Made by a program: the position numbers and the translations under genes
Part shown: piece after piece, positions 1-64,000 of the stretch
Numbering within the stretch: the stretch's first letter is position 1
How the letters are laid out: each line of letters begins with the position of its first letter
Assembly (NCBI RefSeq): GCF_004766055.1
Contig: NZ_SPQR01000007.1
Coordinates: 1-64,000 of the forward strand
DNA length: 64,000 nucleotides
Direction: 5' to 3'
From: Desulfosporosinus sp. Sb-LF
Lineage (GTDB): Bacteria > Bacillota > Desulfitobacteriia > Desulfitobacteriales > Desulfitobacteriaceae
Notes under the pieces: model-generated
What the model was told of the DNA's origin: nothing
Database searches by the model: none
The model's input: only the letters and a program-made list of their open reading frames with translations

Positions 1-86
1 TCCCATACCGAACACGGAAGTTAAGACCTTCAGGGCCAAGAATACTTGGGGCGCAGGCCCCTGGGAACGTAGGTCATCGCCAGGTA
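1..86 (+). rRNA. rrf: 5S ribosomal RNA, 3' part (cut by window start)
   Basis: The window opens inside a 5S rRNA. Visible are the loop C block ATACCGAACACGGAAGTTAAG-like sequence (positions 5-25), the domain gamma segment with TACTTGGGG and CCCCTGGGA, and the 3' closing strand GTCATCGCCAGGTA ending near 86. The 5' half lies before the window. No 16S or 23S is visible here, so this is probably the end of an rrn operon. The sequence is uninterrupted between GTTAAG and CAGGGCCAAG, which makes it the reference for judging the insertions in the next copy. Confidence 0.93.
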
Positions 87-93
87 AACAAGC

Positions 94-128
94 AAAAAGA
101 CTATCTCTAACGAGGTAGTCTTTTTGTG
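94..128 (+). terminator. Intrinsic terminator after first 5S
   Basis: Fourteen-base arms AAAAAGACTATCTC and GAGGTAGTCTTTTT (94-107 and 112-125) pair with one G-U around a TAAC loop and end in a T run. A near-identical hairpin follows the second 5S-like copy. Confidence 0.9.
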
Positions 129-187
129 TTAGAACGAACGATTTTTAAGCATTTAAACGTCTATGGGGTCGGAGTTCCACCCCTTCG

Positions 188-251
188 GGTCCACATTGCT
201 GGAGTTTTCGTTATGGGTTGCCGTGTGGCGAAAGTCTCGCACGACTTTCGT
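188..251 (+). repeat. Insertion unit 1 in the 5S-like copy
   Basis: A ~64-nt unit with an imperfect CCACATTGC/GCCGTGTGG stem and a perfect CGAAAGTC/GACTTTCG stem. It is homologous to unit 2 at 272-336 and sits just 5' of the loop C block of the 5S. Confidence 0.75.
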
Positions 252-271
252 ATACCGAACACGGAAGTTAA

Positions 272-336
272 GGATCCACACTGCCGGAGAGTGCGTTGTA
301 AGTCGCAGTGTGGCGAAAGGCTCATTCGCCTTTCGT
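272..336 (+). repeat. Insertion unit 2 in the 5S-like copy
   Basis: A ~65-nt unit with a perfect CCACACTGC/GCAGTGTGG stem and a perfect CGAAAGGC/GCCTTTCG stem. Against unit 1 the second stem shows a compensatory T-A to G-C change, so the paired structure seems to have been maintained. It sits just 3' of the loop C block. Confidence 0.75.
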
Positions 337-400
337 TTCAGGGCCAAGAATACTTGGGGCGCAGGCCCCTGGGAACGTAGGTCATCGCCGGGTAACCAGC

Positions 401-435
401 AAAAGGACTATCTCTAACGAGGTAGTCTTTTTGTG
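401..435 (+). terminator. Intrinsic terminator after second 5S-like copy
   Basis: Arms at 401-414 and 419-432 nearly repeat the terminator at 94-128. The 160 bases from here to the next gene are AT-rich and show nothing else I can identify. Confidence 0.88.
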
Positions 436-595
436 TTGTCTCCAAACTCATTATGAAGTTATTATTTATATTCTAATTACCAGTTTTGTCATTATAAATC
501 TAATTTTGTTAAATTTTCTTTGAGTAAATATCGCTCTTTTTACACATTATAAAAAACGTCGCACCAATGTTGCTTAAAGAATGGAGGGTTAAATA

Positions 596-1201
596 ATGGA
601 ACAATTAAATAGGCTTTTTGGTTTTTTTAAAACCGTACAAAGAGTTTTAAAAATGAAAGATTCTGTTGTACTTAGTTTGTTTTCGGGGGTTTTAGGAACA
701 TTAACGATGGATGTTTCAAACTTGATATTTTGGAGGACAAGAAAGACGGAGGCTCTTTATGGACATATTGCTGGTTCAGTTTATGTACGTCCTTTTAGAA
801 CTAATCAGCGAAAAAACTTCATACTTGGTCAAATTATGCATCTTATAACTGGTGCTACTCTAGCGTATCCTTTAAACTTATTATTAATAAGGACAGGAAA
901 AGACCATGCTACTCTAAAGGGAGCGTTCTTTGGTGCAGTAACATGGGAATTTATCTATGGGCTTGGTCGACGATTTAGTATATTTGCAACTAAGCCACAT
1001 ATGACAAAGACGCATTACGCTGAGTTGTTCAACAATATTATATACGGAATTACCACAGCTCAAGCGTTAGTCACGTTTCATAAACCGTCAATTGTTGAAG
1101 GTATCCAAAGTAAAACGACTACTCAGAATACGCAAATAAATACAGTCCAACCTATATACTCAGATATAAAGTCCAATGTAGAAAGTAACGTGCTTATGTA
1201 A
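596..1201 (+). CDS. Conserved membrane protein, unknown function
   Basis: A 201-residue protein with a good Shine-Dalgarno (GGAGGG, about 583-588) before ATG. Four hydrophobic stretches suggest membrane segments near residues 24-46, 77-98, 106-122 and 143-161; the last ~40 residues are polar and rich in Thr, Gln and Asn. Short basic loops (RTRKTE, RTNQRK) lie between segments. I recognise no catalytic motif or named family. It stands alone between the rRNA terminators and its own terminator and is not obviously part of the following operon. The reading frame is convincing; the role is unknown. Confidence 0.8.
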   Translation: MEQLNRLFGFFKTVQRVLKMKDSVVLSLFSGVLGTLTMDVSNLIFWRTRKTEALYGHIAGSVYVRPFRTNQRKNFILGQIMHLITGATLAYPLNLLLIRTGKDHATLKGAFFGAVTWEFIYGLGRRFSIFATKPHMTKTHYAELFNNIIYGITTAQALVTFHKPSIVEGIQSKTTTQNTQINTVQPIYSDIKSNVESNVLM

Positions 1202-1206
1202 AACAT

Positions 1207-1244
1207 GCAAAGGCACCACCAGTTTACTTGGTTGGTGTTTTTGC
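1207..1244 (+). terminator. Terminator after 596 gene
   Basis: GCAAAGGCACCA pairs with TGGTGTTTTTGC, with G-U pairs in the middle and a second CCA/TGG inner stem. Confidence 0.65.
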
Positions 1245-1421
1245 AATTTCTTGGCTTCCTTCAAGCTGAATATTACTTGGTTATTAAACAGAAAATGTAT
1301 GATTTTAGAAACAAACCTCCATAATAATAGAGAACCTCTCAAAAATATATGCCTTTAGTTATCACAAAATTAGGAAATGTACAGCGAGAGGGTTTTTGAC
1401 TTAGCGAAGGGGGTCTTACGG

Positions 1422-2123
1422 GTGCTTTCTAATGAAACGTTTTCACCTGAAGAAAATAAGGATGCTCCGGTATCAAATCTAAAGGAATTAGGACAGATAC
1501 AACTTCCGAGTGTGACAGAACGAATCTATTGTCTACCGATCATTGGGCAAATCGAGGGACATCAGATTTTACCGGCCCAGTCCAAAACAACTAAATATGA
1601 GCATATCATTCCGCAGCTATTGGCTGTCGAGCAAAACCCTAATGTTGAGGGGATTCTTGTCATTTTGAATACTGCTGGTGGAGATGTTGAGGCAGGACTA
1701 GCGATCGCAGAAATGTTGTCCAGTTTAAGTAAGCCTTCAGTTTCCTTAGTTCTTGGCGGGGGCCATAGTATTGGGATTCCGGTTGCAGTCAGTTGTTCGA
1801 GTAGTCTTATTGCACCAACGGGGACAATGACCGTTCATCCGATTCGCTACACCGGATTAGTCATAAATGGGCATCAACAATTCGACTACTTACGAAAAAT
1901 GCAAGAACGAATTGACCAATTCATTTATTCACATTCTAAGATTAGTAAGGAAAATCTAGAACAGTTTATGTTCAAGACTGGTGAGTTAGCTCAGGATATT
2001 GGTACAATCCTTATTGGGCAAGAAGCTGTTGATGCTGGATTAATCCAAGCAGTAGGCGGAGTTAAAGATGCCTTTGAAGAACTTAACCGTTTAATTGAGC
2101 AAAGTCAAGAGAACGGAGTCTAA
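1422..2123 (+). CDS. tepA: ClpP-fold serine protease, TepA family
   Basis: A ClpP-like (crotonase-fold) peptidase. B. subtilis TepA/YmfB, the nearest named relative, has been linked to presecretory protein processing; that link is family knowledge. The core starts at IYCLPIIGQIEGH, followed by NTAGGDVEAGLAIAEML and the nucleophile motif GGHSIGIP, then SCSSSLIAPTGTMTVHP and a C-terminal GQEAVDAGLIQAVGG. I prefer GTG at 1422 because AAGGGGG (1407-1413) stands 8 bases upstream. An in-frame ATG at 1377 adds 15 residues but has no good ribosome site. It lies directly before ftsK, as in Bacillus. Confidence 0.85.
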   Translation: MLSNETFSPEENKDAPVSNLKELGQIQLPSVTERIYCLPIIGQIEGHQILPAQSKTTKYEHIIPQLLAVEQNPNVEGILVILNTAGGDVEAGLAIAEMLSSLSKPSVSLVLGGGHSIGIPVAVSCSSSLIAPTGTMTVHPIRYTGLVINGHQQFDYLRKMQERIDQFIYSHSKISKENLEQFMFKTGELAQDIGTILIGQEAVDAGLIQAVGGVKDAFEELNRLIEQSQENGV

Positions 2124-2133
2124 GATTTAAGAG

Positions 2134-2156
2134 AAGCGGCGAAAAGCCGCTTTTTA
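2134..2156 (+). terminator. Terminator after tepA
   Basis: AAGCGGC and GCCGCTT arms around GAAAA, followed by a T run. It separates tepA from ftsK, which has a ~180-bp leader with no other clear element. Confidence 0.85.
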
Positions 2157-2336
2157 ATTTATTGGAAAATATAGGGTCAATACTTGACATAAGAATACTA
2201 TTAGGGATCTGTATGTTAAAGGTGTTGCTGATTTTTTTCGTGTATTTACAGGAATGAAAAGGAGAACGCTATCTTTTGTGGAATTTATAGAATGTAGAAT
2301 AAATATAAAATTTCTTTATGTTTGGAGGATTGGTCT

Positions 2337-4730
2337 GTGGCGAAGGCTAAAAGACGCCGCAAGTTAAATACAAAGGCGAATATAGGTGTAATGTCTTTGA
2401 AGGAGACTATACGGAATGAAGTAATCGGGGTTTTTGTCGTCGGAATGGCTTGTTTAGGAATGGTCACGCTTTACTCAGACAGAAGTGGCGTGGTTGGCGA
2501 ACAAATCAGACACCTCTTGACAGTGTTGGCTGGAGGTGGAAGGGTATTTATTCCCATTATGGTGGGCGCATGGGGTCTGACGATTATGAACAAGGAAACG
2601 CGCCGTCTGGGGTCTAAGGGTGCAGGGATCTTCCTTCTCTGGCTTGTTTTTCTTGGTATTCTCCACCTTCAGTTACCGGGCATAGAAGCATTTTCGCGGG
2701 ATGACATGCTTCATGAAGGCGAGCTTGGGCATGGTGGGGGATTAGTCGGTGCAGGGCTTACAATTCTGTTGAAAACTACTATTGGCATACCCGGAAGTTA
2801 TGTCATTTTAATCATGGGTTCGCTCATCGGTGCCTTACTCATCACAAACCGCTCGTTAATTCAGGGAATGCAAGAGGTTGGTCAGGTTGGGAAAGAATCT
2901 GGACAGTGGATGAAGCACCAAATCGCTGATTTTGTGGACGTTTTAAAGAACTCTGAAGGCGAAAAACCCAGTGACAAGGAGTCTGTGTATTCAGTGGACT
3001 CAAAAGTAGATGCGAAAGTGAGCAAGAAAAAGGGTATTCCACCTAAGGAGATACCCGTGGCGCTGGATCCTGATGTAGTAGAACGACCACTGGTTATCAA
3101 AACCTTAGAAGATCAGAACGAACTTCCTACCGAAGCTAACGGAACTGATTTGTTACCTAAAGGGCAGTTAGGGTTTGAGAAGATGACGGGTGTTACAGGT
3201 GTTAAGGGTGGGATGAACTCGAATACGATAATTTCACCGGGAAAAGTGACAAGTACGCCTATTTCACGTCAAACCCGTGAAGATGGGAACTATCAACTTC
3301 CTCAAGTCGTCTTATTAAACAAATCATTGAAAGTAAAAAATCCAAGACTTAATAAGGATTTAGCGGATAATGTAAAAATTCTCGAAGAAACGTTGGGCAG
3401 TTTTGGAGTGAAGATAAAAGTAACTCAGGTTACTCAAGGACCTGCTATTACGCGTTATGAAGCTCAACCAGCTCCAGGTGTAAAAGTAAGTAAAATAACA
3501 AACTTGGCTGATGATATCGCTTTGAGCTTGGCTTCCGCAGATGTGCGTATTGAGGCACCTATTCCAGGAAAATCAGTCGTGGGCATTGAGGTACCGAATA
3601 AAGAAATTTCAATGGTTCATTTTCGAGAAGTCCTAGAGACAACGGAATTTCAAGGGACTGCGAGTAAGTTGGCACTGTGTTTAGGTAAGGATATTACGGG
3701 GACGCCAGTGATTGCTGATTTAACGAGGATGCCCCATCTTCTGATTGCGGGAGCCACTGGCTCAGGAAAATCCGTCTGTATTAACACATTGATTCACAGC
3801 ATATTATTTAAGGCGCGCCCAGATGAAGTAAAGTTCTTGTTAGTTGACCCTAAAATGGTTGAATTGGCTAACTATAATGGAATCCCACATCTAATTGCCC
3901 CCGTTGTAACGGATCCTAAAAAGGCGGCGGGCGCCTTAAAATGGATTGTGACAGAAATGGAGACCCGTTATGAATTGTTCGCGGCATCGGGTGTGAGAGA
4001 CATTGTCCGTTACAACTTTCTTCGCACTCAAGAAACGAAGGGGGAGCATCCTGCGTTACCCTATGTCGTGGTGATCATTGATGAGTTGGCTGATTTGATG
4101 ATGGTAGCACCCAGCGATGTAGAGGATGCGATCTGTCGTTTAGCTCAAATGGCGAGGGCTGCAGGGATACATCTGATCGTGGCAACGCAACGTCCATCGG
4201 TTGACGTAATTACTGGTTTGATTAAAGCAAACATTCCTTCACGAATTGCCTTTGCGGTCTCGTCTCAAACTGATTCTAGAACTATTTTGGATATGAACGG
4301 GGCGGAAAAATTACTGGGTCGTGGAGATATGCTCTATTATCCGATGGGTGCGAGTAAGCCTTTGCGTGTACAGGGGTGTTACTTGGGAGATAAAGAAGTG
4401 GAAAACGTGGTTGAATACCTCCAAAATCAGGCGAAGCCTGAGTATCAAGAGATCCCTAACATGGATTTGGTGAATACGAATAAGGAAGAGATGGAAGATG
4501 AACTGTTTTATCAAGCTGCCCAGCTTTTTATTGAAAGCGGAACGGCTTCAGTCTCACTTATACAGCGCCGGTTACGCATTGGGTATACTCGTGCTGCTCG
4601 CTTGATGGATTTTCTTGAGGGTAAAGGGGTCGTCGGAGGATACGAAGGCTCAAAACCTCGCGAGGTATTAATGACAAGAGGGCAATTTGAATTAAAATTT
4701 GGTCAGTGGGCCGATGAGATTGCACATTAG
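2337..4730 (+). CDS. ftsK: DNA translocase FtsK/SpoIIIE
   Basis: Membrane-anchored ATP-driven DNA pump that clears chromosomes from the division or sporulation septum. The N-terminal third has four or five membrane segments, followed by a charged linker (about residues 195-335). The RecA-like motor has Walker A GATGSGKSVC near residue 472 and Walker B VVIIDELADLMM. The C-terminal gamma winged helix (about residues 720-790) reads SLIQRRLRIGYTRAARLMD. GTG at 2337 is chosen because GGAGGA (2324-2329) lies 7 bases upstream; TTG at 2322 would overlap that site. With about 797 residues it matches SpoIIIE in size. No second FtsK is in the window, so it may serve both vegetative growth and sporulation. 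Confidence 0.96.
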   Translation: MAKAKRRRKLNTKANIGVMSLKETIRNEVIGVFVVGMACLGMVTLYSDRSGVVGEQIRHLLTVLAGGGRVFIPIMVGAWGLTIMNKETRRLGSKGAGIFLLWLVFLGILHLQLPGIEAFSRDDMLHEGELGHGGGLVGAGLTILLKTTIGIPGSYVILIMGSLIGALLITNRSLIQGMQEVGQVGKESGQWMKHQIADFVDVLKNSEGEKPSDKESVYSVDSKVDAKVSKKKGIPPKEIPVALDPDVVERPLVIKTLEDQNELPTEANGTDLLPKGQLGFEKMTGVTGVKGGMNSNTIISPGKVTSTPISRQTREDGNYQLPQVVLLNKSLKVKNPRLNKDLADNVKILEETLGSFGVKIKVTQVTQGPAITRYEAQPAPGVKVSKITNLADDIALSLASADVRIEAPIPGKSVVGIEVPNKEISMVHFREVLETTEFQGTASKLALCLGKDITGTPVIADLTRMPHLLIAGATGSGKSVCINTLIHSILFKARPDEVKFLLVDPKMVELANYNGIPHLIAPVVTDPKKAAGALKWIVTEMETRYELFAASGVRDIVRYNFLRTQETKGEHPALPYVVVIIDELADLMMVAPSDVEDAICRLAQMARAAGIHLIVATQRPSVDVITGLIKANIPSRIAFAVSSQTDSRTILDMNGAEKLLGRGDMLYYPMGASKPLRVQGCYLGDKEVENVVEYLQNQAKPEYQEIPNMDLVNTNKEEMEDELFYQAAQLFIESGTASVSLIQRRLRIGYTRAARLMDFLEGKGVVGGYEGSKPREVLMTRGQFELKFGQWADEIAH

Positions 4731-4804
4731 TTGCATAATTTTGCAGTAGGATTTATGATAAGGAGTATTGAATATGACCTAGTTGGAAGGAATAAAGTTT
4801 AGCA

Positions 4805-5854
4805 ATGATTAAGGAAATTAAGGTAGAAGACCTAAAATCCCTAGAACACCCCATTCTCATCGATGTACGCTCAGAGGGGGAATTTGCTGAGGCAACGATC
4901 CCGGGTTCTATCAATCTTCCCCTTTTTGATAACAAAGAACGTGCTGAGATTGGTACAATCTACACCCAATCCAGTCCGATTTTGGCTCGTGAACAGGGTT
5001 TGCGCATCGTTAGCCCGAAACTACCGGATTTAGTCAAGACGGTGGAGAAACTTTCAAGGGAAGGTCCGTTGGTTCTTTTTTGTTGGAGAGGCGGGATGCG
5101 GAGTAAGTCTCTGGCGACGGTCGTGGAATTAATGGGCATTCCTATTTATCGCTTACAGGGTGGGTATAAAGCCTATCGCAATCAAATAGTTGATTACTTT
5201 CAAAATAAGCTTCCATTTCAGGTTGTGGTGCTTCGCGGAAATACAGGAGTTGGAAAAACGGAACTTTTGAGACAGTTACGTGCTGAAGGATATCCCGCGA
5301 TTGACCTTGAGAAACTCGCAAATAATCGTGGGTCCGTATTTGGTGCTATGGGTCTAGGGGATCCGCCATCCCAGAAAAAATTTGAAGGTTTATTGTATGA
5401 GGAACTTGAATTGTTAAGCGATTTTCCTTATATTATTGTAGAGTGTGAGAGTAAACGCATTGGAAGGGTGACTTTACCGACCAATTTCTTTACAGCAATG
5501 CAAGACGGTATTCAGATTCTTCATTATGACTCTTTGGAAAATCGGGTGCAACGTCTATTAAACGAGTATACTGCGGTACCCAATGCACTTCAGGAAATAG
5601 ACATTGCCTTGGAGAGATTGATTAAAACCTTGGGACATGTCAAAGTTCGAGAATTACGTGACTTATTAGAGACAAACTGCTTGGATGTATTTACAGAACG
5701 GTTGCTTGTCGAATACTATGATAAACTTTATGCCTATCCCAATGAGCCAAGTTCAGAGTATACATTTTATTTGAACTATGAAGATCCGGTGAAGGCGTCT
5801 AGGGAATTGAAGGGTTATCTGGATGAGAAGGTTTCCCCGAAAATCAATTCATAA
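4805..5854 (+). CDS. mnmH: tRNA 2-selenouridine synthase (rhodanese plus P-loop)
   Basis: MnmH (SelU/YbbB) replaces sulfur by selenium in 2-thiouridine at the wobble position of tRNAs, using selenophosphate and passing through a geranylated intermediate. An N-terminal rhodanese domain (about residues 5-125) carries the active Cys in FCWRGGMRS near residue 93. A P-loop domain follows with GNTGVGKTELL near residue 145. The length of 349 is normal. Its presence implies that the cell makes selenophosphate, but no selA, selB or selD is in the window. It lies 74 bp after ftsK. Its last bases overlap a small open frame at 5823-5993. Confidence 0.93.
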   Translation: MIKEIKVEDLKSLEHPILIDVRSEGEFAEATIPGSINLPLFDNKERAEIGTIYTQSSPILAREQGLRIVSPKLPDLVKTVEKLSREGPLVLFCWRGGMRSKSLATVVELMGIPIYRLQGGYKAYRNQIVDYFQNKLPFQVVVLRGNTGVGKTELLRQLRAEGYPAIDLEKLANNRGSVFGAMGLGDPPSQKKFEGLLYEELELLSDFPYIIVECESKRIGRVTLPTNFFTAMQDGIQILHYDSLENRVQRLLNEYTAVPNALQEIDIALERLIKTLGHVKVRELRDLLETNCLDVFTERLLVEYYDKLYAYPNEPSSEYTFYLNYEDPVKASRELKGYLDEKVSPKINS

Positions 5855-5993
5855 ACTAAGAGTTGTTCGTGCCGAATTAGGTGTGCTAGTTGACTTTTTA
5901 GGAGATACTTTACTAGAAGATGAAAATCGTACGATTGGATACGACGAAGGTTTCGCGTGGGGAAAAAGAAGCTGTATCACAGTGTGTATTTGA
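5823..5993 (+). CDS. Possible 56-residue protein overlapping mnmH end
   Basis: An open frame starting inside mnmH runs across the 187-bp gap towards rodZ. The product reads VVRAELGVLVDFLGDTLLED and later DEGFAWGKRS, with a balanced, protein-like composition. The ribosome site (GGATGAGAAGG region) is poor. It could be a real small gene, a remnant, or chance; the gap has no other assignment. Confidence 0.3.
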   Translation: MRRFPRKSIHKLRVVRAELGVLVDFLGDTLLEDENRTIGYDEGFAWGKRSCITVCI

Positions 5994-6041
5994 GAATACG
6001 ATGGATTCTATTATCGTCTACCGAAAAAGGAGGTCAAAGCA

Positions 6042-6836
6042 ATGGCAGGAGAAGGAATTATGCTCCGGGTCGCAAGGGAAGAAAAAGAATGGAGCTTAAC
6101 GTACACAGAAGAAATCACGAAAATCCGCGTTCGCTATATTCAAGCACTAGAAGCAGAGGAATATGGAGTACTCCCTGGAACAACTTATGCCAAGGGATAT
6201 TTACGAACCTATGCTAAACAACTGGGCTTAAACCCGGATGAAATCATCGCACTTTTTAATGAATCAATAACTTCAGAGCCCGCTCTTGTTCTGGAAAAGT
6301 CTCAAATGGTGGTAAAATCCCGACCATTGTGGTTTAGACCAACGATCATAGGGAGTTTGGCGATTGTGATTATTGCTTTCGTCATTGTGATCGCCGGATT
6401 GAACTCACGTGGGCAAAAAATCGCAGACACCCCATATACCATGCCACCCCTGCCGAGCGCACCGCAAACAGAGACTGCTACATCAAAACCTACTACACCA
6501 ACATCAACACCCACACCTACTCCGAGTGCACCAGTGACGGAAAGCACACCACAAAATGTTATTGCAGCTACAATGGATGGTTTAACCGCACAGTTAGTTT
6601 TCACGCAACCCTGTTGGGTTGTAGTCCAGGTGGACGGCCATCCTTCGCTACAAGGGACGTTTTCATCTGGGTCAAGCAAAGAAATTAAAGGGACAAGTAA
6701 AATTGAACTAGTTACAGTTGGAAATGCAGGTGGTCTTTCGGTCACCTTAAACGGCAGACCATACCCGAGTTTGGGAAAGGAAGGCCAAGTTGTCCATAAC
6801 GTTGTATTAACTCCAGACGTCTTAAAATCCCTGTAA
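6042..6836 (+). CDS. rodZ: RodZ-like cytoskeletal membrane protein
   Basis: RodZ links MreB filaments to the membrane and supports rod shape. The N-terminal helix-turn-helix domain (about residues 5-75) has the typical YIQALEAEEYGVLPGTTYAKGYLRTYAK stretch (residues about 31-58). A transmembrane segment follows at about 97-118, then a Pro/Thr/Ser linker (about 135-170) and a beta-rich C-terminal DUF4115-type domain containing WVVVQVDG. AAAGGAGGTC upstream fixes ATG at 6042. The position before pgsA matches B. subtilis ymfM. The yajQ gene follows after 28 bp. Confidence 0.9.
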   Translation: MAGEGIMLRVAREEKEWSLTYTEEITKIRVRYIQALEAEEYGVLPGTTYAKGYLRTYAKQLGLNPDEIIALFNESITSEPALVLEKSQMVVKSRPLWFRPTIIGSLAIVIIAFVIVIAGLNSRGQKIADTPYTMPPLPSAPQTETATSKPTTPTSTPTPTPSAPVTESTPQNVIAATMDGLTAQLVFTQPCWVVVQVDGHPSLQGTFSSGSSKEIKGTSKIELVTVGNAGGLSVTLNGRPYPSLGKEGQVVHNVVLTPDVLKSL

Positions 6837-6864
6837 TTATTGAGTTGAGAGGAGCGTTTATATT

Positions 6865-7356
6865 TTGGCTAAAGATTCTTCATTCGATATTGTCTCAAAA
6901 GTAGATTTGCCTGAGGTGGCTAATGCAATTCAGCAAGCTCAGAAAGAGCTTGCGCAGAGGTTTGATTTTAAGAACAGTAAATCATCCATAAAGCTCGAAG
7001 AGGATAAGATTATATTGGTTTCAGATGATGATTTCAAGTTGACCAATGTCATTGATATTCTGGAGGGTAAACTTGTTAAGAGAGGAGTTTCTCTGAAATC
7101 GTTAGAATATGGGAAGGCACAATCGGCGGCCGGTGACACCGTTAAGCAGGAGGTAAAGTTAGTACAGGGGATCGCCCAAGAAAAGTCGAAGTTAATTAAT
7201 AAAGTTTTAAAAGATAATAAAGTTAAAGTAGTTAGCTCGATTCAGGGCGATGAGATTCGTGTGACTGGCAAGAACAAAGATGACCTTCAAGCAGCCATTG
7301 CCCTACTACGTAAGGAAGACTTCGGAATCGAATTACAGTTCATCAACTATCGATAA
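6865..7356 (+). CDS. yajQ: YajQ family nucleotide-binding protein
   Basis: A 163-residue YajQ protein made of two ferredoxin-like domains. The start SFDIVSKVDLPEVANAIQQA and the end ELQFINYR are characteristic. Family members bind RNA, and some bind cyclic-di-GMP; which applies here cannot be told. Start is TTG at 6865 with GAGAGGAG upstream. It shares the rodZ transcript, and a strong terminator follows at once. Confidence 0.93.
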   Translation: MAKDSSFDIVSKVDLPEVANAIQQAQKELAQRFDFKNSKSSIKLEEDKIILVSDDDFKLTNVIDILEGKLVKRGVSLKSLEYGKAQSAAGDTVKQEVKLVQGIAQEKSKLINKVLKDNKVKVVSSIQGDEIRVTGKNKDDLQAAIALLRKEDFGIELQFINYR

Positions 7357-7380
7357 AGAGGGGTTGCCCCTCTTTTCTCT
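7355..7380 (+). terminator. Terminator after yajQ
   Basis: AAAGAGGGG and CCCCTCTTT arms with a TTG loop and a T-rich tail. Confidence 0.88.
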
Positions 7381-7437
7381 TTTGTAAAGGTTATTTACGT
7401 CTAATCCTAAGTGTTGTTTTAGCAGAAAGGTGAGAAT

Positions 7438-9711
7438 ATGCGCATACGAAATTTTTTACCCATGAGTCGGTCGGATATGGAGGCTATTGGTTGGAATGAA
7501 CTGGATTTCCTCTTGATTACTGGTGATGCCTATGTCGATCATCCAAGCTTTGGAATTGCAATTATTGCACGCATCTTGGAAAAACACGATTTCCGTGTGG
7601 GAATTTTGGCCCAGCCCAATTGGAAAGATCTCAAGGATTTTCGAGTGATGGGAAAACCCCGCTTGGCATGTCTGATCACTGGAGGCAATCTTGATTCGAT
7701 GGTTAATCACTATACCGCAGCTAAAAAAAGACGGCACAAGGACGTGTATTCTCCTGGAGGAAAACCAGATCTTCGTCCAGATCGATCAACCATCGCTTAT
7801 ACAAATCGCGTTCGGGAAGCACTTCCGGGTGTTCCCGTGATTATCGGTGGGATTGAAGCTTCATTGAGACGCTTTGCCCATTACGACTATTGGAGTAATG
7901 ACGTTCGGCGATCCATACTACTAGATAGTCAAGCTGACTTGCTAGTATTCGGAATGGCGGAAAAGTCGATCGTGGAGGTTGCCCAACGTCTGAATAATGG
8001 AGAGCAGATTGGTCAAATAACGGATGTTAGGGGAACTATGGTCCCATTGACGGGAGAGGCTGCGCCTCAAGAGGCTCTCGTTCTTCCAAGCTTCGACGAG
8101 GTTGCTTCTGATAAGAAAAAATATGCTGAGGCATTTTGGGTGCAATATAACCAACAGGACCCTTTTCATGGGAAACCAATGGTTCAATCTCATGGGCGCA
8201 AAAGCGTGCTCCAAAATCGGCCGTCACTTCCCTTAACTCAACCGGAAATGGACGCCATCTATGCTCTGCCTTTTATGGGAACATATCATCCGTCTTACGA
8301 AGAGCTAGGAGGGGTCCCGGCTATTGAAGAGGTTGAATTTAGCCTTACCAGTGTTAGAGGTTGTTACGGCGCATGCTCTTTTTGTGCGTTAACGTTTCAT
8401 CAAGGGCGCATCATCCAAAGCCGAAGTGCCGAATCGATTATTCGGGAAGCTGAGCAGATGACATGGAATGATCGTTTTAAAGGATATATTCATGATGTGG
8501 GAGGCCCCACAGCCAACTTTCGACGCCCTGCATGTCAAAAACAATTGACAAAAGGGGCTTGTTCACACAAACAGTGCCTTTTCCCTGAACCGTGCGACAA
8601 ACTTGATAATGATCATGAGGAATACTTGGATCTATTACGCCGCCTTCGTGGCTTGCCGAAGGTAAAGAAGGTGTTCGTTCGTTCAGGTATCCGTTATGAT
8701 GCAGTATTAGCTGATCGAAATTCGAGGTTTATTAAGGAACTTTGTGAGCACCATGTCAGCGGCCAATTGAAAGTCGCTCCTGAACACGTTAGTGATAAAG
8801 TCCTCCGCTTGATGGGCAAACCTGGAAAAGCCGTGTACGAAGAATTTGTGCAGCAATTCCAAGATGTAAATCATCAAATAGGAAAAGAGCAATATCTTGT
8901 TCCCTATTTGATGTCGTCTCATCCAGGAAGTACCTTGAAAGAGGCTGTCGAATTAGCTGAATATGTCCGTGACATGGGTGTCAATCCGGAGCAAGTCCAG
9001 GACTTTATCCCAACCCCGGGAACCCTCTCCACTTGTATGTATTTCACGGGCTTAGACCCTCGTACTATGGAGCCAGTTTATATACCACGAAGCATGCATG
9101 AGAAGGCGATGCAGAGAGCTCTAATTCAATATCGATCTCCTAGAAACCATGAGTTAGTGGAAGAAGCCTTACGCTTAGTCCATCGTGAAGATCTAATCGG
9201 GTATGGGCCTAAATGTCTGATTAGGCCGAAACGATATTTACGTGACGATTCGAACGAACCGGGCAATAAAAAAGTTAAAGGACCAACAAGGCGATCGGGC
9301 ATGAAGAAAAAAGAAGTATCTAGTGCAGAGTCCTCGTATAAAGGTGCACCAAGCAAAGAGGGGCGCTTTAAGGCCACAAGGAGTGCAGAGCCCGCGTATA
9401 AAGGTGCACCAGGCAAAGAGGGGCGCTATAAAGACGCAAGGGGTGCAGAGCCCGCGTATAAAGGTGCACCAAGCAAAGAGGGGCGCTATAAGGACGCAAG
9501 GGGTGCAGAGCCCGCGTATAAAGGTGCACCAGGCAAAGAGGGGCGCTATAAAGATACAAGAAGTGCAGAGCCCGCGTATAAAAGTGTACCAAGCAAAGAA
9601 GCAGAAAATGAGGGTGTTCAAGAAAAGGGGCGATTCTGGAGAGGTTCTGACAATCAAATCCACAAGGGCCAAAAAAAACATCGTGGGGCAAAGAACAAAA
9701 ACAACAAATAA
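7438..9711 (+). CDS. YgiQ family radical SAM protein with repeat tail
   Basis: An UPF0313/YgiQ radical-SAM enzyme; the substrate of the family is unknown. An N-terminal B12-binding-like domain ([20 protein letters not shown]) is followed by the Fe-S motif CYGACSFC near residues 308-315 and the region [14 protein letters not shown]. The catalytic core ends near residue 600. Extra Cys residues occur in [12 protein letters not shown]. The C-terminus holds about 4.7 near-perfect 20-residue repeats with consensus [20 protein letters not shown] (residues about 629-722), then a basic tail. The tail is Lys/Arg-rich and looks disordered, so it may bind nucleic acid; that is inference. ATG at 7438 follows GAAAGGTG. 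Confidence 0.9.
9321..9600 (+). repeat. 60-bp in-frame tandem repeats inside the YgiQ gene
   Basis: About 4.7 copies of a 60-bp unit starting AGTGCAGAGCCCGCGTATAA. Copies alternate between AAGCAAAGAG and AGGCAAAGAG (Ser/Gly), suggesting a 120-bp higher-order duplication. The period is a multiple of three, so copy-number change keeps the frame. Confidence 0.95.
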
Positions 9712-9767
9712 GCAGCAATCGTAGCAATGGAGCGATTGCGAACGGACTAAAAACTATCTCTACAAAA

Positions 9768-9807
9768 AAGCGACGTGAGTAGGTTCACCTACCTACTCAC
9801 GTCGCTT
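9768..9807. terminator. Bidirectional terminator between converging genes
   Basis: Perfect 17-bp stem (AAGCGACGTGAGTAGGT and its complement) with a 6-nt loop between the YgiQ gene and the leftward gene at 9810; A-rich before and T-containing after. Confidence 0.8.
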
Positions 9808-9809
9808 GC

Positions 9810-10421
9810 TTATGTCCAGTCGCCAAACTCATCGATCAACGTATCCTCTACCTCATCAAGGGTGATACGCCCTAACTCTTTGAGGTGTCCCTCTTCTGAC
9901 CATTCAAGGAAATCTTCGTACGTTAATTCTGGTTCTTGATAATAAAATTTCAAAAAAGAAAACCATGTTCCTTCTGTGCGTGTCTCTGCATCGTAACGGA
10001 GGAGATAGTATTCTGTGTCCTCTAACGTACTTTTGAAAAAGATGGCTTGGCTAGGTATAATAAGAAAAACGCGAGCATCTGCATATTCGCGGCCACCAAA
10101 CTGAAGAGTAAAAGTCTGTAGGTGGATTTGCTCATTCGTTCTTTGAAGAAAGTCGGGAGACTCTGCTTGAAGGGATTCCCAGGTATAGACGGCTACCGTC
10201 GATTGGGAGTTTTCCATCTGTTCCGCAATATCTTCGAGGCGACGCGAGACGATAGGGGGTAGGGTAAACTCACGGCAGGAAGTGGAATGGCAGTGATATA
10301 CAGGAACATTATCTATTTGACCGACACCGTGGGCCAAGTCAATAGGAATAGATCGGGTTGTTAGGAATCCTACATCGCCACAGCCACATGTGTCGATAGG
10401 TTCTATCGATTGCTCAAACAT
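9810..10421 (-). CDS. Unknown protein with YgiT-like zinc-binding N-terminus
   Basis: About 203 residues. The first ~70 residues hold TCGCGD, then PVYHCHSTSCREFTLPPIVSRRLED, which resembles a YgiT/MqsA-type two-CxxC zinc knuckle followed by an acidic alpha/beta body rich in aromatic residues. The start is taken at 10421, where GAGGTGT lies a few bases upstream; an upstream TTG/ATG would add 18 residues without a ribosome site. No toxin partner is adjacent, so a toxin-antitoxin role is unlikely. Function unknown. Confidence 0.75.
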   Translation of the reverse strand: MFEQSIEPIDTCGCGDVGFLTTRSIPIDLAHGVGQIDNVPVYHCHSTSCREFTLPPIVSRRLEDIAEQMENSQSTVAVYTWESLQAESPDFLQRTNEQIHLQTFTLQFGGREYADARVFLIIPSQAIFFKSTLEDTEYYLLRYDAETRTEGTWFSFLKFYYQEPELTYEDFLEWSEEGHLKELGRITLDEVEDTLIDEFGDWT

Positions 10422-10509
10422 AGTTGACACCTCACTAAAGTTTCTTAGGGACTTAATTCGACAATGATTTTGCAAGTCCTTTTATTCTTTATACATTAAA
10501 TGTAGCCAT

Positions 10510-10526
10510 TTGACACAAATTTTACA
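10510..10526 (+). promoter_or_regulatory. Possible Pho box before phoU
   Basis: TTGACA and TTTACA are spaced 11 bases apart (10510 and 10521), as in tandem PhoP half-sites of the TT(A/C/T)ACA type. Only two repeats are present, so the call is weak. Confidence 0.3.
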
Positions 10527-10667
10527 CGAAACAATTAAGAAAGATTATACAATTCTTATTTTGACGCATAATATGCACAATAGCCCGGAGAAATCAGCAA
10601 ATGTCATGGGAACTACGAACGGAAGACATTATTATAGGGTGTTTTCAATATATGAGGAGGATATTAA

Positions 10668-11318
10668 ATGCGGCAATCACTGAATGAAGGACAACTTGCT
10701 TTGACAAAATTACTTAAAGATATGGGTAATGAGGTTGAAAGAATCTTACAAGGATGTATGCAAACCCTAATATCCCTGGATCGGACTCAAGCAGAGTTTT
10801 GGATCAATGAGGATCAAAAGGTCAACGATTTTGAGCGTCAGATGGATGATGAATGTGTGCGCTTGATCGCAACCCAGCAGCCAGTTGCCAAAGACTTGCG
10901 GAAGATTATTTCAGCAATGAAAATATCGACAGATCTCGAGCGGATGGCCGATTTGGCTATCGACATTGCGAAGATAGTGCGCAGAATTGATGGACCTCTA
11001 TGTAAACCACTCGTTGACATTCCTCTTATGGCTGAAAAGGCACTTGGAATGATGAGGCAGGGCCTAGAGGCTTATACTAACGAAGACATGGAACTCGCCC
11101 AAAATTTGGCTTTGCAGGATGACGAAGTTGACTTACTGTATAATCAAGTCGTACGTGATCTATTAGTTATTATGACTGAAAAACCGGAAAACTTAGATCA
11201 AGGTATGTACTTAGCTTTTGTGGGTCGCTATCTAGAACGGATTGCTGATCATGCAACCAATATTGGAGAAAACGTAATATATATTGCAACGGCTGACAGA
11301 CAGGACCTTAACAAATAA
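10668..11318 (+). CDS. phoU: Phosphate signalling protein PhoU
   Basis: PhoU links the Pst phosphate transporter with the PhoR sensor and represses the Pho response. The 216-residue, all-helical protein has two repeats of the three-helix PhoU domain with the metal-binding motifs DLERMADLAIDIAK and YLERIADHATNIGE. GAGGAG upstream of ATG 10668 is a good ribosome site. It stands alone, without the pst genes, which is unusual; a possible Pho box lies upstream. Confidence 0.95.
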   Translation: MRQSLNEGQLALTKLLKDMGNEVERILQGCMQTLISLDRTQAEFWINEDQKVNDFERQMDDECVRLIATQQPVAKDLRKIISAMKISTDLERMADLAIDIAKIVRRIDGPLCKPLVDIPLMAEKALGMMRQGLEAYTNEDMELAQNLALQDDEVDLLYNQVVRDLLVIMTEKPENLDQGMYLAFVGRYLERIADHATNIGENVIYIATADRQDLNK

Positions 11319-11439
11319 TATTAATGAATCATATTTATAGAAGGCTGAAGAGTTAAGTTTGCTATGTTGAATATTTTTTGACCTGGTGGAAGTGTTGGTT
11401 TATACTAAGAAAGGTAGACCAATGATATGAGGTGTAACG

Positions 11440-12771
11440 TTGACGAAAAAAGTTGCGGTTGTCACTTTGGGGTGTCCTAAAAATCAAGTGGACAGCGAAG
11501 TAATGTCGGGATTTCTATCCCAAGATTACATACTAACTGAAAACCCTGAAGAGGCTGAAATTATTGTTGTTAATACTTGTACATTCATTCAATCGGCAAA
11601 AGAAGAATCGATTGAGACAATTTTTGAAATGGCAGGGTTCAAGGAATCAGGAAGTTGTAAGACACTGATTGCGACAGGGTGCTTGGCGCAACGGTACGGG
11701 GCTGAATTAATACAAGACATACCTGAATTGGATGGTGTGCTTGGAACTGGGAGTATTGATGAAATTACTAAAATAGTTCAAGCGACTAATGAAACTCGTA
11801 TGTCTCTTATCAAAGAAGGTGCACCGGATTTTCTTCATACTGATAGCATGCCACGTAAACGTTCCACGCCCGATTATCTAGCCTATGTAAAGGTTGCGGA
11901 GGGCTGTGATAATTACTGTACTTATTGTGTCATTCCATATGTGCGAGGGCATTTTCGGAGTCGCCCTGAAGAGTCCATTATTCGGGAAGTCCAGGACATG
12001 GCCGCTCAAGGGGTTAAGGAAATTATGGTTATGGCTCAGGACACTACGCGTTATGGTTTTGACCTATATGGAGAACTCCGTCTTCCTCAATTGATTCGAC
12101 AACTCGCTCGAATTGAGGGGATTGAATGGATCCGGTTGATGTATTGTTATCCTGAGCGTTTTACGGATGAACTAATCGAAACCATGCGTCAGGAACCCAA
12201 AGTTTGTAAGTATATAGATTTACCTTTGCAACATGCGGATAATAAAATTCTTAAAGATATGAATCGACGTGGTACAATTGAGCAAGCTGAAACGCTTATT
12301 GAAAAACTACGCTGTGCTATGCCTGACATCACACTTAGGACCACCATGATCACAGGATTCCCGGGAGAATCGGAGCAGGAATTTCAGAGTATGGTCGACT
12401 TAATTCGACGTGTTCAATTTGATCGACTTGGGGTGTTTCCTTATTCACAGGAGGAGAATACACCCGCTGGGCAAAGAGAGGATCAGGTTTTGCCAGAAGT
12501 TCGTGAGCAACGACGAGAACTGGTTATGCAGATCCAACAAGATATTTCCTATGCAAGGCAGCAACGTTGGCTTGATCGAGTTGTTACAGTTTTACTTGAA
12601 CAGAAATTACCGGACGGACGGTGGATGGGTCGGACAGAAGGGGATGCTCCCGAAATCGACGGACAGGTCTATATCACAGATACTCAGACCTCACTTCATG
12701 TGGGTGACATGATTAAAGTTCGCATCCTTGAGGCGGATAGCTACGATTTAATAGGAGAGGTTGTCTCGTGA
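11440..12771 (+). CDS. rimO: Ribosomal protein S12 methylthiotransferase RimO
   Basis: Radical-SAM enzyme that adds a methylthio group to the conserved Asp of ribosomal protein S12. The N-terminal UPF0004 domain starts VAVVTLGCPKNQVDSEVM with cluster cysteines Cys10 and at NTCTF. The radical-SAM motif is CDNYCTYCVIP near residues 155-165, and a C-terminal TRAM domain ends at LIGEVV. The KNQVDSE signature separates RimO from MiaB. TTG start at 11440 follows GAGGTG. Its stop overlaps the GTG start of pgsA (GTGA). Confidence 0.95.
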   Translation: MTKKVAVVTLGCPKNQVDSEVMSGFLSQDYILTENPEEAEIIVVNTCTFIQSAKEESIETIFEMAGFKESGSCKTLIATGCLAQRYGAELIQDIPELDGVLGTGSIDEITKIVQATNETRMSLIKEGAPDFLHTDSMPRKRSTPDYLAYVKVAEGCDNYCTYCVIPYVRGHFRSRPEESIIREVQDMAAQGVKEIMVMAQDTTRYGFDLYGELRLPQLIRQLARIEGIEWIRLMYCYPERFTDELIETMRQEPKVCKYIDLPLQHADNKILKDMNRRGTIEQAETLIEKLRCAMPDITLRTTMITGFPGESEQEFQSMVDLIRRVQFDRLGVFPYSQEENTPAGQREDQVLPEVREQRRELVMQIQQDISYARQQRWLDRVVTVLLEQKLPDGRWMGRTEGDAPEIDGQVYITDTQTSLHVGDMIKVRILEADSYDLIGEVVS

Positions 12772-13325
12772 ATTTACCCAATCGTCTAACTTTAGCGCGA
12801 ATCATTTTGATCCCTGTGTTCATGGCATTTCTTCTTTTACAAGTTCCCAAAGGTCACACTTTGTTCCCTCATCAAGATTTAGTAGCTGCCGTGATTTTTA
12901 TTTTGGCCTCAGCTACAGATGGTTTAGATGGTTATATTGCTCGTAAACGTCACCAAGTTACGAACTTGGGCAAATTCATGGACCCGCTCGCGGATAAACT
13001 CTTGGTTTCCGCTGCATTAATCTCCTTAGTAGAACTTAGAGAGGTGACTGCCTGGGTTGCCTGGATCATCTTGGCAAGAGAGTTCGCGGTGACAGGACTT
13101 CGAGCAATTGCAGCTGTGGATAGAGTTGTCATCAGTGCCAGTAAACTTGGAAAAATTAAAACGATAACCCAAGTTGTAGCGATTTCTGCAATATTGCTAC
13201 ATGACTGGCCGCTTTCAATGATTGGCATAAAAATTGGCCAACCTCTATTATACATTGCTTTGATCTTCACTGTTATTTCGGGTCTCGATTATTTACTCAA
13301 AGCTCGTAAATTATTGCATAAATAG
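12768..13325 (+). CDS. pgsA: CDP-diacylglycerol-glycerol-3-phosphate phosphatidyltransferase
   Basis: Makes phosphatidylglycerol phosphate, the first step to phosphatidylglycerol and cardiolipin. The CDP-alcohol phosphotransferase signature reads DGLDGYIARKRHQVTNLGKF followed by MDPLADKL, with all catalytic Asp residues present. It has about five membrane segments over 185 residues. GTG at 12768 overlaps the rimO stop by four bases, so the two genes are translationally coupled. A clean terminator follows. Confidence 0.95.
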   Translation: MNLPNRLTLARIILIPVFMAFLLLQVPKGHTLFPHQDLVAAVIFILASATDGLDGYIARKRHQVTNLGKFMDPLADKLLVSAALISLVELREVTAWVAWIILAREFAVTGLRAIAAVDRVVISASKLGKIKTITQVVAISAILLHDWPLSMIGIKIGQPLLYIALIFTVISGLDYLLKARKLLHK

Positions 13326-13414
13326 TTCGTAGCAGAATTATCATTTCAAAAAATAAAGCGTGATTTGAACCTGAAGTGTTTCTTAACATAAGGGAATTAT
13401 ATAATATAGCAAAG

Positions 13415-13446
13415 AATGAGTGCCTACAGATGCACTCATTTTTGTT
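13415..13446 (+). terminator. Terminator after pgsA
   Basis: Perfect AATGAGTGC/GCACTCATT arms followed by TTTTTG. Confidence 0.88.
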
Positions 13447-13603
13447 ATATAATTAACATATCAAGTTCTATCGTTGGCATTCTTTCTTGCTCAAAAAATT
13501 GCCAGTTTTTTACTAATGTGGATATAAGATTTATTCTCTTACTGATATACCTCATGCTATAATGTCGATATACTACGAATTATGCATAATGGAGGAAGAT
13601 GAG

Positions 13604-14122
13604 ATGACGAGACAACGAATTATGCTGACAAGTATTATAGGTATCGTCATATTTGCCTTGTTATTAGGGGGCAAGTTCGTCTATCAGAAGAAATGGATTG
13701 ACGTTACGATCCAACATCAAAGTCAGCAAATCCCAGGTGTAATATCCGCTAAAACTGTACAAAAAAATGGTCAGGATGAGATGGTTGTGGTTACGAACCA
13801 GATATCAAACCTTCGTCAAGTTAGCTTAAGCTTAGAGAAGATAGCAGGCAAGGTTCCTATTAGATATCTTGATCGAAGTAATGATTCCCTGGAGAAATTA
13901 TTTGGACAAATGCAGTTTGCTCTTCAAGAAGGAATTGTACGTGGTAATTTCACAGAAATGGCACAAAACGTTAGAACGCAGGCTGATAAAGCTGGAGTAC
14001 AGCTTGAACTTGAAATGGATTCAGATGCAATTTACGTAATTCTTAATCAAGGGGATGCGCAACTGATTGAAGTGATAGAACGGCATGGGCAAGTGAACTT
14101 TTTACCAAGTGAAAAAGAATAA
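13604..14122 (+). CDS. Single-span membrane protein, partner of FtsH-like gene
   Basis: About 172 residues with one N-terminal transmembrane segment (about residues 8-27) and an extracytoplasmic or cytoplasmic domain of mixed alpha/beta pattern. I recognise no family. ATG at 13604 is chosen because GGAGGA lies 7 bases upstream; an earlier ATG at 13562 has none. The FtsH-like gene starts 27 bases after its stop, so the two are almost certainly co-transcribed. A role as adaptor or substrate of that protease is a guess from position. Confidence 0.75.
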   Translation: MTRQRIMLTSIIGIVIFALLLGGKFVYQKKWIDVTIQHQSQQIPGVISAKTVQKNGQDEMVVVTNQISNLRQVSLSLEKIAGKVPIRYLDRSNDSLEKLFGQMQFALQEGIVRGNFTEMAQNVRTQADKAGVQLELEMDSDAIYVILNQGDAQLIEVIERHGQVNFLPSEKE

Positions 14123-14149
14123 TTTAACAAACTGAAAGGAGGAGAGCGG

Positions 14150-15619
14150 ATGAAATTGGATATCTTAATTGGCTTTGGATTAGGTATCTTCGCCTTTCTA
14201 CTAGTCATGGGGTATAATGTCATGCCTATCGGAATACTGCTAGTGAGCGCTTATTTTGTTTGGACCTTTGTCATTTCACGCCAGGTATTAAAAAATGGCA
14301 ATGGAGTGGCTATAGCCACCACCATGATCAATTTTGAGGATATTGGGGGACAGAGTGTCGCTAAAAAGGAATTACAGGAAGCTTTAGATTTTCTACTCTA
14401 CTCTGATCGGATGAAGACCTTGGGGATTCGACCGTTAAAAGGCATATTGTTGTCCGGGCCAACAGGTACGGGAAAAACATTGTTAGCCAAGGCAGCTGCA
14501 AAATACACCAATTCAGCTTTCCTGTCAGTATCAGGAAGTGAATTCGTAGAAATGTATGCTGGCGTGGGGGCAGAACGAGTTCGGAGTTTATTTCGGAGAG
14601 CACGTGAAATGGTACGGAAGGAAAAGAAAAAAAGTGCCATTATCTTTATTGACGAAATGGATATCTTAGGAGCGAAGCGCGGAAGTAATGTTTCTCATCA
14701 TGAGTATGACCAAACCCTTAATCAACTTTTGATTGAAATGGACGGGTTGAAGGCTGAGCAAGGGGCTCACATTTTAGTGATGGCGGCAACGAATCGTCCA
14801 GAAGCCTTGGATGCAGCGTTACTTAGACCAGGGCGTTTTGATCGACAGGTCAAAGTGGATTTACCGGATAAGGAAGGTCGGGTTGCTATTCTGAAAATCC
14901 ATACTAAAAATAAACCTTTAGCTCAGGGGGTTAATCTAGAAGAAATTGCCCACGAAACATTTGGTTTCTCGGGAGCACATTTGGAGAGTGTAACTAACGA
15001 AGCGGCAATTTTTGCCTTGCGTGAAGAGGCTAATGAAATTACAAATCGCCATTTGCATGAAGCAGTTGAGAAAGTGATGTTGGGAGAAAAACTTGATCGA
15101 AAGCCAACAGCTGATGAATTACGACGTGTAGCGATCCACGAGAGCGGACATGCCATGCTAGCAGAAACGGTCAGACCTAACTCGGTTTCACAGGTTTCTA
15201 TTCGTTCAAGAGGAAACGCCTTGGGATATGTTCGTCATTACCCGAAAGACGATCTATATCTTTATACGCAAGCGATGCTGGAAGAGCAGATTATGGTGGC
15301 TTTAGCGGGGGCTCTTGCAGAGGAGCAGATTCTTGGCACAAAAAGTACAGGTGCTATGGGTGATTACGAACAAGCGCTTAACCTCGTTGAGAAGATGCTG
15401 GTTGCAGGTATGTCTCCTTTAGGGGTTACAGATGTTTCCCTCTTGAATGCCGAACAGCGCCAACCGGTGACGAGAGATATCCTAATTGACCTTGAAGAAC
15501 GAACAAGGCAAATAATTAAGAAGAATAAGGAAAAATTAATGAGAATTACTAAGATTCTAGAGTCAGAGGAAACTTTGAGTGGTGAGACTTTGCGAACACA
15601 CTTACAAAATATAGCTTAA
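14150..15619 (+). CDS. FtsH-like membrane AAA+ zinc protease (paralogue)
   Basis: A 489-residue relative of FtsH, shorter than the usual 600-650. Two closely spaced N-terminal membrane segments (about 4-22 and 25-43) leave almost no extracytoplasmic domain. AAA+ features are Walker A GPTGTGKT near residue 103, Walker B IIFIDEMD and the second region of homology [18 protein letters not shown]. The M41 zinc motif HESGH lies near residue 330, with the third ligand expected in GAMGDYEQA. All catalytic residues seem present. GGAGGAG precedes ATG. It forms an operon with the single-span gene upstream. Probably a specialised membrane protease beside a canonical FtsH elsewhere. Confidence 0.9.
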
Positions 15620-15626
15620 ACAGTTT

Positions 15627-15669
15627 GGGTTGTAACAAAACTGGTCTTCCAGTTTGTTACAACCCCTTT
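15627..15669 (+). terminator. Terminator after FtsH-like gene
   Basis: GGTTGTAACAAA-A-CTGG pairs with CCAGTTTGTTACAACC (one bulged A), followed by CCTTTC. A weaker hairpin, GGATTA/TAATCC with a six-T tail, follows at 15697-15731. Confidence 0.75.
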
Positions 15670-15898
15670 CTATTTAAAAAATCCATATGAATTCAAGGAT
15701 TAATTACCATTTTGTATAATCCTCTTTTTTCGGATAGGGCAGCACCACTTTAAAGGTTTGTTAATGAATGAGCGCGATGAATAGTTCTTGACACTATTTT
15801 GCATGGGAAGAAGGATAATTTTGGGTAAGAAAAGAAATAACTAACCAAGAGTATAAGAAGTTCGATATTTGCGTTGATAATAGGAGAGTGATAAACTG

Positions 15899-17173
15899 AT
15901 GAAGGCTGAAATTGTGGCAACTGGGACCGAGTTATTACTTGGAGAGACCCTGAATACGAGTGCTCATTACTTGACAGGAAAATTGTCTTCTCTTGGTATT
16001 GAAGTAGATTATCATACGACAGTCGGTGATAATTCTGGGCGCTTAGAGCAGGTTTTAAGGCAGGCAATCGGGCGTTCAGACCTCCTCGTTACAACAGGAG
16101 GGTTAGGTCCGACCGCGGATGATTTAACGAAGGAACTTGTTGCTAAAGTCTTGGATTTAAAGATGGAGTTAGACGAATTTAGCTTAGAACAAGTTAAACA
16201 GTTCTTTGGCCGTCGGAGAGCTCCCATGCCTTCGGGTAATGAAAAACAAGCCTATTTTCCTAAAGACTCAAAAATCTTGCCTAATCCCATTGGTACAGCG
16301 CCTGGTGCTATCATCGAAAAAAACGGTAAGACCGTTATTATATTGCCGGGTCCTCCATTCGAAATGAGGCCCATGTTCGATAATTATGCATGGTCAGAGT
16401 TGCAACAGATTATTGGACCGCAAGCCATAAGGATGAACGAACGTGTCCTTAAAGTATTTGGCATAGGTGAATCGGCAATTGAAGAGGTACTTGGTGAACT
16501 GATGAGCCTGCAGAATGTTACGATGGCCTTACTGGCTAAACGAGCTGAGATGCACATTCGCTTAGTGGCGAGAAGTTCAGAAGAAACGTCTGGGGAAGCT
16601 AAAGAAACTTTAAATTGGGCTGAAGAAGAGATTCGCCGTCGTTTAGGAGACAAAGTTTTTGGCCGTGATCAGGAAACCATGGTCGGCATAGTAGGGGAAA
16701 ATCTAAAAAAGAAGCATTGGAGCATATCAACGGCTGAATCGTGTTCAGGTGGCTTGTTGGGCGCTGCCCTCACCCAGGAGCCAGGAAGTTCTGAATTCTA
16801 TCTGGGTGGAGTAGTTAGTTATTCTAATTCCTTAAAACAAGGGCTTATTGGGGTGAGTCATCAAAGTCTTGAGTCGTTCGGCGCAGTGAGTGAAGAGGTG
16901 GCGAAGGAGATGGCCGAAGGAATCCGTTCAAAGGCAGGCACTGACCTGGCTATCTCAACGACAGGAATAGCAGGACCAGGTGGCGGTACTGATGAAAAAC
17001 CAGTGGGGCTTGTTTATATTGGATTAGCTTCGCCTGAAGGGATTCATGCGAAAAAATTTCAGTTTTATGGAGAACGGGAGTCTGTTCGCCAGTTGACCGT
17101 TCAAGCGGCTTTAAATGAGGTAAGGCTGCACATGTTAAAGAACGAAAGGAGACTACAATTAGGTGATGGTTGA
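15899..17173 (+). CDS. cinA: CinA: competence/damage-inducible protein, NMN deamidase
   Basis: Two-domain CinA. The N-terminal MoCF-biosynthesis-like domain (residues 1-170; ATGTELLLGET, TTGGLGPTADDLT) is a putative ADP-ribose pyrophosphatase. The C-terminal domain (about 255-415; STAESCSGGLLG, STTGIAGPGGGT) matches PncC-type nicotinamide mononucleotide deamidases of pyridine nucleotide recycling. The length of 424 is normal. It lies upstream of recA as in Bacillus and Streptococcus, with a DEAD-box gene between. The next gene starts inside its last ten bases. Confidence 0.94.
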   Translation: MKAEIVATGTELLLGETLNTSAHYLTGKLSSLGIEVDYHTTVGDNSGRLEQVLRQAIGRSDLLVTTGGLGPTADDLTKELVAKVLDLKMELDEFSLEQVKQFFGRRRAPMPSGNEKQAYFPKDSKILPNPIGTAPGAIIEKNGKTVIILPGPPFEMRPMFDNYAWSELQQIIGPQAIRMNERVLKVFGIGESAIEEVLGELMSLQNVTMALLAKRAEMHIRLVARSSEETSGEAKETLNWAEEEIRRRLGDKVFGRDQETMVGIVGENLKKKHWSISTAESCSGGLLGAALTQEPGSSEFYLGGVVSYSNSLKQGLIGVSHQSLESFGAVSEEVAKEMAEGIRSKAGTDLAISTTGIAGPGGGTDEKPVGLVYIGLASPEGIHAKKFQFYGERESVRQLTVQAALNEVRLHMLKNERRLQLGDG

Positions 17174-18776
17174 ACGTTTACAATTGTTTGGTGATATTCA
17201 GTTGAGCAAACAGGTTTTACAAGCTTTGTCAGAGATGGGCTTTGAAGAACCTTCTCCAATTCAAAAAGCCGCAATCCCGATTGCTCTTGAAGACGTTGAT
17301 ATAATTGGTCAGGCCCAGACCGGAACAGGTAAAACCGCAGCTTTTGGTATCCCGGTCACTGAGAAGGTAAATTCTAAATTCCAAGCCGTACAAGCGCTTA
17401 TAGTCACTCCAACTCGTGAATTGGCGATCCAGGTCGCTGAGGAAATTGCGAAAATTGGAAAATATAAGCATGTAAAACCGTTGCCAATTTACGGTGGCCA
17501 GCCCATTGATCGTCAGATTCGCGCTTTGCGAATGGGTTATCAGGTGGTCGTTGGAACTCCTGGCCGGTTGTTAGACCATTTGAACCGGGGTACGCTTCGC
17601 CTGCAACATGTAAAAATGGTGGTTCTTGACGAAGCGGACGAAATGTTAGATATGGGTTTTATAGAAGACATTGAGAGTCTTCTAAGAGAAGTTCCTACCG
17701 AAGGTCGACAAGTTATGCTTTTCTCGGCAACAATGCCGCCGGGAATTCGCAAATTAGCTCAGACCTATATGAATTCTCCTCGTTCTGTATCAGTTAGTCG
17801 AGATGAATTAACTGTTCCGTTGATTGACCAGGTCTTTTATGAGACTAGGGAGAGTGTTAAAGTCGATGCTTTAGGCCGAATTATCGATATGGAGGATATT
17901 GGGCAGGGAATTGTTTTTTGTCGCACAAAACGTGGGGTTGATGAGCTTGTAGTGGCTCTTGAAGCCCGGGGATATTTTGCGGATGCTTTGCATGGGGATT
18001 TAAGCCAGCAACAGCGGGATCGAGTCATGAAACGGTTTAGAGATGGAAAGTCCGAATTACTGGTGGCAACAGACGTAGCAGCAAGAGGCTTGGATATTAA
18101 TAATGTGACCCATGTCATCAACTTTGATATTCCTCAGGATCCGGTATCTTATGTGCATCGAATTGGAAGAACCGGACGTGTCGGACGTAAAGGGCAGGCA
18201 ATTACCTTGATTTCGCCTAAGGAATATCGCCAACTCCGGCTGATTGAAAATCTTACGAAGACGCGAATCCGTCGGCAGGAACTTCCTTCGTTATCTGATA
18301 TAAGTGAGCGTCAGGCAGAAAATCTTAAGAATCAGCTCATAAGACTGATCCAGGGTGATCGACTGGGGAGTTATCGTGCGATCGTTGGGGAATTGTTCGA
18401 CGAATATGATTCAATTGATGTGGCAGCCGCTGCCCTAAAATTTGCGGTCGAGGGAGCGAGCGTAGAAGAACGCATCGAAGGCAAAGCTCAAGATGACTAT
18501 CATTTTGAAAACACTGGAGCAGCTGCGGGTATGGTGCGCTTTTTCATGAACATCGGTAGGGTACAACAAATTCGCCCTCAAGATATTATTCGTTGGATTG
18601 CCGATGAAAGTGGAATTTCGGGGAACATTATAGGAATGATTAATATTTATGACAAATTTACTTTTGTAGAAATTCCTGAGGAATATGCCTCTAGGGTTTT
18701 GAGCTGCATGCATCAAAATATGATCAAAGGGCGTAGGGTGAGTGTTGAACCTGCCAAAGCTCGTGAGAATGATTAG
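17163..18776 (+). CDS. DEAD-box RNA helicase with DbpA-type RNA-binding domain
   Basis: ATP-dependent RNA helicase of the CshA/DeaD type. Motifs in order: Q motif region FEEPSPIQKAAIPIAL, motif I AQTGTGKT, DEAD (VLDEADEMLDMGF), SAT, and in domain 2 the ARGLD and HRIGRTGR motifs. The C-terminal ~75 residues (from VRFFMNIGRVQQI) match the DbpA RNA-binding domain, which targets rRNA in relatives. GTG at 17163 or ATG at 17166 can serve as start, with AAAGGAGA upstream. The gene overlaps the end of cinA by 11 bases, so they are coupled. Confidence 0.93.
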   Translation: MMVERLQLFGDIQLSKQVLQALSEMGFEEPSPIQKAAIPIALEDVDIIGQAQTGTGKTAAFGIPVTEKVNSKFQAVQALIVTPTRELAIQVAEEIAKIGKYKHVKPLPIYGGQPIDRQIRALRMGYQVVVGTPGRLLDHLNRGTLRLQHVKMVVLDEADEMLDMGFIEDIESLLREVPTEGRQVMLFSATMPPGIRKLAQTYMNSPRSVSVSRDELTVPLIDQVFYETRESVKVDALGRIIDMEDIGQGIVFCRTKRGVDELVVALEARGYFADALHGDLSQQQRDRVMKRFRDGKSELLVATDVAARGLDINNVTHVINFDIPQDPVSYVHRIGRTGRVGRKGQAITLISPKEYRQLRLIENLTKTRIRRQELPSLSDISERQAENLKNQLIRLIQGDRLGSYRAIVGELFDEYDSIDVAAAALKFAVEGASVEERIEGKAQDDYHFENTGAAAGMVRFFMNIGRVQQIRPQDIIRWIADESGISGNIIGMINIYDKFTFVEIPEEYASRVLSCMHQNMIKGRRVSVEPAKAREND

Positions 18777-18882
18777 TAAACATGGGAAGTAATTATTTTC
18801 ATACGTGTTCTCTTTGCAATAGTCACATTTTGCAGTGAATTCCTTTACGTGAATATGCGAAAGGGCTGTAACAAATTGTTTC

Positions 18883-18925
18883 TGGATTATAAACCACTTT
18901 GTTGGTGTATAATCCTCTTTTTTTG
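18883..18925 (+). terminator. Terminator after DEAD-box gene
   Basis: GGATTATA...TATAATCC stem with an inner ACCA/TGGT stem and a seven-T tail. Its tail sequence resembles the weak hairpin at 15697-15731. Confidence 0.8.
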
Positions 18926-19045
18926 GATTAGTTGCCATCAACGTCTTGAAATAATATCAAGCTAATTTTACCCCCAATTTCATATTGCGAATTAGAAGAA
19001 TTTTGTAATATAATTTCTAATATAGTCGGTTGTAAAATAAAGAAA

Positions 19046-19095
19046 TTGACAAGTATCAAGGCCTACCTCTATAATGAGAACCGAACAGATGTTTT
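19046..19095 (+). promoter_or_regulatory. recA promoter with LexA (SOS) box
   Basis: TTGACA (19046-19051), 18-bp spacer and TATAAT (19070-19075) form a strong sigma-A promoter. CGAACAGATGTTTT (19082-19095) matches the Firmicutes LexA box CGAACRNRYGTTYG at 13 of 14 positions and lies at the expected transcription start. This indicates SOS repression of recA. Confidence 0.88.
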
Positions 19096-19150
19096 GCCAA
19101 CCGCAAAGATAACCACAAAATACATTGACCAAGATGAGGAGGAAAACGAA

Positions 19151-20197
19151 ATGGCCGAAACGAATAAGCTAAAGGCACTTGACATTGCACTTGCTCAGAT
19201 TGAGAAGCAGTTTGGCAAAGGATCGATTATGAAACTTGGGGAATCTTCGGCAGGAATGACGATCGACGTTATCCCGACGGGTTCTCTAGCGATAGATCTT
19301 GCTTTGGGGGTTGGAGGGGTGCCGCGCGGGCGGATTATTGAAATTTATGGACCAGAGTCTTCGGGTAAAACAACTGTCGCGCTGCATATTATAGCTGAAG
19401 CCCAAAAATTGGGCGGAGCAGCTGCATTCATTGATGCAGAGCATGCCCTTGATCCAGTATATGCTAAGGCCCTAGGAGTTAATATTGATGATTTGCTGGT
19501 AGCTCAGCCGGATACTGGAGAACAAGGGTTAGAAATTTGTGAGGCACTTGTACGTAGTGCTGCTGTGGATATCGTAGTAGTTGACTCTGTGGCAGCCTTA
19601 GTTCCTCGAGCAGAGATTGAAGGAGAAATGGGAGACAATCATGTTGGTTTGCATGCCCGTCTCATGTCTCAGGCCTTGCGAAAGTTGACAGGGTCCATCA
19701 GCAAAAGTAATACTTGTGTTGTTTTTATCAATCAAATTCGTGAAAAAATAGGCGTTATGTTTGGAAGTCCGGAGACAACAACAGGTGGTCGGGCGCTTAA
19801 ATTTTACGCCACGATCCGGATGGACATTCGTCGGCAAGAGGCCTTGAAACAAGGGCAGGATATAGTCGGTAATAAAACCCGAGTCAAAATCGTGAAGAAT
19901 AAAGTAGCGCCACCCTTTAAACTAGCGGATTTTGACATTATGTATGGAGAAGGAATTTCTCGTGAAGGAAGTATTGTCGATATTGGCACCGAAATGGAGA
20001 TTATTGCAAAATCGGGGGCCTGGTACTCCTATAATGGTGAGCGGTTAGGGCAGGGGCGTGAGAATGTTAAAGAATATCTCAAGCAACACCCAGAGATGGC
20101 AAACACTCTTGAACAACTGATTCGCACGAACATGAACCCCATTGTAACCATGGTCGAAGACGAAGAAGCAGAAGATGGTTCACTTGACGAGCTTTAA
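19151..20197 (+). CDS. recA: Recombinase RecA
   Basis: DNA strand-exchange ATPase of homologous recombination and co-protease for LexA. Features are [20 protein letters not shown], Walker A GPESSGKT near residue 67, the DNA-binding loop regions and the acidic tail [13 protein letters not shown]. The start at 19151 is fixed by GAGGAGG; an upstream in-frame extension to 19046 is excluded because that codon lies in the -35 box. It carries 348 residues, a normal length. The recX gene overlaps its end by 23 bases. Confidence 0.98.
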
Positions 20198-20708
20198 ACC
20201 TTCAAAAAGCGCCAGGGAAGTTGCATTGGATTGTTTATCACGCCGAGCTCTAACCCATTATGAATTAGAGACACGTCTCAAGCAAAAGGGCTTTGAAAGC
20301 TCGGAAGTTAATGATGTGCTGGAAAGAATGGAGAAGTTGGGTTATCTCAACGACCGAGACCTTGCGATGGCATACTCGATAAACCGACTCAAGCATTATT
20401 CTCGGCAAAGGGTCCAACAAGATTTGCAAAATCGAGGGTTAGAGTCCCAATTGATTGAACAAGCGTTGGAGTTAGCGTATTCAAGTGATGATGAGTTTCA
20501 GCAATGTCTAACCCTCGCAAAACGGTGGTGGGTCCAAGAGGGCAAACATTGGGAACAAAGAATTGATGTTAAACAAACAAAGAGGTCTATTCCACGTGAA
20601 CTATGGCTTCAGCAAAAAGTTGCTCGAAAGCTTGGACAACGCGGATATTCTTCGGAGATGGTGCGAGACGTACTATACCAAATTAAAACTGATAATTATG
20701 TTGAATAG
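20175..20708 (+). CDS. recX: Regulatory protein RecX
   Basis: RecX binds RecA filaments and inhibits or modulates them. The 177-residue protein has the typical tandem three-helix repeats, including [20 protein letters not shown] and the [15 protein letters not shown] motif. The overlap with recA by 23 bases implies translational coupling, the common arrangement. A 15-bp perfect inverted repeat (20776-20809) follows. Confidence 0.92.
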
Positions 20709-20750
20709 CGCTAGGGTTTGGGGTATAGAATGCACCAGTTTAGGACAAGC

Positions 20751-20779
20751 TTGACAATGTTTACAAATGATATTAAAAT
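20751..20779 (+). promoter_or_regulatory. Predicted promoter of the rny leader
   Basis: TTGACA (20751-20756), 17-bp spacer and TAAAAT (20774-20779). The -10 overlaps a perfect 15-bp inverted repeat (20776-20790 and 20795-20809), which may be the recX terminator or an operator. Confidence 0.5.
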
Positions 20780-20925
20780 CTTAACAGAGACCTGTCTCTG
20801 TTAAGATTTAACCTTTAATGGTTTTCTTATAGATTTCGTAGTAGTCAGCTAATATAGGGACTTTTTTGACTAACGAGAGTTGTAGGAAACGGGGGGAACT
20901 ACCCGTCTTAAAGGTTATGCTTATG

Positions 20926-20953
20926 GGACTGGTTTTGAAAACCAGTTTTTTTA
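20926..20953 (+). terminator. Terminator-like hairpin in the rny leader
   Basis: ACTGGTTT and AAACCAGT arms with a short loop and a seven-T tail, 45 bases before rny. No promoter fits between this hairpin and the rny ribosome site, so transcription must pass through it. Confidence 0.7.
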
Positions 20954-20996
20954 ATGTGAAAAAATAGAATTTTGACAAACAAGGAGGTGTATACGT

Positions 20997-22541
20997 ATGA
21001 TCGCATTTATTACCGGTTTAGTCGCCCTTTTGGTAGGATTAGGTCTAGGTGTCTTTATAGGTTGGCTTTTTCGCAAAAATACTGCTGAAAAGAGTATTGG
21101 ATCGGCAGAAGAAGAGGCTAAGCGCATCGTTGAGAATGCCCTTGCTGCAGCTGAAAGCAAGAAAAGAGAATCTGTCGTTGCTGCTAAAGAAGAAGTCATG
21201 CTTATTCGCAATGAAGTAGAAAAGGAAACTCGGGAACGGCGTGGTGAGCTCCAACGGCTTGAACGACGTTTGGTTCAAAAAGAAGAGAGCTTGGACCGTA
21301 AAATCGAGTCACTTGAACGCAAAGAAGAAAATATTCATCTCAAGGAAAATGAAGTAGAACAGCAACGAGAAGAGTTAAACCAGCTTGTTGGAAAAGAGCA
21401 AGCGGAGTTAGAACGCTTATCTGGCATGACCACGGAAGAGGCTAAGCAGCTACTGCTAAAGAGAGTTGAAGAAGAGGTTCGCTATGAGTCAGCGATCATG
21501 ATCAAGGAAATTGAGACTCGTTCCAAGGAGGAAGCCGAGAAACGGGCTAAAAACATTATTGCCTTAGCTATACAGCGTTGCGCAGCTGACCATGTAGCTG
21601 AAACGACTGTATCAGTTGTGGCGTTACCTAGCGACGAAATGAAAGGTCGAATTATCGGCCGTGAAGGACGTAATATTCGTACTTTGGAGACCTTGACAGG
21701 AATTGATCTTATTATTGATGATACGCCTGAAGCAGTTATTTTGTCAGGTTTTGATCCGATTCGTCGGGAAGTTGCAAGAATTGCTCTGGAAAAACTCATT
21801 GCAGATGGTCGTATTCATCCTGCGCGGATTGAGGAAATGGTTGAAAAGGCTCAGAAAGAAGTCGACCAAAAAATCCGCGAAGAAGGGGAACAAGCGACAT
21901 TTGAGACGGGTGTCCATGGGTTGCATCCTGAATTAATTCGCTTACTTGGTCGGCTTAAATTCCGTACAAGTTACGGACAGAATGTCTTAAAGCACTCGAC
22001 GGAAGTATCTCATTTGGCAGGATTGATGGCTGCGGAGTTAGGTGTTGATATTCAGCTTGCTAAGCGTGCGGGTCTTCTGCATGATATTGGCAAGGCTGTT
22101 GATCACGAAATGGAAGGGACACATGTACAAATTGGAGTTGACCTTGCCCGTAAGTATAAGGAATCCAGTGATGTTGTACATGCTATCGAAGCTCACCATA
22201 ACGATGTAGAGCCGAAAACCATTGTTGCAGTCCTAGTGGCTGCTGCTGATGCGGTTTCTGCTGCACGTCCAGGGGCTCGAAGAGAAACACTTGAGACGTA
22301 CATCAAACGTCTACAAAAATTAGAAGAAATCGCCGAAAGTTTTGAAGGAGTAGAAAAGTGCTTTGCTATTCAAGCAGGGCGAGAAGTTCGCATAATTGTG
22401 AAACCCGACAAAATTGACGATGTACTTGCTCCGCGGGTTGCGCGTGAGATTAGTAAACGTATTGAAGAAGAACTCGAATATCCGGGACAAATCAAGGTTG
22501 TAGTGATTCGTGAGACTCGAGCAGTTGATTTCGCGAAATAG
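20997..22541 (+). CDS. rny: Ribonuclease Y
   Basis: Membrane-anchored endoribonuclease that starts mRNA decay in Firmicutes. An N-terminal transmembrane helix (residues 3-25) is followed by a long coiled coil (about 30-190), a KH domain ([15 protein letters not shown]) and an HD domain ([12 protein letters not shown]). The length of 514 is standard. AAGGAGGTG precedes ATG. It lies between recX and ymdB; relatives of YmdB are known to interact with RNase Y. Confidence 0.97.
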
Positions 22542-22559
22542 CCATAGGCAGTATTTAAA

Positions 22560-22588
22560 CAGGCGATCCTGGGGATCGCCTGTTTTTT
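22560..22588 (+). terminator. Terminator after rny
   Basis: CAGGCGATCC and GGATCGCCTG arms with a six-T tail. Confidence 0.9.
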
Positions 22589-22736
22589 ATAGTAATCGGG
22601 GATAATCAAATAAACCGTCTGCTGTCGTCATCGTAGATGAGGACCAAATATACCCAGTCGGATGGGGAGGTTTTTAAGCAGGAATTTGCAGTTCGATGCC
22701 GAATTAGTGTTTTGTTAAGGTCCGAATTAGAGAGGA

Positions 22737-23261
22737 ATGAAAACTAGGATGTTCAATAATTTGCAGCATAAGGATGGGGGACGTGTCCAAGACGGCGTAG
22801 GACTACTGACTTCAATTTTGTTAAGATACTCTGAGATGGGGTCGGTTCATTATTGCCTAGATCAGCATGCTCTTAAGTTCACGTTTATCATTTCGCAACA
22901 CCAAGAGGTCTCTTCCCTCCAAAGGGTCCTTAAACCTGCTTTAGAATTCTTCCATCAACTCGAAAGGCAGAGCATGCGAATTTGCGAGATTGCTTGCCGG
23001 AGTGAGGAAAATGTCTGTGTGCTTATGATAACACGAGATGTCGATAGTATGACACAACGTGAAGTGGGGCTTATTGTTGAGCTATTAAAACGGGAATACA
23101 AAAAACATCTTGTTTTTGATAAAATAGATTTGCCAGAAGATGAACAAGTTTTTCAGGAAGAAATGATCAGCCAAATGCTGTCTTCAATCCAGTCCTGTGA
23201 TATCGATAAAAATGTGGTTGCGTTGCGAGAAAAGGGCCGGGTGTTAGTCTTTAAGAGCTAG
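22737..23261 (+). CDS. Unknown protein between rny and ymdB
   Basis: About 174 residues, soluble, with an alpha/beta pattern and the stretch HYCLDQHALKFTFIISQHQE. I recognise no domain. The start is uncertain: ATG 22737 directly abuts the AGAGGA ribosome site, so ATG 22749 may be used. It lies between two conserved sporulation-region genes and has its own leader. Confidence 0.7.
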   Translation: MKTRMFNNLQHKDGGRVQDGVGLLTSILLRYSEMGSVHYCLDQHALKFTFIISQHQEVSSLQRVLKPALEFFHQLERQSMRICEIACRSEENVCVLMITRDVDSMTQREVGLIVELLKREYKKHLVFDKIDLPEDEQVFQEEMISQMLSSIQSCDIDKNVVALREKGRVLVFKS

Positions 23262-23359
23262 TTACTAAGAATCATCGAGTGAATAAACAGTCGTAAAATG
23301 CCAAATAATAGAATGTTATCGAGACTATAGTTTGGTTGATTTGGAAGGAGGTACGTTTT

Positions 23360-24142
23360 TTGCGCGTACTTTTTATTGGGGATATTGTGGGTAAACCTGG
23401 AAGGGAAGCTGTTAAACGTTTTCTAAAGCCTCTTCAGGAAGACTATAATGTTGATGTCACCATCGCTAATGCAGAAAATGCTGCGGCTGGAAAAGGTCTG
23501 ACGAAAGAGATAGCCGAGGAACTTTATAATTACGGTGTTCAGTTTTTGACGATGGGGAATCATGTTTGGGATCAAAGAGATATTATGAATTTCATTGATC
23601 GTGAATCAAGGCTTATTCGACCCGCGAACTATCCAGTAGGAGCACCCGGACAAGGATATGGATTTATACGAGCCATAGGAAGCAAAATCGGCGTTCTTAA
23701 TCTTTCAGGCCGTATATTCTTGCCACCCTTAGAGGACCCCTTTAGTGGAGCTATACGTTGGATTAATCAAATGAAGCAAGAAACTCCTATTATCATTGTC
23801 GATTTTCACGCGGAGGCAACTTCAGAAAAAGTTGCGTTGGGGTGGTTTCTCGATGGCAAGGTCAGCGCTGTTCTGGGAACTCATACCCATATTCAGACAG
23901 CCGATGCCCGTTTGCTTCAGCAAGGGACAGCTTATATTACGGATGTTGGCATGACAGGACCACGGGATTCAGTGTTGGGAGTTAAAAAAGAAATTATTAT
24001 CAATCGATTTTTAACCCAACTTCCTGCGAAATTCGAGTTAGCGAATGGCCCTATTCAGATCAATGCTGTAATCTTAGATATCGATGAAGAATCTGGAAAA
24101 GCGCGGAAAATCGAGGCGATTCAACGAGTGGCAGATGCTTAA
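23360..24142 (+). CDS. ymdB: YmdB-type metallophosphoesterase (2',3'-cyclic nucleotide phosphodiesterase)
   Basis: The B. subtilis homologue YmdB hydrolyses 2',3'-cAMP and controls biofilm versus motility genes. The metal ligands are visible: Asp in LFIGDIVGKPGR, Glu in NAENAAAGKG, Asn-His in MGNHVWD, and His in DFHAEA and GTHTHIQTADA. TTG at 23360 is chosen because AAGGAGG is 9 bases upstream. It carries 260 residues, normal for the family, and sits between rny and spoVS as in Bacillus. Confidence 0.93.
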   Translation: MRVLFIGDIVGKPGREAVKRFLKPLQEDYNVDVTIANAENAAAGKGLTKEIAEELYNYGVQFLTMGNHVWDQRDIMNFIDRESRLIRPANYPVGAPGQGYGFIRAIGSKIGVLNLSGRIFLPPLEDPFSGAIRWINQMKQETPIIIVDFHAEATSEKVALGWFLDGKVSAVLGTHTHIQTADARLLQQGTAYITDVGMTGPRDSVLGVKKEIIINRFLTQLPAKFELANGPIQINAVILDIDEESGKARKIEAIQRVADA

Positions 24143-24224
24143 AGTATTTTTTAAAACTTGGAATTACGCTAGGAACTTTTGATTCTGAATGCTGGATCGA
24201 AATCTGAAAATTCTTTGAAACAAA

Positions 24225-24252
24225 AGAGGATTTTGCCCACCTGCTCTCGAAT
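24225..24252 (+). promoter_or_regulatory. SigH-like promoter of spoVS
   Basis: AGAGGATTT (24225-24233) matches the SigH -35 consensus RNAGGAWWW; after 12 bases comes CTCGAAT (24246-24252), close to RNNGAAT. spoVS of B. subtilis is known to be SigH-dependent, so the match is meaningful. Confidence 0.6.
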
Positions 24253-24311
24253 ACATATATTCATAGTTGTGGTAATACTTGTAAACGATTTCGAGCAGGA
24301 GGATGTATCTA

Positions 24312-24572
24312 ATGGATGTTTTAAAAGTTTCAGCAAAATCGAGTCCGAACGCGGTTGCAGGTGCTCTTGCAGGGGTTCTACGTGAGCGAGGCAGTGCTGA
24401 GCTACAGGCTATTGGAGCTGGAGCTCTCAACCAAGCTGTAAAGGCTGTTGCGATTGCTCGTGGTTTTGTGGCTCCAAGTGGAGTCGATCTTGTTTGCGTC
24501 CCAGCGTTTACTGACGTCGTAATTGACGGGGAAGAGAGAACAGCGATTAAGTTAATTGTTCAACCACGCTAA
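24312..24572 (+). CDS. spoVS: Stage V sporulation protein S
   Basis: Small Alba-like nucleic-acid-binding protein required for normal spore development, 86 residues. The sequence MDVLKVSAKSSPNAVAGALA and the end TAIKLIVQPR are characteristic. AGGAGG at 24296-24301 places the start at 24312; an earlier in-frame ATG at 24303 is too close to it. It is preceded by a SigH-like promoter. Confidence 0.97.
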   Translation: MDVLKVSAKSSPNAVAGALAGVLRERGSAELQAIGAGALNQAVKAVAIARGFVAPSGVDLVCVPAFTDVVIDGEERTAIKLIVQPR

Positions 24573-24650
24573 GGGTCGTTTTAGAGTCACCTGTTTGCTT
24601 AATTGTAGACAGGTGCTTTATTATGTCTATGTCAGAGGAGGTCTGTCAGT

Positions 24651-25604
24651 ATGGAGAATTACTTTATCGTAGACGGCCATTGTGATAGTTTAATTCATTT
24701 TGTAGAGGGTGAGAGGACACTGAATGACCCATCTGAAGGAGGACAATGGGATATACCAAGAGCTAAGCAAGCTGGCGTATCTCTTCAGTTTCTGGCCGCC
24801 TTCATTGAGACGAAGTATAAACCAGCTATGTCATCGTGGCGGGGGCTACAATTAATTGAAGGAGCGCATCGATTCATAGCAGATCATGCTGAGCAAGTTT
24901 TCTTGGTTCAGAAAAAACTAGATCTTAAGCAAATACCTGATCCCACTCGAATTGGTATCCTCATGAGTGTGGAGGGCGGAGAAATTCTGGGCGAAAATGC
25001 TTTTATGCTGGATATTATCTTTAAATTGGGCGTAAGGGCCTTAGGGCTAACTTGGAACCAACGTAATGCCTTAGCAGATGGGGTTGGAGAAGTATGTACT
25101 CAAAGTCGGTTAACGAATTTGGGGCAGGAAGTCGTTCTACGAATGAATGAACTTGGGATGCTTATTGACGTTTCTCATCTCAATGAAGCGGGATTTTGGC
25201 ATGTATTAGAGCTTTCAAAGCATCCTATCGCGGCTACCCACTCCTGTGCCAAGGCTCTATGTCCTCACCCGCGTAATCTGACAGATCCTCAACTTCGAGC
25301 TTTGGCAAAACAGAAGGGCGTTGTAGGGGTCAATTTTTATCCCCGATTTTTGAAAGAAACGGGTCCGACGACTCGAAACGATGTGGTACGCCATATTAGC
25401 CATATTGCAGAGGTGGCTGGGGTAGAAGCGGTTGGACTAGGTTCGGATTTTGATGGGATCAGTGAAACACCTGAAGGACTAGAGCATGTCGGTGACTATT
25501 ATAGGCTACTTAATGATTTGGCGAAGATTGGGTTTTCGACATTGGAGCTTGAACAGATTGCGGGTCGGAATTTTATGCGTTTATTATCGAGCGTGTTAAA
25601 ATAA
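24651..25604 (+). CDS. Membrane dipeptidase (peptidase M19)
   Basis: Zinc dipeptidase of the renal dipeptidase type, cleaving dipeptides, in some relatives with D-residues. Metal ligands are His and Asp in VDGHCDS, Glu in MSVEGGE, and the His residues in LIDVSHLNE and IAATHSCA. The length of 317 is typical of bacterial forms. GAGGAGG precedes ATG. No signal peptide is seen, so it is probably cytoplasmic. The PHP gene follows after 38 bases. Confidence 0.93.
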   Translation: MENYFIVDGHCDSLIHFVEGERTLNDPSEGGQWDIPRAKQAGVSLQFLAAFIETKYKPAMSSWRGLQLIEGAHRFIADHAEQVFLVQKKLDLKQIPDPTRIGILMSVEGGEILGENAFMLDIIFKLGVRALGLTWNQRNALADGVGEVCTQSRLTNLGQEVVLRMNELGMLIDVSHLNEAGFWHVLELSKHPIAATHSCAKALCPHPRNLTDPQLRALAKQKGVVGVNFYPRFLKETGPTTRNDVVRHISHIAEVAGVEAVGLGSDFDGISETPEGLEHVGDYYRLLNDLAKIGFSTLELEQIAGRNFMRLLSSVLK

Positions 25605-25642
25605 GGGCAGGAAGTAGATAACCACAGAAAAGGGGTTATATC

Positions 25643-26488
25643 GTGAAGCCAACACTTGCTCTATTTGAAGCAGATTTGCATTGTCATACGACCGCGTCTG
25701 ATGGACTGCTAACGCCGTCTGAACTTATCCGTTCCGCTGCTGAGCTGGGCTTAAAAGGAATTGGCATTACAGATCATGATACGATACAGGGGTGGAGAGA
25801 GGCAGAGGAAGCTGGGACAAATTATCAGTTGCAGATTCTCAGAGGGATTGAGCTTAACACGGATTGGCATGGAAAAGAAGTACATATTCTTGGATACGAG
25901 GTCGATGCTACGTCTGACTACTTAAATGATAAGCTTAGTTATTTGCGCCAAGCTCGTAAACAACGCATGCTAGAAATCCTCAATCGTTTGGAATTGATGG
26001 GGGTTCATATCGATGTTGATCAAATTCAACGTTTGGCTGAGGGAGAATCCATTGGACGCCCGCATATCGCCCAGGCGCTTATTGACCAAGGATACGTAAG
26101 TAGTATTCGGGAAGGTTTTGATCGTTATATCGGCTCGGGGTCACCGGCTTATGTTGGACTCCATAAACTAACCCCTGAAGAAGGGATTGAGTTAATCCGA
26201 GAAGCTGGTGGCGTTGCGGTCCTTGCCCACCCTGGTATGAATCGTCTAGAACAAGGAATCCCGGCTTGGGTCGAAGTAGGTCTTCAAGGCATCGAAGTCG
26301 CACATTCCGAACATAAGCCAGAAGATGAAATGAAATTTCGTGCGATAGCCCAAGAATTCCACTTACTTGCAACGGGAGGATCTGACTTTCATGGGGAGGC
26401 ACGCAAACCTGGCGTGAAGCTTGGGCGTTGGGGAGTGTCGATCGATGTGATCCAGCAAATCCTTGATTTAGTTCGGTGCAAGTATTAG
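25643..26488 (+). CDS. PHP domain phosphoesterase (RNase AM/TrpH-like)
   Basis: The PHP motifs are DLHCHTTASDG, GITDHDT, the HILGYE region, AHPGMNR and GGSDFHG. The family includes 3',5'-nucleotide bisphosphate phosphatases and RNase AM, and either activity is possible. GTG start at 25643 with AAAAGGGG upstream. It probably shares a transcript with the dipeptidase gene. Confidence 0.88.
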   Translation: MKPTLALFEADLHCHTTASDGLLTPSELIRSAAELGLKGIGITDHDTIQGWREAEEAGTNYQLQILRGIELNTDWHGKEVHILGYEVDATSDYLNDKLSYLRQARKQRMLEILNRLELMGVHIDVDQIQRLAEGESIGRPHIAQALIDQGYVSSIREGFDRYIGSGSPAYVGLHKLTPEEGIELIREAGGVAVLAHPGMNRLEQGIPAWVEVGLQGIEVAHSEHKPEDEMKFRAIAQEFHLLATGGSDFHGEARKPGVKLGRWGVSIDVIQQILDLVRCKY

Positions 26489-26578
26489 GGTAAAAAAGGT
26501 GTTTTCTTGGCCAAGGGTTAAAATGCATTTCTCCGGCATAGAATACCAATGTAGATTGAGCCGAGGGGGCGAAAGGCA

Positions 26579-26845
26579 TTGGATTCCATGGAAGAAATGA
26601 ACTTACTAAGGGCGCGCATCGGGGAACTAGAACAGCGTGTGGAGCACTTGAGAGTAAGCCGTCGAGTACTCATGAATCTGTTAGAAAAAGTTGAACGAGA
26701 AAAGGTGGCCTTAGTTTACCGCCTAGAAAAGGAAAACGTACGACTGCAACGAAATAATAAGCGATTTGCCAAATGGATTCTTTCTAAAAACAAAGAGATG
26801 GTGGAACTTCAAGAGAAAATGGAAGCAACGGCACAAAAGGCATGA
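26579..26845 (+). CDS. Small coiled-coil protein
   Basis: An 88-residue protein made almost entirely of charged heptads (LRARIGELEQRVEHLRVS and later EKENVRLQRNNKRF), a predicted coiled coil. TTG at 26579 or ATG at 26588 may start it, with GAGGGGG further upstream. Function unknown. The 3' end of the gene is also the left arm of the following terminator. Confidence 0.65.
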   Translation: MDSMEEMNLLRARIGELEQRVEHLRVSRRVLMNLLEKVEREKVALVYRLEKENVRLQRNNKRFAKWILSKNKEMVELQEKMEATAQKA

Positions 26846-26879
26846 GTACCTTAGCGGGACTCATGCCTTTTGTGCCGTT
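26827..26879. terminator. Bidirectional terminator, 21-bp perfect stem
   Basis: AACGGCACAAAAGGCATGAG and its complement (26827-26847 and 26859-26879) with an 11-base loop, between converging genes. The left arm encodes the last residues of the coiled-coil protein. Confidence 0.75.
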
Positions 26880-26898
26880 GGGGTAAATATGTGATGAT

Positions 26899-27399
26899 TT
26901 AATGGGCATTATCAGCTTGCTCCAAAATACGCCCTAGGTCTGTTTGGGGAGAGTGATGTTCGCGGATTAAACGACAAACTTTAGGATCTAACCCTGCCTT
27001 CTGGGCTAAACGTTCACCCCATAGGGCGTGCTGTGTCGCCATTTTTAAGGGAGATGCGAGAATGGTGTGACCCTGCTCAAGGCGAGTCCAAAGGGACACA
27101 GGCATTTTCTGCATTAGGACGATATAGACCCGATGCCAAAGACGGATAGAGATGATAGATTTTCCACAATCGTGAAGGAGTGCAGCGGTTATGAGACTTT
27201 GAAAATCGGAATAAGCCAAGGGGTGTTCAGCCATAATAATGCTTTGTGTCACTTCAATAGCATGGAGTTGTTCAGTCTTTGACTGCTTTAGAAAGAGTGT
27301 TGTGGCCTCGGGAGATAAGTAATTCAAGGCCCATGTAATCTTTGAAGAATCAATCTGGGGATGGAACGCTTGGATGAATTGGCGCACACGGTAAAACAT
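26899..27399 (-). CDS. HD domain phosphohydrolase
   Basis: A 166-residue HD-superfamily protein with the metal motif LLHDCGKS and downstream HALWGERLA and REHHSPQ. The substrate is unknown. The start is set at 27399 because GGAGGAAG lies just upstream; a longer in-frame extension has none. It converges with the coiled-coil gene and diverges from guaB. Confidence 0.82.
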   Translation of the reverse strand: MFYRVRQFIQAFHPQIDSSKITWALNYLSPEATTLFLKQSKTEQLHAIEVTQSIIMAEHPLAYSDFQSLITAALLHDCGKSIISIRLWHRVYIVLMQKMPVSLWTRLEQGHTILASPLKMATQHALWGERLAQKAGLDPKVCRLIREHHSPQTDLGRILEQADNAH

Positions 27400-27547
27400 G
27401 TCTCTTCCTCCTTTCCCTATCATAATGAGCAGACTCCCATTTGACAAGCTGACGAATGTTTTTTCATATAAATAAAAAGTATTGAAAATAAGTGACGCAA
27501 ACCCCAAAAATCTGTCCTTTTATGCAGGTATCTGTTATACTAATTAG

Positions 27548-29026
<1,479 letters not shown>

Positions 29027-29035
29027 TAATAGATT

Positions 29036-29065
29036 AGGGAGAGAGTATCACTCTCTCCCTGTTTT
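29036..29065 (+). terminator. Terminator after guaB
   Basis: AGGGAGAGAGT and ACTCTCTCCCT arms around ATC, then TGTTTT. Confidence 0.88.
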
Positions 29066-29079
29066 GATGGGAGGTAACC

Positions 29080-29412
29080 ATGAATTTCGCTTTTTGGCGC
29101 TATCAGCTGTTATTAACTGTGCTCTTTCTTTTTTGGGGCGGTTTCTTTGTTACAGGTGGTGCACTAAATCAAATCGCGTTTAACTTTGCAGTTTTCTACC
29201 CGCTTGGGTTTTTAGTGGGATATCGTCCGCAGGTTGAGAATGAGCGCACCGCCTTCCTTGCGGCTCTTTTATTTAACCTTTTGTCCTATGTAGTTGCTCG
29301 TGCATCAGCAATCTCAATTCAAAGTTGGATCGTCGTCATAGACTATATGAGCCTCTTTATTTTTCTTAAGGCTGGTCTAATAATTGGTCACCGTGCTCAA
29401 TCAAAGGAGTGA
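29080..29412 (+). CDS. Small membrane protein, unknown
   Basis: A 110-residue protein with about three hydrophobic helices (LLLTVLFLFWGGFFV, FAVFYPLGFLVGY and WIVVIDYMSLFIFLKAGLII). GGGAGG precedes ATG. Its stop lies within the ribosome site of glycerate kinase, so the two are coupled. It is too small for a known transporter; function unknown. Confidence 0.72.
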   Translation: MNFAFWRYQLLLTVLFLFWGGFFVTGGALNQIAFNFAVFYPLGFLVGYRPQVENERTAFLAALLFNLLSYVVARASAISIQSWIVVIDYMSLFIFLKAGLIIGHRAQSKE

Positions 29413-29417
29413 TAATC

Positions 29418-30590
29418 GTGAGAATTGTTATAGCACCTGACTCTTTTAAGGGCTGCTTAAATGCTTTAAATGTGGCTTATGCAATGCGTAGGGGTGTTCA
29501 ACGGGTTTACCCTGACAGTGTGATTGAGATGATCCCGATGGCAGATGGGGGCGAAGGTACAGTGGATGCGTTACTTAGCGCGGTACGTGGGATAAGGATT
29601 GAGGTCAACTCTACAGACCCGCTAGGGCGCCCTATACGGGCCTGCTATGGCCTTATTGACAATGGAGCGACCGCTATCATCGAAATGGCTGCAGCTTCGG
29701 GCTTAACCCTTTTAAGTTCTTGGGAAAGAAACCCCCTACTGACGACCACACAGGGGACTGGTGTACTGATTCGAGATGCTCTCGATCGTGGAGTGAAGAA
29801 AATCCTTCTCGGTATAGGTGGAAGTGCGACGAACGATGGAGGAGCCGGGCTGGCGGTCGTATTGGGCGCCAAGCTTTTTGATGCTCAGGGTCAAAAGTTG
29901 TCCCAGGGAGGAGCCGCACTTGCCAATCTCGTCACAATTGATTTGTCTGGATTGGACCCTCGTTTGGAGAAGGTTAAGATTGAAGTTGCCTGTGATGTTC
30001 AAAATCCGCTATGTGGTCCTGAGGGTGCCAGCGCTGTTTATGGCCCTCAAAAAGGTGCAAAAGTTGAAGATGTTCGAGTCCTAGATGCGGCTCTACAAAA
30101 CTTTGGAGAACGATTGAGCAAATTGGTGGGTATCAATCTATTAGAGCTGGCGGGTGGAGGTGCTGCAGGAGGGCTTGGAGCGGGTGTTGTCGGATTTCTT
30201 GGAGCAAAATTGCGACCAGGGTCACAAATGGTTTTAGAGGTTGCCAATGCGGACGAGAAAATTAGGCACGCTGATTTGGTTTTAACAGGTGAAGGAAGCT
30301 CGGATTTTCAGACGGCCTACGGCAAAGTTCCTGTTGGGGTCGCGGCCTTAGCACGTAAGTACGATGTCCCTGTACTGATTATATCGGGATCTGTGGAGGG
30401 TCCCCCAGACTTTCTCGTAACTCACGGGATCGCGAGCTGTTTCAGTGTTTCTGAAGGGCCGTCAACCTTGAAAGAGGCTTTTATGAAAGTAGAAGAGCAA
30501 CTGGAACGTGCGGTTTGGAGGATTTTAACAGTTTGGAAACTGGGGCAGGAGTCTGTAACTAAAAGTAAGAAATTGCCCTTAGGAAGCTAA
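29418..30590 (+). CDS. Glycerate kinase (GarK/GlxK family)
   Basis: Phosphorylates glycerate to 2- or 3-phosphoglycerate. Characteristic stretches are APDSFKGCLNA, MADGGEGTVDAL, GIGGSATNDGGAG and LTGEGSSDFQTAYGKVP. The length of ~390 is typical. GTG at 29418 has AAAGGAG 8 bases upstream; the earlier GTG at 29409 overlaps that site. No other glycerate or glyoxylate gene is nearby. Confidence 0.92.
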   Translation: MRIVIAPDSFKGCLNALNVAYAMRRGVQRVYPDSVIEMIPMADGGEGTVDALLSAVRGIRIEVNSTDPLGRPIRACYGLIDNGATAIIEMAAASGLTLLSSWERNPLLTTTQGTGVLIRDALDRGVKKILLGIGGSATNDGGAGLAVVLGAKLFDAQGQKLSQGGAALANLVTIDLSGLDPRLEKVKIEVACDVQNPLCGPEGASAVYGPQKGAKVEDVRVLDAALQNFGERLSKLVGINLLELAGGGAAGGLGAGVVGFLGAKLRPGSQMVLEVANADEKIRHADLVLTGEGSSDFQTAYGKVPVGVAALARKYDVPVLIISGSVEGPPDFLVTHGIASCFSVSEGPSTLKEAFMKVEEQLERAVWRILTVWKLGQESVTKSKKLPLGS

Positions 30591-30726
30591 TACTACTTTT
30601 GAGGGAAAATATCTAACAAAATACTCCTGAAAAAGAAGGATAAAAATGGAAGTTGAAGAATGAATATAGTGGCTATTCATTTTGACTTACACTTATTTTT
30701 ATCTCATCTAAAAAGGGGGATTTTAA

Positions 30727-31308
30727 ATGACGGAGTTGTCTCGTCGAGAGCGTAAAAAGAAAGAAACGCGTGAAAGGATTTTCACGAACGCAATGCAGCT
30801 TTTCCGCTTACAAGGATTCACAGCCACTTCTGTCCAACAAATTACACAGCAAGCGGACGTGGGAAAAGGGACTTTTTATAATTACTTTTCGACAAAAGAG
30901 GCTGTTATATTAGAATTTTCACGTCGAACATGGAAGGACCTGGTAAATAAAGGACGTCAAGAGCCCACTGTAAGCACCCGGCAACGATTAGGGGACCTTC
31001 TTCAAGCTTGGGTAGGATTTATGATAGAAGATCGGGAAATCGCATGGGTCACGGTGCGAAATCGCGAAGGGGCAGATTACGATATGAGTTTGCATTATGC
31101 TCTCCTTGCAATTTTGACAGTCGGGCAACAAAACAACGAAATTAGCAGAGTATTTGATCCTGCTTTTTTGGCTGAAAGCCTGGAGGGAATGGTGGTACAG
31201 CATTTTATCCGCTGGTTTGTTTCTGATGTGGGCGATTTGCATGAAGAAGTAAACCATTCGCTTGCTGTGTTTTTAGACGGGCTCTCGGACAATCAGCAGG
31301 AGGCCTGA
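30727..31308 (+). CDS. TetR/AcrR family regulator
   Basis: A 193-residue repressor with an N-terminal HTH (about residues 10-56; TSVQQITQQADVGKGTFYNY) and a variable ligand-binding domain. It lies upstream of uppP (76-bp gap) and downstream of glycerate kinase; either neighbour could be a target. The ligand is unknown. Confidence 0.88.
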   Translation: MTELSRRERKKKETRERIFTNAMQLFRLQGFTATSVQQITQQADVGKGTFYNYFSTKEAVILEFSRRTWKDLVNKGRQEPTVSTRQRLGDLLQAWVGFMIEDREIAWVTVRNREGADYDMSLHYALLAILTVGQQNNEISRVFDPAFLAESLEGMVVQHFIRWFVSDVGDLHEEVNHSLAVFLDGLSDNQQEA

Positions 31309-31384
31309 GAGTGAAGGAGCTTTGTCGTTTAAATTCTTTGCTACGTGTGGTATAGTTATTCTAGTTTTGAATGGAGGGTGAGAA

Positions 31385-32167
31385 GTGACGGTTTTACACG
31401 CATTAATATTAGGTATTGTGCAAGGTTTGGGTGAGTTTTTGCCTATCTCTAGCTCTGCGCACCTTGTACTAATCCCATGGCTTTTTGGATGGGAAGATCC
31501 GGGATTGACGTTTGATGTTGCACTTCATATGGGTACTTTGTTGGCTGTGGTTCTGTATTTCTGGAACGATTGGGTCAGATTGATTAGAGCCGCCTTGCGA
31601 CGTCGTGCTTCAAATGATAAACGTATTTTCTGGTACTTAATCGTAGCGACCATACCCGGTGGATTGTTTGGTTTAGCGCTCGAGAAAAAAGCAGAGACTA
31701 TTTTTCGTTCTCCTTTGCTCATCGGAACTATGATGATTGTCATGGGGATCCTCTTATATCTCGCAGATCGCAAACGTCAACTTCGTAAAATGGATACGAT
31801 GACTCTTGCAGATGCTGTTTGGATTGGACTTTCGCAAGCGCTAGCGATTATTCCCGGAGTGTCTCGTTCCGGAAGTACTATGACAATGGCTCGTTTCTTA
31901 GATTTAACCAGAGAAGATGCTGCCCGCTTTTCTTTCCTTATGTCTACACCTATTATTATGGGCGCCGGACTATTGAAACTTCGGCATTTAACGATGGCTT
32001 CCATAAACTTACCCTTTTCGGTTGGCGTTATTTCCTCATTTGTTGTCGGCATTCTTAGTATTTCATTCTTACTGCGGTATTTAAGAACCAGTAACTTTGG
32101 ACTTTTTGTAGGTTACCGGTTTCTAATTGGTATCGTTGTGATTGGGTTCGCTTTAGCAGGACATTAG
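31385..32167 (+). CDS. uppP: Undecaprenyl-diphosphatase UppP (BacA)
   Basis: Integral membrane phosphatase that recycles the lipid carrier of peptidoglycan synthesis and gives bacitracin tolerance. Motif 1 is GLGEFLPISSSAHLVLIP and motif 2 is IIPGVSRSGSTM, both complete. It has about seven membrane segments in 260 residues. GTG start follows GGAGGGTG. Confidence 0.96.
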   Translation: MTVLHALILGIVQGLGEFLPISSSAHLVLIPWLFGWEDPGLTFDVALHMGTLLAVVLYFWNDWVRLIRAALRRRASNDKRIFWYLIVATIPGGLFGLALEKKAETIFRSPLLIGTMMIVMGILLYLADRKRQLRKMDTMTLADAVWIGLSQALAIIPGVSRSGSTMTMARFLDLTREDAARFSFLMSTPIIMGAGLLKLRHLTMASINLPFSVGVISSFVVGILSISFLLRYLRTSNFGLFVGYRFLIGIVVIGFALAGH

Positions 32168-32185
32168 AGATCTCGTCCATTCATA

Positions 32186-32226
32186 TCCCTCTGTTGTTAA
32201 CCATAGAGTAACAGCGGAGGGATTTT
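32186..32226 (+). terminator. Terminator after uppP that also covers the next ribosome site
   Basis: TCCCTCTGTTGTTA (32186-32199) pairs with TAACAGCGGAGGGA (32209-32222), then TTTTT. The right arm contains GGAGGG, the ribosome site of the gene starting at 32229. Confidence 0.75.
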
Positions 32227-32228
32227 TA

Positions 32229-33308
32229 ATGCATAAAAGAAGCACACCGAGAAATTTAGGGCTTTGGATGGGGCATGTGCCAGTGGGCCCCAATAATGAC
32301 ATTACGGATGTGCCTGGTGTTAGTGTAGGAAATGTTTCTCTAATTAAGGGTGCTGGATCGCTAATTCCTGCCAGAGGGGGTCCTGTTCGAACAGGTGTGA
32401 CGGCTATTCTCCCTTGTCCTGGTAATATCTATCGGCAACCCTGTCGCGCTGGGATCGAGGTTATAAATGGATATGGAAAATCGATTGGTGTTCCCTTTAT
32501 TCAAGAAATGGGGATTCTCAATTGTCCGGTATTATTGACTAATACGCTTAGTGTCAATGATGTAGCCCACGGTGTCATCACGTATCTTTTACAGCAAAAT
32601 CCCGAAATTGGAAATGATGCACGGACTCCTAATGTCGTTGTTTTGGAATGCGATGATTCATATCTAAATGATATTCGAGGGCGCCATGTTAAGCCGTGGG
32701 ATGCTATACTTGCCATTCAACGGGCAACTAAGGGGCCGATAGAGCAGGGTAATGTTGGTGCTGGAGTGGGAATGTCCTGCTTTCAAATGAAAGGGGGAAT
32801 TGGGAGTTCTTCCCGTCTTGTTTTTAATCATAATGAGAGTAGGCATGTCGTAGGGATACTCGCTCTGGCAAATTTCGGCCTGTTACGTGATTTCCTCTTA
32901 GCAGGGGTTCCTGTCGGACAATTTCTTTCAGTGCCTGGAGTAGGGTACATTCCAGGTTCATTAATTCTTGTGGGTATTACAGACGCTCCATTATCACGAT
33001 GGCAATTAAAACAACTTGCTCGTCGAGCCTGTTTAGGAATAGCGCGTACTGGGTCAATCTCGATGACTGGCAGCGGTGATTTTTGCTTAATGGTCAGCAC
33101 TTATTCTGGCGATGACAACGTTTTGTCAGACTGGGAGCTGGATGATTATTTCAGAGCTGTTGTTGAAGCCACGGCAGAAAGCATTTGGAACTCCCTATTT
33201 CTAGCACAAACTATGCAAGGTCGAGATGGAAATATCCGTCATGCCCTGCCTATTGAGAAAACGCTTAATCTGGTCCGTGGCTGGCATGGAGGGTTCGCAT
33301 CCACATAA
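32229..33308 (+). CDS. P1 family peptidase (DmpA-type aminopeptidase)
   Basis: An Ntn-fold, self-processing aminopeptidase of the DmpA/BapA type, acting on N-terminal residues, in some members D- or beta-amino acids. Features are NNDITDVPGVSVGN, GPVRTGVTAI, and the autocleavage site region MKGGIGSSSR with the predicted nucleophilic Ser. The length of 359 is typical. Its ribosome site lies in the uppP terminator. Confidence 0.9.
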   Translation: MHKRSTPRNLGLWMGHVPVGPNNDITDVPGVSVGNVSLIKGAGSLIPARGGPVRTGVTAILPCPGNIYRQPCRAGIEVINGYGKSIGVPFIQEMGILNCPVLLTNTLSVNDVAHGVITYLLQQNPEIGNDARTPNVVVLECDDSYLNDIRGRHVKPWDAILAIQRATKGPIEQGNVGAGVGMSCFQMKGGIGSSSRLVFNHNESRHVVGILALANFGLLRDFLLAGVPVGQFLSVPGVGYIPGSLILVGITDAPLSRWQLKQLARRACLGIARTGSISMTGSGDFCLMVSTYSGDDNVLSDWELDDYFRAVVEATAESIWNSLFLAQTMQGRDGNIRHALPIEKTLNLVRGWHGGFAST

Positions 33309-33373
33309 GAGGTAATGGACAGCGTATATGGTTCCATGCAAACAGGTTTTCATGAAATTTGTCATGATCTTCG

Positions 33374-33425
33374 CCCTTAGCGCGTAAACATGTTGGTAAA
33401 CATGTTTATGGAGAAAAGCTAAGGG
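33374..33425 (+). promoter_or_regulatory. 5' UTR hairpin covering the ribosome site of 33435
   Basis: CCCTTAGC (33374-33381) pairs with GCTAAGGG (33418-33425), enclosing TAAACATG/CATGTTTA (33385-33392 and 33401-33408). The outer right arm runs into the ribosome site AAGGGAGG (33421-33428), so folding should lower translation. Confidence 0.5.
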
Positions 33426-33434
33426 AGGTTCATC

Positions 33435-34685
33435 GTGAGTATTACCTGGAACTTGATCTGGGACGCTCATCCTGACCTATTTATGGTGAGGAATTGGCAG
33501 GAATACCCGGATGATAAAAAAAAGGCAAGTCGTCTCCCCCCACACTATACATATTTTATGGGTGTCGAGACGACTTTACGAGTTGGGATTATTGCAACTT
33601 CTTCAATGCAGCGAGAAGAAGAGTTTCTTCTCGCTGGTCTATTATGGGGAAATCGACTAAGCAATGGTGCGAAAACTGTAATTTATTTTGTTGCACCTGA
33701 TTTTTCAAAGTCCTTTATCAATGGGCTCACTAAAATCGGAGGAAATATCTTTGCAAGAGCGGTTTATTGGCGTGAAAAGCTTACTCCAAGTCTATACCTT
33801 ATTCCTGAGGAGTCACAAACTAGCCGGACAAGATACGCCCTGGGGGAAGAACGTCCAGATTGGAATCGCTGGGGACAAGGCTTAAATCCTGTCGCTCAAC
33901 AACAACTAAAAATCGTGAACACCTTTTTTGGTCAATTGGCGAATCGTCGGGTTCGCATAGAAATAAAACCTCGGCACATTAGTTTCCTTTGGGGAAACTT
34001 TGAAATTGCTGAAGTGCGTCGTTCGGGCAAGAAATTTGTATTGACGACTAAAGTGAAGTGGCTTAAAACGAATGAACAACTATTACATTTACATAAACAA
34101 GGGTGGGTGGACGCCGCTGGTTCTCTGAATCAAGAATTTTGTACGGCAATTTGGGGCATTCTCGACTACCTCGAATCCTTGGAGCTTGAAGGCAAACTTC
34201 GCACCCAAGATCTCATCACTTTGTGGCTTCATCAGGGTGAAGGAGTCTTGAAATCGCTTTGGGGGAGTCCATGGCCATGGCCGTGGTTACCGAGAGAGCG
34301 TAGCGAAAACTCTGTCATCGAATTGGAAGAATGGTATTTTTTTCAAGGCAATGGACAACTAAGTGTTGTTTGTCCAATTTTCGAAAAACCCTTAACAAAA
34401 GCGACGCGAAGTGTTTTGTTGGCAAGTGTGTTGGAAAGAAGTATGCTTCTCGTCTGTGCCAAAGATGCTCAAGGAAAACCGCTAGGTTGGGATGGTCGAG
34501 TACACTGGCTTACAACCCTCAGTAAAGAGGAAGAACTTCGACGTTGGTATTGCTGGCTAAAAGATACGGATAAGTTTCCGATCTGGACGTTGCCGGAAAA
34601 TTGGCGTGACAAAGGAATTTATGAGCTAAATTGTCAAGGTACACTTTTGACTGGTTCACTTATGCAGAAAGGATGCCCCTCGTGA
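33435..34685 (+). CDS. Unknown 416-residue protein
   Basis: A soluble, Trp-rich protein with no domain I recognise. The central part (about residues 60-130) alternates strands and helices; the C-terminal half has LITLWLHQGEGVLKSLWGS and WPWPWLPRE. GTG start follows AAGGGAGG. Its 3' end overlaps the converging histidine kinase gene by 26 bases. The reading frame is long and clean. Confidence 0.75.
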   Translation: MSITWNLIWDAHPDLFMVRNWQEYPDDKKKASRLPPHYTYFMGVETTLRVGIIATSSMQREEEFLLAGLLWGNRLSNGAKTVIYFVAPDFSKSFINGLTKIGGNIFARAVYWREKLTPSLYLIPEESQTSRTRYALGEERPDWNRWGQGLNPVAQQQLKIVNTFFGQLANRRVRIEIKPRHISFLWGNFEIAEVRRSGKKFVLTTKVKWLKTNEQLLHLHKQGWVDAAGSLNQEFCTAIWGILDYLESLELEGKLRTQDLITLWLHQGEGVLKSLWGSPWPWPWLPRERSENSVIELEEWYFFQGNGQLSVVCPIFEKPLTKATRSVLLASVLERSMLLVCAKDAQGKPLGWDGRVHWLTTLSKEEELRRWYCWLKDTDKFPIWTLPENWRDKGIYELNCQGTLLTGSLMQKGCPS

Positions 34686-36066
34686 AACTTGAGGAGTGCG
34701 GTAAATCAATGACTACTTCGGTTCCACAAATAGGTTCATCTTCGGAAAAGTGAAGTTTGCCATGATGAGCAAGGACGATTTGTTGAGCAATGGTTAAACC
34801 CAGTCCGGTCCCTTCTTTTTTTGAGGTAAAGAAGGGATCAAAGACCCGATTACGTAGGTTTTTGGGAACACCAGAACCGTAATCGATAATGCTGATCCTT
34901 ACGAGCGTTTCTTGTTCTTCTAAATGAATGATGACCTTTTCTCCTTTGGGTGAGGCTTCAATGGCGTTATTTAGAATAAATAGAAGCGCTTGGAGGAGTT
35001 GTTCGTGGTCACCAATGACGTGGACCGATGTGACGGAGAGTTGGAGAATGAGGGTTACGCTCTGTGAGAGACAAATGGGATGGGTTATTTCCGCCATAGA
35101 ATGAATGGCTTCGGTCAAGTCAACAGGTTTCATTTGAGGTGCTGTTGGGCTTGTTAGTAGCACGAATTTACTCAACATTTGATCAATGGATTGGATTTCA
35201 TCGAGAATCAGTTGTTGATATGGACGAAAGAACTGGGGCCACTGTTCGGGTGTAATCAGTTGCATGAACCCTTTGATGGTTGTTAAAGGGTTGCGGATTT
35301 CATGCGCTAAACCCGCAGAGACCTCACTAATAATGAGAAACTTTGCTGCTTGCAAAGAGGCCTCAGATCGTTCTTTTTCTTCGCTAATATCGAAAAGCAG
35401 TAGGACCGTACAGCATTGAATATCAAAGTCCAGTAGAGGCCGAGTCTGAAACCGCAGGTGTTTTTCTACTCCTGACGGGTTTTTCCAGATGATTTCACCG
35501 TGCTCCGGCGGAGTATCCGGTTTAAAATTTGGTAAAATACCCAGAACAGTAGATATAGATTGGCCTAGTAAAGAGGAGTCAGGTAACGATAAAAGTAGGC
35601 TCGATTGAGGATTTGATTCTATAATAGATCCTGTATGGTCCAATAAGATAATTGCTTCGCGTGTATAGTCGAGGGTTTTGATTAAGGGGGGACTTTGCCG
35701 AAGCAACACACGCATAGCTTTGATGTGACGTTGATGAAGCAGGCGTTCTTGTGTTTCCTTGTGATCAAAGAGAAACATGACCCCAAGCAGGAAGAGTACA
35801 TGAACTAAAAGAAATAGGGTCGAGCTTGGAGATACTCGTGAAATGACCAAAAGCAAAGCGGCTGACATGACCCAGGCTTTGCCCCAAGCACTTGACCAAA
35901 GTCTAAACCATAAAACGATAGCCATGAACGGGAAGAACGCGAAAATGATGCGAAAAAAGCCCGGCAGATGTAGGGTTTTACTGATAATAGTGGTTATAAT
36001 GAGGACTAGAGACAATATCATAAACATACTCTGTCTATGGAGAAAACGGAATTTCAGGGAAACCAC
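34660..36066 (-). CDS. Orphan PAS histidine kinase, sporulation-kinase type
   Basis: Five or so membrane segments (about residues 13-110) precede a PAS domain (about 130-240; LDYTREAIILLDHTGSIIESN), a HisKA domain with the H box AGLAHEIRNPLTTIKGFMQL, and an HATPase with N box LLFILNNAIEASPKGE and G boxes DYGSGVP and GTGLGL. No response regulator is adjacent. The H box resembles Bacillus Kin kinases that feed Spo0F/Spo0A, so a sporulation role is likely but not proven. GTG start at 36066 follows GGGAGGAG. Confidence 0.92.
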   Translation of the reverse strand: MVSLKFRFLHRQSMFMILSLVLIITTIISKTLHLPGFFRIIFAFFPFMAIVLWFRLWSSAWGKAWVMSAALLLVISRVSPSSTLFLLVHVLFLLGVMFLFDHKETQERLLHQRHIKAMRVLLRQSPPLIKTLDYTREAIILLDHTGSIIESNPQSSLLLSLPDSSLLGQSISTVLGILPNFKPDTPPEHGEIIWKNPSGVEKHLRFQTRPLLDFDIQCCTVLLLFDISEEKERSEASLQAAKFLIISEVSAGLAHEIRNPLTTIKGFMQLITPEQWPQFFRPYQQLILDEIQSIDQMLSKFVLLTSPTAPQMKPVDLTEAIHSMAEITHPICLSQSVTLILQLSVTSVHVIGDHEQLLQALLFILNNAIEASPKGEKVIIHLEEQETLVRISIIDYGSGVPKNLRNRVFDPFFTSKKEGTGLGLTIAQQIVLAHHGKLHFSEDEPICGTEVVIDLPHSSSFTRGILSA

Positions 36067-36160
36067 AATACAAATCTCCTCCCAAAACCATCGAAGCTAT
36101 ATCGTACGACATAGTGTATCATACTAAGATGTGGAAATTTGTCATAAAAGGAGATACAAA

Positions 36161-36253
36161 ATGAGAAATCCTATTGGTCAAGCGGCGAAAGTATATTCAA
36201 AAAAGGAGATGCAACAATATAATAAATGTTGTATAATTATGCAAAACGCTTAA
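36161..36253 (+). CDS. Possible 30-residue leader peptide before argA
   Basis: ATG at 36161 has a strong ribosome site (AAAGGAGA, 7 bases away). The product starts MRNPIGQAAKVYSKKEMQQY and ends CCIIMQNA. It stops 13 bases before argA, and its last part contains the ARG box. It contains only one Arg, so classical arginine attenuation is unlikely. Confidence 0.35.
   Translation: MRNPIGQAAKVYSKKEMQQYNKCCIIMQNA
36230..36243 (+). promoter_or_regulatory. ARG box over the argA -10
   Basis: TGTATAATTATGCA matches the ArgR half-site palindrome TGAATAATTATTCA at 12 of 14 positions and contains TATAAT. An ArgR/AhrC dimer bound here would block the promoter. Confidence 0.55.
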
Positions 36254-36266
36254 AGGAGATATAGAG

Positions 36267-36719
36267 ATGAAATTGCGTAAGGCCCGAATAGCTGATGTTG
36301 AAGAAATGATGTTATTAATTAATAGTAATGCAGAACAAGGACTCATGCTGGGCCGATCAAGAAATATGCTTTATGAAAATATTCGCGAATTCTTGCTGGC
36401 GGAAATAGATGGTCAGTTAGTAGGGGTTGCATCCCTCCATGTCCTTTGGAGTGATTTGGCAGAAATACGAGCATTAGCAGTCTCTAGTGACTATAAAAGG
36501 AAAGGGATAGGAACAAAGATCGTTAAAGGACTTGAAGAAGAAGCGAGGGAACTAGGATGTACGAAGCTCTTTGCTCTAACCTATCAGCCCGAGTTCTTTA
36601 AACACTGTGGTTATGAACAAGTCAGTAAGGATGAAATGCCTCAAAAGGTTTGGACAGAGTGTATCAATTGTATCAAGTTTCCTAATTGTGATGAGATTGC
36701 CGTCAGCCGTATCCTATAA
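36267..36719 (+). CDS. argA: Short N-acetylglutamate synthase (GNAT)
   Basis: A 150-residue GNAT acetyltransferase of the short NAGS type found in Clostridia, the first step of arginine synthesis. The acetyl-CoA loop is VSSDYKRKGIGTKIV; LFALTYQPEFFKHCGYE and the terminal cysteine-rich CINCIKFPNCDEIAV are typical of this subgroup. AAAGGAGA precedes ATG. The overlapping ARG box supports the assignment. No other arg genes are nearby. Confidence 0.8.
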   Translation: MKLRKARIADVEEMMLLINSNAEQGLMLGRSRNMLYENIREFLLAEIDGQLVGVASLHVLWSDLAEIRALAVSSDYKRKGIGTKIVKGLEEEARELGCTKLFALTYQPEFFKHCGYEQVSKDEMPQKVWTECINCIKFPNCDEIAVSRIL

Positions 36720-36842
36720 CATGTGGGCAGAATAGTTTAGCCGGACCTTTAGGTTCGGCTAATGTTTTATGGAACTAATTTCCACTTAGTTACATAAAAC
36801 ATACTATGGCATTGCGCTAAATATGAGGACGGAGACGGTGCT

Positions 36843-38441
36843 ATGGAGCTTAAAGGCGAAGTCCATGAGGGGTTTGAAAAGGCACGTTTTTTTGTATTTG
36901 AAGGTGTGGAGCAGATCCTGTCGGGAAGTCTTGACGAAGCGCACGGTATATCCTCGAGCCCAGGGGCAACTGCGCTTGCCGCCCTTGCCTTACTCGCAGT
37001 CGGAAGGGGATTTGAGGATGCTCAACAGCGTGGAATACAATGGTTGAGGCAGCAATATAAAGGAGGCTGGGGAAAATTCCCTGGTGATACACCTGATGAA
37101 GAGATCACCCAAATCGTCAGGATGGTTCTTCGGGGAAGTCAAGGTGGGTGGAAGGCCAAACTGAGACTTTTGTCTCAAGCACGGCAATTTTCTTATATGA
37201 TTCTTTCGTTAGGACAAAGGGTGGTTCCAGGCCTAGAGGGTCCCACTCCGGAGGAAATTTTACTTCCAACTATTCTGGAAGATAGGATATTAACTAAGTT
37301 GCCACACTATGGAAGACCGGTTGTTGTTGCGGCTTCAATTCTTGCCTCAAACTCACTAGATGGAATTCAAAGAGGGATTCAGTACCTTTTAAAAACACAG
37401 ATGGCTGACGGTTCTTGGGCGGAAGATATAATTGCAACGAGTTTAGCGACTCTTGCGATTATTAGCAAAGGGAGTAATCTTGTACAAACACAAAGAGCTG
37501 CACAATGGTTGGTACAGAAACAGTATCCAAGTGGTGGGTGGCCTGCTTTTGATCAACTTGGAAATTGGGCTATGGGTTGGGCTTTGAGCATCTTTGGAGA
37601 GACAACTCAGAGACCTTCAGAAATTCCTTGGCTAAATCCAGCACTGAATTGGTTAAAGAAAGCCCAGAATGCGGATGGTAGTTATGGAAGTACCCCTCCG
37701 TACACTCACCCTGACCTGGACGATACGGCTGTTGCCTTGATCGGGTTACACCAAGTTCTCGGGGAACAGAATCAGTTGGGAGTTAACCTTCTGAAGCGGT
37801 TACAGAATTTTGATGGAAGCTGGGGGACATTTCCTAGCTTTCAAGGTGTACCTCCCAATGTCTCTACAGAGTTCCCCGTCTATATTTCGAGTGTTGATGT
37901 TAGCATTCACGTTTTAGAGGCCTTATGGAGACGTTCTCGTTCTCAAGATGAACAAATATGGCGTGGTATAAATTGGATTTTAGCTCAGCAAGATGATCAA
38001 GGTGCATTCCCTGCATCTTGGTTTACGGGGTCCATCTATAGTACCGCACAGGCCTTAGAATTACTCAGCAAGTGGAAGTTCAGTTGGGAACGGTGGAACA
38101 CAGCACGTAATATCAGTGTGGCAAAGAAAAAAGGACAGATATTTCTTGTGAATGCTCAGAATCACGATGGAGGTTGGGGTTCAGCAGTCGAGACTAGCTT
38201 GTCTATTACAGGGTTATGGCGATATTCAAAAATGGTTCCAAGAGAAGTCTTTAATAAAGGAATAAGAAGTCTCCTTGCAGTCCAGAAAAGTGATGGTTCA
38301 TTTGAGCCTTCTTACCGTGGAGTCTATGCAAAGGGGTGGAATTATGAGGAACCGATAACAACTGCGCTTACGGCCATTCGCGCATTACAACGCTATCAAA
38401 GGTTGGACAAGGGCAAGGGATTGTTTTTTAAAAAGTTTTAG
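36843..38441 (+). CDS. Short squalene-hopene-cyclase-like terpene cyclase
   Basis: A class II triterpene cyclase-like protein of 532 residues, about 100 fewer than normal squalene-hopene cyclases. The DxDD catalytic acid motif is present as PDLDDTA near residue 291. QW repeats are numerous: QMADGSWAED, QNADGSYGS, QNFDGSWGTF, QNHDGGWGS and QKSDGSFEPS. The usual C-terminal GTGFP region is replaced by EPSYRGVYAKGWNYEEPITT. No squalene synthase or other hopanoid genes are in the window. It could make a hopanoid or sesquarterpene, or have another polyprenyl substrate. Start ATG 36843 has only a weak ribosome site. Confidence 0.85.
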   Translation: MELKGEVHEGFEKARFFVFEGVEQILSGSLDEAHGISSSPGATALAALALLAVGRGFEDAQQRGIQWLRQQYKGGWGKFPGDTPDEEITQIVRMVLRGSQGGWKAKLRLLSQARQFSYMILSLGQRVVPGLEGPTPEEILLPTILEDRILTKLPHYGRPVVVAASILASNSLDGIQRGIQYLLKTQMADGSWAEDIIATSLATLAIISKGSNLVQTQRAAQWLVQKQYPSGGWPAFDQLGNWAMGWALSIFGETTQRPSEIPWLNPALNWLKKAQNADGSYGSTPPYTHPDLDDTAVALIGLHQVLGEQNQLGVNLLKRLQNFDGSWGTFPSFQGVPPNVSTEFPVYISSVDVSIHVLEALWRRSRSQDEQIWRGINWILAQQDDQGAFPASWFTGSIYSTAQALELLSKWKFSWERWNTARNISVAKKKGQIFLVNAQNHDGGWGSAVETSLSITGLWRYSKMVPREVFNKGIRSLLAVQKSDGSFEPSYRGVYAKGWNYEEPITTALTAIRALQRYQRLDKGKGLFFKKF

Positions 38442-38449
38442 CCGAGTAT

Positions 38450-38490
38450 AAAACCCCAATCATTTACTTGGCACGTAACGTGATTGGGGC
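38450..38490 (-). terminator. Terminator for leftward gene 38507
   Basis: CCCCAATCA/TGATTGGGG arms with an inner CACG/CGTG; read leftwards it is followed by TTTTA. Confidence 0.6.
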
Positions 38491-38506
38491 ATCAGCTCAG
38501 AGTTTG

Positions 38507-38704
38507 TTATTGTGAACAGAATGGGGTTGTGAAGTTTTTTTGTTCGCGTTGTCTGAGAATTGCATGGAGGAAATCCCATTGCAAATCGAGGTAGGCGTTG
38601 GTTAGCTCGTATTCACTCAACCCTTTGGAGAGGAGATATTCACGAGAGGATGTTTCGAAATCACGAATAAATTCCAAGACCTCTTCACCTTGAATTGACA
38701 GCAT
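38507..38704 (-). CDS. Small acidic protein, unknown
   Basis: 65 residues, helical and charged (LEFIRDFETSSREYLLSKG). GGAGGGTG lies just upstream of ATG, so it is very likely translated. No family recognised. Resembles small Spo0E-like or anti-sigma-size proteins only in length. Confidence 0.6.
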   Translation of the reverse strand: MLSIQGEEVLEFIRDFETSSREYLLSKGLSEYELTNAYLDLQWDFLHAILRQREQKNFTTPFCSQ

Positions 38705-38852
38705 TTTTCACCCTCCATTCGAAAACATGAGGTTAGTCTTGTCTGATTTTGCGGTAATATACTAGCTTTATCCTTATTATAGGGAATCGCCATTGAAAAA
38801 CCTGTTGGAATAGGGAGATCGATCCGAGGATAAAAGAGAAAATAATGAAGAA

Positions 38853-39632
38853 CTAATAAGAGTTTTTGTTGCTTTTTGCAGAATGGTTCTCATCGACTGG
38901 GCAATGACGCCAAAGCGAAGGATCAAGTAAAAGTCGGTTTCCAGCCCGGTAATGACGTTTGGCTTGAGGGAGATCTTCAAGCCAAACATAGCAGTCTGCT
39001 AATGAATGATGAATACTGGCTTTATAACTTAGAGTTAGGATCTTTTGAGTAAGCCAATGGGATCCACTATGTGGAAATCCGTGTTGTTGTTCCAGATGTA
39101 AACTTCGCTCGAATAATTGGGCGGCTTCTGGAATTTTTCCAACTTGTACAAGAACACGGCCCTGCGTCGCAAGCATAAGAGGGTCGACTAAAGAGTGGGG
39201 ATTATCACGCAATACATAGAGCGCTCGTATTGTATTGCCTTCTTTTAACAGAATATCCCCAAGTGTCGTACAGAGCAAGGGATCATGACTAGGGAGGAAT
39301 TTTTCTAGAAGCGATATAGCTATTGTCGGCGCTTGGAAGTAGTAATAAAGTTGGCTTGCAAAACGTGCAATCGACATGGGACTGGTGTCTTGTGAAATCG
39401 CACGGGCCATTCGTTTGGCTGTTACCTTCTTTTCAGGAGGAGTAAAGGTTTTCTTCTTTATCATGGCTACATAGGAAACGCAAAGGCCACCTAATAGAAG
39501 ATGTAGGCCACTGTTCAACCCAAACCGCCAAGTAGTAATCGTTGTGGCCAGTAGGGTAAGTGTTGCTAAGTACATAAAAAAATATAGTTTTTGCACGTAA
39601 AGTATTTCTAAATCGAACTGCACACTTCGCAT
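38853..39632 (-). CDS. TPR-like membrane protein
   Basis: 259 residues: two N-terminal membrane segments (about 15-32 and 38-58), then helical repeats of TPR character (TLGDILLKEGNTIRALYVL and MLATQGRVLVQVGKIPEAAQLF). AAAGGGGGG precedes ATG. It probably acts as a membrane scaffold; partner unknown. Confidence 0.75.
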   Translation of the reverse strand: MRSVQFDLEILYVQKLYFFMYLATLTLLATTITTWRFGLNSGLHLLLGGLCVSYVAMIKKKTFTPPEKKVTAKRMARAISQDTSPMSIARFASQLYYYFQAPTIAISLLEKFLPSHDPLLCTTLGDILLKEGNTIRALYVLRDNPHSLVDPLMLATQGRVLVQVGKIPEAAQLFERSLHLEQQHGFPHSGSHWLTQKILTLSYKASIHHSLADCYVWLEDLPQAKRHYRAGNRLLLDPSLWRHCPVDENHSAKSNKNSY

Positions 39633-39686
39633 TCTATCCCCCCTTTCATGTTACGACAGACAAGATGCAATTAGAACACGTATAAA

Positions 39687-39743
39687 TATGTTAATAACAA
39701 TTTGGCCAGGTCATAAAGACCTGGCCAAATTGTTATTAACATA
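39687..39743. repeat. 26-bp perfect inverted repeat
   Basis: Arms TATGTTAATAACAATTTGGC... (39687-39712) and their exact complement (39718-39743) with a 5-base loop. No T run follows on either strand, so it is not a standard terminator. It lies between the tRNA-Ala terminator and the TPR gene. Confidence 0.85.
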
Positions 39744-39744
39744 G

Positions 39745-39790
39745 AAAAAAAGCTGCCTACAGTCAATATACTGTCAACAGCTTTTCGTTT
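39745..39790 (-). terminator. Terminator of tRNA-Ala
   Basis: Read leftwards: AAAAGCTG ... CAGCTTTT with an inner ACAGT/ACTGT stem and a T run of seven or more. Confidence 0.75.
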
Positions 39791-39824
39791 TTAAGTTTAA
39801 AGTTCTTATTTCCGAATAGTCTTA

Positions 39825-39900
39825 TGGTGGAGGTAAGCGGAATCGAACCGCTGGCCTCTAAAATGCGAATCTAGCGCTCTCCCAGCTGAGCTATACCCCC
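39825..39900 (-). tRNA. tRNA-Ala(CGC)
   Basis: The complement folds as a full cloverleaf of 76 bases with encoded CCA. Acceptor GGGGGTA pairs with TACCTCC and shows the G3-U70 pair that specifies alanine. The anticodon loop TTCGCAT gives CGC (codon GCG). The T loop is TTCGATT. Confidence 0.95.
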
Positions 39901-39910
39901 AATAATAACA

Positions 39911-39938
39911 ATTATAATCCAATGTTCAAAAATTGCAA
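39911..39938 (-). promoter_or_regulatory. Promoter of tRNA-Ala
   Basis: Leftward TTGCAA, 16-bp spacer and TATAAT, ending about 11 bases before the tRNA. Confidence 0.7.
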
Positions 39939-39943
39939 GTTTT

Positions 39944-40302
39944 CTTCGAAAATTTTTGGAGGATTTCCGCGTCCGGAAATCCTCTTGCGCGCAAGGTCTA
40001 GAAATTAGGTTACCAGACTTACTTATTTAACCATAACGCAAATTTTGTCGAAAATCAATTTGTAAATTATAGGAGAAATTCTTATAACAACGTTTTGGAT
40101 TACCGTTTTTAACAAATTATCGGTAGTAGACTCTCCAAATTGTTCTCGAAAAAAGATAGGACAGACAGCTAAAAAACCATCTTCTAAATATAGTTTTAGT
40201 TAAATCTCGAAACCTAAGAAGTTTATTATAATATTTCAATTTTTAATACCGAAGATATTGATACTTCTGAAAATATACATTAAAATAAGGTAAATGGCAT
40301 GA
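39944..40302. other. Long gene-free leader region before lut operon
   Basis: An AT-rich stretch. It holds an 11-bp hairpin GAGGATTTCCG/CGGAAATCCTC (39960-39985), the palindrome TTGCGCGCAA, and TTTTGTCGAAAA (40043-40054), which matches the Spo0A box TGTCGAA. No open frame of note. Confidence 0.5.
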
Positions 40303-40313
40303 TGGTCAGACCA
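40303..40313 (+). promoter_or_regulatory. FadR-family (LutR/LldR-type) operator
   Basis: TGGTCAGACCA is a perfect palindrome and fits the GntR/FadR-subfamily consensus TNGTNNNACNA. Lactate regulators LldR and LutR belong to this subfamily. It lies 63 bases before lutC. No regulator gene is nearby. Confidence 0.6.
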
Positions 40314-40375
40314 ATATATTTAATAGATATGTTGGTTTAATTATAAATAGTAAAAACCGAAGGAGGAAGAGCCTT

Positions 40376-40954
40376 ATGGGAATTGATCGAACAACTGAGT
40401 TATATGAACGATTTAAAACGAAATTGGAAGCCGTGTCTGGAGAATGTTATCGTGTTGAAACCGCTAAAGAAGCAGGACAACTTCTTTGTAAAGTGCTTCA
40501 GCAAAAAGGGGTACAGAATGTTGCACTATTAAATGCTTCAATCTCACGCAAAGGAACTATGGAAAATCAGTTGGGTGAAGCTGGTATAGTCGTAATGACA
40601 GACCATTTTCGTGAAGTTACGCCAGATGCACATGCAGGTATCACGCAAGTTAACTATGCTATTGCTGAACTTGGAACTCTTGTTCAAGCGGACGCAGATG
40701 CGAATGTTGATCAGCGCCTATGTTCCACCCTGGTGCCTATCCATGTCGCACTTGTTTCCACATCCAAACTCATTCCAACACTCATGGAAACTATGGCAAC
40801 TCTCCATCGACTCCCTAGAATTCCTGGATTTGTGGGTTTTATCACAGGTCCAAGTAGAACTTCAGATATTGAACGCGTTTTGACGATCGGGGTCCATGGT
40901 CCCAAACAACTCGTCGTTATCTTTGTTGATGAGCAAGTAGAGGAAGTGGCTTAA
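40376..40954 (+). CDS. lutC: LutC, lactate utilization protein C
   Basis: LUD-domain (YkgG) protein of the LutABC L-lactate oxidation complex. 192 residues; typical are YAIAELGTLVQADADANVDQ, LCSTLVPIHVALV and GFITGPSRTSDIERVLTIGVHGP. GGAGGAAG precedes ATG. The lutBA gene starts on the base after its stop codon, so both are one operon. Confidence 0.93.
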   Translation: MGIDRTTELYERFKTKLEAVSGECYRVETAKEAGQLLCKVLQQKGVQNVALLNASISRKGTMENQLGEAGIVVMTDHFREVTPDAHAGITQVNYAIAELGTLVQADADANVDQRLCSTLVPIHVALVSTSKLIPTLMETMATLHRLPRIPGFVGFITGPSRTSDIERVLTIGVHGPKQLVVIFVDEQVEEVA

Positions 40955-43123
40955 ATGGCTAATAAACAATTTAAAACAAAAATCGAAAATGCACTTGACA
41001 ATAAAGTATTACGCGGAGCGTTGGGCCGTTTTGGTGATGCTTACACTATATCACGTGAGCAGGCATACGAGGGTTATGACTTTACGGAACTACGCGAGAA
41101 TATCGCTCGTGTGAAGTCCTATGCAGCAACTCACTTGGACGAAATGCTGGATCAGTTCGAAAAAGAAGCATCTGCCAGAGGAGCGAAGGTTTTTCGTGCA
41201 ACTACCGGCGAAGACGCAAAACAATATATTCTTGAACTGGCTAGGAAACAAGGTGCAAAACGGGTTGTCAAGTCTAAATCCATGGCCTCTGAGGAGATTT
41301 TACTCAATAAAACATTGCAAGCTGAAGGTATGGATGTGCAGGAAACAGATTTGGGAGAATGGATTGTACAGTTAGCGGGACAACATCCTTCTCACATGGT
41401 GATGCCAGCAATTCATATGACGAAAGAAGAGGTCGCAGATACGTTTACCGAACACTTAAAGAGGGTAAATGAACCTGATATCTCTGAACTTGTTAAAACG
41501 GCTAGGGTAGAACTCCGTAAAAAGTTTTTAGAGGCGGATATGGGGATTTCTGGAGCCAATATGGCCGTTGCAGAGACAGGTACTTTGATTATGGTGACGA
41601 ATGAAGGAAACGCTCGTCTAACATCCACCTTGCCCCCGGTGCATGTCTATTTAGTGGGCATAGAAAAATTGGTACCAAAATTTGAGGATGCCGGATACAT
41701 ACTTCAGGCACTCCCTAAGAGTGCGACGGGTCAAAAAATTACCAGTTATGTAAGCATGGTAACGGGTGCAACGCCAGCCTATCTCCCAGATGGTTCAGTT
41801 CAGACCAAGGAATTTCACATTATCCTAATGGACAACGGCCGACGAAAGATGTATAACGACGAAAAGTTTAAAAAGACATTCCAGTGTATTCGGTGTGCAT
41901 CGTGTCTGAATGTATGTCCTGCTTTCCAACTTGTGGGTGGGCATGTTTATGGACATATTTATACAGGTGGGATTGGAACCATCTTAACTAACTTCTTAAA
42001 TTCTGAAAAAGATGCTCAAAACCCGCAAAATCTTTGTCTCCAATGTGGAAAATGTTCCGAGGTATGCCCAGGAAAGTTAGATATTCCAGAGATGATTTTA
42101 GAGATGCGAAACCGTATGGGTGAAAAAGAAGGGCTTCCGTTCACCCAGAAATTTGCCTTGGATGTGGTTTCTAATCGGAGACTATTCCATTCGTTGTTGC
42201 GCATGGCATCTGTTGCTCAAAAGCCGTTCACCAAAGGGCAGCCGGTTATTCGTCATTTACCCATGTTTCTCTCGGGTCTTACGGAGAAGAAAAGTTTGCC
42301 AGCAGTTGCCAAAGTTCCTTTTCGAGATGTGTTTAAGAACATCAAGCAAGATGTTAAGAAACGCAAAGGAACGATTGCATTCTATGCAGGCTGCTTGATT
42401 GACTTTGTCTATCCTAAGATTGGTGAAGGGGTTATTGCCGCATTCAATGAAAAAGGCTATGAAGTTGTATTTCCAGATGGGCAATCATGTTGCGGTGCTC
42501 CAGCTACGTATATGGGTGACCGTAAAAACGCGCGAAAGTCTGCGATTATAAATATTGAAGCGTTAGAGGCGGAAAAGGTTGATTACGTTGTCTCCGCTTG
42601 TCCTACCTGCACACACGCTCTTAAAGACAGCTTCAAAGAACTTCTTGAAGATGATCCAGCGTTAGCTGCTCGTGCTGAAGAACTGAGTCGTAAGTCTTTA
42701 GATTTCTCTAAACTGTTATCTGATCTCGGCGGCTTAACCCCTGGTGGAGATGGGGAACCTTTAAAAGTTACGTATCATGATTCTTGTCATCTGAAACGGA
42801 AAATGGGTATCTATGCTGAACCTCGCAAACTCTTGAGTAATACGTCAGGGGTAAAACTTGTTGAGATGAAAGAATCAGATCGGTGTTGTGGATTCGCAGG
42901 CTCTTATTCAATAAAATTCCCTGAGCTGTCAGGTCCCATCTTGGATCGTAAACTAGGTAATATTGAAGCCTCTGGTGCAGACGTCGTCGTTGTTGATTGT
43001 CCAGGGTGCTTAATGCAAATTGCTGGCGGCCTAGATAAGAAAAATCCTAACATCAGAGTTATACACACTGCAGAGCTACTATTGGAGAAACGAAAGAAAA
43101 TGAAAAAAAAGAATAAAAAATAG
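40955..43123 (+). CDS. LutB-LutA fusion, Fe-S lactate dehydrogenase subunit
   Basis: A 722-residue fusion. The N-terminal part is LutB: a LUD domain (about residues 70-290, AVAETGTLIMVTNEGNARL) and two ferredoxin motifs, CIRCASCLNVCP near 310 and CLQCGKCSEVCP near 355. The C-terminal part is LutA (GlpC-like): two CCG domains with CCGAPATYMG and CCGFAGSYSIKFPE, plus YHDSCHLKR. Together with LutC it should oxidise L-lactate (or D-lactate, since specificity is not readable) to pyruvate and pass electrons to menaquinone or another acceptor. Domain order is LutB then LutA, while Bacillus encodes them separately as lutA-lutB. The basic tail is KKMKKKNKK. Confidence 0.93.
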   Translation: MANKQFKTKIENALDNKVLRGALGRFGDAYTISREQAYEGYDFTELRENIARVKSYAATHLDEMLDQFEKEASARGAKVFRATTGEDAKQYILELARKQGAKRVVKSKSMASEEILLNKTLQAEGMDVQETDLGEWIVQLAGQHPSHMVMPAIHMTKEEVADTFTEHLKRVNEPDISELVKTARVELRKKFLEADMGISGANMAVAETGTLIMVTNEGNARLTSTLPPVHVYLVGIEKLVPKFEDAGYILQALPKSATGQKITSYVSMVTGATPAYLPDGSVQTKEFHIILMDNGRRKMYNDEKFKKTFQCIRCASCLNVCPAFQLVGGHVYGHIYTGGIGTILTNFLNSEKDAQNPQNLCLQCGKCSEVCPGKLDIPEMILEMRNRMGEKEGLPFTQKFALDVVSNRRLFHSLLRMASVAQKPFTKGQPVIRHLPMFLSGLTEKKSLPAVAKVPFRDVFKNIKQDVKKRKGTIAFYAGCLIDFVYPKIGEGVIAAFNEKGYEVVFPDGQSCCGAPATYMGDRKNARKSAIINIEALEAEKVDYVVSACPTCTHALKDSFKELLEDDPALAARAEELSRKSLDFSKLLSDLGGLTPGGDGEPLKVTYHDSCHLKRKMGIYAEPRKLLSNTSGVKLVEMKESDRCCGFAGSYSIKFPELSGPILDRKLGNIEASGADVVVVDCPGCLMQIAGGLDKKNPNIRVIHTAELLLEKRKKMKKKNKK

Positions 43124-43164
43124 AAGGATTTTCCATTCTGGATGTAGAAGTAAACTTAAGTAAG

Positions 43165-43399
43165 TGAACAACCTTTTATCCGGATGGAAGTAAGGCAATG
43201 TTTTGCCGCAAAGCGAAATCGCGTCGAGGGAAAAGGTTGGAGCCTTCTAAAGATTAAGCAATGGCCTTCTCTAATGTGCTGCAGCACATTAGAGAAGGGA
43301 GTCTCAGTATTGCACCTCTGTTAAGCAGAGCGGGTCGTTGCGAGAACTGAGAACTGTTGAGGAACCCTAAGAGATCATCACTCTCTTGGGGTCTTTTTT
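43165..43399 (+). ncRNA. Candidate structured RNA after lut operon
   Basis: No coding frame is visible in the 418-bp gap. A 9-bp stem CAACCTTTT/AAAAGGTTG (43169-43177 and 43231-43239) encloses hairpins GGCAA/TTGCC and GCGA/TCGC. A 34-base perfect palindrome follows at 43265-43298, then CTCAG/CTGAG (43303 and 43347) enclosing CTCTG/CAGAG. It ends in the terminator ACCCTAAGAGA/TCTCTTGGGGT with a T run (43364-43399). The density of nested stems and the clean terminator point to an RNA gene or a riboswitch-like leader or tail. It matches no class I know. Confidence 0.5.
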
Positions 43400-43541
43400 A
43401 TGAAAATTAGGAAAAAACAATTTGCCTGAATGGAACTTATTTAAAACTAGAAGGAATTCGTAAGGAAAAGGAGAATAATATAGCATAGAACCAGAAGATA
43501 GAATCGTTCTGCGTTTGAGACCTCAATAGGAGGAAACAGTC

Positions 43542-44234
43542 GTGATTCAAGCTATTCTTTTTGACATAAAAGAAACGTTGACAAATATAAATTCGTCTGA
43601 CTTCATGCGAAATTATCTTGGATTTTTGGCTCCGCGCTTTGCGCATCTTCTCCCGCCAGATAAGTTTTCAAAACAACTTTTAAAATCGATGGAAGTTATG
43701 CGGAATGAACCTAAACCTGGGCAAACAAATATGCAGACGTTTTATGACGACTTTAGTAAAGCCACGAATCAATCGTACCAAACGTTACATCCAATTTTCG
43801 AGGAGTTTTATGAATCCGATTTCCCTGCGTTGCGTTGCTTGATTCGGGTTATTCCGCAAGGGGCAAAGGTGGTTGAGTACGCTATTCAACAGGGATTTTT
43901 AGCTGCTGTGGCGTCGAATCCAGTGATACCGTTAATCGCTATACGAGAGCAACTTCGCTGGGCTGGGCTAAATCCGGATCATTTCAAAGTCATTCCTGCC
44001 TGGGATAACTTTCATTTTTGTAAGCCCCATCTTGAGTTCTTTAGAGAGATTGCGGATTGTCTTGACGTTAAACCTGAGAGCTGTTTGTTGGTCAGTGATA
44101 ATATTGAAGATAAGGTATGCCAAGAACTAGGGATGAAGCTTTTTTATGTAGGAACTAATCAATCTGAAATGCAGACGGATTATTTGGGCTGTCTTGATGA
44201 TCTTGTCCATTTAATTAGTCAAGGGAATTTATGA
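43542..44234 (+). CDS. HAD superfamily protein with altered motif I
   Basis: 230 residues with HAD fold motifs: motif I LFDIKETLT (residues 6-14), motif II AAVASNP, the Lys in HFCKPHLEFF, and motif IV LLVSDNIEDKV. In motif I the second Asp of DxD is Lys, so the usual phosphatase acid/base is missing. It may be a non-phosphatase HAD or inactive. GTG start with AGGAGG upstream. The next gene follows closely. Confidence 0.82.
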   Translation: MIQAILFDIKETLTNINSSDFMRNYLGFLAPRFAHLLPPDKFSKQLLKSMEVMRNEPKPGQTNMQTFYDDFSKATNQSYQTLHPIFEEFYESDFPALRCLIRVIPQGAKVVEYAIQQGFLAAVASNPVIPLIAIREQLRWAGLNPDHFKVIPAWDNFHFCKPHLEFFREIADCLDVKPESCLLVSDNIEDKVCQELGMKLFYVGTNQSEMQTDYLGCLDDLVHLISQGNL

Positions 44235-44262
44235 TCTTGTGGGCGAGAATGGAGGAGCAAGC

Positions 44263-44712
44263 ATGGGAATGCTTTATCAGCCCATACTATGCAAAACGGT
44301 GGAAAACCCGAATTTGCCGGTTCAATCTGTACGAATGGCTCGGTTACTCAATGAATTTCTTAGCCGTTATAATGAGTGGAAGCTTGCTAAATTTCAATCA
44401 ACGCTGGGGATACTGATCGTAGTATTCTTGGGTTTAAGTAGTTTGTTGATTCCTTGGCTTTTACCAGGTATCGGGGTGCCTATGAGTTTCTGTGGACTCG
44501 TTCTTTTGTATTTTTCGGTAAGGTACTATTTAGAAGTTAACGAGCGGGTAAATCACTTATACGTTAACGTACATATTCTGCATCACCATTTATTGGGTAA
44601 GCTTGAGGTGGGTTTTTGTGATCATAACGAACCTTGTCAATGTGTCGATGACTTTCGCTGCTACGTCTTAAACAATTATAGTGTTTCATTGTCTAAGGGA
44701 TCCTTGAGATAA
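44263..44712 (+). CDS. Two-span membrane protein, unknown
   Basis: About 149 residues with two adjacent membrane helices (LGILIVVFLGLSSLLIPWLL and PMSFCGLVLLYFSVRYYL) and a Cys/His-rich C-terminus (FCDHNEPCQCVDDFRC) that could bind metal. ATG at 44263 follows GGAGGA; a longer GTG extension at 44239 is less likely. Starts 28 bases after the HAD gene. Confidence 0.7.
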   Translation: MGMLYQPILCKTVENPNLPVQSVRMARLLNEFLSRYNEWKLAKFQSTLGILIVVFLGLSSLLIPWLLPGIGVPMSFCGLVLLYFSVRYYLEVNERVNHLYVNVHILHHHLLGKLEVGFCDHNEPCQCVDDFRCYVLNNYSVSLSKGSLR

Positions 44713-44812
44713 TCGCATTTGGCATGAATGGATCTGAGTGTTGGCGTATGAATGCAAAAAATGATAGAATTAATCGTTGAAATTATCTACTAAAAATGAA
44801 TGGAGGCTTTTT

Positions 44813-44971
44813 ATGAAAAAGTATGTTTGTTCAGCTTGTGGCTATGTTTATGATCCCGCTGTTGGGGATCCCGATTCGGGAATTGCACCCGGTACTGCTT
44901 TTGAGGATCTTCCGGAAGATTGGGTTTGTCCACTCTGTGGAGTGGGCAAAAGTGAGTTTGAAGCCGAGTAA
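44813..44971 (+). CDS. Rubredoxin
   Basis: A 52-residue iron-only electron carrier. Both metal motifs are intact: CSACGYVY and CPLCGVG. GGAGG precedes ATG 44813. In anaerobes rubredoxin feeds oxygen- and peroxide-reducing enzymes; the decayed FprA-like gene at 51951 could have been such a partner, but this is speculation. Confidence 0.97.
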
Positions 44972-44986
44972 TTTATAGGATTAAGT

Positions 44987-45021
44987 GGGGAAAAGCGAAA
45001 GAGCTTTTCCCTTTCGCTTTT
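44987..45021. terminator. Terminator between rubredoxin and helicase
   Basis: GGGAAAAGC/GCTTTTCCC, with the overlapping alternative AAAAGCGAAAG/CTTTCGCTTTT, serves both converging genes. Confidence 0.75.
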
Positions 45022-45022
45022 C

Positions 45023-47272
45023 CTAAAGTTCCATTATGGCCGCTTCATCACGGTCAAGTTTTTCCATGCATACTTTTAGGCGGATTCGCAGTGCAGAATC
45101 ACTGACAGCTTCCCGCATCTGACGCATGAGATCGATGGTTCGACGAAAAACACTGATGATGTCTCCTTCATCAAGGTTACATAAGGATTGGACTTCTTCA
45201 AAAGTTTTTCCTTGACTCCATGCATGAGTAAGCCCAGCCACACGTGGGTCGAATCTTATGGAATCTTGCCCGCAGATACTTTGGATGTACTCTACGATTT
45301 CTTTGATAGGAGCTGACTCGAAGATTGCAGCACGTTGAAACACATCATTTTTTCTTGCTTCAAAGTCAATGCTTGACAGCAAGGCATTGACTTGATCATC
45401 ATCGAGTTGGGGGAAAACATCAGAGTAGATTAGTTCGGTCACTAGAAGTTCTTGAACATAGATATGGCTTGCACAAGTGCCGCGGGGCAAAAGTTCATCC
45501 TTACGCAAATACCCTATTTGGCGAAGGTGATTTTTTTTGTACTCAAATTCGTGGAGGAAGGCGTTTTCCTCCGGAAGGCTCGCCAATGACGTTTGAAGGC
45601 TCTGTTGTTGCTGTTTAAGCGTTAGGTAGGTTTTATCCAGACCCTTGCAGGTATCTTGTCGTTGTGAAGGGCAACTCTTCGGAGCTTGGGCTAATAACTT
45701 TTCCCAGGAGCGAATTTTACGAGCCATTTCACGTCCGTAAACACGGCTTTGTTTTCGGGGACCTAAAGCTTTGTACGTCTTCCGGAGCTTCTCAAGATCC
45801 TTTCGCTTGGGATGATGTTTCAGTGGACAGTTGAATGATCCCACTTCCTCGCAGAGATGGTGTTGGGCCTCTTCAAGTTGTTTTTGAATATTGACTAATT
45901 CGGTGTTTAGATGATCTGAAGCGAATCGGTAGCTATAGGCCGCGAAACTCTTCTGAAAGTAGATTTCTATTTGTGCCTGCGTTAAAGTCGCAGTGAGGTT
46001 CAAAACTGTATTATAGGTAAGTCTGAATTGACTGGTAAGTGGTTCGAGACGATTTAACTGGAACTTAGGTGGAGGACTTTTTTCCATATAGGCCAAGTCA
46101 ACAAGAGCAAACGAAAAGCCTTTCTCATCAAGTCCACGACGCCCAGCACGACCAGACATTTGGAAAAATTCATGATTGGCAAGTGGACGGAAATTGCGTC
46201 CATCATATTTATTAAGTGAATCAAAACAAACCGCTTTGACGGGATAGTTGATCCCAACACTAAAGGTTTCTGTACAGTAGAGTACCTTGATCAGCCGTGC
46301 TAAGAAGAGTTCTTCGACTATGACTTTCTGAGAGGGTAGCAACCCAGCATGATGATAGGCAATCCCTCTTGTACATAAACGCCTAAGCTGACGAGTCGAG
46401 GATGACCATTCGATTTCTGGGCCGAACAGTTGAAGAAATTTTTCTTCAACTGTTCGGCGTTCGGGAGACCTTAAATAATTAGCTATAGTCGCTAATTCCA
46501 TGGCTTTTAAGGCACATTGTTTGCGGCTGAAAACAAAGAACAGTGCAGGAAGATGGTCACGCTGAATTGTACGAATGAGGTCCAAGTGAGTCGTTGGGCC
46601 AAACGGGTTTTCATCGTTGGTCCGGTTTTTGAGTTTCTGACGATAATAATGCCAAAGTTGATCATAATCGACAAGGCCTGTGTCTTTGGTATAGTAAAAG
46701 TATTCTAAAGGAACAACCCGCTTGGTTTCTTCAATGAGAGCAACTTCTTCATTGCGGATTGATTTGATCCAATCCACTAAATTTCGTGCATTCGCGATCG
46801 TAGCACTCAAGCCAAGAATTTTCATTTTGGGTGGTGCCAGAATGATGGATTCTTCCCAGACTGTGCCTCTTTCCTCATCATTAAGCCAGTGAATTTCATC
46901 AAAAACAATGTGAGAGACAAACTCGAGATTAGGATCTTCTGTGATGACTTGGTTGCGAAAAACTTCTGTCGTCATAATAAGGAGAGGTGCTGTCGGATTC
47001 AGAACAACATCTCCTGTCATAATGCCCACTGCCTCTTCTCCAAACTGTGATTTAAAGTCTCTGTATTTTTGATTACTTAATGCTTTGATCGGTGCCGTAT
47101 AGATCACTCTCAAATGTTCATTCATAGCTTTCTCGATTAAATAATCAGCCACCAAGGTTTTTCCGGTGCCTGTGGGGGCTGCTACGATAACTGATTTTCC
47201 AGCATCAATGGCATCAAGTGCCTCTTCTTGAAATGGGTCGAGGTTAAATTCGTGATAAGTGCGCTCAGCCAT
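45023..47272 (-). CDS. Ski2-like DEIH-box helicase with cysteine cluster
   Basis: A 749-residue superfamily-2 helicase of the Ski2/Mtr4/HelY group. Motif I APTGTGKT, motif Ia APIKALSNQKY, motif II DEIH, motif III SATIANA, and motif VI QMSGRAGRRG. After the motor comes a segment with Cys-Cys-Cys spacing (FNCPLKHHPK, SCPSQRQDTC), possibly binding zinc or an Fe-S cluster. The family unwinds RNA; the substrate here is unknown. The start ATG has only a weak ribosome site. Confidence 0.88.
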   Translation of the reverse strand: MAERTYHEFNLDPFQEEALDAIDAGKSVIVAAPTGTGKTLVADYLIEKAMNEHLRVIYTAPIKALSNQKYRDFKSQFGEEAVGIMTGDVVLNPTAPLLIMTTEVFRNQVITEDPNLEFVSHIVFDEIHWLNDEERGTVWEESIILAPPKMKILGLSATIANARNLVDWIKSIRNEEVALIEETKRVVPLEYFYYTKDTGLVDYDQLWHYYRQKLKNRTNDENPFGPTTHLDLIRTIQRDHLPALFFVFSRKQCALKAMELATIANYLRSPERRTVEEKFLQLFGPEIEWSSSTRQLRRLCTRGIAYHHAGLLPSQKVIVEELFLARLIKVLYCTETFSVGINYPVKAVCFDSLNKYDGRNFRPLANHEFFQMSGRAGRRGLDEKGFSFALVDLAYMEKSPPPKFQLNRLEPLTSQFRLTYNTVLNLTATLTQAQIEIYFQKSFAAYSYRFASDHLNTELVNIQKQLEEAQHHLCEEVGSFNCPLKHHPKRKDLEKLRKTYKALGPRKQSRVYGREMARKIRSWEKLLAQAPKSCPSQRQDTCKGLDKTYLTLKQQQQSLQTSLASLPEENAFLHEFEYKKNHLRQIGYLRKDELLPRGTCASHIYVQELLVTELIYSDVFPQLDDDQVNALLSSIDFEARKNDVFQRAAIFESAPIKEIVEYIQSICGQDSIRFDPRVAGLTHAWSQGKTFEEVQSLCNLDEGDIISVFRRTIDLMRQMREAVSDSALRIRLKVCMEKLDRDEAAIMEL

Positions 47273-47410
47273 GTTCGTCAGCTCGTTTCTGATATCATTT
47301 TACTTATTTTAACAAAGTGGTGAATAATGGTCAAATTTAAGTCGAGTATGGTCTGAATGATCTCCAGTATCCATAGGATGAAACAAGAGACAAGGCTAAG
47401 GAGGGGAACC

Positions 47411-48271
47411 GTGGTGTCTTCGTTGCGATTAGATATCGAACAGGCTATGGGACTTAAGTTTCCGGAGCGAAACGGAGAAGCGATTATACGATTTGAGGAA
47501 TCTGTAGAAATTCCCCGTACAGCAGAAGCTTTAATGAGGGGATTATATCGTGACCCTGAACGTGTACGCCAGGGATTCAAACTATTGCATCAAGAAACTG
47601 GATCACTGATTGATATTCTAATGCCAAGGCGTTCACGATTACGTGAGTGGGCTGATGCCCTTCCAGAGCGTCCCAAGGACGCGGAATCCTTCTTAAAAGA
47701 GACGCAGGACCAACTTTTAATGAGAGAACAACGTTTGGTTCAGGCTGAACGGGACTTAGTCGGGCAATTACAAGAGAGTGGCTTGGAGGATGTCTTCCCA
47801 ATTCCACTGGTTGCTTTTGGAACTTGTACTTACCGAGATCCAAGTGTAAAACTCTTTCTTAAGCCGTTGGGCAGATTTGCAGAAATTCTACAGATGAACC
47901 CTGAGTCATTGAGACAGGCTGTGCGCGTACATTTCTTGTTTTTGCTCCTTTTGATTGCCGGTACTGACTTGGACGGCCAAGTCTACGCCAGGGGTGGGGA
48001 AGATGAAGTAATTCATTGGTTAACGAGTATCTATGCAATGCGATATTTAAAAAGTCAATCGACAGAACTGATTCAATGTTATCAAGAATGGGTTAAAGCT
48101 TGGGGAGGTAAAATGCCGAACCAAAGCTTACTTAATGAACGAGAATGTGAAAAAACAAGGGCTACAATGGTTTTCTGGCGCCGTCAGTCGAATATCAGTT
48201 GGGAAGAATGTTCGCGCATTATAAACCAACTAGAAAGACCAGTAGGTACTAATATTCTGGGGTTTAATTAA
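47411..48271 (+). CDS. Unknown protein, 287 residues
   Basis: Start at tandem GTG codons (47411 or 47414) after AAGGAGGGG. The N-terminal half is rich in Arg/Glu and helical (RSRLREWADALPERPKDAES, MREQRLVQAERDLVGQL), followed by a hydrophobic stretch VHFLFLLLLIAGTDL near residue 195. No family recognised. It diverges from the helicase gene and its end overlaps the Crp-type gene by 4 bases. Confidence 0.7.
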   Translation: MVSSLRLDIEQAMGLKFPERNGEAIIRFEESVEIPRTAEALMRGLYRDPERVRQGFKLLHQETGSLIDILMPRRSRLREWADALPERPKDAESFLKETQDQLLMREQRLVQAERDLVGQLQESGLEDVFPIPLVAFGTCTYRDPSVKLFLKPLGRFAEILQMNPESLRQAVRVHFLFLLLLIAGTDLDGQVYARGGEDEVIHWLTSIYAMRYLKSQSTELIQCYQEWVKAWGGKMPNQSLLNERECEKTRATMVFWRRQSNISWEECSRIINQLERPVGTNILGFN

Positions 48272-48942
48272 GGCCAGTCTGCTAATTCATGGGGCTTTAT
48301 GATTTCTAATCGATCATCGACCAGTCTCAAAATCCCAGATTTTTTCCAGCCGTTAATGGCTCTGTTAACATATTCACGGGAGGTGCCAATCATACTGGCC
48401 AGATCCCGATGCGTAAACGAGGCATCTATGTAAATAGGATGACCTGGGGTTGTAGCAGGCCGTGCTAGGCGAAGAAAAAGGGCGGCGAGAATTCCTGCAG
48501 TGGAACGATTTGTTAGAACCCGAATGAACTCTTGAGCAAGTCTTAATCGTCGGCTCAAAGTCCGAATGAGGGCTACAGAAAGTGCAGGGTTAGATTCTAA
48601 AATTCGCGGCATGACTTCATTATGTAAGACTAATAGTGTGCTGTCTTGAAGAACTTCGGCAGTAACTGGGTATGAGCCAGCTTCGAGAAGTAGAACCTCG
48701 GCGAAACAATCGTAGGGTCCACACCAATCGAGAATCTGTTCCTCGCCTGTTGGTGTCGATTTACTGAGCTTTACTTGGCCAGAAAGGACAAAGTAAACTG
48801 ATGAACCAATCTCCCCCTCAACAAATAATAGTTGCCCACGACGGTAACGGCGCTCTTTCAGATGAGGGAGTAGGGGGTTCACATCGTTAGCCGTTAAAGA
48901 CGAAAACAAAGAAAAGCGGAGAAGATCCTCAGGCTTAAGCAC
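48268..48942 (-). CDS. Crp/Fnr family transcription regulator
   Basis: About 224 residues: a cyclic-nucleotide-type beta-barrel (about 20-120; GEIGSSVYFVLSGQVKL) and a C-terminal winged helix with FTHRDLASMIGTSREYVNRA. No Fnr-type four-Cys cluster is present. GTG at 48942 has GAGGTC 6 bases upstream; a longer frame to 49002 has none. Effector and targets unknown. Confidence 0.9.
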   Translation of the reverse strand: MLKPEDLLRFSLFSSLTANDVNPLLPHLKERRYRRGQLLFVEGEIGSSVYFVLSGQVKLSKSTPTGEEQILDWCGPYDCFAEVLLLEAGSYPVTAEVLQDSTLLVLHNEVMPRILESNPALSVALIRTLSRRLRLAQEFIRVLTNRSTAGILAALFLRLARPATTPGHPIYIDASFTHRDLASMIGTSREYVNRAINGWKKSGILRLVDDRLEIIKPHELADWP

Positions 48943-49062
48943 TAAAAAGACCTCATTTCTGAATTTTAACTCGCACCAAATCAAATAGGTAGAAGTAACC
49001 ACGAAATCATAAAAATGATTTAGGATAAGAGAGCTCGTGTTGGGGAGTTTCGAATAGTATAC

Positions 49063-49093
49063 AAAGAGGAGGCCTCTGAGGCCTCCTCTTTTT
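49063..49093 (+). terminator. GC-rich hairpin with T tail between divergent genes
   Basis: AAAGAGGAGGCCTC and GAGGCCTCCTCTTT form a near-loopless palindrome followed by TTT on the plus strand. Its position between divergent genes suggests a short upstream RNA or a readthrough block. Confidence 0.5.
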
Positions 49094-49145
49094 CACAGCG
49101 TGTAGAATAACATCATACACTAGAAGGGAGCGAGGAGGTAATGGT

Positions 49146-49262
49146 ATGATTGGCATTGAATGGACTCCAGTACGCGTACAACTGGTTATTAATACCCCTT
49201 TTCGAGTGGTAGGATTAATAGTTGTAGGAATATTGGTGGTCATCATCGTAATCAATAACTAA
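49146..49262 (+). CDS. 38-residue single-span membrane peptide
   Basis: Start ATG is preceded by AGGAGG at 7 bases. The product begins MIGIEWTPVRVQLVINTPFR and continues with a hydrophobic helix VVGLIVVGILVVIIVINN. Composition and ribosome site indicate a real small membrane protein. Its stop overlaps the end of the converging ComFB-like gene. Function unknown. Confidence 0.7.
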   Translation: MIGIEWTPVRVQLVINTPFRVVGLIVVGILVVIIVINN

Positions 49263-49555
49263 TTTGCATCATCGGTAGTTGTACGGAATTTATGCGACGG
49301 TGTGGCGCTGATTTGTTGGGCGGCACGTACAACCTCCGACATTACTCGTGCCTGGTCTGGAACCGCGTGGGACTCCCATTGAGTCATAATTTCGCCACGT
49401 GGAGAAACATAATAACGGGCAGGTAGCCGATTTAAGGCAAATGCCATAATATCAGCTTTACATTGTTCACAAGAGCAGGAGAGTTTGTTAAGATGGAGGT
49501 AATCCTGAAGTGCCTGACGGACAGCTATTTCTGTGTAATTCTTGAGGTCATACAT
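49259..49555 (-). CDS. ComFB-like protein
   Basis: 98 residues with the ComFB motif LSCSCEQCKADIMAFALNRL followed by PARYYVSPRGE. The name comes from the B. subtilis comF locus, where the role is unclear; cyanobacterial relatives have been reported to bind cyclic dinucleotides. Three conserved Cys may bind zinc. AAGGTGG precedes ATG. No comFA or comFC is present. Confidence 0.82.
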   Translation of the reverse strand: MYDLKNYTEIAVRQALQDYLHLNKLSCSCEQCKADIMAFALNRLPARYYVSPRGEIMTQWESHAVPDQARVMSEVVRAAQQISATPSHKFRTTTDDAN

Positions 49556-49685
49556 GGAAAAATTCCACCACCTTTAGATTTTTTTAATTATTTTAATAAT
49601 AAAGGGTAATCGATCAAAGAACAAGTGGTTTTAGAGCATCCTCTCGATGAAGATGCTCTATTATCAATGCGAAGGTAAGTTTAGC

Positions 49686-50666
49686 CTATCTTTTAAGTTT
49701 GCTCGCGACTCCTTGCCAAAAACGGCTTGTTTCATACCCGAGGCGCCATATAGCAACTCCCCGCAAGCGATAACTCTTCACAAAGCCGAGGCGAACCTTT
49801 GAGGAAAGTTCATTTTCATACCATAAAGTATGTTTTGTTCGACCTCGCCAGTAATAAAAGTATGGTTCAACTGCGGGGTCTGACCAAAGAATTCGTGCAT
49901 TGGTTTGGGCGACCAAATTAGGAATATCACGCATTGGAACAATTCGCGTAGGTTCGTTGGACCAATCGTATCCGTAGACTGGAATTCCCAATAATAGCTT
50001 TTCATTGGGGATATAGCGAATGGCATAGTCGAGCGTGTCAGTCATCCATGGTAAACTCGCTATTGGACCGGGCGAACCACCTGCATAATGTTCGTCATAG
50101 GTCATGAGGGTTATTGAATCACATAGCCTCCCAATACCAGCAAAATCATAACCCGGTGCCTCCCACTCCGAACGCTTGGCAGGGATAGCAATGGTTAAAA
50201 GTAAACCACGATTATGCAACTCCGCTCTAAGAGATTCTAGAAACGACAGAAAAGGAATTCGGTAAGGGGCTTCTACGCCCTCAAAATCCACATGTACCCC
50301 AGCTGCTTTGGGGGGGAGCAAATTTATCATCTGGCGTATGCAATTCCGCTGAGAGGCAGTAGAAGATAAAACAGAACGCAAAGGCTGAGGATCAAATATT
50401 TCACCATTAAAATTATGGAAGAGAATAAATGAGGCAATGTCTCGTTCGTGGGCCTCTTGAAGCGCAAGCATATTGACTTGACCAGTAAACTGTCCGTTGG
50501 GTAGAAGCTGGAAGGCAAAATCAGCATAAACATCAATGTGAGAACTTTGTTGCCGAAGCGAATCAATTCCGCGCAAATCTCCTTGGTAATCTTCGGAAAT
50601 ATATCCGAGTATCCATAATCGTTTGTCGATAAGGCGTCGTGCTGTGGCTGTCCAAGTAGAATTCAA
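49686..50666 (-). CDS. Glycoside hydrolase family 18 protein (spore hydrolase-like)
   Basis: About 326 residues of a GH18 barrel like YaaH/SleL spore N-acetylglucosaminidases. The catalytic segment is AAGVHVDFEGV with the acid Glu; the SITLMTYDEHYAGG and GVAIWRLGYE motifs are present. There are no LysM domains and no signal peptide. The start is placed at TTG 50666 because GAGGAGGAGG lies just upstream. Confidence 0.85.
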   Translation of the reverse strand: MNSTWTATARRLIDKRLWILGYISEDYQGDLRGIDSLRQQSSHIDVYADFAFQLLPNGQFTGQVNMLALQEAHERDIASFILFHNFNGEIFDPQPLRSVLSSTASQRNCIRQMINLLPPKAAGVHVDFEGVEAPYRIPFLSFLESLRAELHNRGLLLTIAIPAKRSEWEAPGYDFAGIGRLCDSITLMTYDEHYAGGSPGPIASLPWMTDTLDYAIRYIPNEKLLLGIPVYGYDWSNEPTRIVPMRDIPNLVAQTNARILWSDPAVEPYFYYWRGRTKHTLWYENELSSKVRLGFVKSYRLRGVAIWRLGYETSRFWQGVASKLKR

Positions 50667-50770
50667 ACAGTCCTCCTCCTCATGTTGCAATACTCCTAGG
50701 ATAAGATATGAAAAATAACTTCAATAATTTTCTTTTTTTGCATGGTAAAATATTCAAGGAGGGAAACGTC

Positions 50771-51268
50771 GTGAAATGGAATTTTATTAATAACTTACAA
50801 AGAATCTATGATCTGCTGGATAACTTAAAGGGACAGACTATGGAACGCGATTATCCAATAACATGGGAGAAGGTTCATGCAACAAGCTGTGCCCAAATCG
50901 GTCGTTTGCTAGCGGAACAGCGGAGCATAGACAAGGAGCAGGCAGCTTTAGCTTGTGCCTTACACGACATGGGCCGCTGGGTGTCAGGAAAACAATTGGA
51001 TCATGCCCCTAAAGGAGAGGAACTAGTTCGATATTTTTTGACTGAGGGGAAAGTCTATGATGAAAAAATCAGAGAGCAGATTGTCAATGCGGTTATTAAC
51101 CATTCCAAGAAGGATCAGGTTGGAACCCCTCTAGAGGAACTTGTGAAGGACGCTGATATTATTGATTGCCATTTTCATGGAGATGAGATGACAAAACCTT
51201 TTCATGTTGCCAGGCTAAAGAATACTTTGAAAGAGTTGGGAATAGATTCCTCAAATGAAAAAGTTTAG
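50771..51268 (+). CDS. HD domain phosphohydrolase
   Basis: About 165 residues with HD motif ALHDMGRW, first His in VHATSCAQIG, and later NHSKKDQ and VKDADIIDCHF. GTG at 50771 follows AAGGAGGG. Substrate unknown; small stand-alone HD proteins often act on nucleotides. Confidence 0.85.
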   Translation: MKWNFINNLQRIYDLLDNLKGQTMERDYPITWEKVHATSCAQIGRLLAEQRSIDKEQAALACALHDMGRWVSGKQLDHAPKGEELVRYFLTEGKVYDEKIREQIVNAVINHSKKDQVGTPLEELVKDADIIDCHFHGDEMTKPFHVARLKNTLKELGIDSSNEKV

Positions 51269-51429
51269 TTTGCTTCTGAGCATACGCTCTGCTATACTGA
51301 CCGTGTGCTTGTTAAGACTTGGGCCTAAATAAAATTGGAATCCATACTTCGGACCTTATTTGGTGAGACGGATGAAAATTTGTGCAGGATCCAACGCGTA
51401 CAAGGAACACCCAATAAGGAGGAGTTATT

Positions 51430-51753
51430 ATGGCTCAAGACAAAACTCTAACATGTCGCGATTGCGGTCAGGACTTTGTGTTCACGGCTAGCGAACAAGA
51501 TTTCTATGCGGAAAAAGGATTTGAAAATGATCCAACTCGTTGCCCCTCTTGCCGTCAAGCCCGCAAACAACAAATGGGCGGTGGTCGGAGTAATTACGGT
51601 GGTGGCTTCGGTAGTAATGGTAGTCGCCCGCAACGTCAAATGTTTCCCGCAGTCTGCGCAAACTGCGGTGTACAAACGGAAGTTCCTTTCCAACCTTCAG
51701 GTGAGAAGCCTGTGTATTGTCGAGATTGCTTCCAATCTATGCGTCGTTACTAG
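51430..51753 (+). CDS. Double zinc-ribbon protein
   Basis: 107 residues. First ribbon CRDCGQDF ... CPSCRQAR (residues 9-46), a Gly/Arg/Asn-rich linker, and a second ribbon CANCGVQ ... CRDCFQSM. The linker resembles RNA-binding RGG-like tails. GGAGGAG precedes ATG. Similar proteins are annotated as probable zinc-binding; the role is unknown. Confidence 0.85.
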   Translation: MAQDKTLTCRDCGQDFVFTASEQDFYAEKGFENDPTRCPSCRQARKQQMGGGRSNYGGGFGSNGSRPQRQMFPAVCANCGVQTEVPFQPSGEKPVYCRDCFQSMRRY

Positions 51754-51763
51754 AAAAATTAAC

Positions 51764-51795
51764 AAAAGGCCAGGGGTAATCCCTGGCCTTTTTTG
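51764..51795 (+). terminator. Terminator after zinc-ribbon gene
   Basis: AAAAGGCCAGGG and CCCTGGCCTTTT arms, then T run. Confidence 0.92.
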
Positions 51796-51950
51796 GCGTG
51801 TCAAAAAGAATAAGTTTTCAGGTACATAAGTTTTCCTACGGTACGAAATCCTTTTTTCTACGTAGTAAAGCATGATAGAATGAAACTAGGGTGTATTCAT
51901 AGGCGAAGGACCCGCCCAGTTGAAATCTCTACAAATGAGGGAGAATCATC

Positions 51951-52135
51951 ATGAGTTTACCTAAGATCGTTGAAATAGCCACCAATATTTATTGGATTGG
52001 TGTCAGAATGGAGGACTTCATTGCAATCCCTATCTAGTACTATTATGCCGTTGGAAAAGATTAAATATGTCATCCTACATCACCAGGACCCCGATTTATG
52101 TTCGAGTGTTCCCCAACATTACGCGCTACATTAAA
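51951..52135 (+). pseudogene. Decayed metallo-beta-lactamase-fold di-iron (FprA-like) gene
   Basis: Three reading frames carry consecutive pieces of one protein. Frame 1: MSLPKIVEIATNIYWIGV (from 51951, with GAGGGAG upstream). Next frame: GGLHCNPYLVLLC. Third frame: IKYVILHHQDPDLCSSVP, the HxxxDxxD-like metal segment typical of oxygen-binding di-iron/FprA proteins. At least two frameshifts and an internal deletion are needed, and everything after about 52135 is lost. Confidence 0.75.
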
Positions 52136-52139
52136 GCCC

Positions 52140-52630
52140 CAAGGAATTTAGAATGTGGCGCATTTTTAGCGCCCATTAAAAAGAGTCCGACAAAAGCCGG
52201 GGATATAAGTCAATGAATAGTTTTGTTCTCCAAAGATATTGGACCATCTATATAAGAAGGAAGACGTTCTAGCTGTGAGAAACGAGCAGGATATTACTTA
52301 GATTCGAAATCATGGAGTTAATAAATTATAATTATATAGGAAATGGCTTGTGCAATTTGCTCTTTAAATGGGTAGTATCATCAAAGGAATATCTTAGCTT
52401 TTGGTCATTGAACCCTTCTCAACTCGTAAATTGATTCACTACTCTTCATTTTGACCTCTTTATGAGGGACTTATATCTGTGTCTTCACTTATGATCGCTG
52501 AAAGAGACACTAAGTATTTCAAATTTGAAAGATCTCATGATTCTAGTGCTTTATGCTATTCTAGAGAATTTTGGTCCAAGACAACTATTTAGTTTGTGGC
52601 ACCTATATTTGTGGAAGGTTATGGTGATAA
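52140..52630. other. Gene-free remainder after pseudogene
   Basis: About 490 bases without a credible gene. A short open stretch (SPKILDHLYKKEDVLAVRNE, about 52223-52285) looks protein-like and may be further debris. No repeats or attachment sites seen. Confidence 0.5.
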
Positions 52631-52633
52631 GCG

Positions 52634-53311
52634 GTGAAACAAATGATTCTAAGGTTAATAAGACTTTTTATAGGTCTTTTTCTGTATGCAGTAGGTATCG
52701 TATTAACGATCAACGCTAACCTTGGTCTTTCACCTTGGGATGTTTTTCATCAAGGAATGACGCACCTTATTGGTATTACCATGGGTCAGGCAAGTATTGC
52801 TGTAGGAAGTATACTGGTAATATTGAACGCGGTTTTGGGAGAACGATTAGGATGGGGAACCCTACTCAATATGCTATTTATCGGTATATTTATGGATTTA
52901 ATTATGCTTAATCATATGATTCCAATTTTTAATGATGTTTTACCTGGCGTAATAATGATGGTACTAGGGATGACTGTCATTGGAGTTGCCAGTTATTTCT
53001 ATATTGGGGCTGAATTGGGCGCGGGGCCACGAGATGGGTTAATGATCGCATTAACAAAGAAGACAGGTAAATCGGTTCGGTTTATAAGAAATGGTATTGA
53101 ATCAAGTGTTTTAATTGTAGGGTATCTTTTAGGCGGGCTCGTCGGGGTAGGAACTTTGGCCATGGCATTAACATTGGGATATATTATTCAGTTCGTTTTT
53201 AAGATTCTAAAATTCGATGTGAGCAACATCACGCATAGGTTTATTGATGAAGATGTTAGATTAATAAAAGAAAAGCTTTCAAAAAGAAAACCTTCTAGGC
53301 AATCTCTTTAG
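52634..53311 (+). CDS. YczE/YitT-type membrane protein
   Basis: 225 residues, five membrane segments. The opening (LFIGLFLYAVGIVLTINANL then GLSPWDVFHQGMT) and GAELGAGPRDGLMIALTKKTG match the YczE/YyaS family, which has no firm biochemical role. GTG start with a weak ribosome site. Ends in a Lys/Arg-rich tail. Confidence 0.85.
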   Translation: MKQMILRLIRLFIGLFLYAVGIVLTINANLGLSPWDVFHQGMTHLIGITMGQASIAVGSILVILNAVLGERLGWGTLLNMLFIGIFMDLIMLNHMIPIFNDVLPGVIMMVLGMTVIGVASYFYIGAELGAGPRDGLMIALTKKTGKSVRFIRNGIESSVLIVGYLLGGLVGVGTLAMALTLGYIIQFVFKILKFDVSNITHRFIDEDVRLIKEKLSKRKPSRQSL

Positions 53312-53399
53312 GTAGAGCCAGGTAAGAATCATTATTTCTATTGACAGGGTTAGGAAAGAATAGTATTCTATAAATGAGATAGATTATCAATTGCATCAC

Positions 53400-53431
53400 T
53401 TGACGTTTTACTGAGAATGATTATCATTATA
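53400..53431 (+). promoter_or_regulatory. feo promoter with Fur box
   Basis: GAGAATGATTATCATTATA (53413-53431) matches the 19-bp Fur box at 17 positions. It covers the -10 (TATCAT, 53422-53427) of a promoter with -35 TTGACG (53400-53405). A second candidate promoter, TTGACA-17-TATTCT, lies at 53341-53369. Iron-bound Fur should repress feoABC. Confidence 0.88.
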
Positions 53432-53447
53432 ACAGGAGGGATAGACG

Positions 53448-53714
53448 ATGGAACGTTTTTTAGAGAATTTAAAACCGGGGGAACGGGCGTATGTTGAACG
53501 TATTGAAGGCGGCGGTGCTTTGCGTCGCAGGATGATGGACATGGGCATTGTTCCAGGGGTTGAGTTAGAGGTTGTTCGTCGGGCTCCCTTAGGCGGTCCA
53601 CTTCAGGTTCGATTGAAAGGGTATTATTTAGCGATGCGTCGAGGGGAATGTGCTAAAATTCTTGTCACGAAGATGCAGCAGGAACACAAGGAACATTCAT
53701 TGGCAGGGCGATAG
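53448..53714 (+). CDS. feoA: Ferrous iron transport protein A
   Basis: 88-residue SH3-like FeoA. Typical features are LKPGERAYVERIEG, RRRMMDMGIVPG and RRAPLGGPLQVRLKGYYLAMR. GGAGGG precedes ATG. First gene of the Fur-controlled feoABC operon. Confidence 0.94.
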   Translation: MERFLENLKPGERAYVERIEGGGALRRRMMDMGIVPGVELEVVRRAPLGGPLQVRLKGYYLAMRRGECAKILVTKMQQEHKEHSLAGR

Positions 53715-53800
53715 GACATTATAGTCTATAATCTTGTATAATTTAAACAGTTTGCCGCAAGGACATAATTATGAAGCTAGATGAGAGGAGGCGGCTAACC

Positions 53801-55888
53801 ATGAAGATAGCACTTATGGGTAATCCCAATGTCGGAAAGAGTACGGTTTTTAACGCTTTAACAGGTTCCAACCAACAAGTTGGAAACTGGGCTGGAAAAA
53901 CAGTTGAACGAAAATCGGGTGTGATTCAAAGAGCCAATCAGGAGATAGAGTTAATTGATCTTCCTGGAACCTATAGTCTGACTGCATATTCTCAAGAAGA
54001 GATCGTCACACGTGAATATATTCTCCGAGAAAAGCCTGATGTTGTAATGGCTATGGTTGACGCTTCAAATATTGAACGAAATCTTTACTTAGTTCTCCAG
54101 GTTCTGGAGTTAACTCCCCGTGTTGTTATCGGTTTAAATATGATGGATCTAGCACAATCTGCTGGGATAACCATTCATGCCAGTAATTTAGCCTCTGCTT
54201 TAAAGGTTCCCGTGGTTGAAATTATAGCGGCCAGAGGAAAAGGGGTAGAAGAATTCCTTATGGAAGCTATTCGTGTAGGAGAGCAGGAACAAGATCCGTT
54301 GTCGGGTGATGTCCACTATCCACAAGATCTTGAACAAAGAATTCAGGCAATGGAAGGATTGTTGGCAGGCACCACATGGGCAACAAAGTATCCATTGCGG
54401 TGGTTAGCTATTAAACGTTTGGAGCGAGATTCGGAAATCGGACAAGAGTGGAAGAAAATTTCCGCGAAATCCCCAAAAAGTAAGGACAAGAATTCCTGTT
54501 GCGATTCTGGAGATGGCGTAATTTATGAACTTCAAGAAGCAATTACGCTTCCAGGAGAGCCACTGCTCTCAAAGTATGAGTCAGAAGGGTGGAGCAAAGA
54601 TCAGTTCGAGATGGCCTTTGCCGATGCTAAGTATCAATACATTTCGCAGATTCTTCCGAAGTTTATCACACAGGAAAATCTGGCTAAACCAACATGGACG
54701 GATTTACTTGATCGTTGGATTTTATCTCCAATTTGGGGATATCCAATTATGGTCGCAGTTCTAGCGTTAGTGTTTTGGGGATCTTTCGTTGCCAGTGCGC
54801 CATTAGGAGAAGCTGTTTCACAAGGTATGGCGTGGGCGGGCGATGTTTTGGTGACTTTGTTACAATGGGGTCATGCGCCTGACTTTATCCAAAGTTTGGT
54901 ACGAGACGGTATTTTCGCGGGGGTAGGCGCTGTTTTGGCCTTTGTGCCTCAAATTGCTATCTTCTTTGCCTTCTTTTCCTTTATGCAGGACAGCGGGTAT
55001 TTGGCACGTGCAGCGTTTTTGGGGGATCGTTTTATGCAACTTATGGGGTTGCATGGGAAATCGTTTTTCTCCTTGGTTTCCGGTTTCGGATGTAACGTTC
55101 CAGGGATTATGGCTACGCGAACGTTGGAGGACCCTAAAGACCGTTTGATTACTATGCTTATTAATCCATTGATTCCTTGTGTTCCGCGCTTAGGAGTAAT
55201 GAGTGCTGTTGTGGCAGCTTTTTTCCCTGGTTCACGTGGAGCCTTAGTTATGCTAAGTCTTCTGATGATAAGTATGCTCCTTGTGATGTTCTCTGCACTT
55301 TTCTTAAGAAGAGTTGTCAAGCAAACTGAACGCTCGGCCTTTGTCATGGAACTCCCTCTTTACCATGTCCCTACGTTGCGTAATATTCTGTGGCCTACTT
55401 GGCAGAAAACGTACTCCTTTCTAAAAAGGGCATGGACATTCATTTTAGTGGCTTCGATTGTGGTTTGGGTTTTGAGTTCGTATCCGCAAGGAGTTCCAAT
55501 GAATGCAACATGGGCAGGTAAAATGGGAGGACTGTTGGAATCAATTGGTAAACCGTTGGGATTTGACTGGCGGATCATGGTTGCCATTGTTTTTGGCTTT
55601 ACGGCTAAAGAAACGACCTTATCAACCCTCGGTATTTTGTATGGCGTGGCCGCAGATGCTTCACAGTCCATCGCACAGGCCATGACGGGTGCTATGACTT
55701 CTTTGGGGGCGTACACATTTCTGGTGGTGTATATGCTTTATATCCCTTGTCTTGCTTCTGTCGTCACAACGTATAAGGAATCTGGAAGTTTAGGTTGGAC
55801 CAGCTTTGGAGTTGCTTATAACCTTATTCTTAGTTTTATCGTTGGGTGGATTGTTTTTCACGGAGGACTGGCGTTGGGTATTCACTAA
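53801..55888 (+). CDS. feoB: Ferrous iron transport protein B
   Basis: GTP-driven Fe(II) importer. The G domain has G1 GNPNVGKST, G3 DLPGTYSL and G4 NMMD. A linker (about residues 200-300) is followed by two Gate domains; the first contains SGFGCNVPGIMATRTLE. GAGGAGG sets ATG at 53801, 695 residues; an ATG at 53771 has no ribosome site. A short CC pair (NSCCDSG) lies in the linker. Confidence 0.96.
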   Translation: MKIALMGNPNVGKSTVFNALTGSNQQVGNWAGKTVERKSGVIQRANQEIELIDLPGTYSLTAYSQEEIVTREYILREKPDVVMAMVDASNIERNLYLVLQVLELTPRVVIGLNMMDLAQSAGITIHASNLASALKVPVVEIIAARGKGVEEFLMEAIRVGEQEQDPLSGDVHYPQDLEQRIQAMEGLLAGTTWATKYPLRWLAIKRLERDSEIGQEWKKISAKSPKSKDKNSCCDSGDGVIYELQEAITLPGEPLLSKYESEGWSKDQFEMAFADAKYQYISQILPKFITQENLAKPTWTDLLDRWILSPIWGYPIMVAVLALVFWGSFVASAPLGEAVSQGMAWAGDVLVTLLQWGHAPDFIQSLVRDGIFAGVGAVLAFVPQIAIFFAFFSFMQDSGYLARAAFLGDRFMQLMGLHGKSFFSLVSGFGCNVPGIMATRTLEDPKDRLITMLINPLIPCVPRLGVMSAVVAAFFPGSRGALVMLSLLMISMLLVMFSALFLRRVVKQTERSAFVMELPLYHVPTLRNILWPTWQKTYSFLKRAWTFILVASIVVWVLSSYPQGVPMNATWAGKMGGLLESIGKPLGFDWRIMVAIVFGFTAKETTLSTLGILYGVAADASQSIAQAMTGAMTSLGAYTFLVVYMLYIPCLASVVTTYKESGSLGWTSFGVAYNLILSFIVGWIVFHGGLALGIH

Positions 55889-55919
55889 AATGCTAAAAAC
55901 CCTTTGGGAGTGAATGAGT

Positions 55920-56207
55920 ATGCTTGCAAATATATTGGAAATACTGGGACGCAAGGAATCATTGTCGATGGCACAACTAGCCCACGAAGTTGGCTATTCT
56001 GTGAGGGAAACTGAAAGCGCCTTAGAGCAAATGGAACATATGGGCTATATAAGTCGTGAACTATTTGGACAAGGCTGCAGTGCGAACTGTGACGCGGATC
56101 GGTGTAGCGGTCACTGTGAAGGGTGTGGATTTGTTTCATCTGAAACGTTCTCAGTTTGGGCGCTCTCGGAGCGGGGACAAACATTATTGAATTCGAAAAC
56201 CAAGTAA
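55920..56207 (+). CDS. FeoC-like regulator with cysteine cluster
   Basis: About 95 residues: an N-terminal winged helix (LSMAQLAHEVGYSVRETESA) and six Cys in CSANCDADRCSGHCEGC, suited to bind an Fe-S cluster. FeoC-type proteins accompany feoAB and may sense iron or oxygen. ATG 55920 fits GGGAG better than ATG 55914. Confidence 0.85.
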   Translation: MLANILEILGRKESLSMAQLAHEVGYSVRETESALEQMEHMGYISRELFGQGCSANCDADRCSGHCEGCGFVSSETFSVWALSERGQTLLNSKTK

Positions 56208-56285
56208 GGTTCTTCGCATAGTCTCTTTTGTGTCAAGGTATTAATGTGATCACAAATAAGATTTGGGCAGCATAGAGGGGAGTCC

Positions 56286-56882
56286 ATGCATAAAATGAGT
56301 AAGCCACGTGAGGAAAAATATCAGGCTATTCTCGATGCTGCTACGGAGGCATTTGCAGAATATGGCTATTTCTCCTGTCAAGTATCCAAAATTGCCAAAC
56401 TAGCTGGAGTTGCGGACGGAACAATTTATCTTTATTTTAAAAATAAGGAGGATATCCTTGTTAGCCTTTTTACGGATAGGATGGGTCAATTTACAGAAGA
56501 AATTCGTAAAGAAATTGCTCAGTGTCAGACAACAAAGGAACGGCTATTGCGTATTGCAAGAACCCATATCACATATATGCAGAAAAACCGTTCTCTGGCT
56601 ATGGTCACTCAGATTGAGATCCGTCAGTCCGATCCGCAGATTAGGGAAGCCATTTCGGGGCCTCTACGAGAGTATTTTCAGTTGATTGAACTAGTCCTGG
56701 CAGAAGGGGTTGCAAAGGGCGAAATGGTTCTGAGTGATTTCAAGGTAGGCCGGCAGATGTTCTTTGGGACGTTAGATGCTGTGATGAGCGATTGGGTGCT
56801 TTCTAAAAAACCGCGTTCTTTAAATGGGGTAGAGAATATTATTTTTGATTTAATGAATGGAGCTTTTAAAATTAAAGATTAA
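56286..56882 (+). CDS. TetR family regulator, FadR-like
   Basis: 198 residues with TetR HTH SKIAKLAGVADGTIYLYFKN and a helical ligand domain (VTQIEIRQSDPQIREAI, LDAVMSDWVLSKKP) like B. subtilis FadR, which senses long-chain acyl-CoA. No beta-oxidation genes are adjacent, so the ligand is uncertain. It converges with the MFS gene. Confidence 0.87.
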   Translation: MHKMSKPREEKYQAILDAATEAFAEYGYFSCQVSKIAKLAGVADGTIYLYFKNKEDILVSLFTDRMGQFTEEIRKEIAQCQTTKERLLRIARTHITYMQKNRSLAMVTQIEIRQSDPQIREAISGPLREYFQLIELVLAEGVAKGEMVLSDFKVGRQMFFGTLDAVMSDWVLSKKPRSLNGVENIIFDLMNGAFKIKD

Positions 56883-56921
56883 TCATTCTTTGAATAAGGA
56901 AAATAAAACAAATTCTTGAAC

Positions 56922-56972
56922 AAAAAGGAGTTGAAACAAGCTGGAAGCGAGGTTTGTTTCAACTCCTTTTTT
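56922..56972. terminator. Bidirectional terminator
   Basis: AAAAAGGAGTTGAAACAA and TTGTTTCAACTCCTTTTT arms between the converging TetR and MFS genes. Confidence 0.9.
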
Positions 56973-57005
56973 ATGGTCCAATATATTTTTCAGTCGAATT
57001 TAAGA

Positions 57006-58190
57006 TCACCGAGCGGCTAAACGTTCTGATTTTGCAGTAGGCCTATTTTTCATAAAAAGGGCGATGATTCCCGCTGCGATGGGTAGAAAGAATAACACGG
57101 AAATCGCAGTGGACAAACCGTAGAGATCTCCAATACGACCGATTAAAATGACCAGAAGGCCACCCACTCCACCAGCAAATCCCATAGTTAACCCAGCCGC
57201 CAACGATTTATTATTTGGTATGGCTTCTTGCGCTGCTACTACCGTCACGGAAAAGCTAGATAGGAGGGATGCGCCGGCTAGGGCTAAGAAAACAATACTG
57301 AGGGTGCCCTGCGTTTGTGTGAAACCATAGAAGAGAGGGGTAGCTAGGATAAGAGAACTGACAATTAAAGGTTTTCGACCATAGCGATCTGAAATGAATC
57401 CCCCCAAGATTCCTCCGATTGCACCAGAGAACAGCATTACGAAGACTAAATGACTGGCGGCAATACTAGAAAGTTTTTGAGCTTGGAAATATAACGGAAG
57501 GATTGTTAACAATCCAGTATAAGTTAAAGAACGAATGGCGATAACACTAGTAATAGCGAGTAGTTCCGAGCGCGCTGATCGTAAGGAACAAATGACTTCA
57601 GACAAGGTCGGCGCGTTTCCACCTAAGACATCATTTTTCGGGGCAAAGAAAAAGAGTAATAAGGCAACGAAAATTCCAGGAATTACAGTGTAAATGGTAG
57701 CATGAAGACCATAGTTTTGAAATAAGGGTACTAACAGAAGTGGGCTAAGAGCAAAGCCAATATTCCCAAAGGCGACGAAGGTCGATAAGAGGACTGCTTT
57801 TCGATCCCCACTTATGACTGTAATCATGGTCGAAGCTTGAGGGTGAAAGGCAGCCGTTCCCAGACCAGCGAGGCCAGCCAAAAGCACAAGAAGGAGATAG
57901 TTTTGGACAAGGCCGGTTAGACTAAGCATAATAGCCATCCATAGGGTGCCCACATGGACAAGCCAGCGTTTTCCTTGCCGGTCCAGAAAATAGCCGAAAA
58001 TCGGCTGAATGAAGGAAGAGCTAATGGTAAACGCCGAAACTAAGATGGCTGCGCGAGTGGTGGATAAGGCTGTCGCCGCCACTAGAAAAGGAAGCATTTG
58101 AGGTAAATAGTTACTATACATATCATTTAGCATATGTGCTAAAGATAGTATACCGATCGTGGAATATTCTATAGGTTTTTCCGGACTCAT
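57006..58190 (-). CDS. MFS exporter, fosmidomycin-resistance (Fsr) type
   Basis: 394 residues, twelve membrane segments. LAHMLNDMYSNYLPQMLPFL at the start and AAFHPQASTM are typical of the Fsr subfamily; the motif A loop SDRYGRKPL lies between helices 8 and 9. Probable drug or metabolite exporter; substrate unknown. It diverges from menG across a 228-bp region without other genes. Confidence 0.87.
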   Translation of the reverse strand: MSPEKPIEYSTIGILSLAHMLNDMYSNYLPQMLPFLVAATALSTTRAAILVSAFTISSSFIQPIFGYFLDRQGKRWLVHVGTLWMAIMLSLTGLVQNYLLLVLLAGLAGLGTAAFHPQASTMITVISGDRKAVLLSTFVAFGNIGFALSPLLLVPLFQNYGLHATIYTVIPGIFVALLLFFFAPKNDVLGGNAPTLSEVICSLRSARSELLAITSVIAIRSLTYTGLLTILPLYFQAQKLSSIAASHLVFVMLFSGAIGGILGGFISDRYGRKPLIVSSLILATPLFYGFTQTQGTLSIVFLALAGASLLSSFSVTVVAAQEAIPNNKSLAAGLTMGFAGGVGGLLVILIGRIGDLYGLSTAISVLFFLPIAAGIIALFMKNRPTAKSERLAAR

Positions 58191-58418
58191 GGATGGGACC
58201 CCTTTCTACCTAAGTTACTCGTTAGTATTACGTAAGTATAGTGTTAAGATCAGTATGGAGGCTTTCTGGAAAAAGTCAATTAGTAACTTTATGTTGGAAA
58301 GTGCATTGTTACAGTCAATACTTGAAGTATCTAGACAAATGGGCGATGTTCGAGTACTATTTAGGGAAATGTCATACATATAATGAAATTTATGAACCAA
58401 GAGATAGGGAGAATAATT

Positions 58419-59141
58419 ATGGATTTTGCTGGTAAAGACAAAGCAACTTATGTTAAAGAAACATTTAATGCCATTGCGGGTCATTATGATTTAATGAATA
58501 GCTTAATGAGCTTGGGTATGGATAAACATTGGCGACGTGTCGCAGTACAACGAGTAGGAGCTATGCCTGGTATGCATATGCTGGATGTTTGCTGTGGGAC
58601 AGGGCAACTTTCTATGGAACTCGGAAACGTCGTTGGCGCAGCAGGAGATGTCACAGGATTAGACTTCTCGCAAAATATGCTGGATGTTGCAAAAAAAACA
58701 TTGACCCAGTCCACAAATCAAGGTAATATTCGATTTATTCAAGGAGATGCTATGGCGCTTCCCTTTCCAGACCATTCGTTTGATGGGGTGACGGTGGGAT
58801 GGGGATTAAGAAATTTGCCAGATTTACGTCAGGGAATACGTGAAATGATACGTACAGTTAAGCCCGGTGGGAAGGTTGTATCCTTGGATATGGCCAAACC
58901 GACTTTTCCAGGGTTTAAACAAGCGTATTGGTTATATTTTGATAAACTTGTTCCTTTGATGGGGAAAATCTGGGCCAGAAAGGCCAGTGCGTATCAATAT
59001 TTACATGACTCTGCTCGAGAATTTCCAGCCCAGGAAGAACTTGTCCGTATTTTCGCTGAGTGTGGACTAATAGAAACTCGCTTCGATAATTTAGCAGGTG
59101 GTGTTGTCGCCGTTGTTTCGGGAACAAAACCTAGTCACTAA
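58419..59141 (+). CDS. menG: Demethylmenaquinone methyltransferase
   Basis: UbiE/MenG-type SAM-dependent methyltransferase, last step of menaquinone synthesis. HYDLMNSLMSLGMDKHWRR, the SAM motif MLDVCCGTGQLS, and GLRNLPDLRQGIREMIRTVK are diagnostic. ATG 58419 has AGGGAG upstream; an ATG at 58383 would add 12 residues. Indicates a menaquinone-based respiratory chain. Confidence 0.93.
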   Translation: MDFAGKDKATYVKETFNAIAGHYDLMNSLMSLGMDKHWRRVAVQRVGAMPGMHMLDVCCGTGQLSMELGNVVGAAGDVTGLDFSQNMLDVAKKTLTQSTNQGNIRFIQGDAMALPFPDHSFDGVTVGWGLRNLPDLRQGIREMIRTVKPGGKVVSLDMAKPTFPGFKQAYWLYFDKLVPLMGKIWARKASAYQYLHDSAREFPAQEELVRIFAECGLIETRFDNLAGGVVAVVSGTKPSH

Positions 59142-59362
59142 GTCAATAGTAAAATGGATATGGAGTGGGTGTATTGAAGAAGTATGTCGGATAAAATTAG
59201 TGGGGTGACAATCGACTAAGAGTATTAAATAAATCGATCGTAATGCTCGAAGAATCTATATAGACAAAGGACTATAAAGTGGAGTAGAATCACTATGGTC
59301 TAAGTATAAGATCATTGGATATTATATTTGACATTAATGGGGAGAAAGAAGGATTTTTTCTA

Positions 59363-61312
59363 ATGGCAAATAATAATAGACTCTTATCGCTAAAGATTCG
59401 TACTCTTATCTTTGGCCATCCGCTAATGACTCAAAGTTCTGAAGAGGCAAAAGTGGGTGTTTTTGGTGGCCTCCCTATTTTCGGATCGTCCATAATTTCA
59501 TCTGAGGGTTATGCGCCGGATGAGATCTTGTACGTACTTCTTCTGGCTGGATCGCTAGGCTTCGCGTATATTTCGAAAATCTCCATTGCTATCATATTTC
59601 TTGTAATCAGCATTTTTCTCGTTTACCGAAAGGCTATCCAAAAGTATCCTGAAGGAGGCGGGTCCTATACTATCGCTAAGGCCTATCTTGGGGAGAACTT
59701 TGGTCTTCTTGCGGGCGCAAGTTTAACGCTCGACTATATTTTAACAGTTTCCGTCAGCGTCAGTTCTGCCATAGAGAATTTGACGGGGATTATCCCATGG
59801 TTAGCGTCACCACAACATAAAGTTTTAGCAGACTGTTTGATTATTTTGTTCATGGCCTGGATTAATTTACGTGGCTTAAGAGAGTCAGCTCGATTGTTCG
59901 CTTTTCCAGTATACCTCTATATTGTGTCTTTAGCGGTTTTAATGGGTACCGGCTTAATAGAGATAATGATCCATGGCGTAACGCCGACTGCGGTGGCGAC
60001 TGGGCACATTGCGTCGAACACTGCAAATGGGATGACCTGGTTTATATTAGCACGTGCCTTCGCAGGTGGAACGACCGCTTTAACCGGATTCGAAGCCGTT
60101 AGCAACGGGGTGTCGGCGTTCAAGAGTCCCTCCCAAAAGCGAGCTATTCATACTCTGTTAGCTATGGCCATCATAGTTGCGTTTGGGTTAGTAGGGTTAA
60201 CCTATTTAGCGGGTGCCTATCATCTTGTACCCGCTGGAGGAAATACAATCTTAAATCAATTGGGTCTAATAATCTTTGGCAAAACTATACCCTATTTTGT
60301 CTTGATGGGAACAGCAGCAGCTATTCTGGTCTTGGCATCAAATACACCTTTTGCGGGGTTGCCAATTTTATTAAGTTTAATGGCTCGCGACGGATATACG
60401 CCTAGGTATTTCAAAAACTTGGGAGATCGATTGGTCTATAGTGTAGGAATATGGACTTTGTTCTTAGTTTCTTGTATTTTGATTATCGTGTTTCATGGCG
60501 ACACTCACAATATGCTACCGCTCTATGCGATTGGTGTTTTGCTATCGTTTGCGTTAACGGGTGTCGGACTTGCTAAACATACTTGGAACGAAAAAGGCGT
60601 AAAGTGGAAGTCCGATTTTATTATATTTGCCTTTGGTGGGGTCGTTTCGTTTCTGGTTTTTCTCGTTTTCCTTGTAACTAAATTCACACAAGGAGCCTGG
60701 ATTGTTCTCATTATTATGCCGCTTCTTGTTTTAATGTTCCGTGGCATTCGTTATGTGTATCAGGGAGAGATTCGTGACTTAGAGGTGACTCCAGAAGCAA
60801 TAGAAGTTTTCCACAGACATGTAAAGAAACTAAAACGACGCAGAGCACAAATTGAACTATCAGATTATCGAAATAAAGTCATTGTCCCTGTGTATGACTT
60901 AAACTTAATCGTATTGAAAACCCTAAAGTATGCATACGCTTTGACCCCTCAAGTGACCGCTGTTCACATTGCTTCTGACCCCGGACGTACCGCAAAGTTG
61001 CTAAAACACTGGGCAGAACAACACATAGAAATACCACTAGAAGTTGTAGAGTCTCCTTATCGAGCAACAGTTCAAGATTTATTAAAATATATTGATAAAG
61101 TCGAAAAGAACGGGAATTTTGACACCATTACTGTAGCGATCCCAGAATATGTCCCGGAAAAATTATGGCAAAATCTCCTTCATAATCAAACAGGGCAATT
61201 AATGAAGTTGATGTTACTTTTCCGTAAGAGCATTCTTGTAACGAGTGTTCCTTATCATCCTATACGCAGAGAAACTCAATTTAAAGATCAGTCGATTCAA
61301 AAGGGACTATAA
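59363..61312 (+). CDS. APC-superfamily permease, KimA-like potassium importer
   Basis: About 649 residues: twelve or so membrane segments, then a ~150-residue soluble C-terminal domain with a USP-like alpha/beta fold (KVIVPVYDLNLIVLKTLKYA). YPEGGGSYTIAKAYLGENFG and FTGFEAVSN-like TALTGFEAVSNGVSAFK match KimA/YdaO importers, which are controlled by c-di-AMP in Bacillus. The 220-bp leader contains no ydaO riboswitch that I can recognise. ATG 59363 is chosen over 59315 because GAAGGA lies before it. Confidence 0.85.
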   Translation: MANNNRLLSLKIRTLIFGHPLMTQSSEEAKVGVFGGLPIFGSSIISSEGYAPDEILYVLLLAGSLGFAYISKISIAIIFLVISIFLVYRKAIQKYPEGGGSYTIAKAYLGENFGLLAGASLTLDYILTVSVSVSSAIENLTGIIPWLASPQHKVLADCLIILFMAWINLRGLRESARLFAFPVYLYIVSLAVLMGTGLIEIMIHGVTPTAVATGHIASNTANGMTWFILARAFAGGTTALTGFEAVSNGVSAFKSPSQKRAIHTLLAMAIIVAFGLVGLTYLAGAYHLVPAGGNTILNQLGLIIFGKTIPYFVLMGTAAAILVLASNTPFAGLPILLSLMARDGYTPRYFKNLGDRLVYSVGIWTLFLVSCILIIVFHGDTHNMLPLYAIGVLLSFALTGVGLAKHTWNEKGVKWKSDFIIFAFGGVVSFLVFLVFLVTKFTQGAWIVLIIMPLLVLMFRGIRYVYQGEIRDLEVTPEAIEVFHRHVKKLKRRRAQIELSDYRNKVIVPVYDLNLIVLKTLKYAYALTPQVTAVHIASDPGRTAKLLKHWAEQHIEIPLEVVESPYRATVQDLLKYIDKVEKNGNFDTITVAIPEYVPEKLWQNLLHNQTGQLMKLMLLFRKSILVTSVPYHPIRRETQFKDQSIQKGL

Positions 61313-61329
61313 CAACTTATATAAATTTC

Positions 61330-61370
61330 AAAAAGCCTTTTACATACTTTGTGTGTAAAAGGCTTTTTAT
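61330..61370 (+). terminator. Terminator after KimA-like gene
   Basis: AAAAGCCTTTTACA/TGTAAAAGGCTTTT arms with a T run. Confidence 0.92.
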
Positions 61371-61464
61371 CTAAATCTCGGAAATGATTTTTTTGAATGA
61401 ATTTTTATAGAGATGTTCATACTATCTTTGCAAAAAGAAAATGAATGATAGGAGGAACTAAACA

Positions 61465-61893
61465 ATGAAAGTCCGTGATGTAATGACAGGTTCAGTCGAT
61501 TGGGTTACCGAAGATACATCAATTGTTCAGATTGCCCAATTGATGAAGAAAAATGATGTTGGTTCTATTCCGATTTGTGCGGAAAACAAACTTAAGGGAA
61601 TCATCACAGATCGTGATATTGTTCTGAAAGTTGTCGCCGCCGGGACAAATTTTGATAGCATTCAGGCAAAGGATATTATGAACGGAAATATGATCACGAT
61701 TACCGCTGACCAGGATGTACATGAGGCAGCAGATATAATGGCGAAGTACCAAATCAGAAGATTACCCGTGGTGGAACAGGGTAAACTCGTAGGGATCTTA
61801 GCCCTTGGTGATCTTGCAATTGAGAAGATCCATATTAATGAAGCTGGGGATGCGCTCAGTGACATTTCACAAGGTGCACACCAGATGAATTAA
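61465..61893 (+). CDS. Two-CBS-domain protein
   Basis: 142 residues, two CBS motifs (VRDVMTGSVDWVTED ... GIITDRDIVLK and DIMNGNMITITAD ... GILALGDLAIEK) that should bind adenosyl nucleotides. Similar to stress-induced YhcV/YrpB-type proteins. GGAGGA precedes ATG. Flanked by terminators, so it is monocistronic. Confidence 0.92.
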   Translation: MKVRDVMTGSVDWVTEDTSIVQIAQLMKKNDVGSIPICAENKLKGIITDRDIVLKVVAAGTNFDSIQAKDIMNGNMITITADQDVHEAADIMAKYQIRRLPVVEQGKLVGILALGDLAIEKIHINEAGDALSDISQGAHQMN

Positions 61894-61916
61894 TAATCTT
61901 TAAAAACACTTAAAAT

Positions 61917-61957
61917 AGAGAATAGCGTTGTGAATATTTCACAACGCTATTCTCTAT
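61917..61957 (+). terminator. Terminator after CBS gene
   Basis: AGAGAATAGCGTTGTGAA and its complement around TATT. Confidence 0.85.
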
Positions 61958-61999
61958 TTCGTGATAGAATTGGGTAAACCTATAGACTATAAGGATGTG

Positions 62000-62395
62000 A
62001 TGACATTGAATTTACAACTCGGTGTACAGGGCCAGGCTGAAACAATGGTAACTTCATTAAACACGGCTGAAGCAATGGGAAGCGGAACCTTAGAGGTTTT
62101 TGCAACACCCGCAATGGTGGCACTTATGGAGCAAGCAGCGGTAAATGCTTTAAACTTGCCAGTTGGGCAATCGAGTGTTGGTACTTCTATGAGTATTGCG
62201 CATACTGCAGCGACTCCACTAGGTTCTAAAGTCTCTGCGATCGCTAAACTCGTTGAAATTGATCGCAGGCGGTTAGTTTTTACAGTGGAAGCACATGACG
62301 AAGTAGGGCAAATAGGTATCGGCAAACATGAACGGTTTATTATTGATGTTGAATCATTTCTCTCCAAAGCGCAGATGCGAAAACAGGGGATGTAG
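62000..62395 (+). CDS. FlK-like hotdog thioesterase
   Basis: About 130 residues with fluoroacetyl-CoA-thioesterase-like features: VFATPAMVALMEQAAVNAL with the Glu, and GTSMSIAHTAATPLG with the His. Substrate unknown; relatives hydrolyse acyl-CoAs. The start is uncertain: ATG 62000 or TTG 62006 after AAGGAT. The yigZ gene follows within 3 bases. Confidence 0.85.
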   Translation: MTLNLQLGVQGQAETMVTSLNTAEAMGSGTLEVFATPAMVALMEQAAVNALNLPVGQSSVGTSMSIAHTAATPLGSKVSAIAKLVEIDRRRLVFTVEAHDEVGQIGIGKHERFIIDVESFLSKAQMRKQGM

Positions 62396-62397
62396 AT

Positions 62398-63012
62398 TTG
62401 GAAAGCTTTTATACGTTATCTCGAAAGACAACGGGAGAACAAGTCATTGATAAATCACGTTTTATTGGTATTGCAGTTCCTCTCGCAACCCTAGAACAAA
62501 TAGATGAGGCTATGCAGAAGATACGTGAAGATTATCCAAATGCGCGTCATTACGTCTATGCGTACCGATTGCACAATGGATTTATTGAGAAGGCCTCTGA
62601 TGATGGAGAACCGCAAGGGACTGGTGGACGCCCCATCCTTGATCTTCTACAACATCGTAATGTATGGAATGTTTTGGTTGTTGTTGTGAGGTATTTTGGA
62701 GGAATATTGCTTGGAACAGGGGGGCTTTCCAGGGCATATGGTGGAAGTGCTCGACAAGTTATTATTGACTCGGAACTGAAAAAATTAACTATTTTTCAGG
62801 TATATATATTGCGCGTACCTTATGAATGGTTTGAGTTGCTCAAATATCAATTTGAACAGCATAAGTGGATGATTCAACAAGAAGAATTTAGTGAAGAGGT
62901 AAAGCTACTTGTTCATGTTCCTGAACGAGAAACCGAAACATTTAGAAAGTGGATCAATGATTTTACTCGAAAACAAGTGCATTACGAAGATGTGGGAATG
63001 GCTTGGGGATAA
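62398..63012 (+). CDS. yigZ: YigZ/IMPACT family protein
   Basis: 204 residues of the UPF0029/IMPACT family: NARHYVYAYRL, ASDDGEPQGTGGRPIL and YFGGILLGTGGLSRAYGGSA are diagnostic. Role unclear in bacteria. TTG start directly after the thioesterase gene, so they are one operon. Confidence 0.92.
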   Translation: MESFYTLSRKTTGEQVIDKSRFIGIAVPLATLEQIDEAMQKIREDYPNARHYVYAYRLHNGFIEKASDDGEPQGTGGRPILDLLQHRNVWNVLVVVVRYFGGILLGTGGLSRAYGGSARQVIIDSELKKLTIFQVYILRVPYEWFELLKYQFEQHKWMIQQEEFSEEVKLLVHVPERETETFRKWINDFTRKQVHYEDVGMAWG

Positions 63013-63013
63013 G

Positions 63014-63053
63014 CAAAGAAACACCATTTATTTCTGTAAATGGTGTTTCTTTG
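63014..63053. terminator. Bidirectional terminator
   Basis: Perfect CAAAGAAACACCATTTA/TAAATGGTGTTTCTTTG arms between yigZ and the leftward GGDEF gene. Confidence 0.9.
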
Positions 63054-63079
63054 TATAACAGGTCGGTTTCATGAAATTC

Positions 63080-64000
63080 TTATTCATAGACGCTTTGATT
63101 GCGGCCTGTGCATTTGGCTTGGTAGAGTGCATGATCTGCCCTAGAAATCACCGAAGCAGCTGAATCTGCTGGGCGCCAAAGCGTCGCGCCAATACTTACG
63201 GTTACGGATACGTTTTGGTTTGTTTGTGGGTAGTGAACGTGGGTCCTTTCCACGACTTCCCGAATCTTTTCGCTGATAAGTAGGATTATTTTCTCGTTTG
63301 TTTCTGGAACCAAGATGACAAATTCCTCTCCGCCATAACGGGCAATAAGGTCTCCCTCTCTTAAATTGGTTTGAAGTTCTCTCACAATCGTTTGAAGTAC
63401 TGTATCCCCAAATTGATGACCATAGCGGTCGTTAAAACGTTTAAAATTGTCAACATCAATAATAAGTAAGCCAAACGTGACTGAACGCTTACGGCGCTGA
63501 CAGAGTGAGATCTGTTCACGCAACCTTTTTTGGAAGTAACGATGGTTGTAGACGCCTGTTAATCCATCAGTGATTGATTCTCGTTCAACAATGGCATAAA
63601 GAAGAGCATTTTCTAAAGCGGAAGAGGCATGACCTGCAACGGTTTCTAGAAATTCCATCTGCTCAGCCGTGATTTCAGGTTGGCGTATGGCATGAATATT
63701 AATGGTCCCGATTTTGCGCTGTGCATTTTGAAGAGGAAGGCAACAGATCCATTCCCAATCCTGTTGACCTTGAGGAGAGCAGTAGTAGGTAACTCCTTCG
63801 GACAAAACTTGGGCTCCGAACGATAAATTAAGTTGAGGAGGTATCTGAGGTGAGAGCGTGACTGAGTCAAAAACGCCAATAACCTCAAAGTCTTTGGTTT
63901 TTTCTTTATAAAGACAAACACTTGCTTGATTAATACCAATCAGAGAAACAATCGCACTTATAATATTTGCAGCGATAACTCGCGTGTCAAGAGATGCGTT
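63080..64000 (-). CDS. GAF-GGDEF diguanylate cyclase, N-terminus beyond window
   Basis: The frame is open to position 64000, so the TTG at 63805 is not the start and the gene is cut by the window edge. A GAF domain (QASVCLYKEKTKDFEVIGVF, PQIPPQLNLSFGAQVLSEGV and on to ALENALLYAIVER) is followed by a GGDEF domain with the active motif GGEEF and substrate region DVDNFKRFNDRYGHQFGD. It should make cyclic di-GMP. An RxxD inhibitory site is not evident. Confidence 0.9.
   Translation of the reverse strand, partial: NASLDTRVIAANIISAIVSLIGINQASVCLYKEKTKDFEVIGVFDSVTLSPQIPPQLNLSFGAQVLSEGVTYYCSPQGQQDWEWICCLPLQNAQRKIGTINIHAIRQPEITAEQMEFLETVAGHASSALENALLYAIVERESITDGLTGVYNHRYFQKRLREQISLCQRRKRSVTFGLLIIDVDNFKRFNDRYGHQFGDTVLQTIVRELQTNLREGDLIARYGGEEFVILVPETNEKIILLISEKIREVVERTHVHYPQTNQNVSVTVSIGATLWRPADSAASVISRADHALYQAKCTGRNQSVYE

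Follow-up and report, generated by a model that had tools for sequence, protein, structure and literature searches.

Pseudogenes of 5S rRNA with large insertions have been reported by Stepanov and Fox (2021; PMC7812874), in a text that names Desulfosporosinus orientis and D. youngiae. The same study describes an expanded 5S rRNA of Desulfitobacterium dichloroeliminans (NC_019903.1, complement 2241573-2241816) and suggests that segments may enter real 5S genes via recombination with pseudogenes; the origin of prokaryotic 5S expansion segments is left open there (PMC7812874). Another related system is that of the REPINs, short repeats that are mobilised by RAYT transposases (Bertels and Rainey, 2011; PMC3116915).

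The locus analysed here is the end of an rRNA operon of Desulfosporosinus sp. Sb-LF, at the start of a window of 64,000 nucleotides (NZ_SPQR01000007.1, positions 1 to 64,000 of the forward strand). Behind the normal 5S gene and its terminator, at the distal operon end, lies a second 5S-like segment, which is probably a 5'-truncated 5S rRNA pseudogene with two insertions of a double-hairpin unit, here called U. A host of this sort is already known in kind (PMC7812874); within the open-licence literature, what appears new is the U inserts with their dispersal and nesting, and not the pseudogene that carries them. The main text of Stepanov and Fox, unlike the present analysis, does not present the inserts as a repeat occurring beyond rRNA (PMC7812874).

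Layout of the locus

The contig end falls inside the operon, and the window starts there; elsewhere in this genome, further contig ends carry complete 5S genes. The features of the locus are the following:

1-85, + strand: normal 5S rRNA gene of the operon, 3' part, its 5' part being lost at the contig end (Rfam RF00001, 50.3 bits, 5' truncated)
92-127, + strand: operon terminator hairpin with a 16-bp stem, a 4-nt loop and a T-rich 3' arm (fold -21.5 kcal/mol, z -8.9)
165-186, + strand: what remains of the 5' part of the probable 5S pseudogene, from the helix II/III region (identified against the genome's own complete 5S)
188-252, + strand: insert 1, located in loop C, a double-hairpin U unit (stem 1 191-199/220-228; stem 2 229-236/243-250)
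253-272, + strand: 5S core TACCGAACACGGAAGTTAAG, loop C and helix III 3' strand, identical to the normal 5S (window 6-25)
273-337, + strand: insert 2, a U unit after helix III (stem 1 276-284/305-313; stem 2 314-321/328-335)
339-393, + strand: 5S core, 3' part of the probable pseudogene (98% identity to functional 5S of the same genome)
399-434, + strand: terminator hairpin, second copy, following the probable pseudogene (fold -21.2 kcal/mol, z -7.2)

Rfam matches to mir-5045 at both terminators scored far under the gathering score and were discarded. The sole tRNA of the window is a tRNA-Ala with anticodon CGC, at 39825-39900 on the - strand.

The three 5S blocks (165-186, 253-272 and 339-393) stand in order, as an earlier reading made from the sequence only had recognised. 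Sequence 5' of the helix II/III region, as found in the normal 5S, is missing from the copy, and relatives show the same 5' boundary, near GGGGTTCCACCC, in 88 distinct site-A contexts. That same reading could not recognise the 5' strand of helix I; when the copy is set against the genome's complete 5S genes, this strand proves to be truly absent and not just hard to see, and it is also missing from every other Desulfosporosinus unit seen. The Rfam model RF00001 leaves the copy (163-400) unmatched even at E <= 1, whereas positions 1-85 score 50.3 bits. An expanded functional 5S would be a complete core interrupted by structured segments; here, the segments are structured and the core is incomplete. 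Several traits of the pseudogene class are found, namely the loss of a terminal part, the large insertions and a place beyond a normal 5S, on the far side of a terminator, and in these the copy is like the pseudogenes described by Stepanov and Fox in the text on that class (PMC7812874).

The sequence-only reading had put forward an expanded 5S rRNA, with a pseudogene as its main alternative, and it is the alternative that proves to be the better reading. That the copy is a functional expanded 5S, or belongs to a 5S in two pieces that is completed in trans, with the U modules as tolerated segments extending from loop C and from the base of helix III, appears very improbable. The core blocks are almost intact, the stems of U covary (see below), U belongs to the full-length expanded 5S of D. 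dichloroeliminans, and loop C positions 34-37 are given in the text of the cited study as being among the least obstructed sites (PMC7812874). However, the 5' strand of helix I is missing, as it is in the other Desulfosporosinus units seen, the partner of helix II is lost, a strong terminator lies ahead, sister copies are cut at varying points, and the second site (57-58) is, according to the same text, blocked by uL5 (PMC7812874). Moreover, conversion would account for the intact core. Identity of the 3' core to functional 5S from the same genome is 0.970, compared with 0.891 to functional and 0.883 to pseudogene copies of other genomes, and a likeness to the own genome as high as this was reached by 1 of 2000 permutations of the genome labels (7 genomes). 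The core has evolved in concert with the functional 5S of its genome, and gene conversion from the latter would explain why it looks intact, so that function is not needed to explain it. Sister copies elsewhere in the same genome have decayed. Judging from the terminator ahead of it, the pseudogene copy is probably not transcribed.

The rRNA operon ends of the own genome give a varied picture, as some lack U and others have truncated units or from one to three of them. In this genome, where U was seen at rRNA operon ends only, two ends (C3 and C25) have no relic, and several others retain only a truncated relic, cut at different points. At one end (G000:C22; L016, about 360-700), two more decayed 5S remnants lie downstream of the U-bearing one and form a decay series. 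These ends bear on the idea that the dead 5S units are retained because the repeated 3' end of 5S, with its terminator, provides a fallback stop for transcription, or that U works as an RNA element in the trailer of the operon. Copies of the terminator follow the units, which recur at operon ends genus-wide; against this stand the ends without a relic or with only a short one, as well as the dispersed copies of U away from rRNA, and we consider such a role improbable.

Structure of the U unit

The resemblance between the two inserts noticed in the sequence-only reading is well founded, as they align without gaps with a local score of 32, where 2000 shuffles reached at most 14, and they share 74% identity across the paired-and-loop part. 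Both can fold into two hairpins, as had been claimed, and stability is above chance for insert 2 (z -3.8) and not for insert 1 (z -1.1), owing to a T-C mismatch and a G-T pair in stem 1 of the latter. The compensatory change also holds, at pair 48-57 of the unit, where insert 1 has T-A and insert 2 has G-C. Insert 2 is matched at 89.3 bits by model R1, with which U was searched for in other genomes.

The position of the inserts, described at first as flanking loop C, needs refining. Insert 1 is inside loop C, on its 5' side, and insert 2 lies past the 3' strand of helix III, so that the intervening piece consists of loop C and that strand. A symmetric duplication of a module around helix III finds no support, as single, tandem and other arrangements exist; tandem arrays of the types U-U and U-TTCG-U occur, and there is a third U site near the 3' end in other species. 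Identity between the inserts of one unit (0.82) is similar to that between units (0.81-0.85), a comparison limited to 7 units. A separate, site-specific ancestry for the inserts A and B was considered and is unsupported, since 60 of 300 label swaps among these 7 units were as extreme.

An alignment of 38 distinct 65-nt copies gives U two stems, of 9 and 8 pairs, and RNAalifold independently yields the same two-stem structure. In this alignment, 98.1% of paired cells are standard pairs (93.0 +/- 0.5 after shuffling), 5 pairs are altered on both sides, and doubly changed cells number 32, against 8.9 +/- 2.2 in shuffled data, with none of 500 shuffles as high. The signal is lost when the partner is shifted by 1-3 columns. 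The inserts are real structured modules, with stems that covary. Covariation is usually taken as selection on structure. Template switching during replication, which has been proposed to create and repair hairpins (PMC8794818), can also yield covariation, so that the covariation of U is no proof of an RNA function; selection on an RNA could be what conserves the stems, and template switching would be an alternative cause. A point of caution for other loci is that when a gene resembling rRNA contains a covarying RNA-like structure, this structure may stem from a repeat and have nothing to do with the ribosome. Neither U nor the nests of palindromes described below received a name from Rfam. In several species, a second module (TTCGCCACGAAGTGTTCC...GGTGGCTCGGCGATACTGTCCACCGGACACTATCGTG) is nested in the loop of hairpin 2 of U (L026, L029, L031, L033, L041 and L046).

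Distribution of U within and beyond rRNA operons

The segment is matched in 33 of 61 genomes (the own genome and relatives), mostly of the same genus, and model R1 finds U in 28 of these 61. In an order-wide set of 74 genomes, U is limited to one family, in which four genera carry it, and the 28 genomes from other families yielded none. When the genome collection was scanned for an exact pattern, 117 stretches were returned, all titled Desulfosporosinus except two from one Bacillota MAG.

Beyond the rRNA operons, one case is a 4.93-Mb chromosome contig (genome G009) with 66 U matches, 54 of which were taken as lying away from rRNA clusters, a few of these still bearing 5S flanks. Copies with equal scores are found along this entire chromosome and, in two other genomes (G014 and G001), on many separate contigs. 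The orientation of the dispersed copies of G009 (L201-L249) differs between the chromosome halves, with 3 on the + and 30 on the - strand in one half and 14 and 7, respectively, in the other (Fisher p 1.4e-5; several cut points were tried, and every p was < 1e-4), which may reflect a link to replication.

The flanks of the dispersed copies are complementary to each other. A first measure, applied to one genome, gave a weak result (10 of 200 permutations did equally well), because GGCC is self-complementary. In a second attempt with another measure, none of 1000 permutations was as good for 48 distinct flank pairs, and none of 2000 when the GGCC flanks were removed; the pairs partly share ancestry, and these counts are not strict probabilities. 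The complementary flanks place U in the apical loop of another hairpin. Empty versions of one host palindrome were found in 11 of the 19 genus genomes searched, with no matches for a control, and none was found in the own genome of the window. One palindrome (CACTCGGCC..TGGCCAGCGG) coexists in empty and U-filled forms. A nest of some 570 bp in one genome (G014) contains two U units, and a terminal stem of 14 bp closes it (z -7.0, 20 shuffles). Nested intergenic palindrome arrays are seen in three genomes (L300:672-1275 in G014, L301 in G001, and the flanks of L207-L249 in G009); they have inverted repeats at their termini and include U together with several further hairpin modules. Among the open-licence literature, no paper describing these repeats was found.

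As a tentative possibility, U may be a self-nesting mobile structured element that, in the form of single-stranded DNA or RNA, enters hairpins at their apical loops and builds the nested intergenic palindrome arrays, the dead 5S copies being a reservoir from which recombination could lead to an expanded 5S. Alternatively, U might not be mobile at all, and local unequal recombination and conversion between operon ends would have multiplied it, with the stems kept by template switching during replication. The U-U and U-TTCG-U tandem arrays resemble products of unequal recombination, and template switching is a proposed maker and repairer of hairpins (PMC8794818); copies of identical score on many contigs of G014 and G001 and over the whole G009 chromosome, together with the empty host palindromes, argue against this account, which we regard as unlikely.

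A mobile U would have counterparts elsewhere. Fungal mitochondria contain short double-hairpin elements, inferred to be mobile from their scatter in these organelle genomes. The hairpin elements of sponge mitochondria are likewise short, with mobility inferred from a scattered distribution; unlike U, they reside in organelle genomes, and the likeness is one of form and distribution (PMC2800124). U is like the REPINs in being short, dispersed, hairpin-forming and apparently non-autonomous, and unlike them in being a double hairpin with two different stems (Bertels and Rainey, 2011; PMC3116915). A Y1/RAYT transposase was considered as the mover of U and rejected, the RAYT-like genes of the genus being flanked by other repeats; there was no U match in the RAYT-gene regions examined, and no RAYT-like gene was found in the genome of the window. 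The RAYT-like Y1 transposase genes of the genus (L291-L298) are mostly flanked by a different repeat, with GAACCGTCCCC or related letters.

U in the expanded 5S rRNA of Desulfitobacterium dichloroeliminans

The sequence-only reading had pointed to expanded 5S rRNAs of some Clostridia, and the link can be made concrete, as U is one of the two inserts of the published D. dichloroeliminans 5S (PMC7812874). Model R1 matches positions 2241582-2241646 on the minus strand of a genome of one contig (G063; 3,624,449 bases), which from the agreement of the coordinates appears to be the strain of the published 5S. The match falls within the published coordinates, and the inserts of the window are therefore homologous to one segment of that expanded 5S. 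The DNA at these coordinates is a 244-nt full-length 5S with helix I intact and two inserts, of which the 3' one is U. The expanded 5S of D. dichloroeliminans LMG P-21439 (Fig. 2C of PMC7812874) is thus like the window copy in that one insert is U; it differs in its full length, its intact helix I and the location of U near the 3' end, whereas the window copy has U in loop C and after helix III. Immediately downstream of the expanded 5S lie a terminator and another U-bearing 5S remnant. These data are consistent with the route through recombination with pseudogenes suggested in the text of PMC7812874.

The following sequence of events can be proposed. A 5'-truncated 5S pseudogene would have been left at the distal end of the rRNA operon, behind the terminator, and the family-specific repeat U may then have been inserted at two loop or junction positions. 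The copy would not be made into ribosomal 5S, and gene conversion from functional genes would keep its core intact-looking. U itself would spread as a structured repeat, via an enzyme or via replication template switching, and would preferentially be found in hairpin loops. Finally, recombination between a pseudogene and a real 5S gene may create an expanded 5S, as in D. dichloroeliminans. One published 5S expansion segment is traced to U, a repeat of dead 5S copies and of dispersed palindrome loops in Desulfosporosinus. This gives a hint at the source of rRNA expansion segments, with a testable path from repeat to pseudogene and, through gene conversion, to expanded rRNA; if U is indeed a self-nesting mobile element, it would offer a traceable route from a mobile repeat to an rRNA expansion segment.

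How often U lies within a full-length 5S was assessed over 339 distinct U contexts, with a check for a 5S 5' end in the 330 nt upstream (an earlier version with 75 nt was blind to insertions close to the 3' terminus); in 116 contexts, the upstream sequence was shorter than 330 nt, so that these could be judged only in part. A 5S 5' end upstream with no recognised terminator between it and U was flagged by pattern in 17 of the 339. On reading, 16 of these proved to be a complete 5S and a terminator followed by a truncated unit. The remaining one, and the only context of the 339 inside a full-length 5S, is the published D. dichloroeliminans case.
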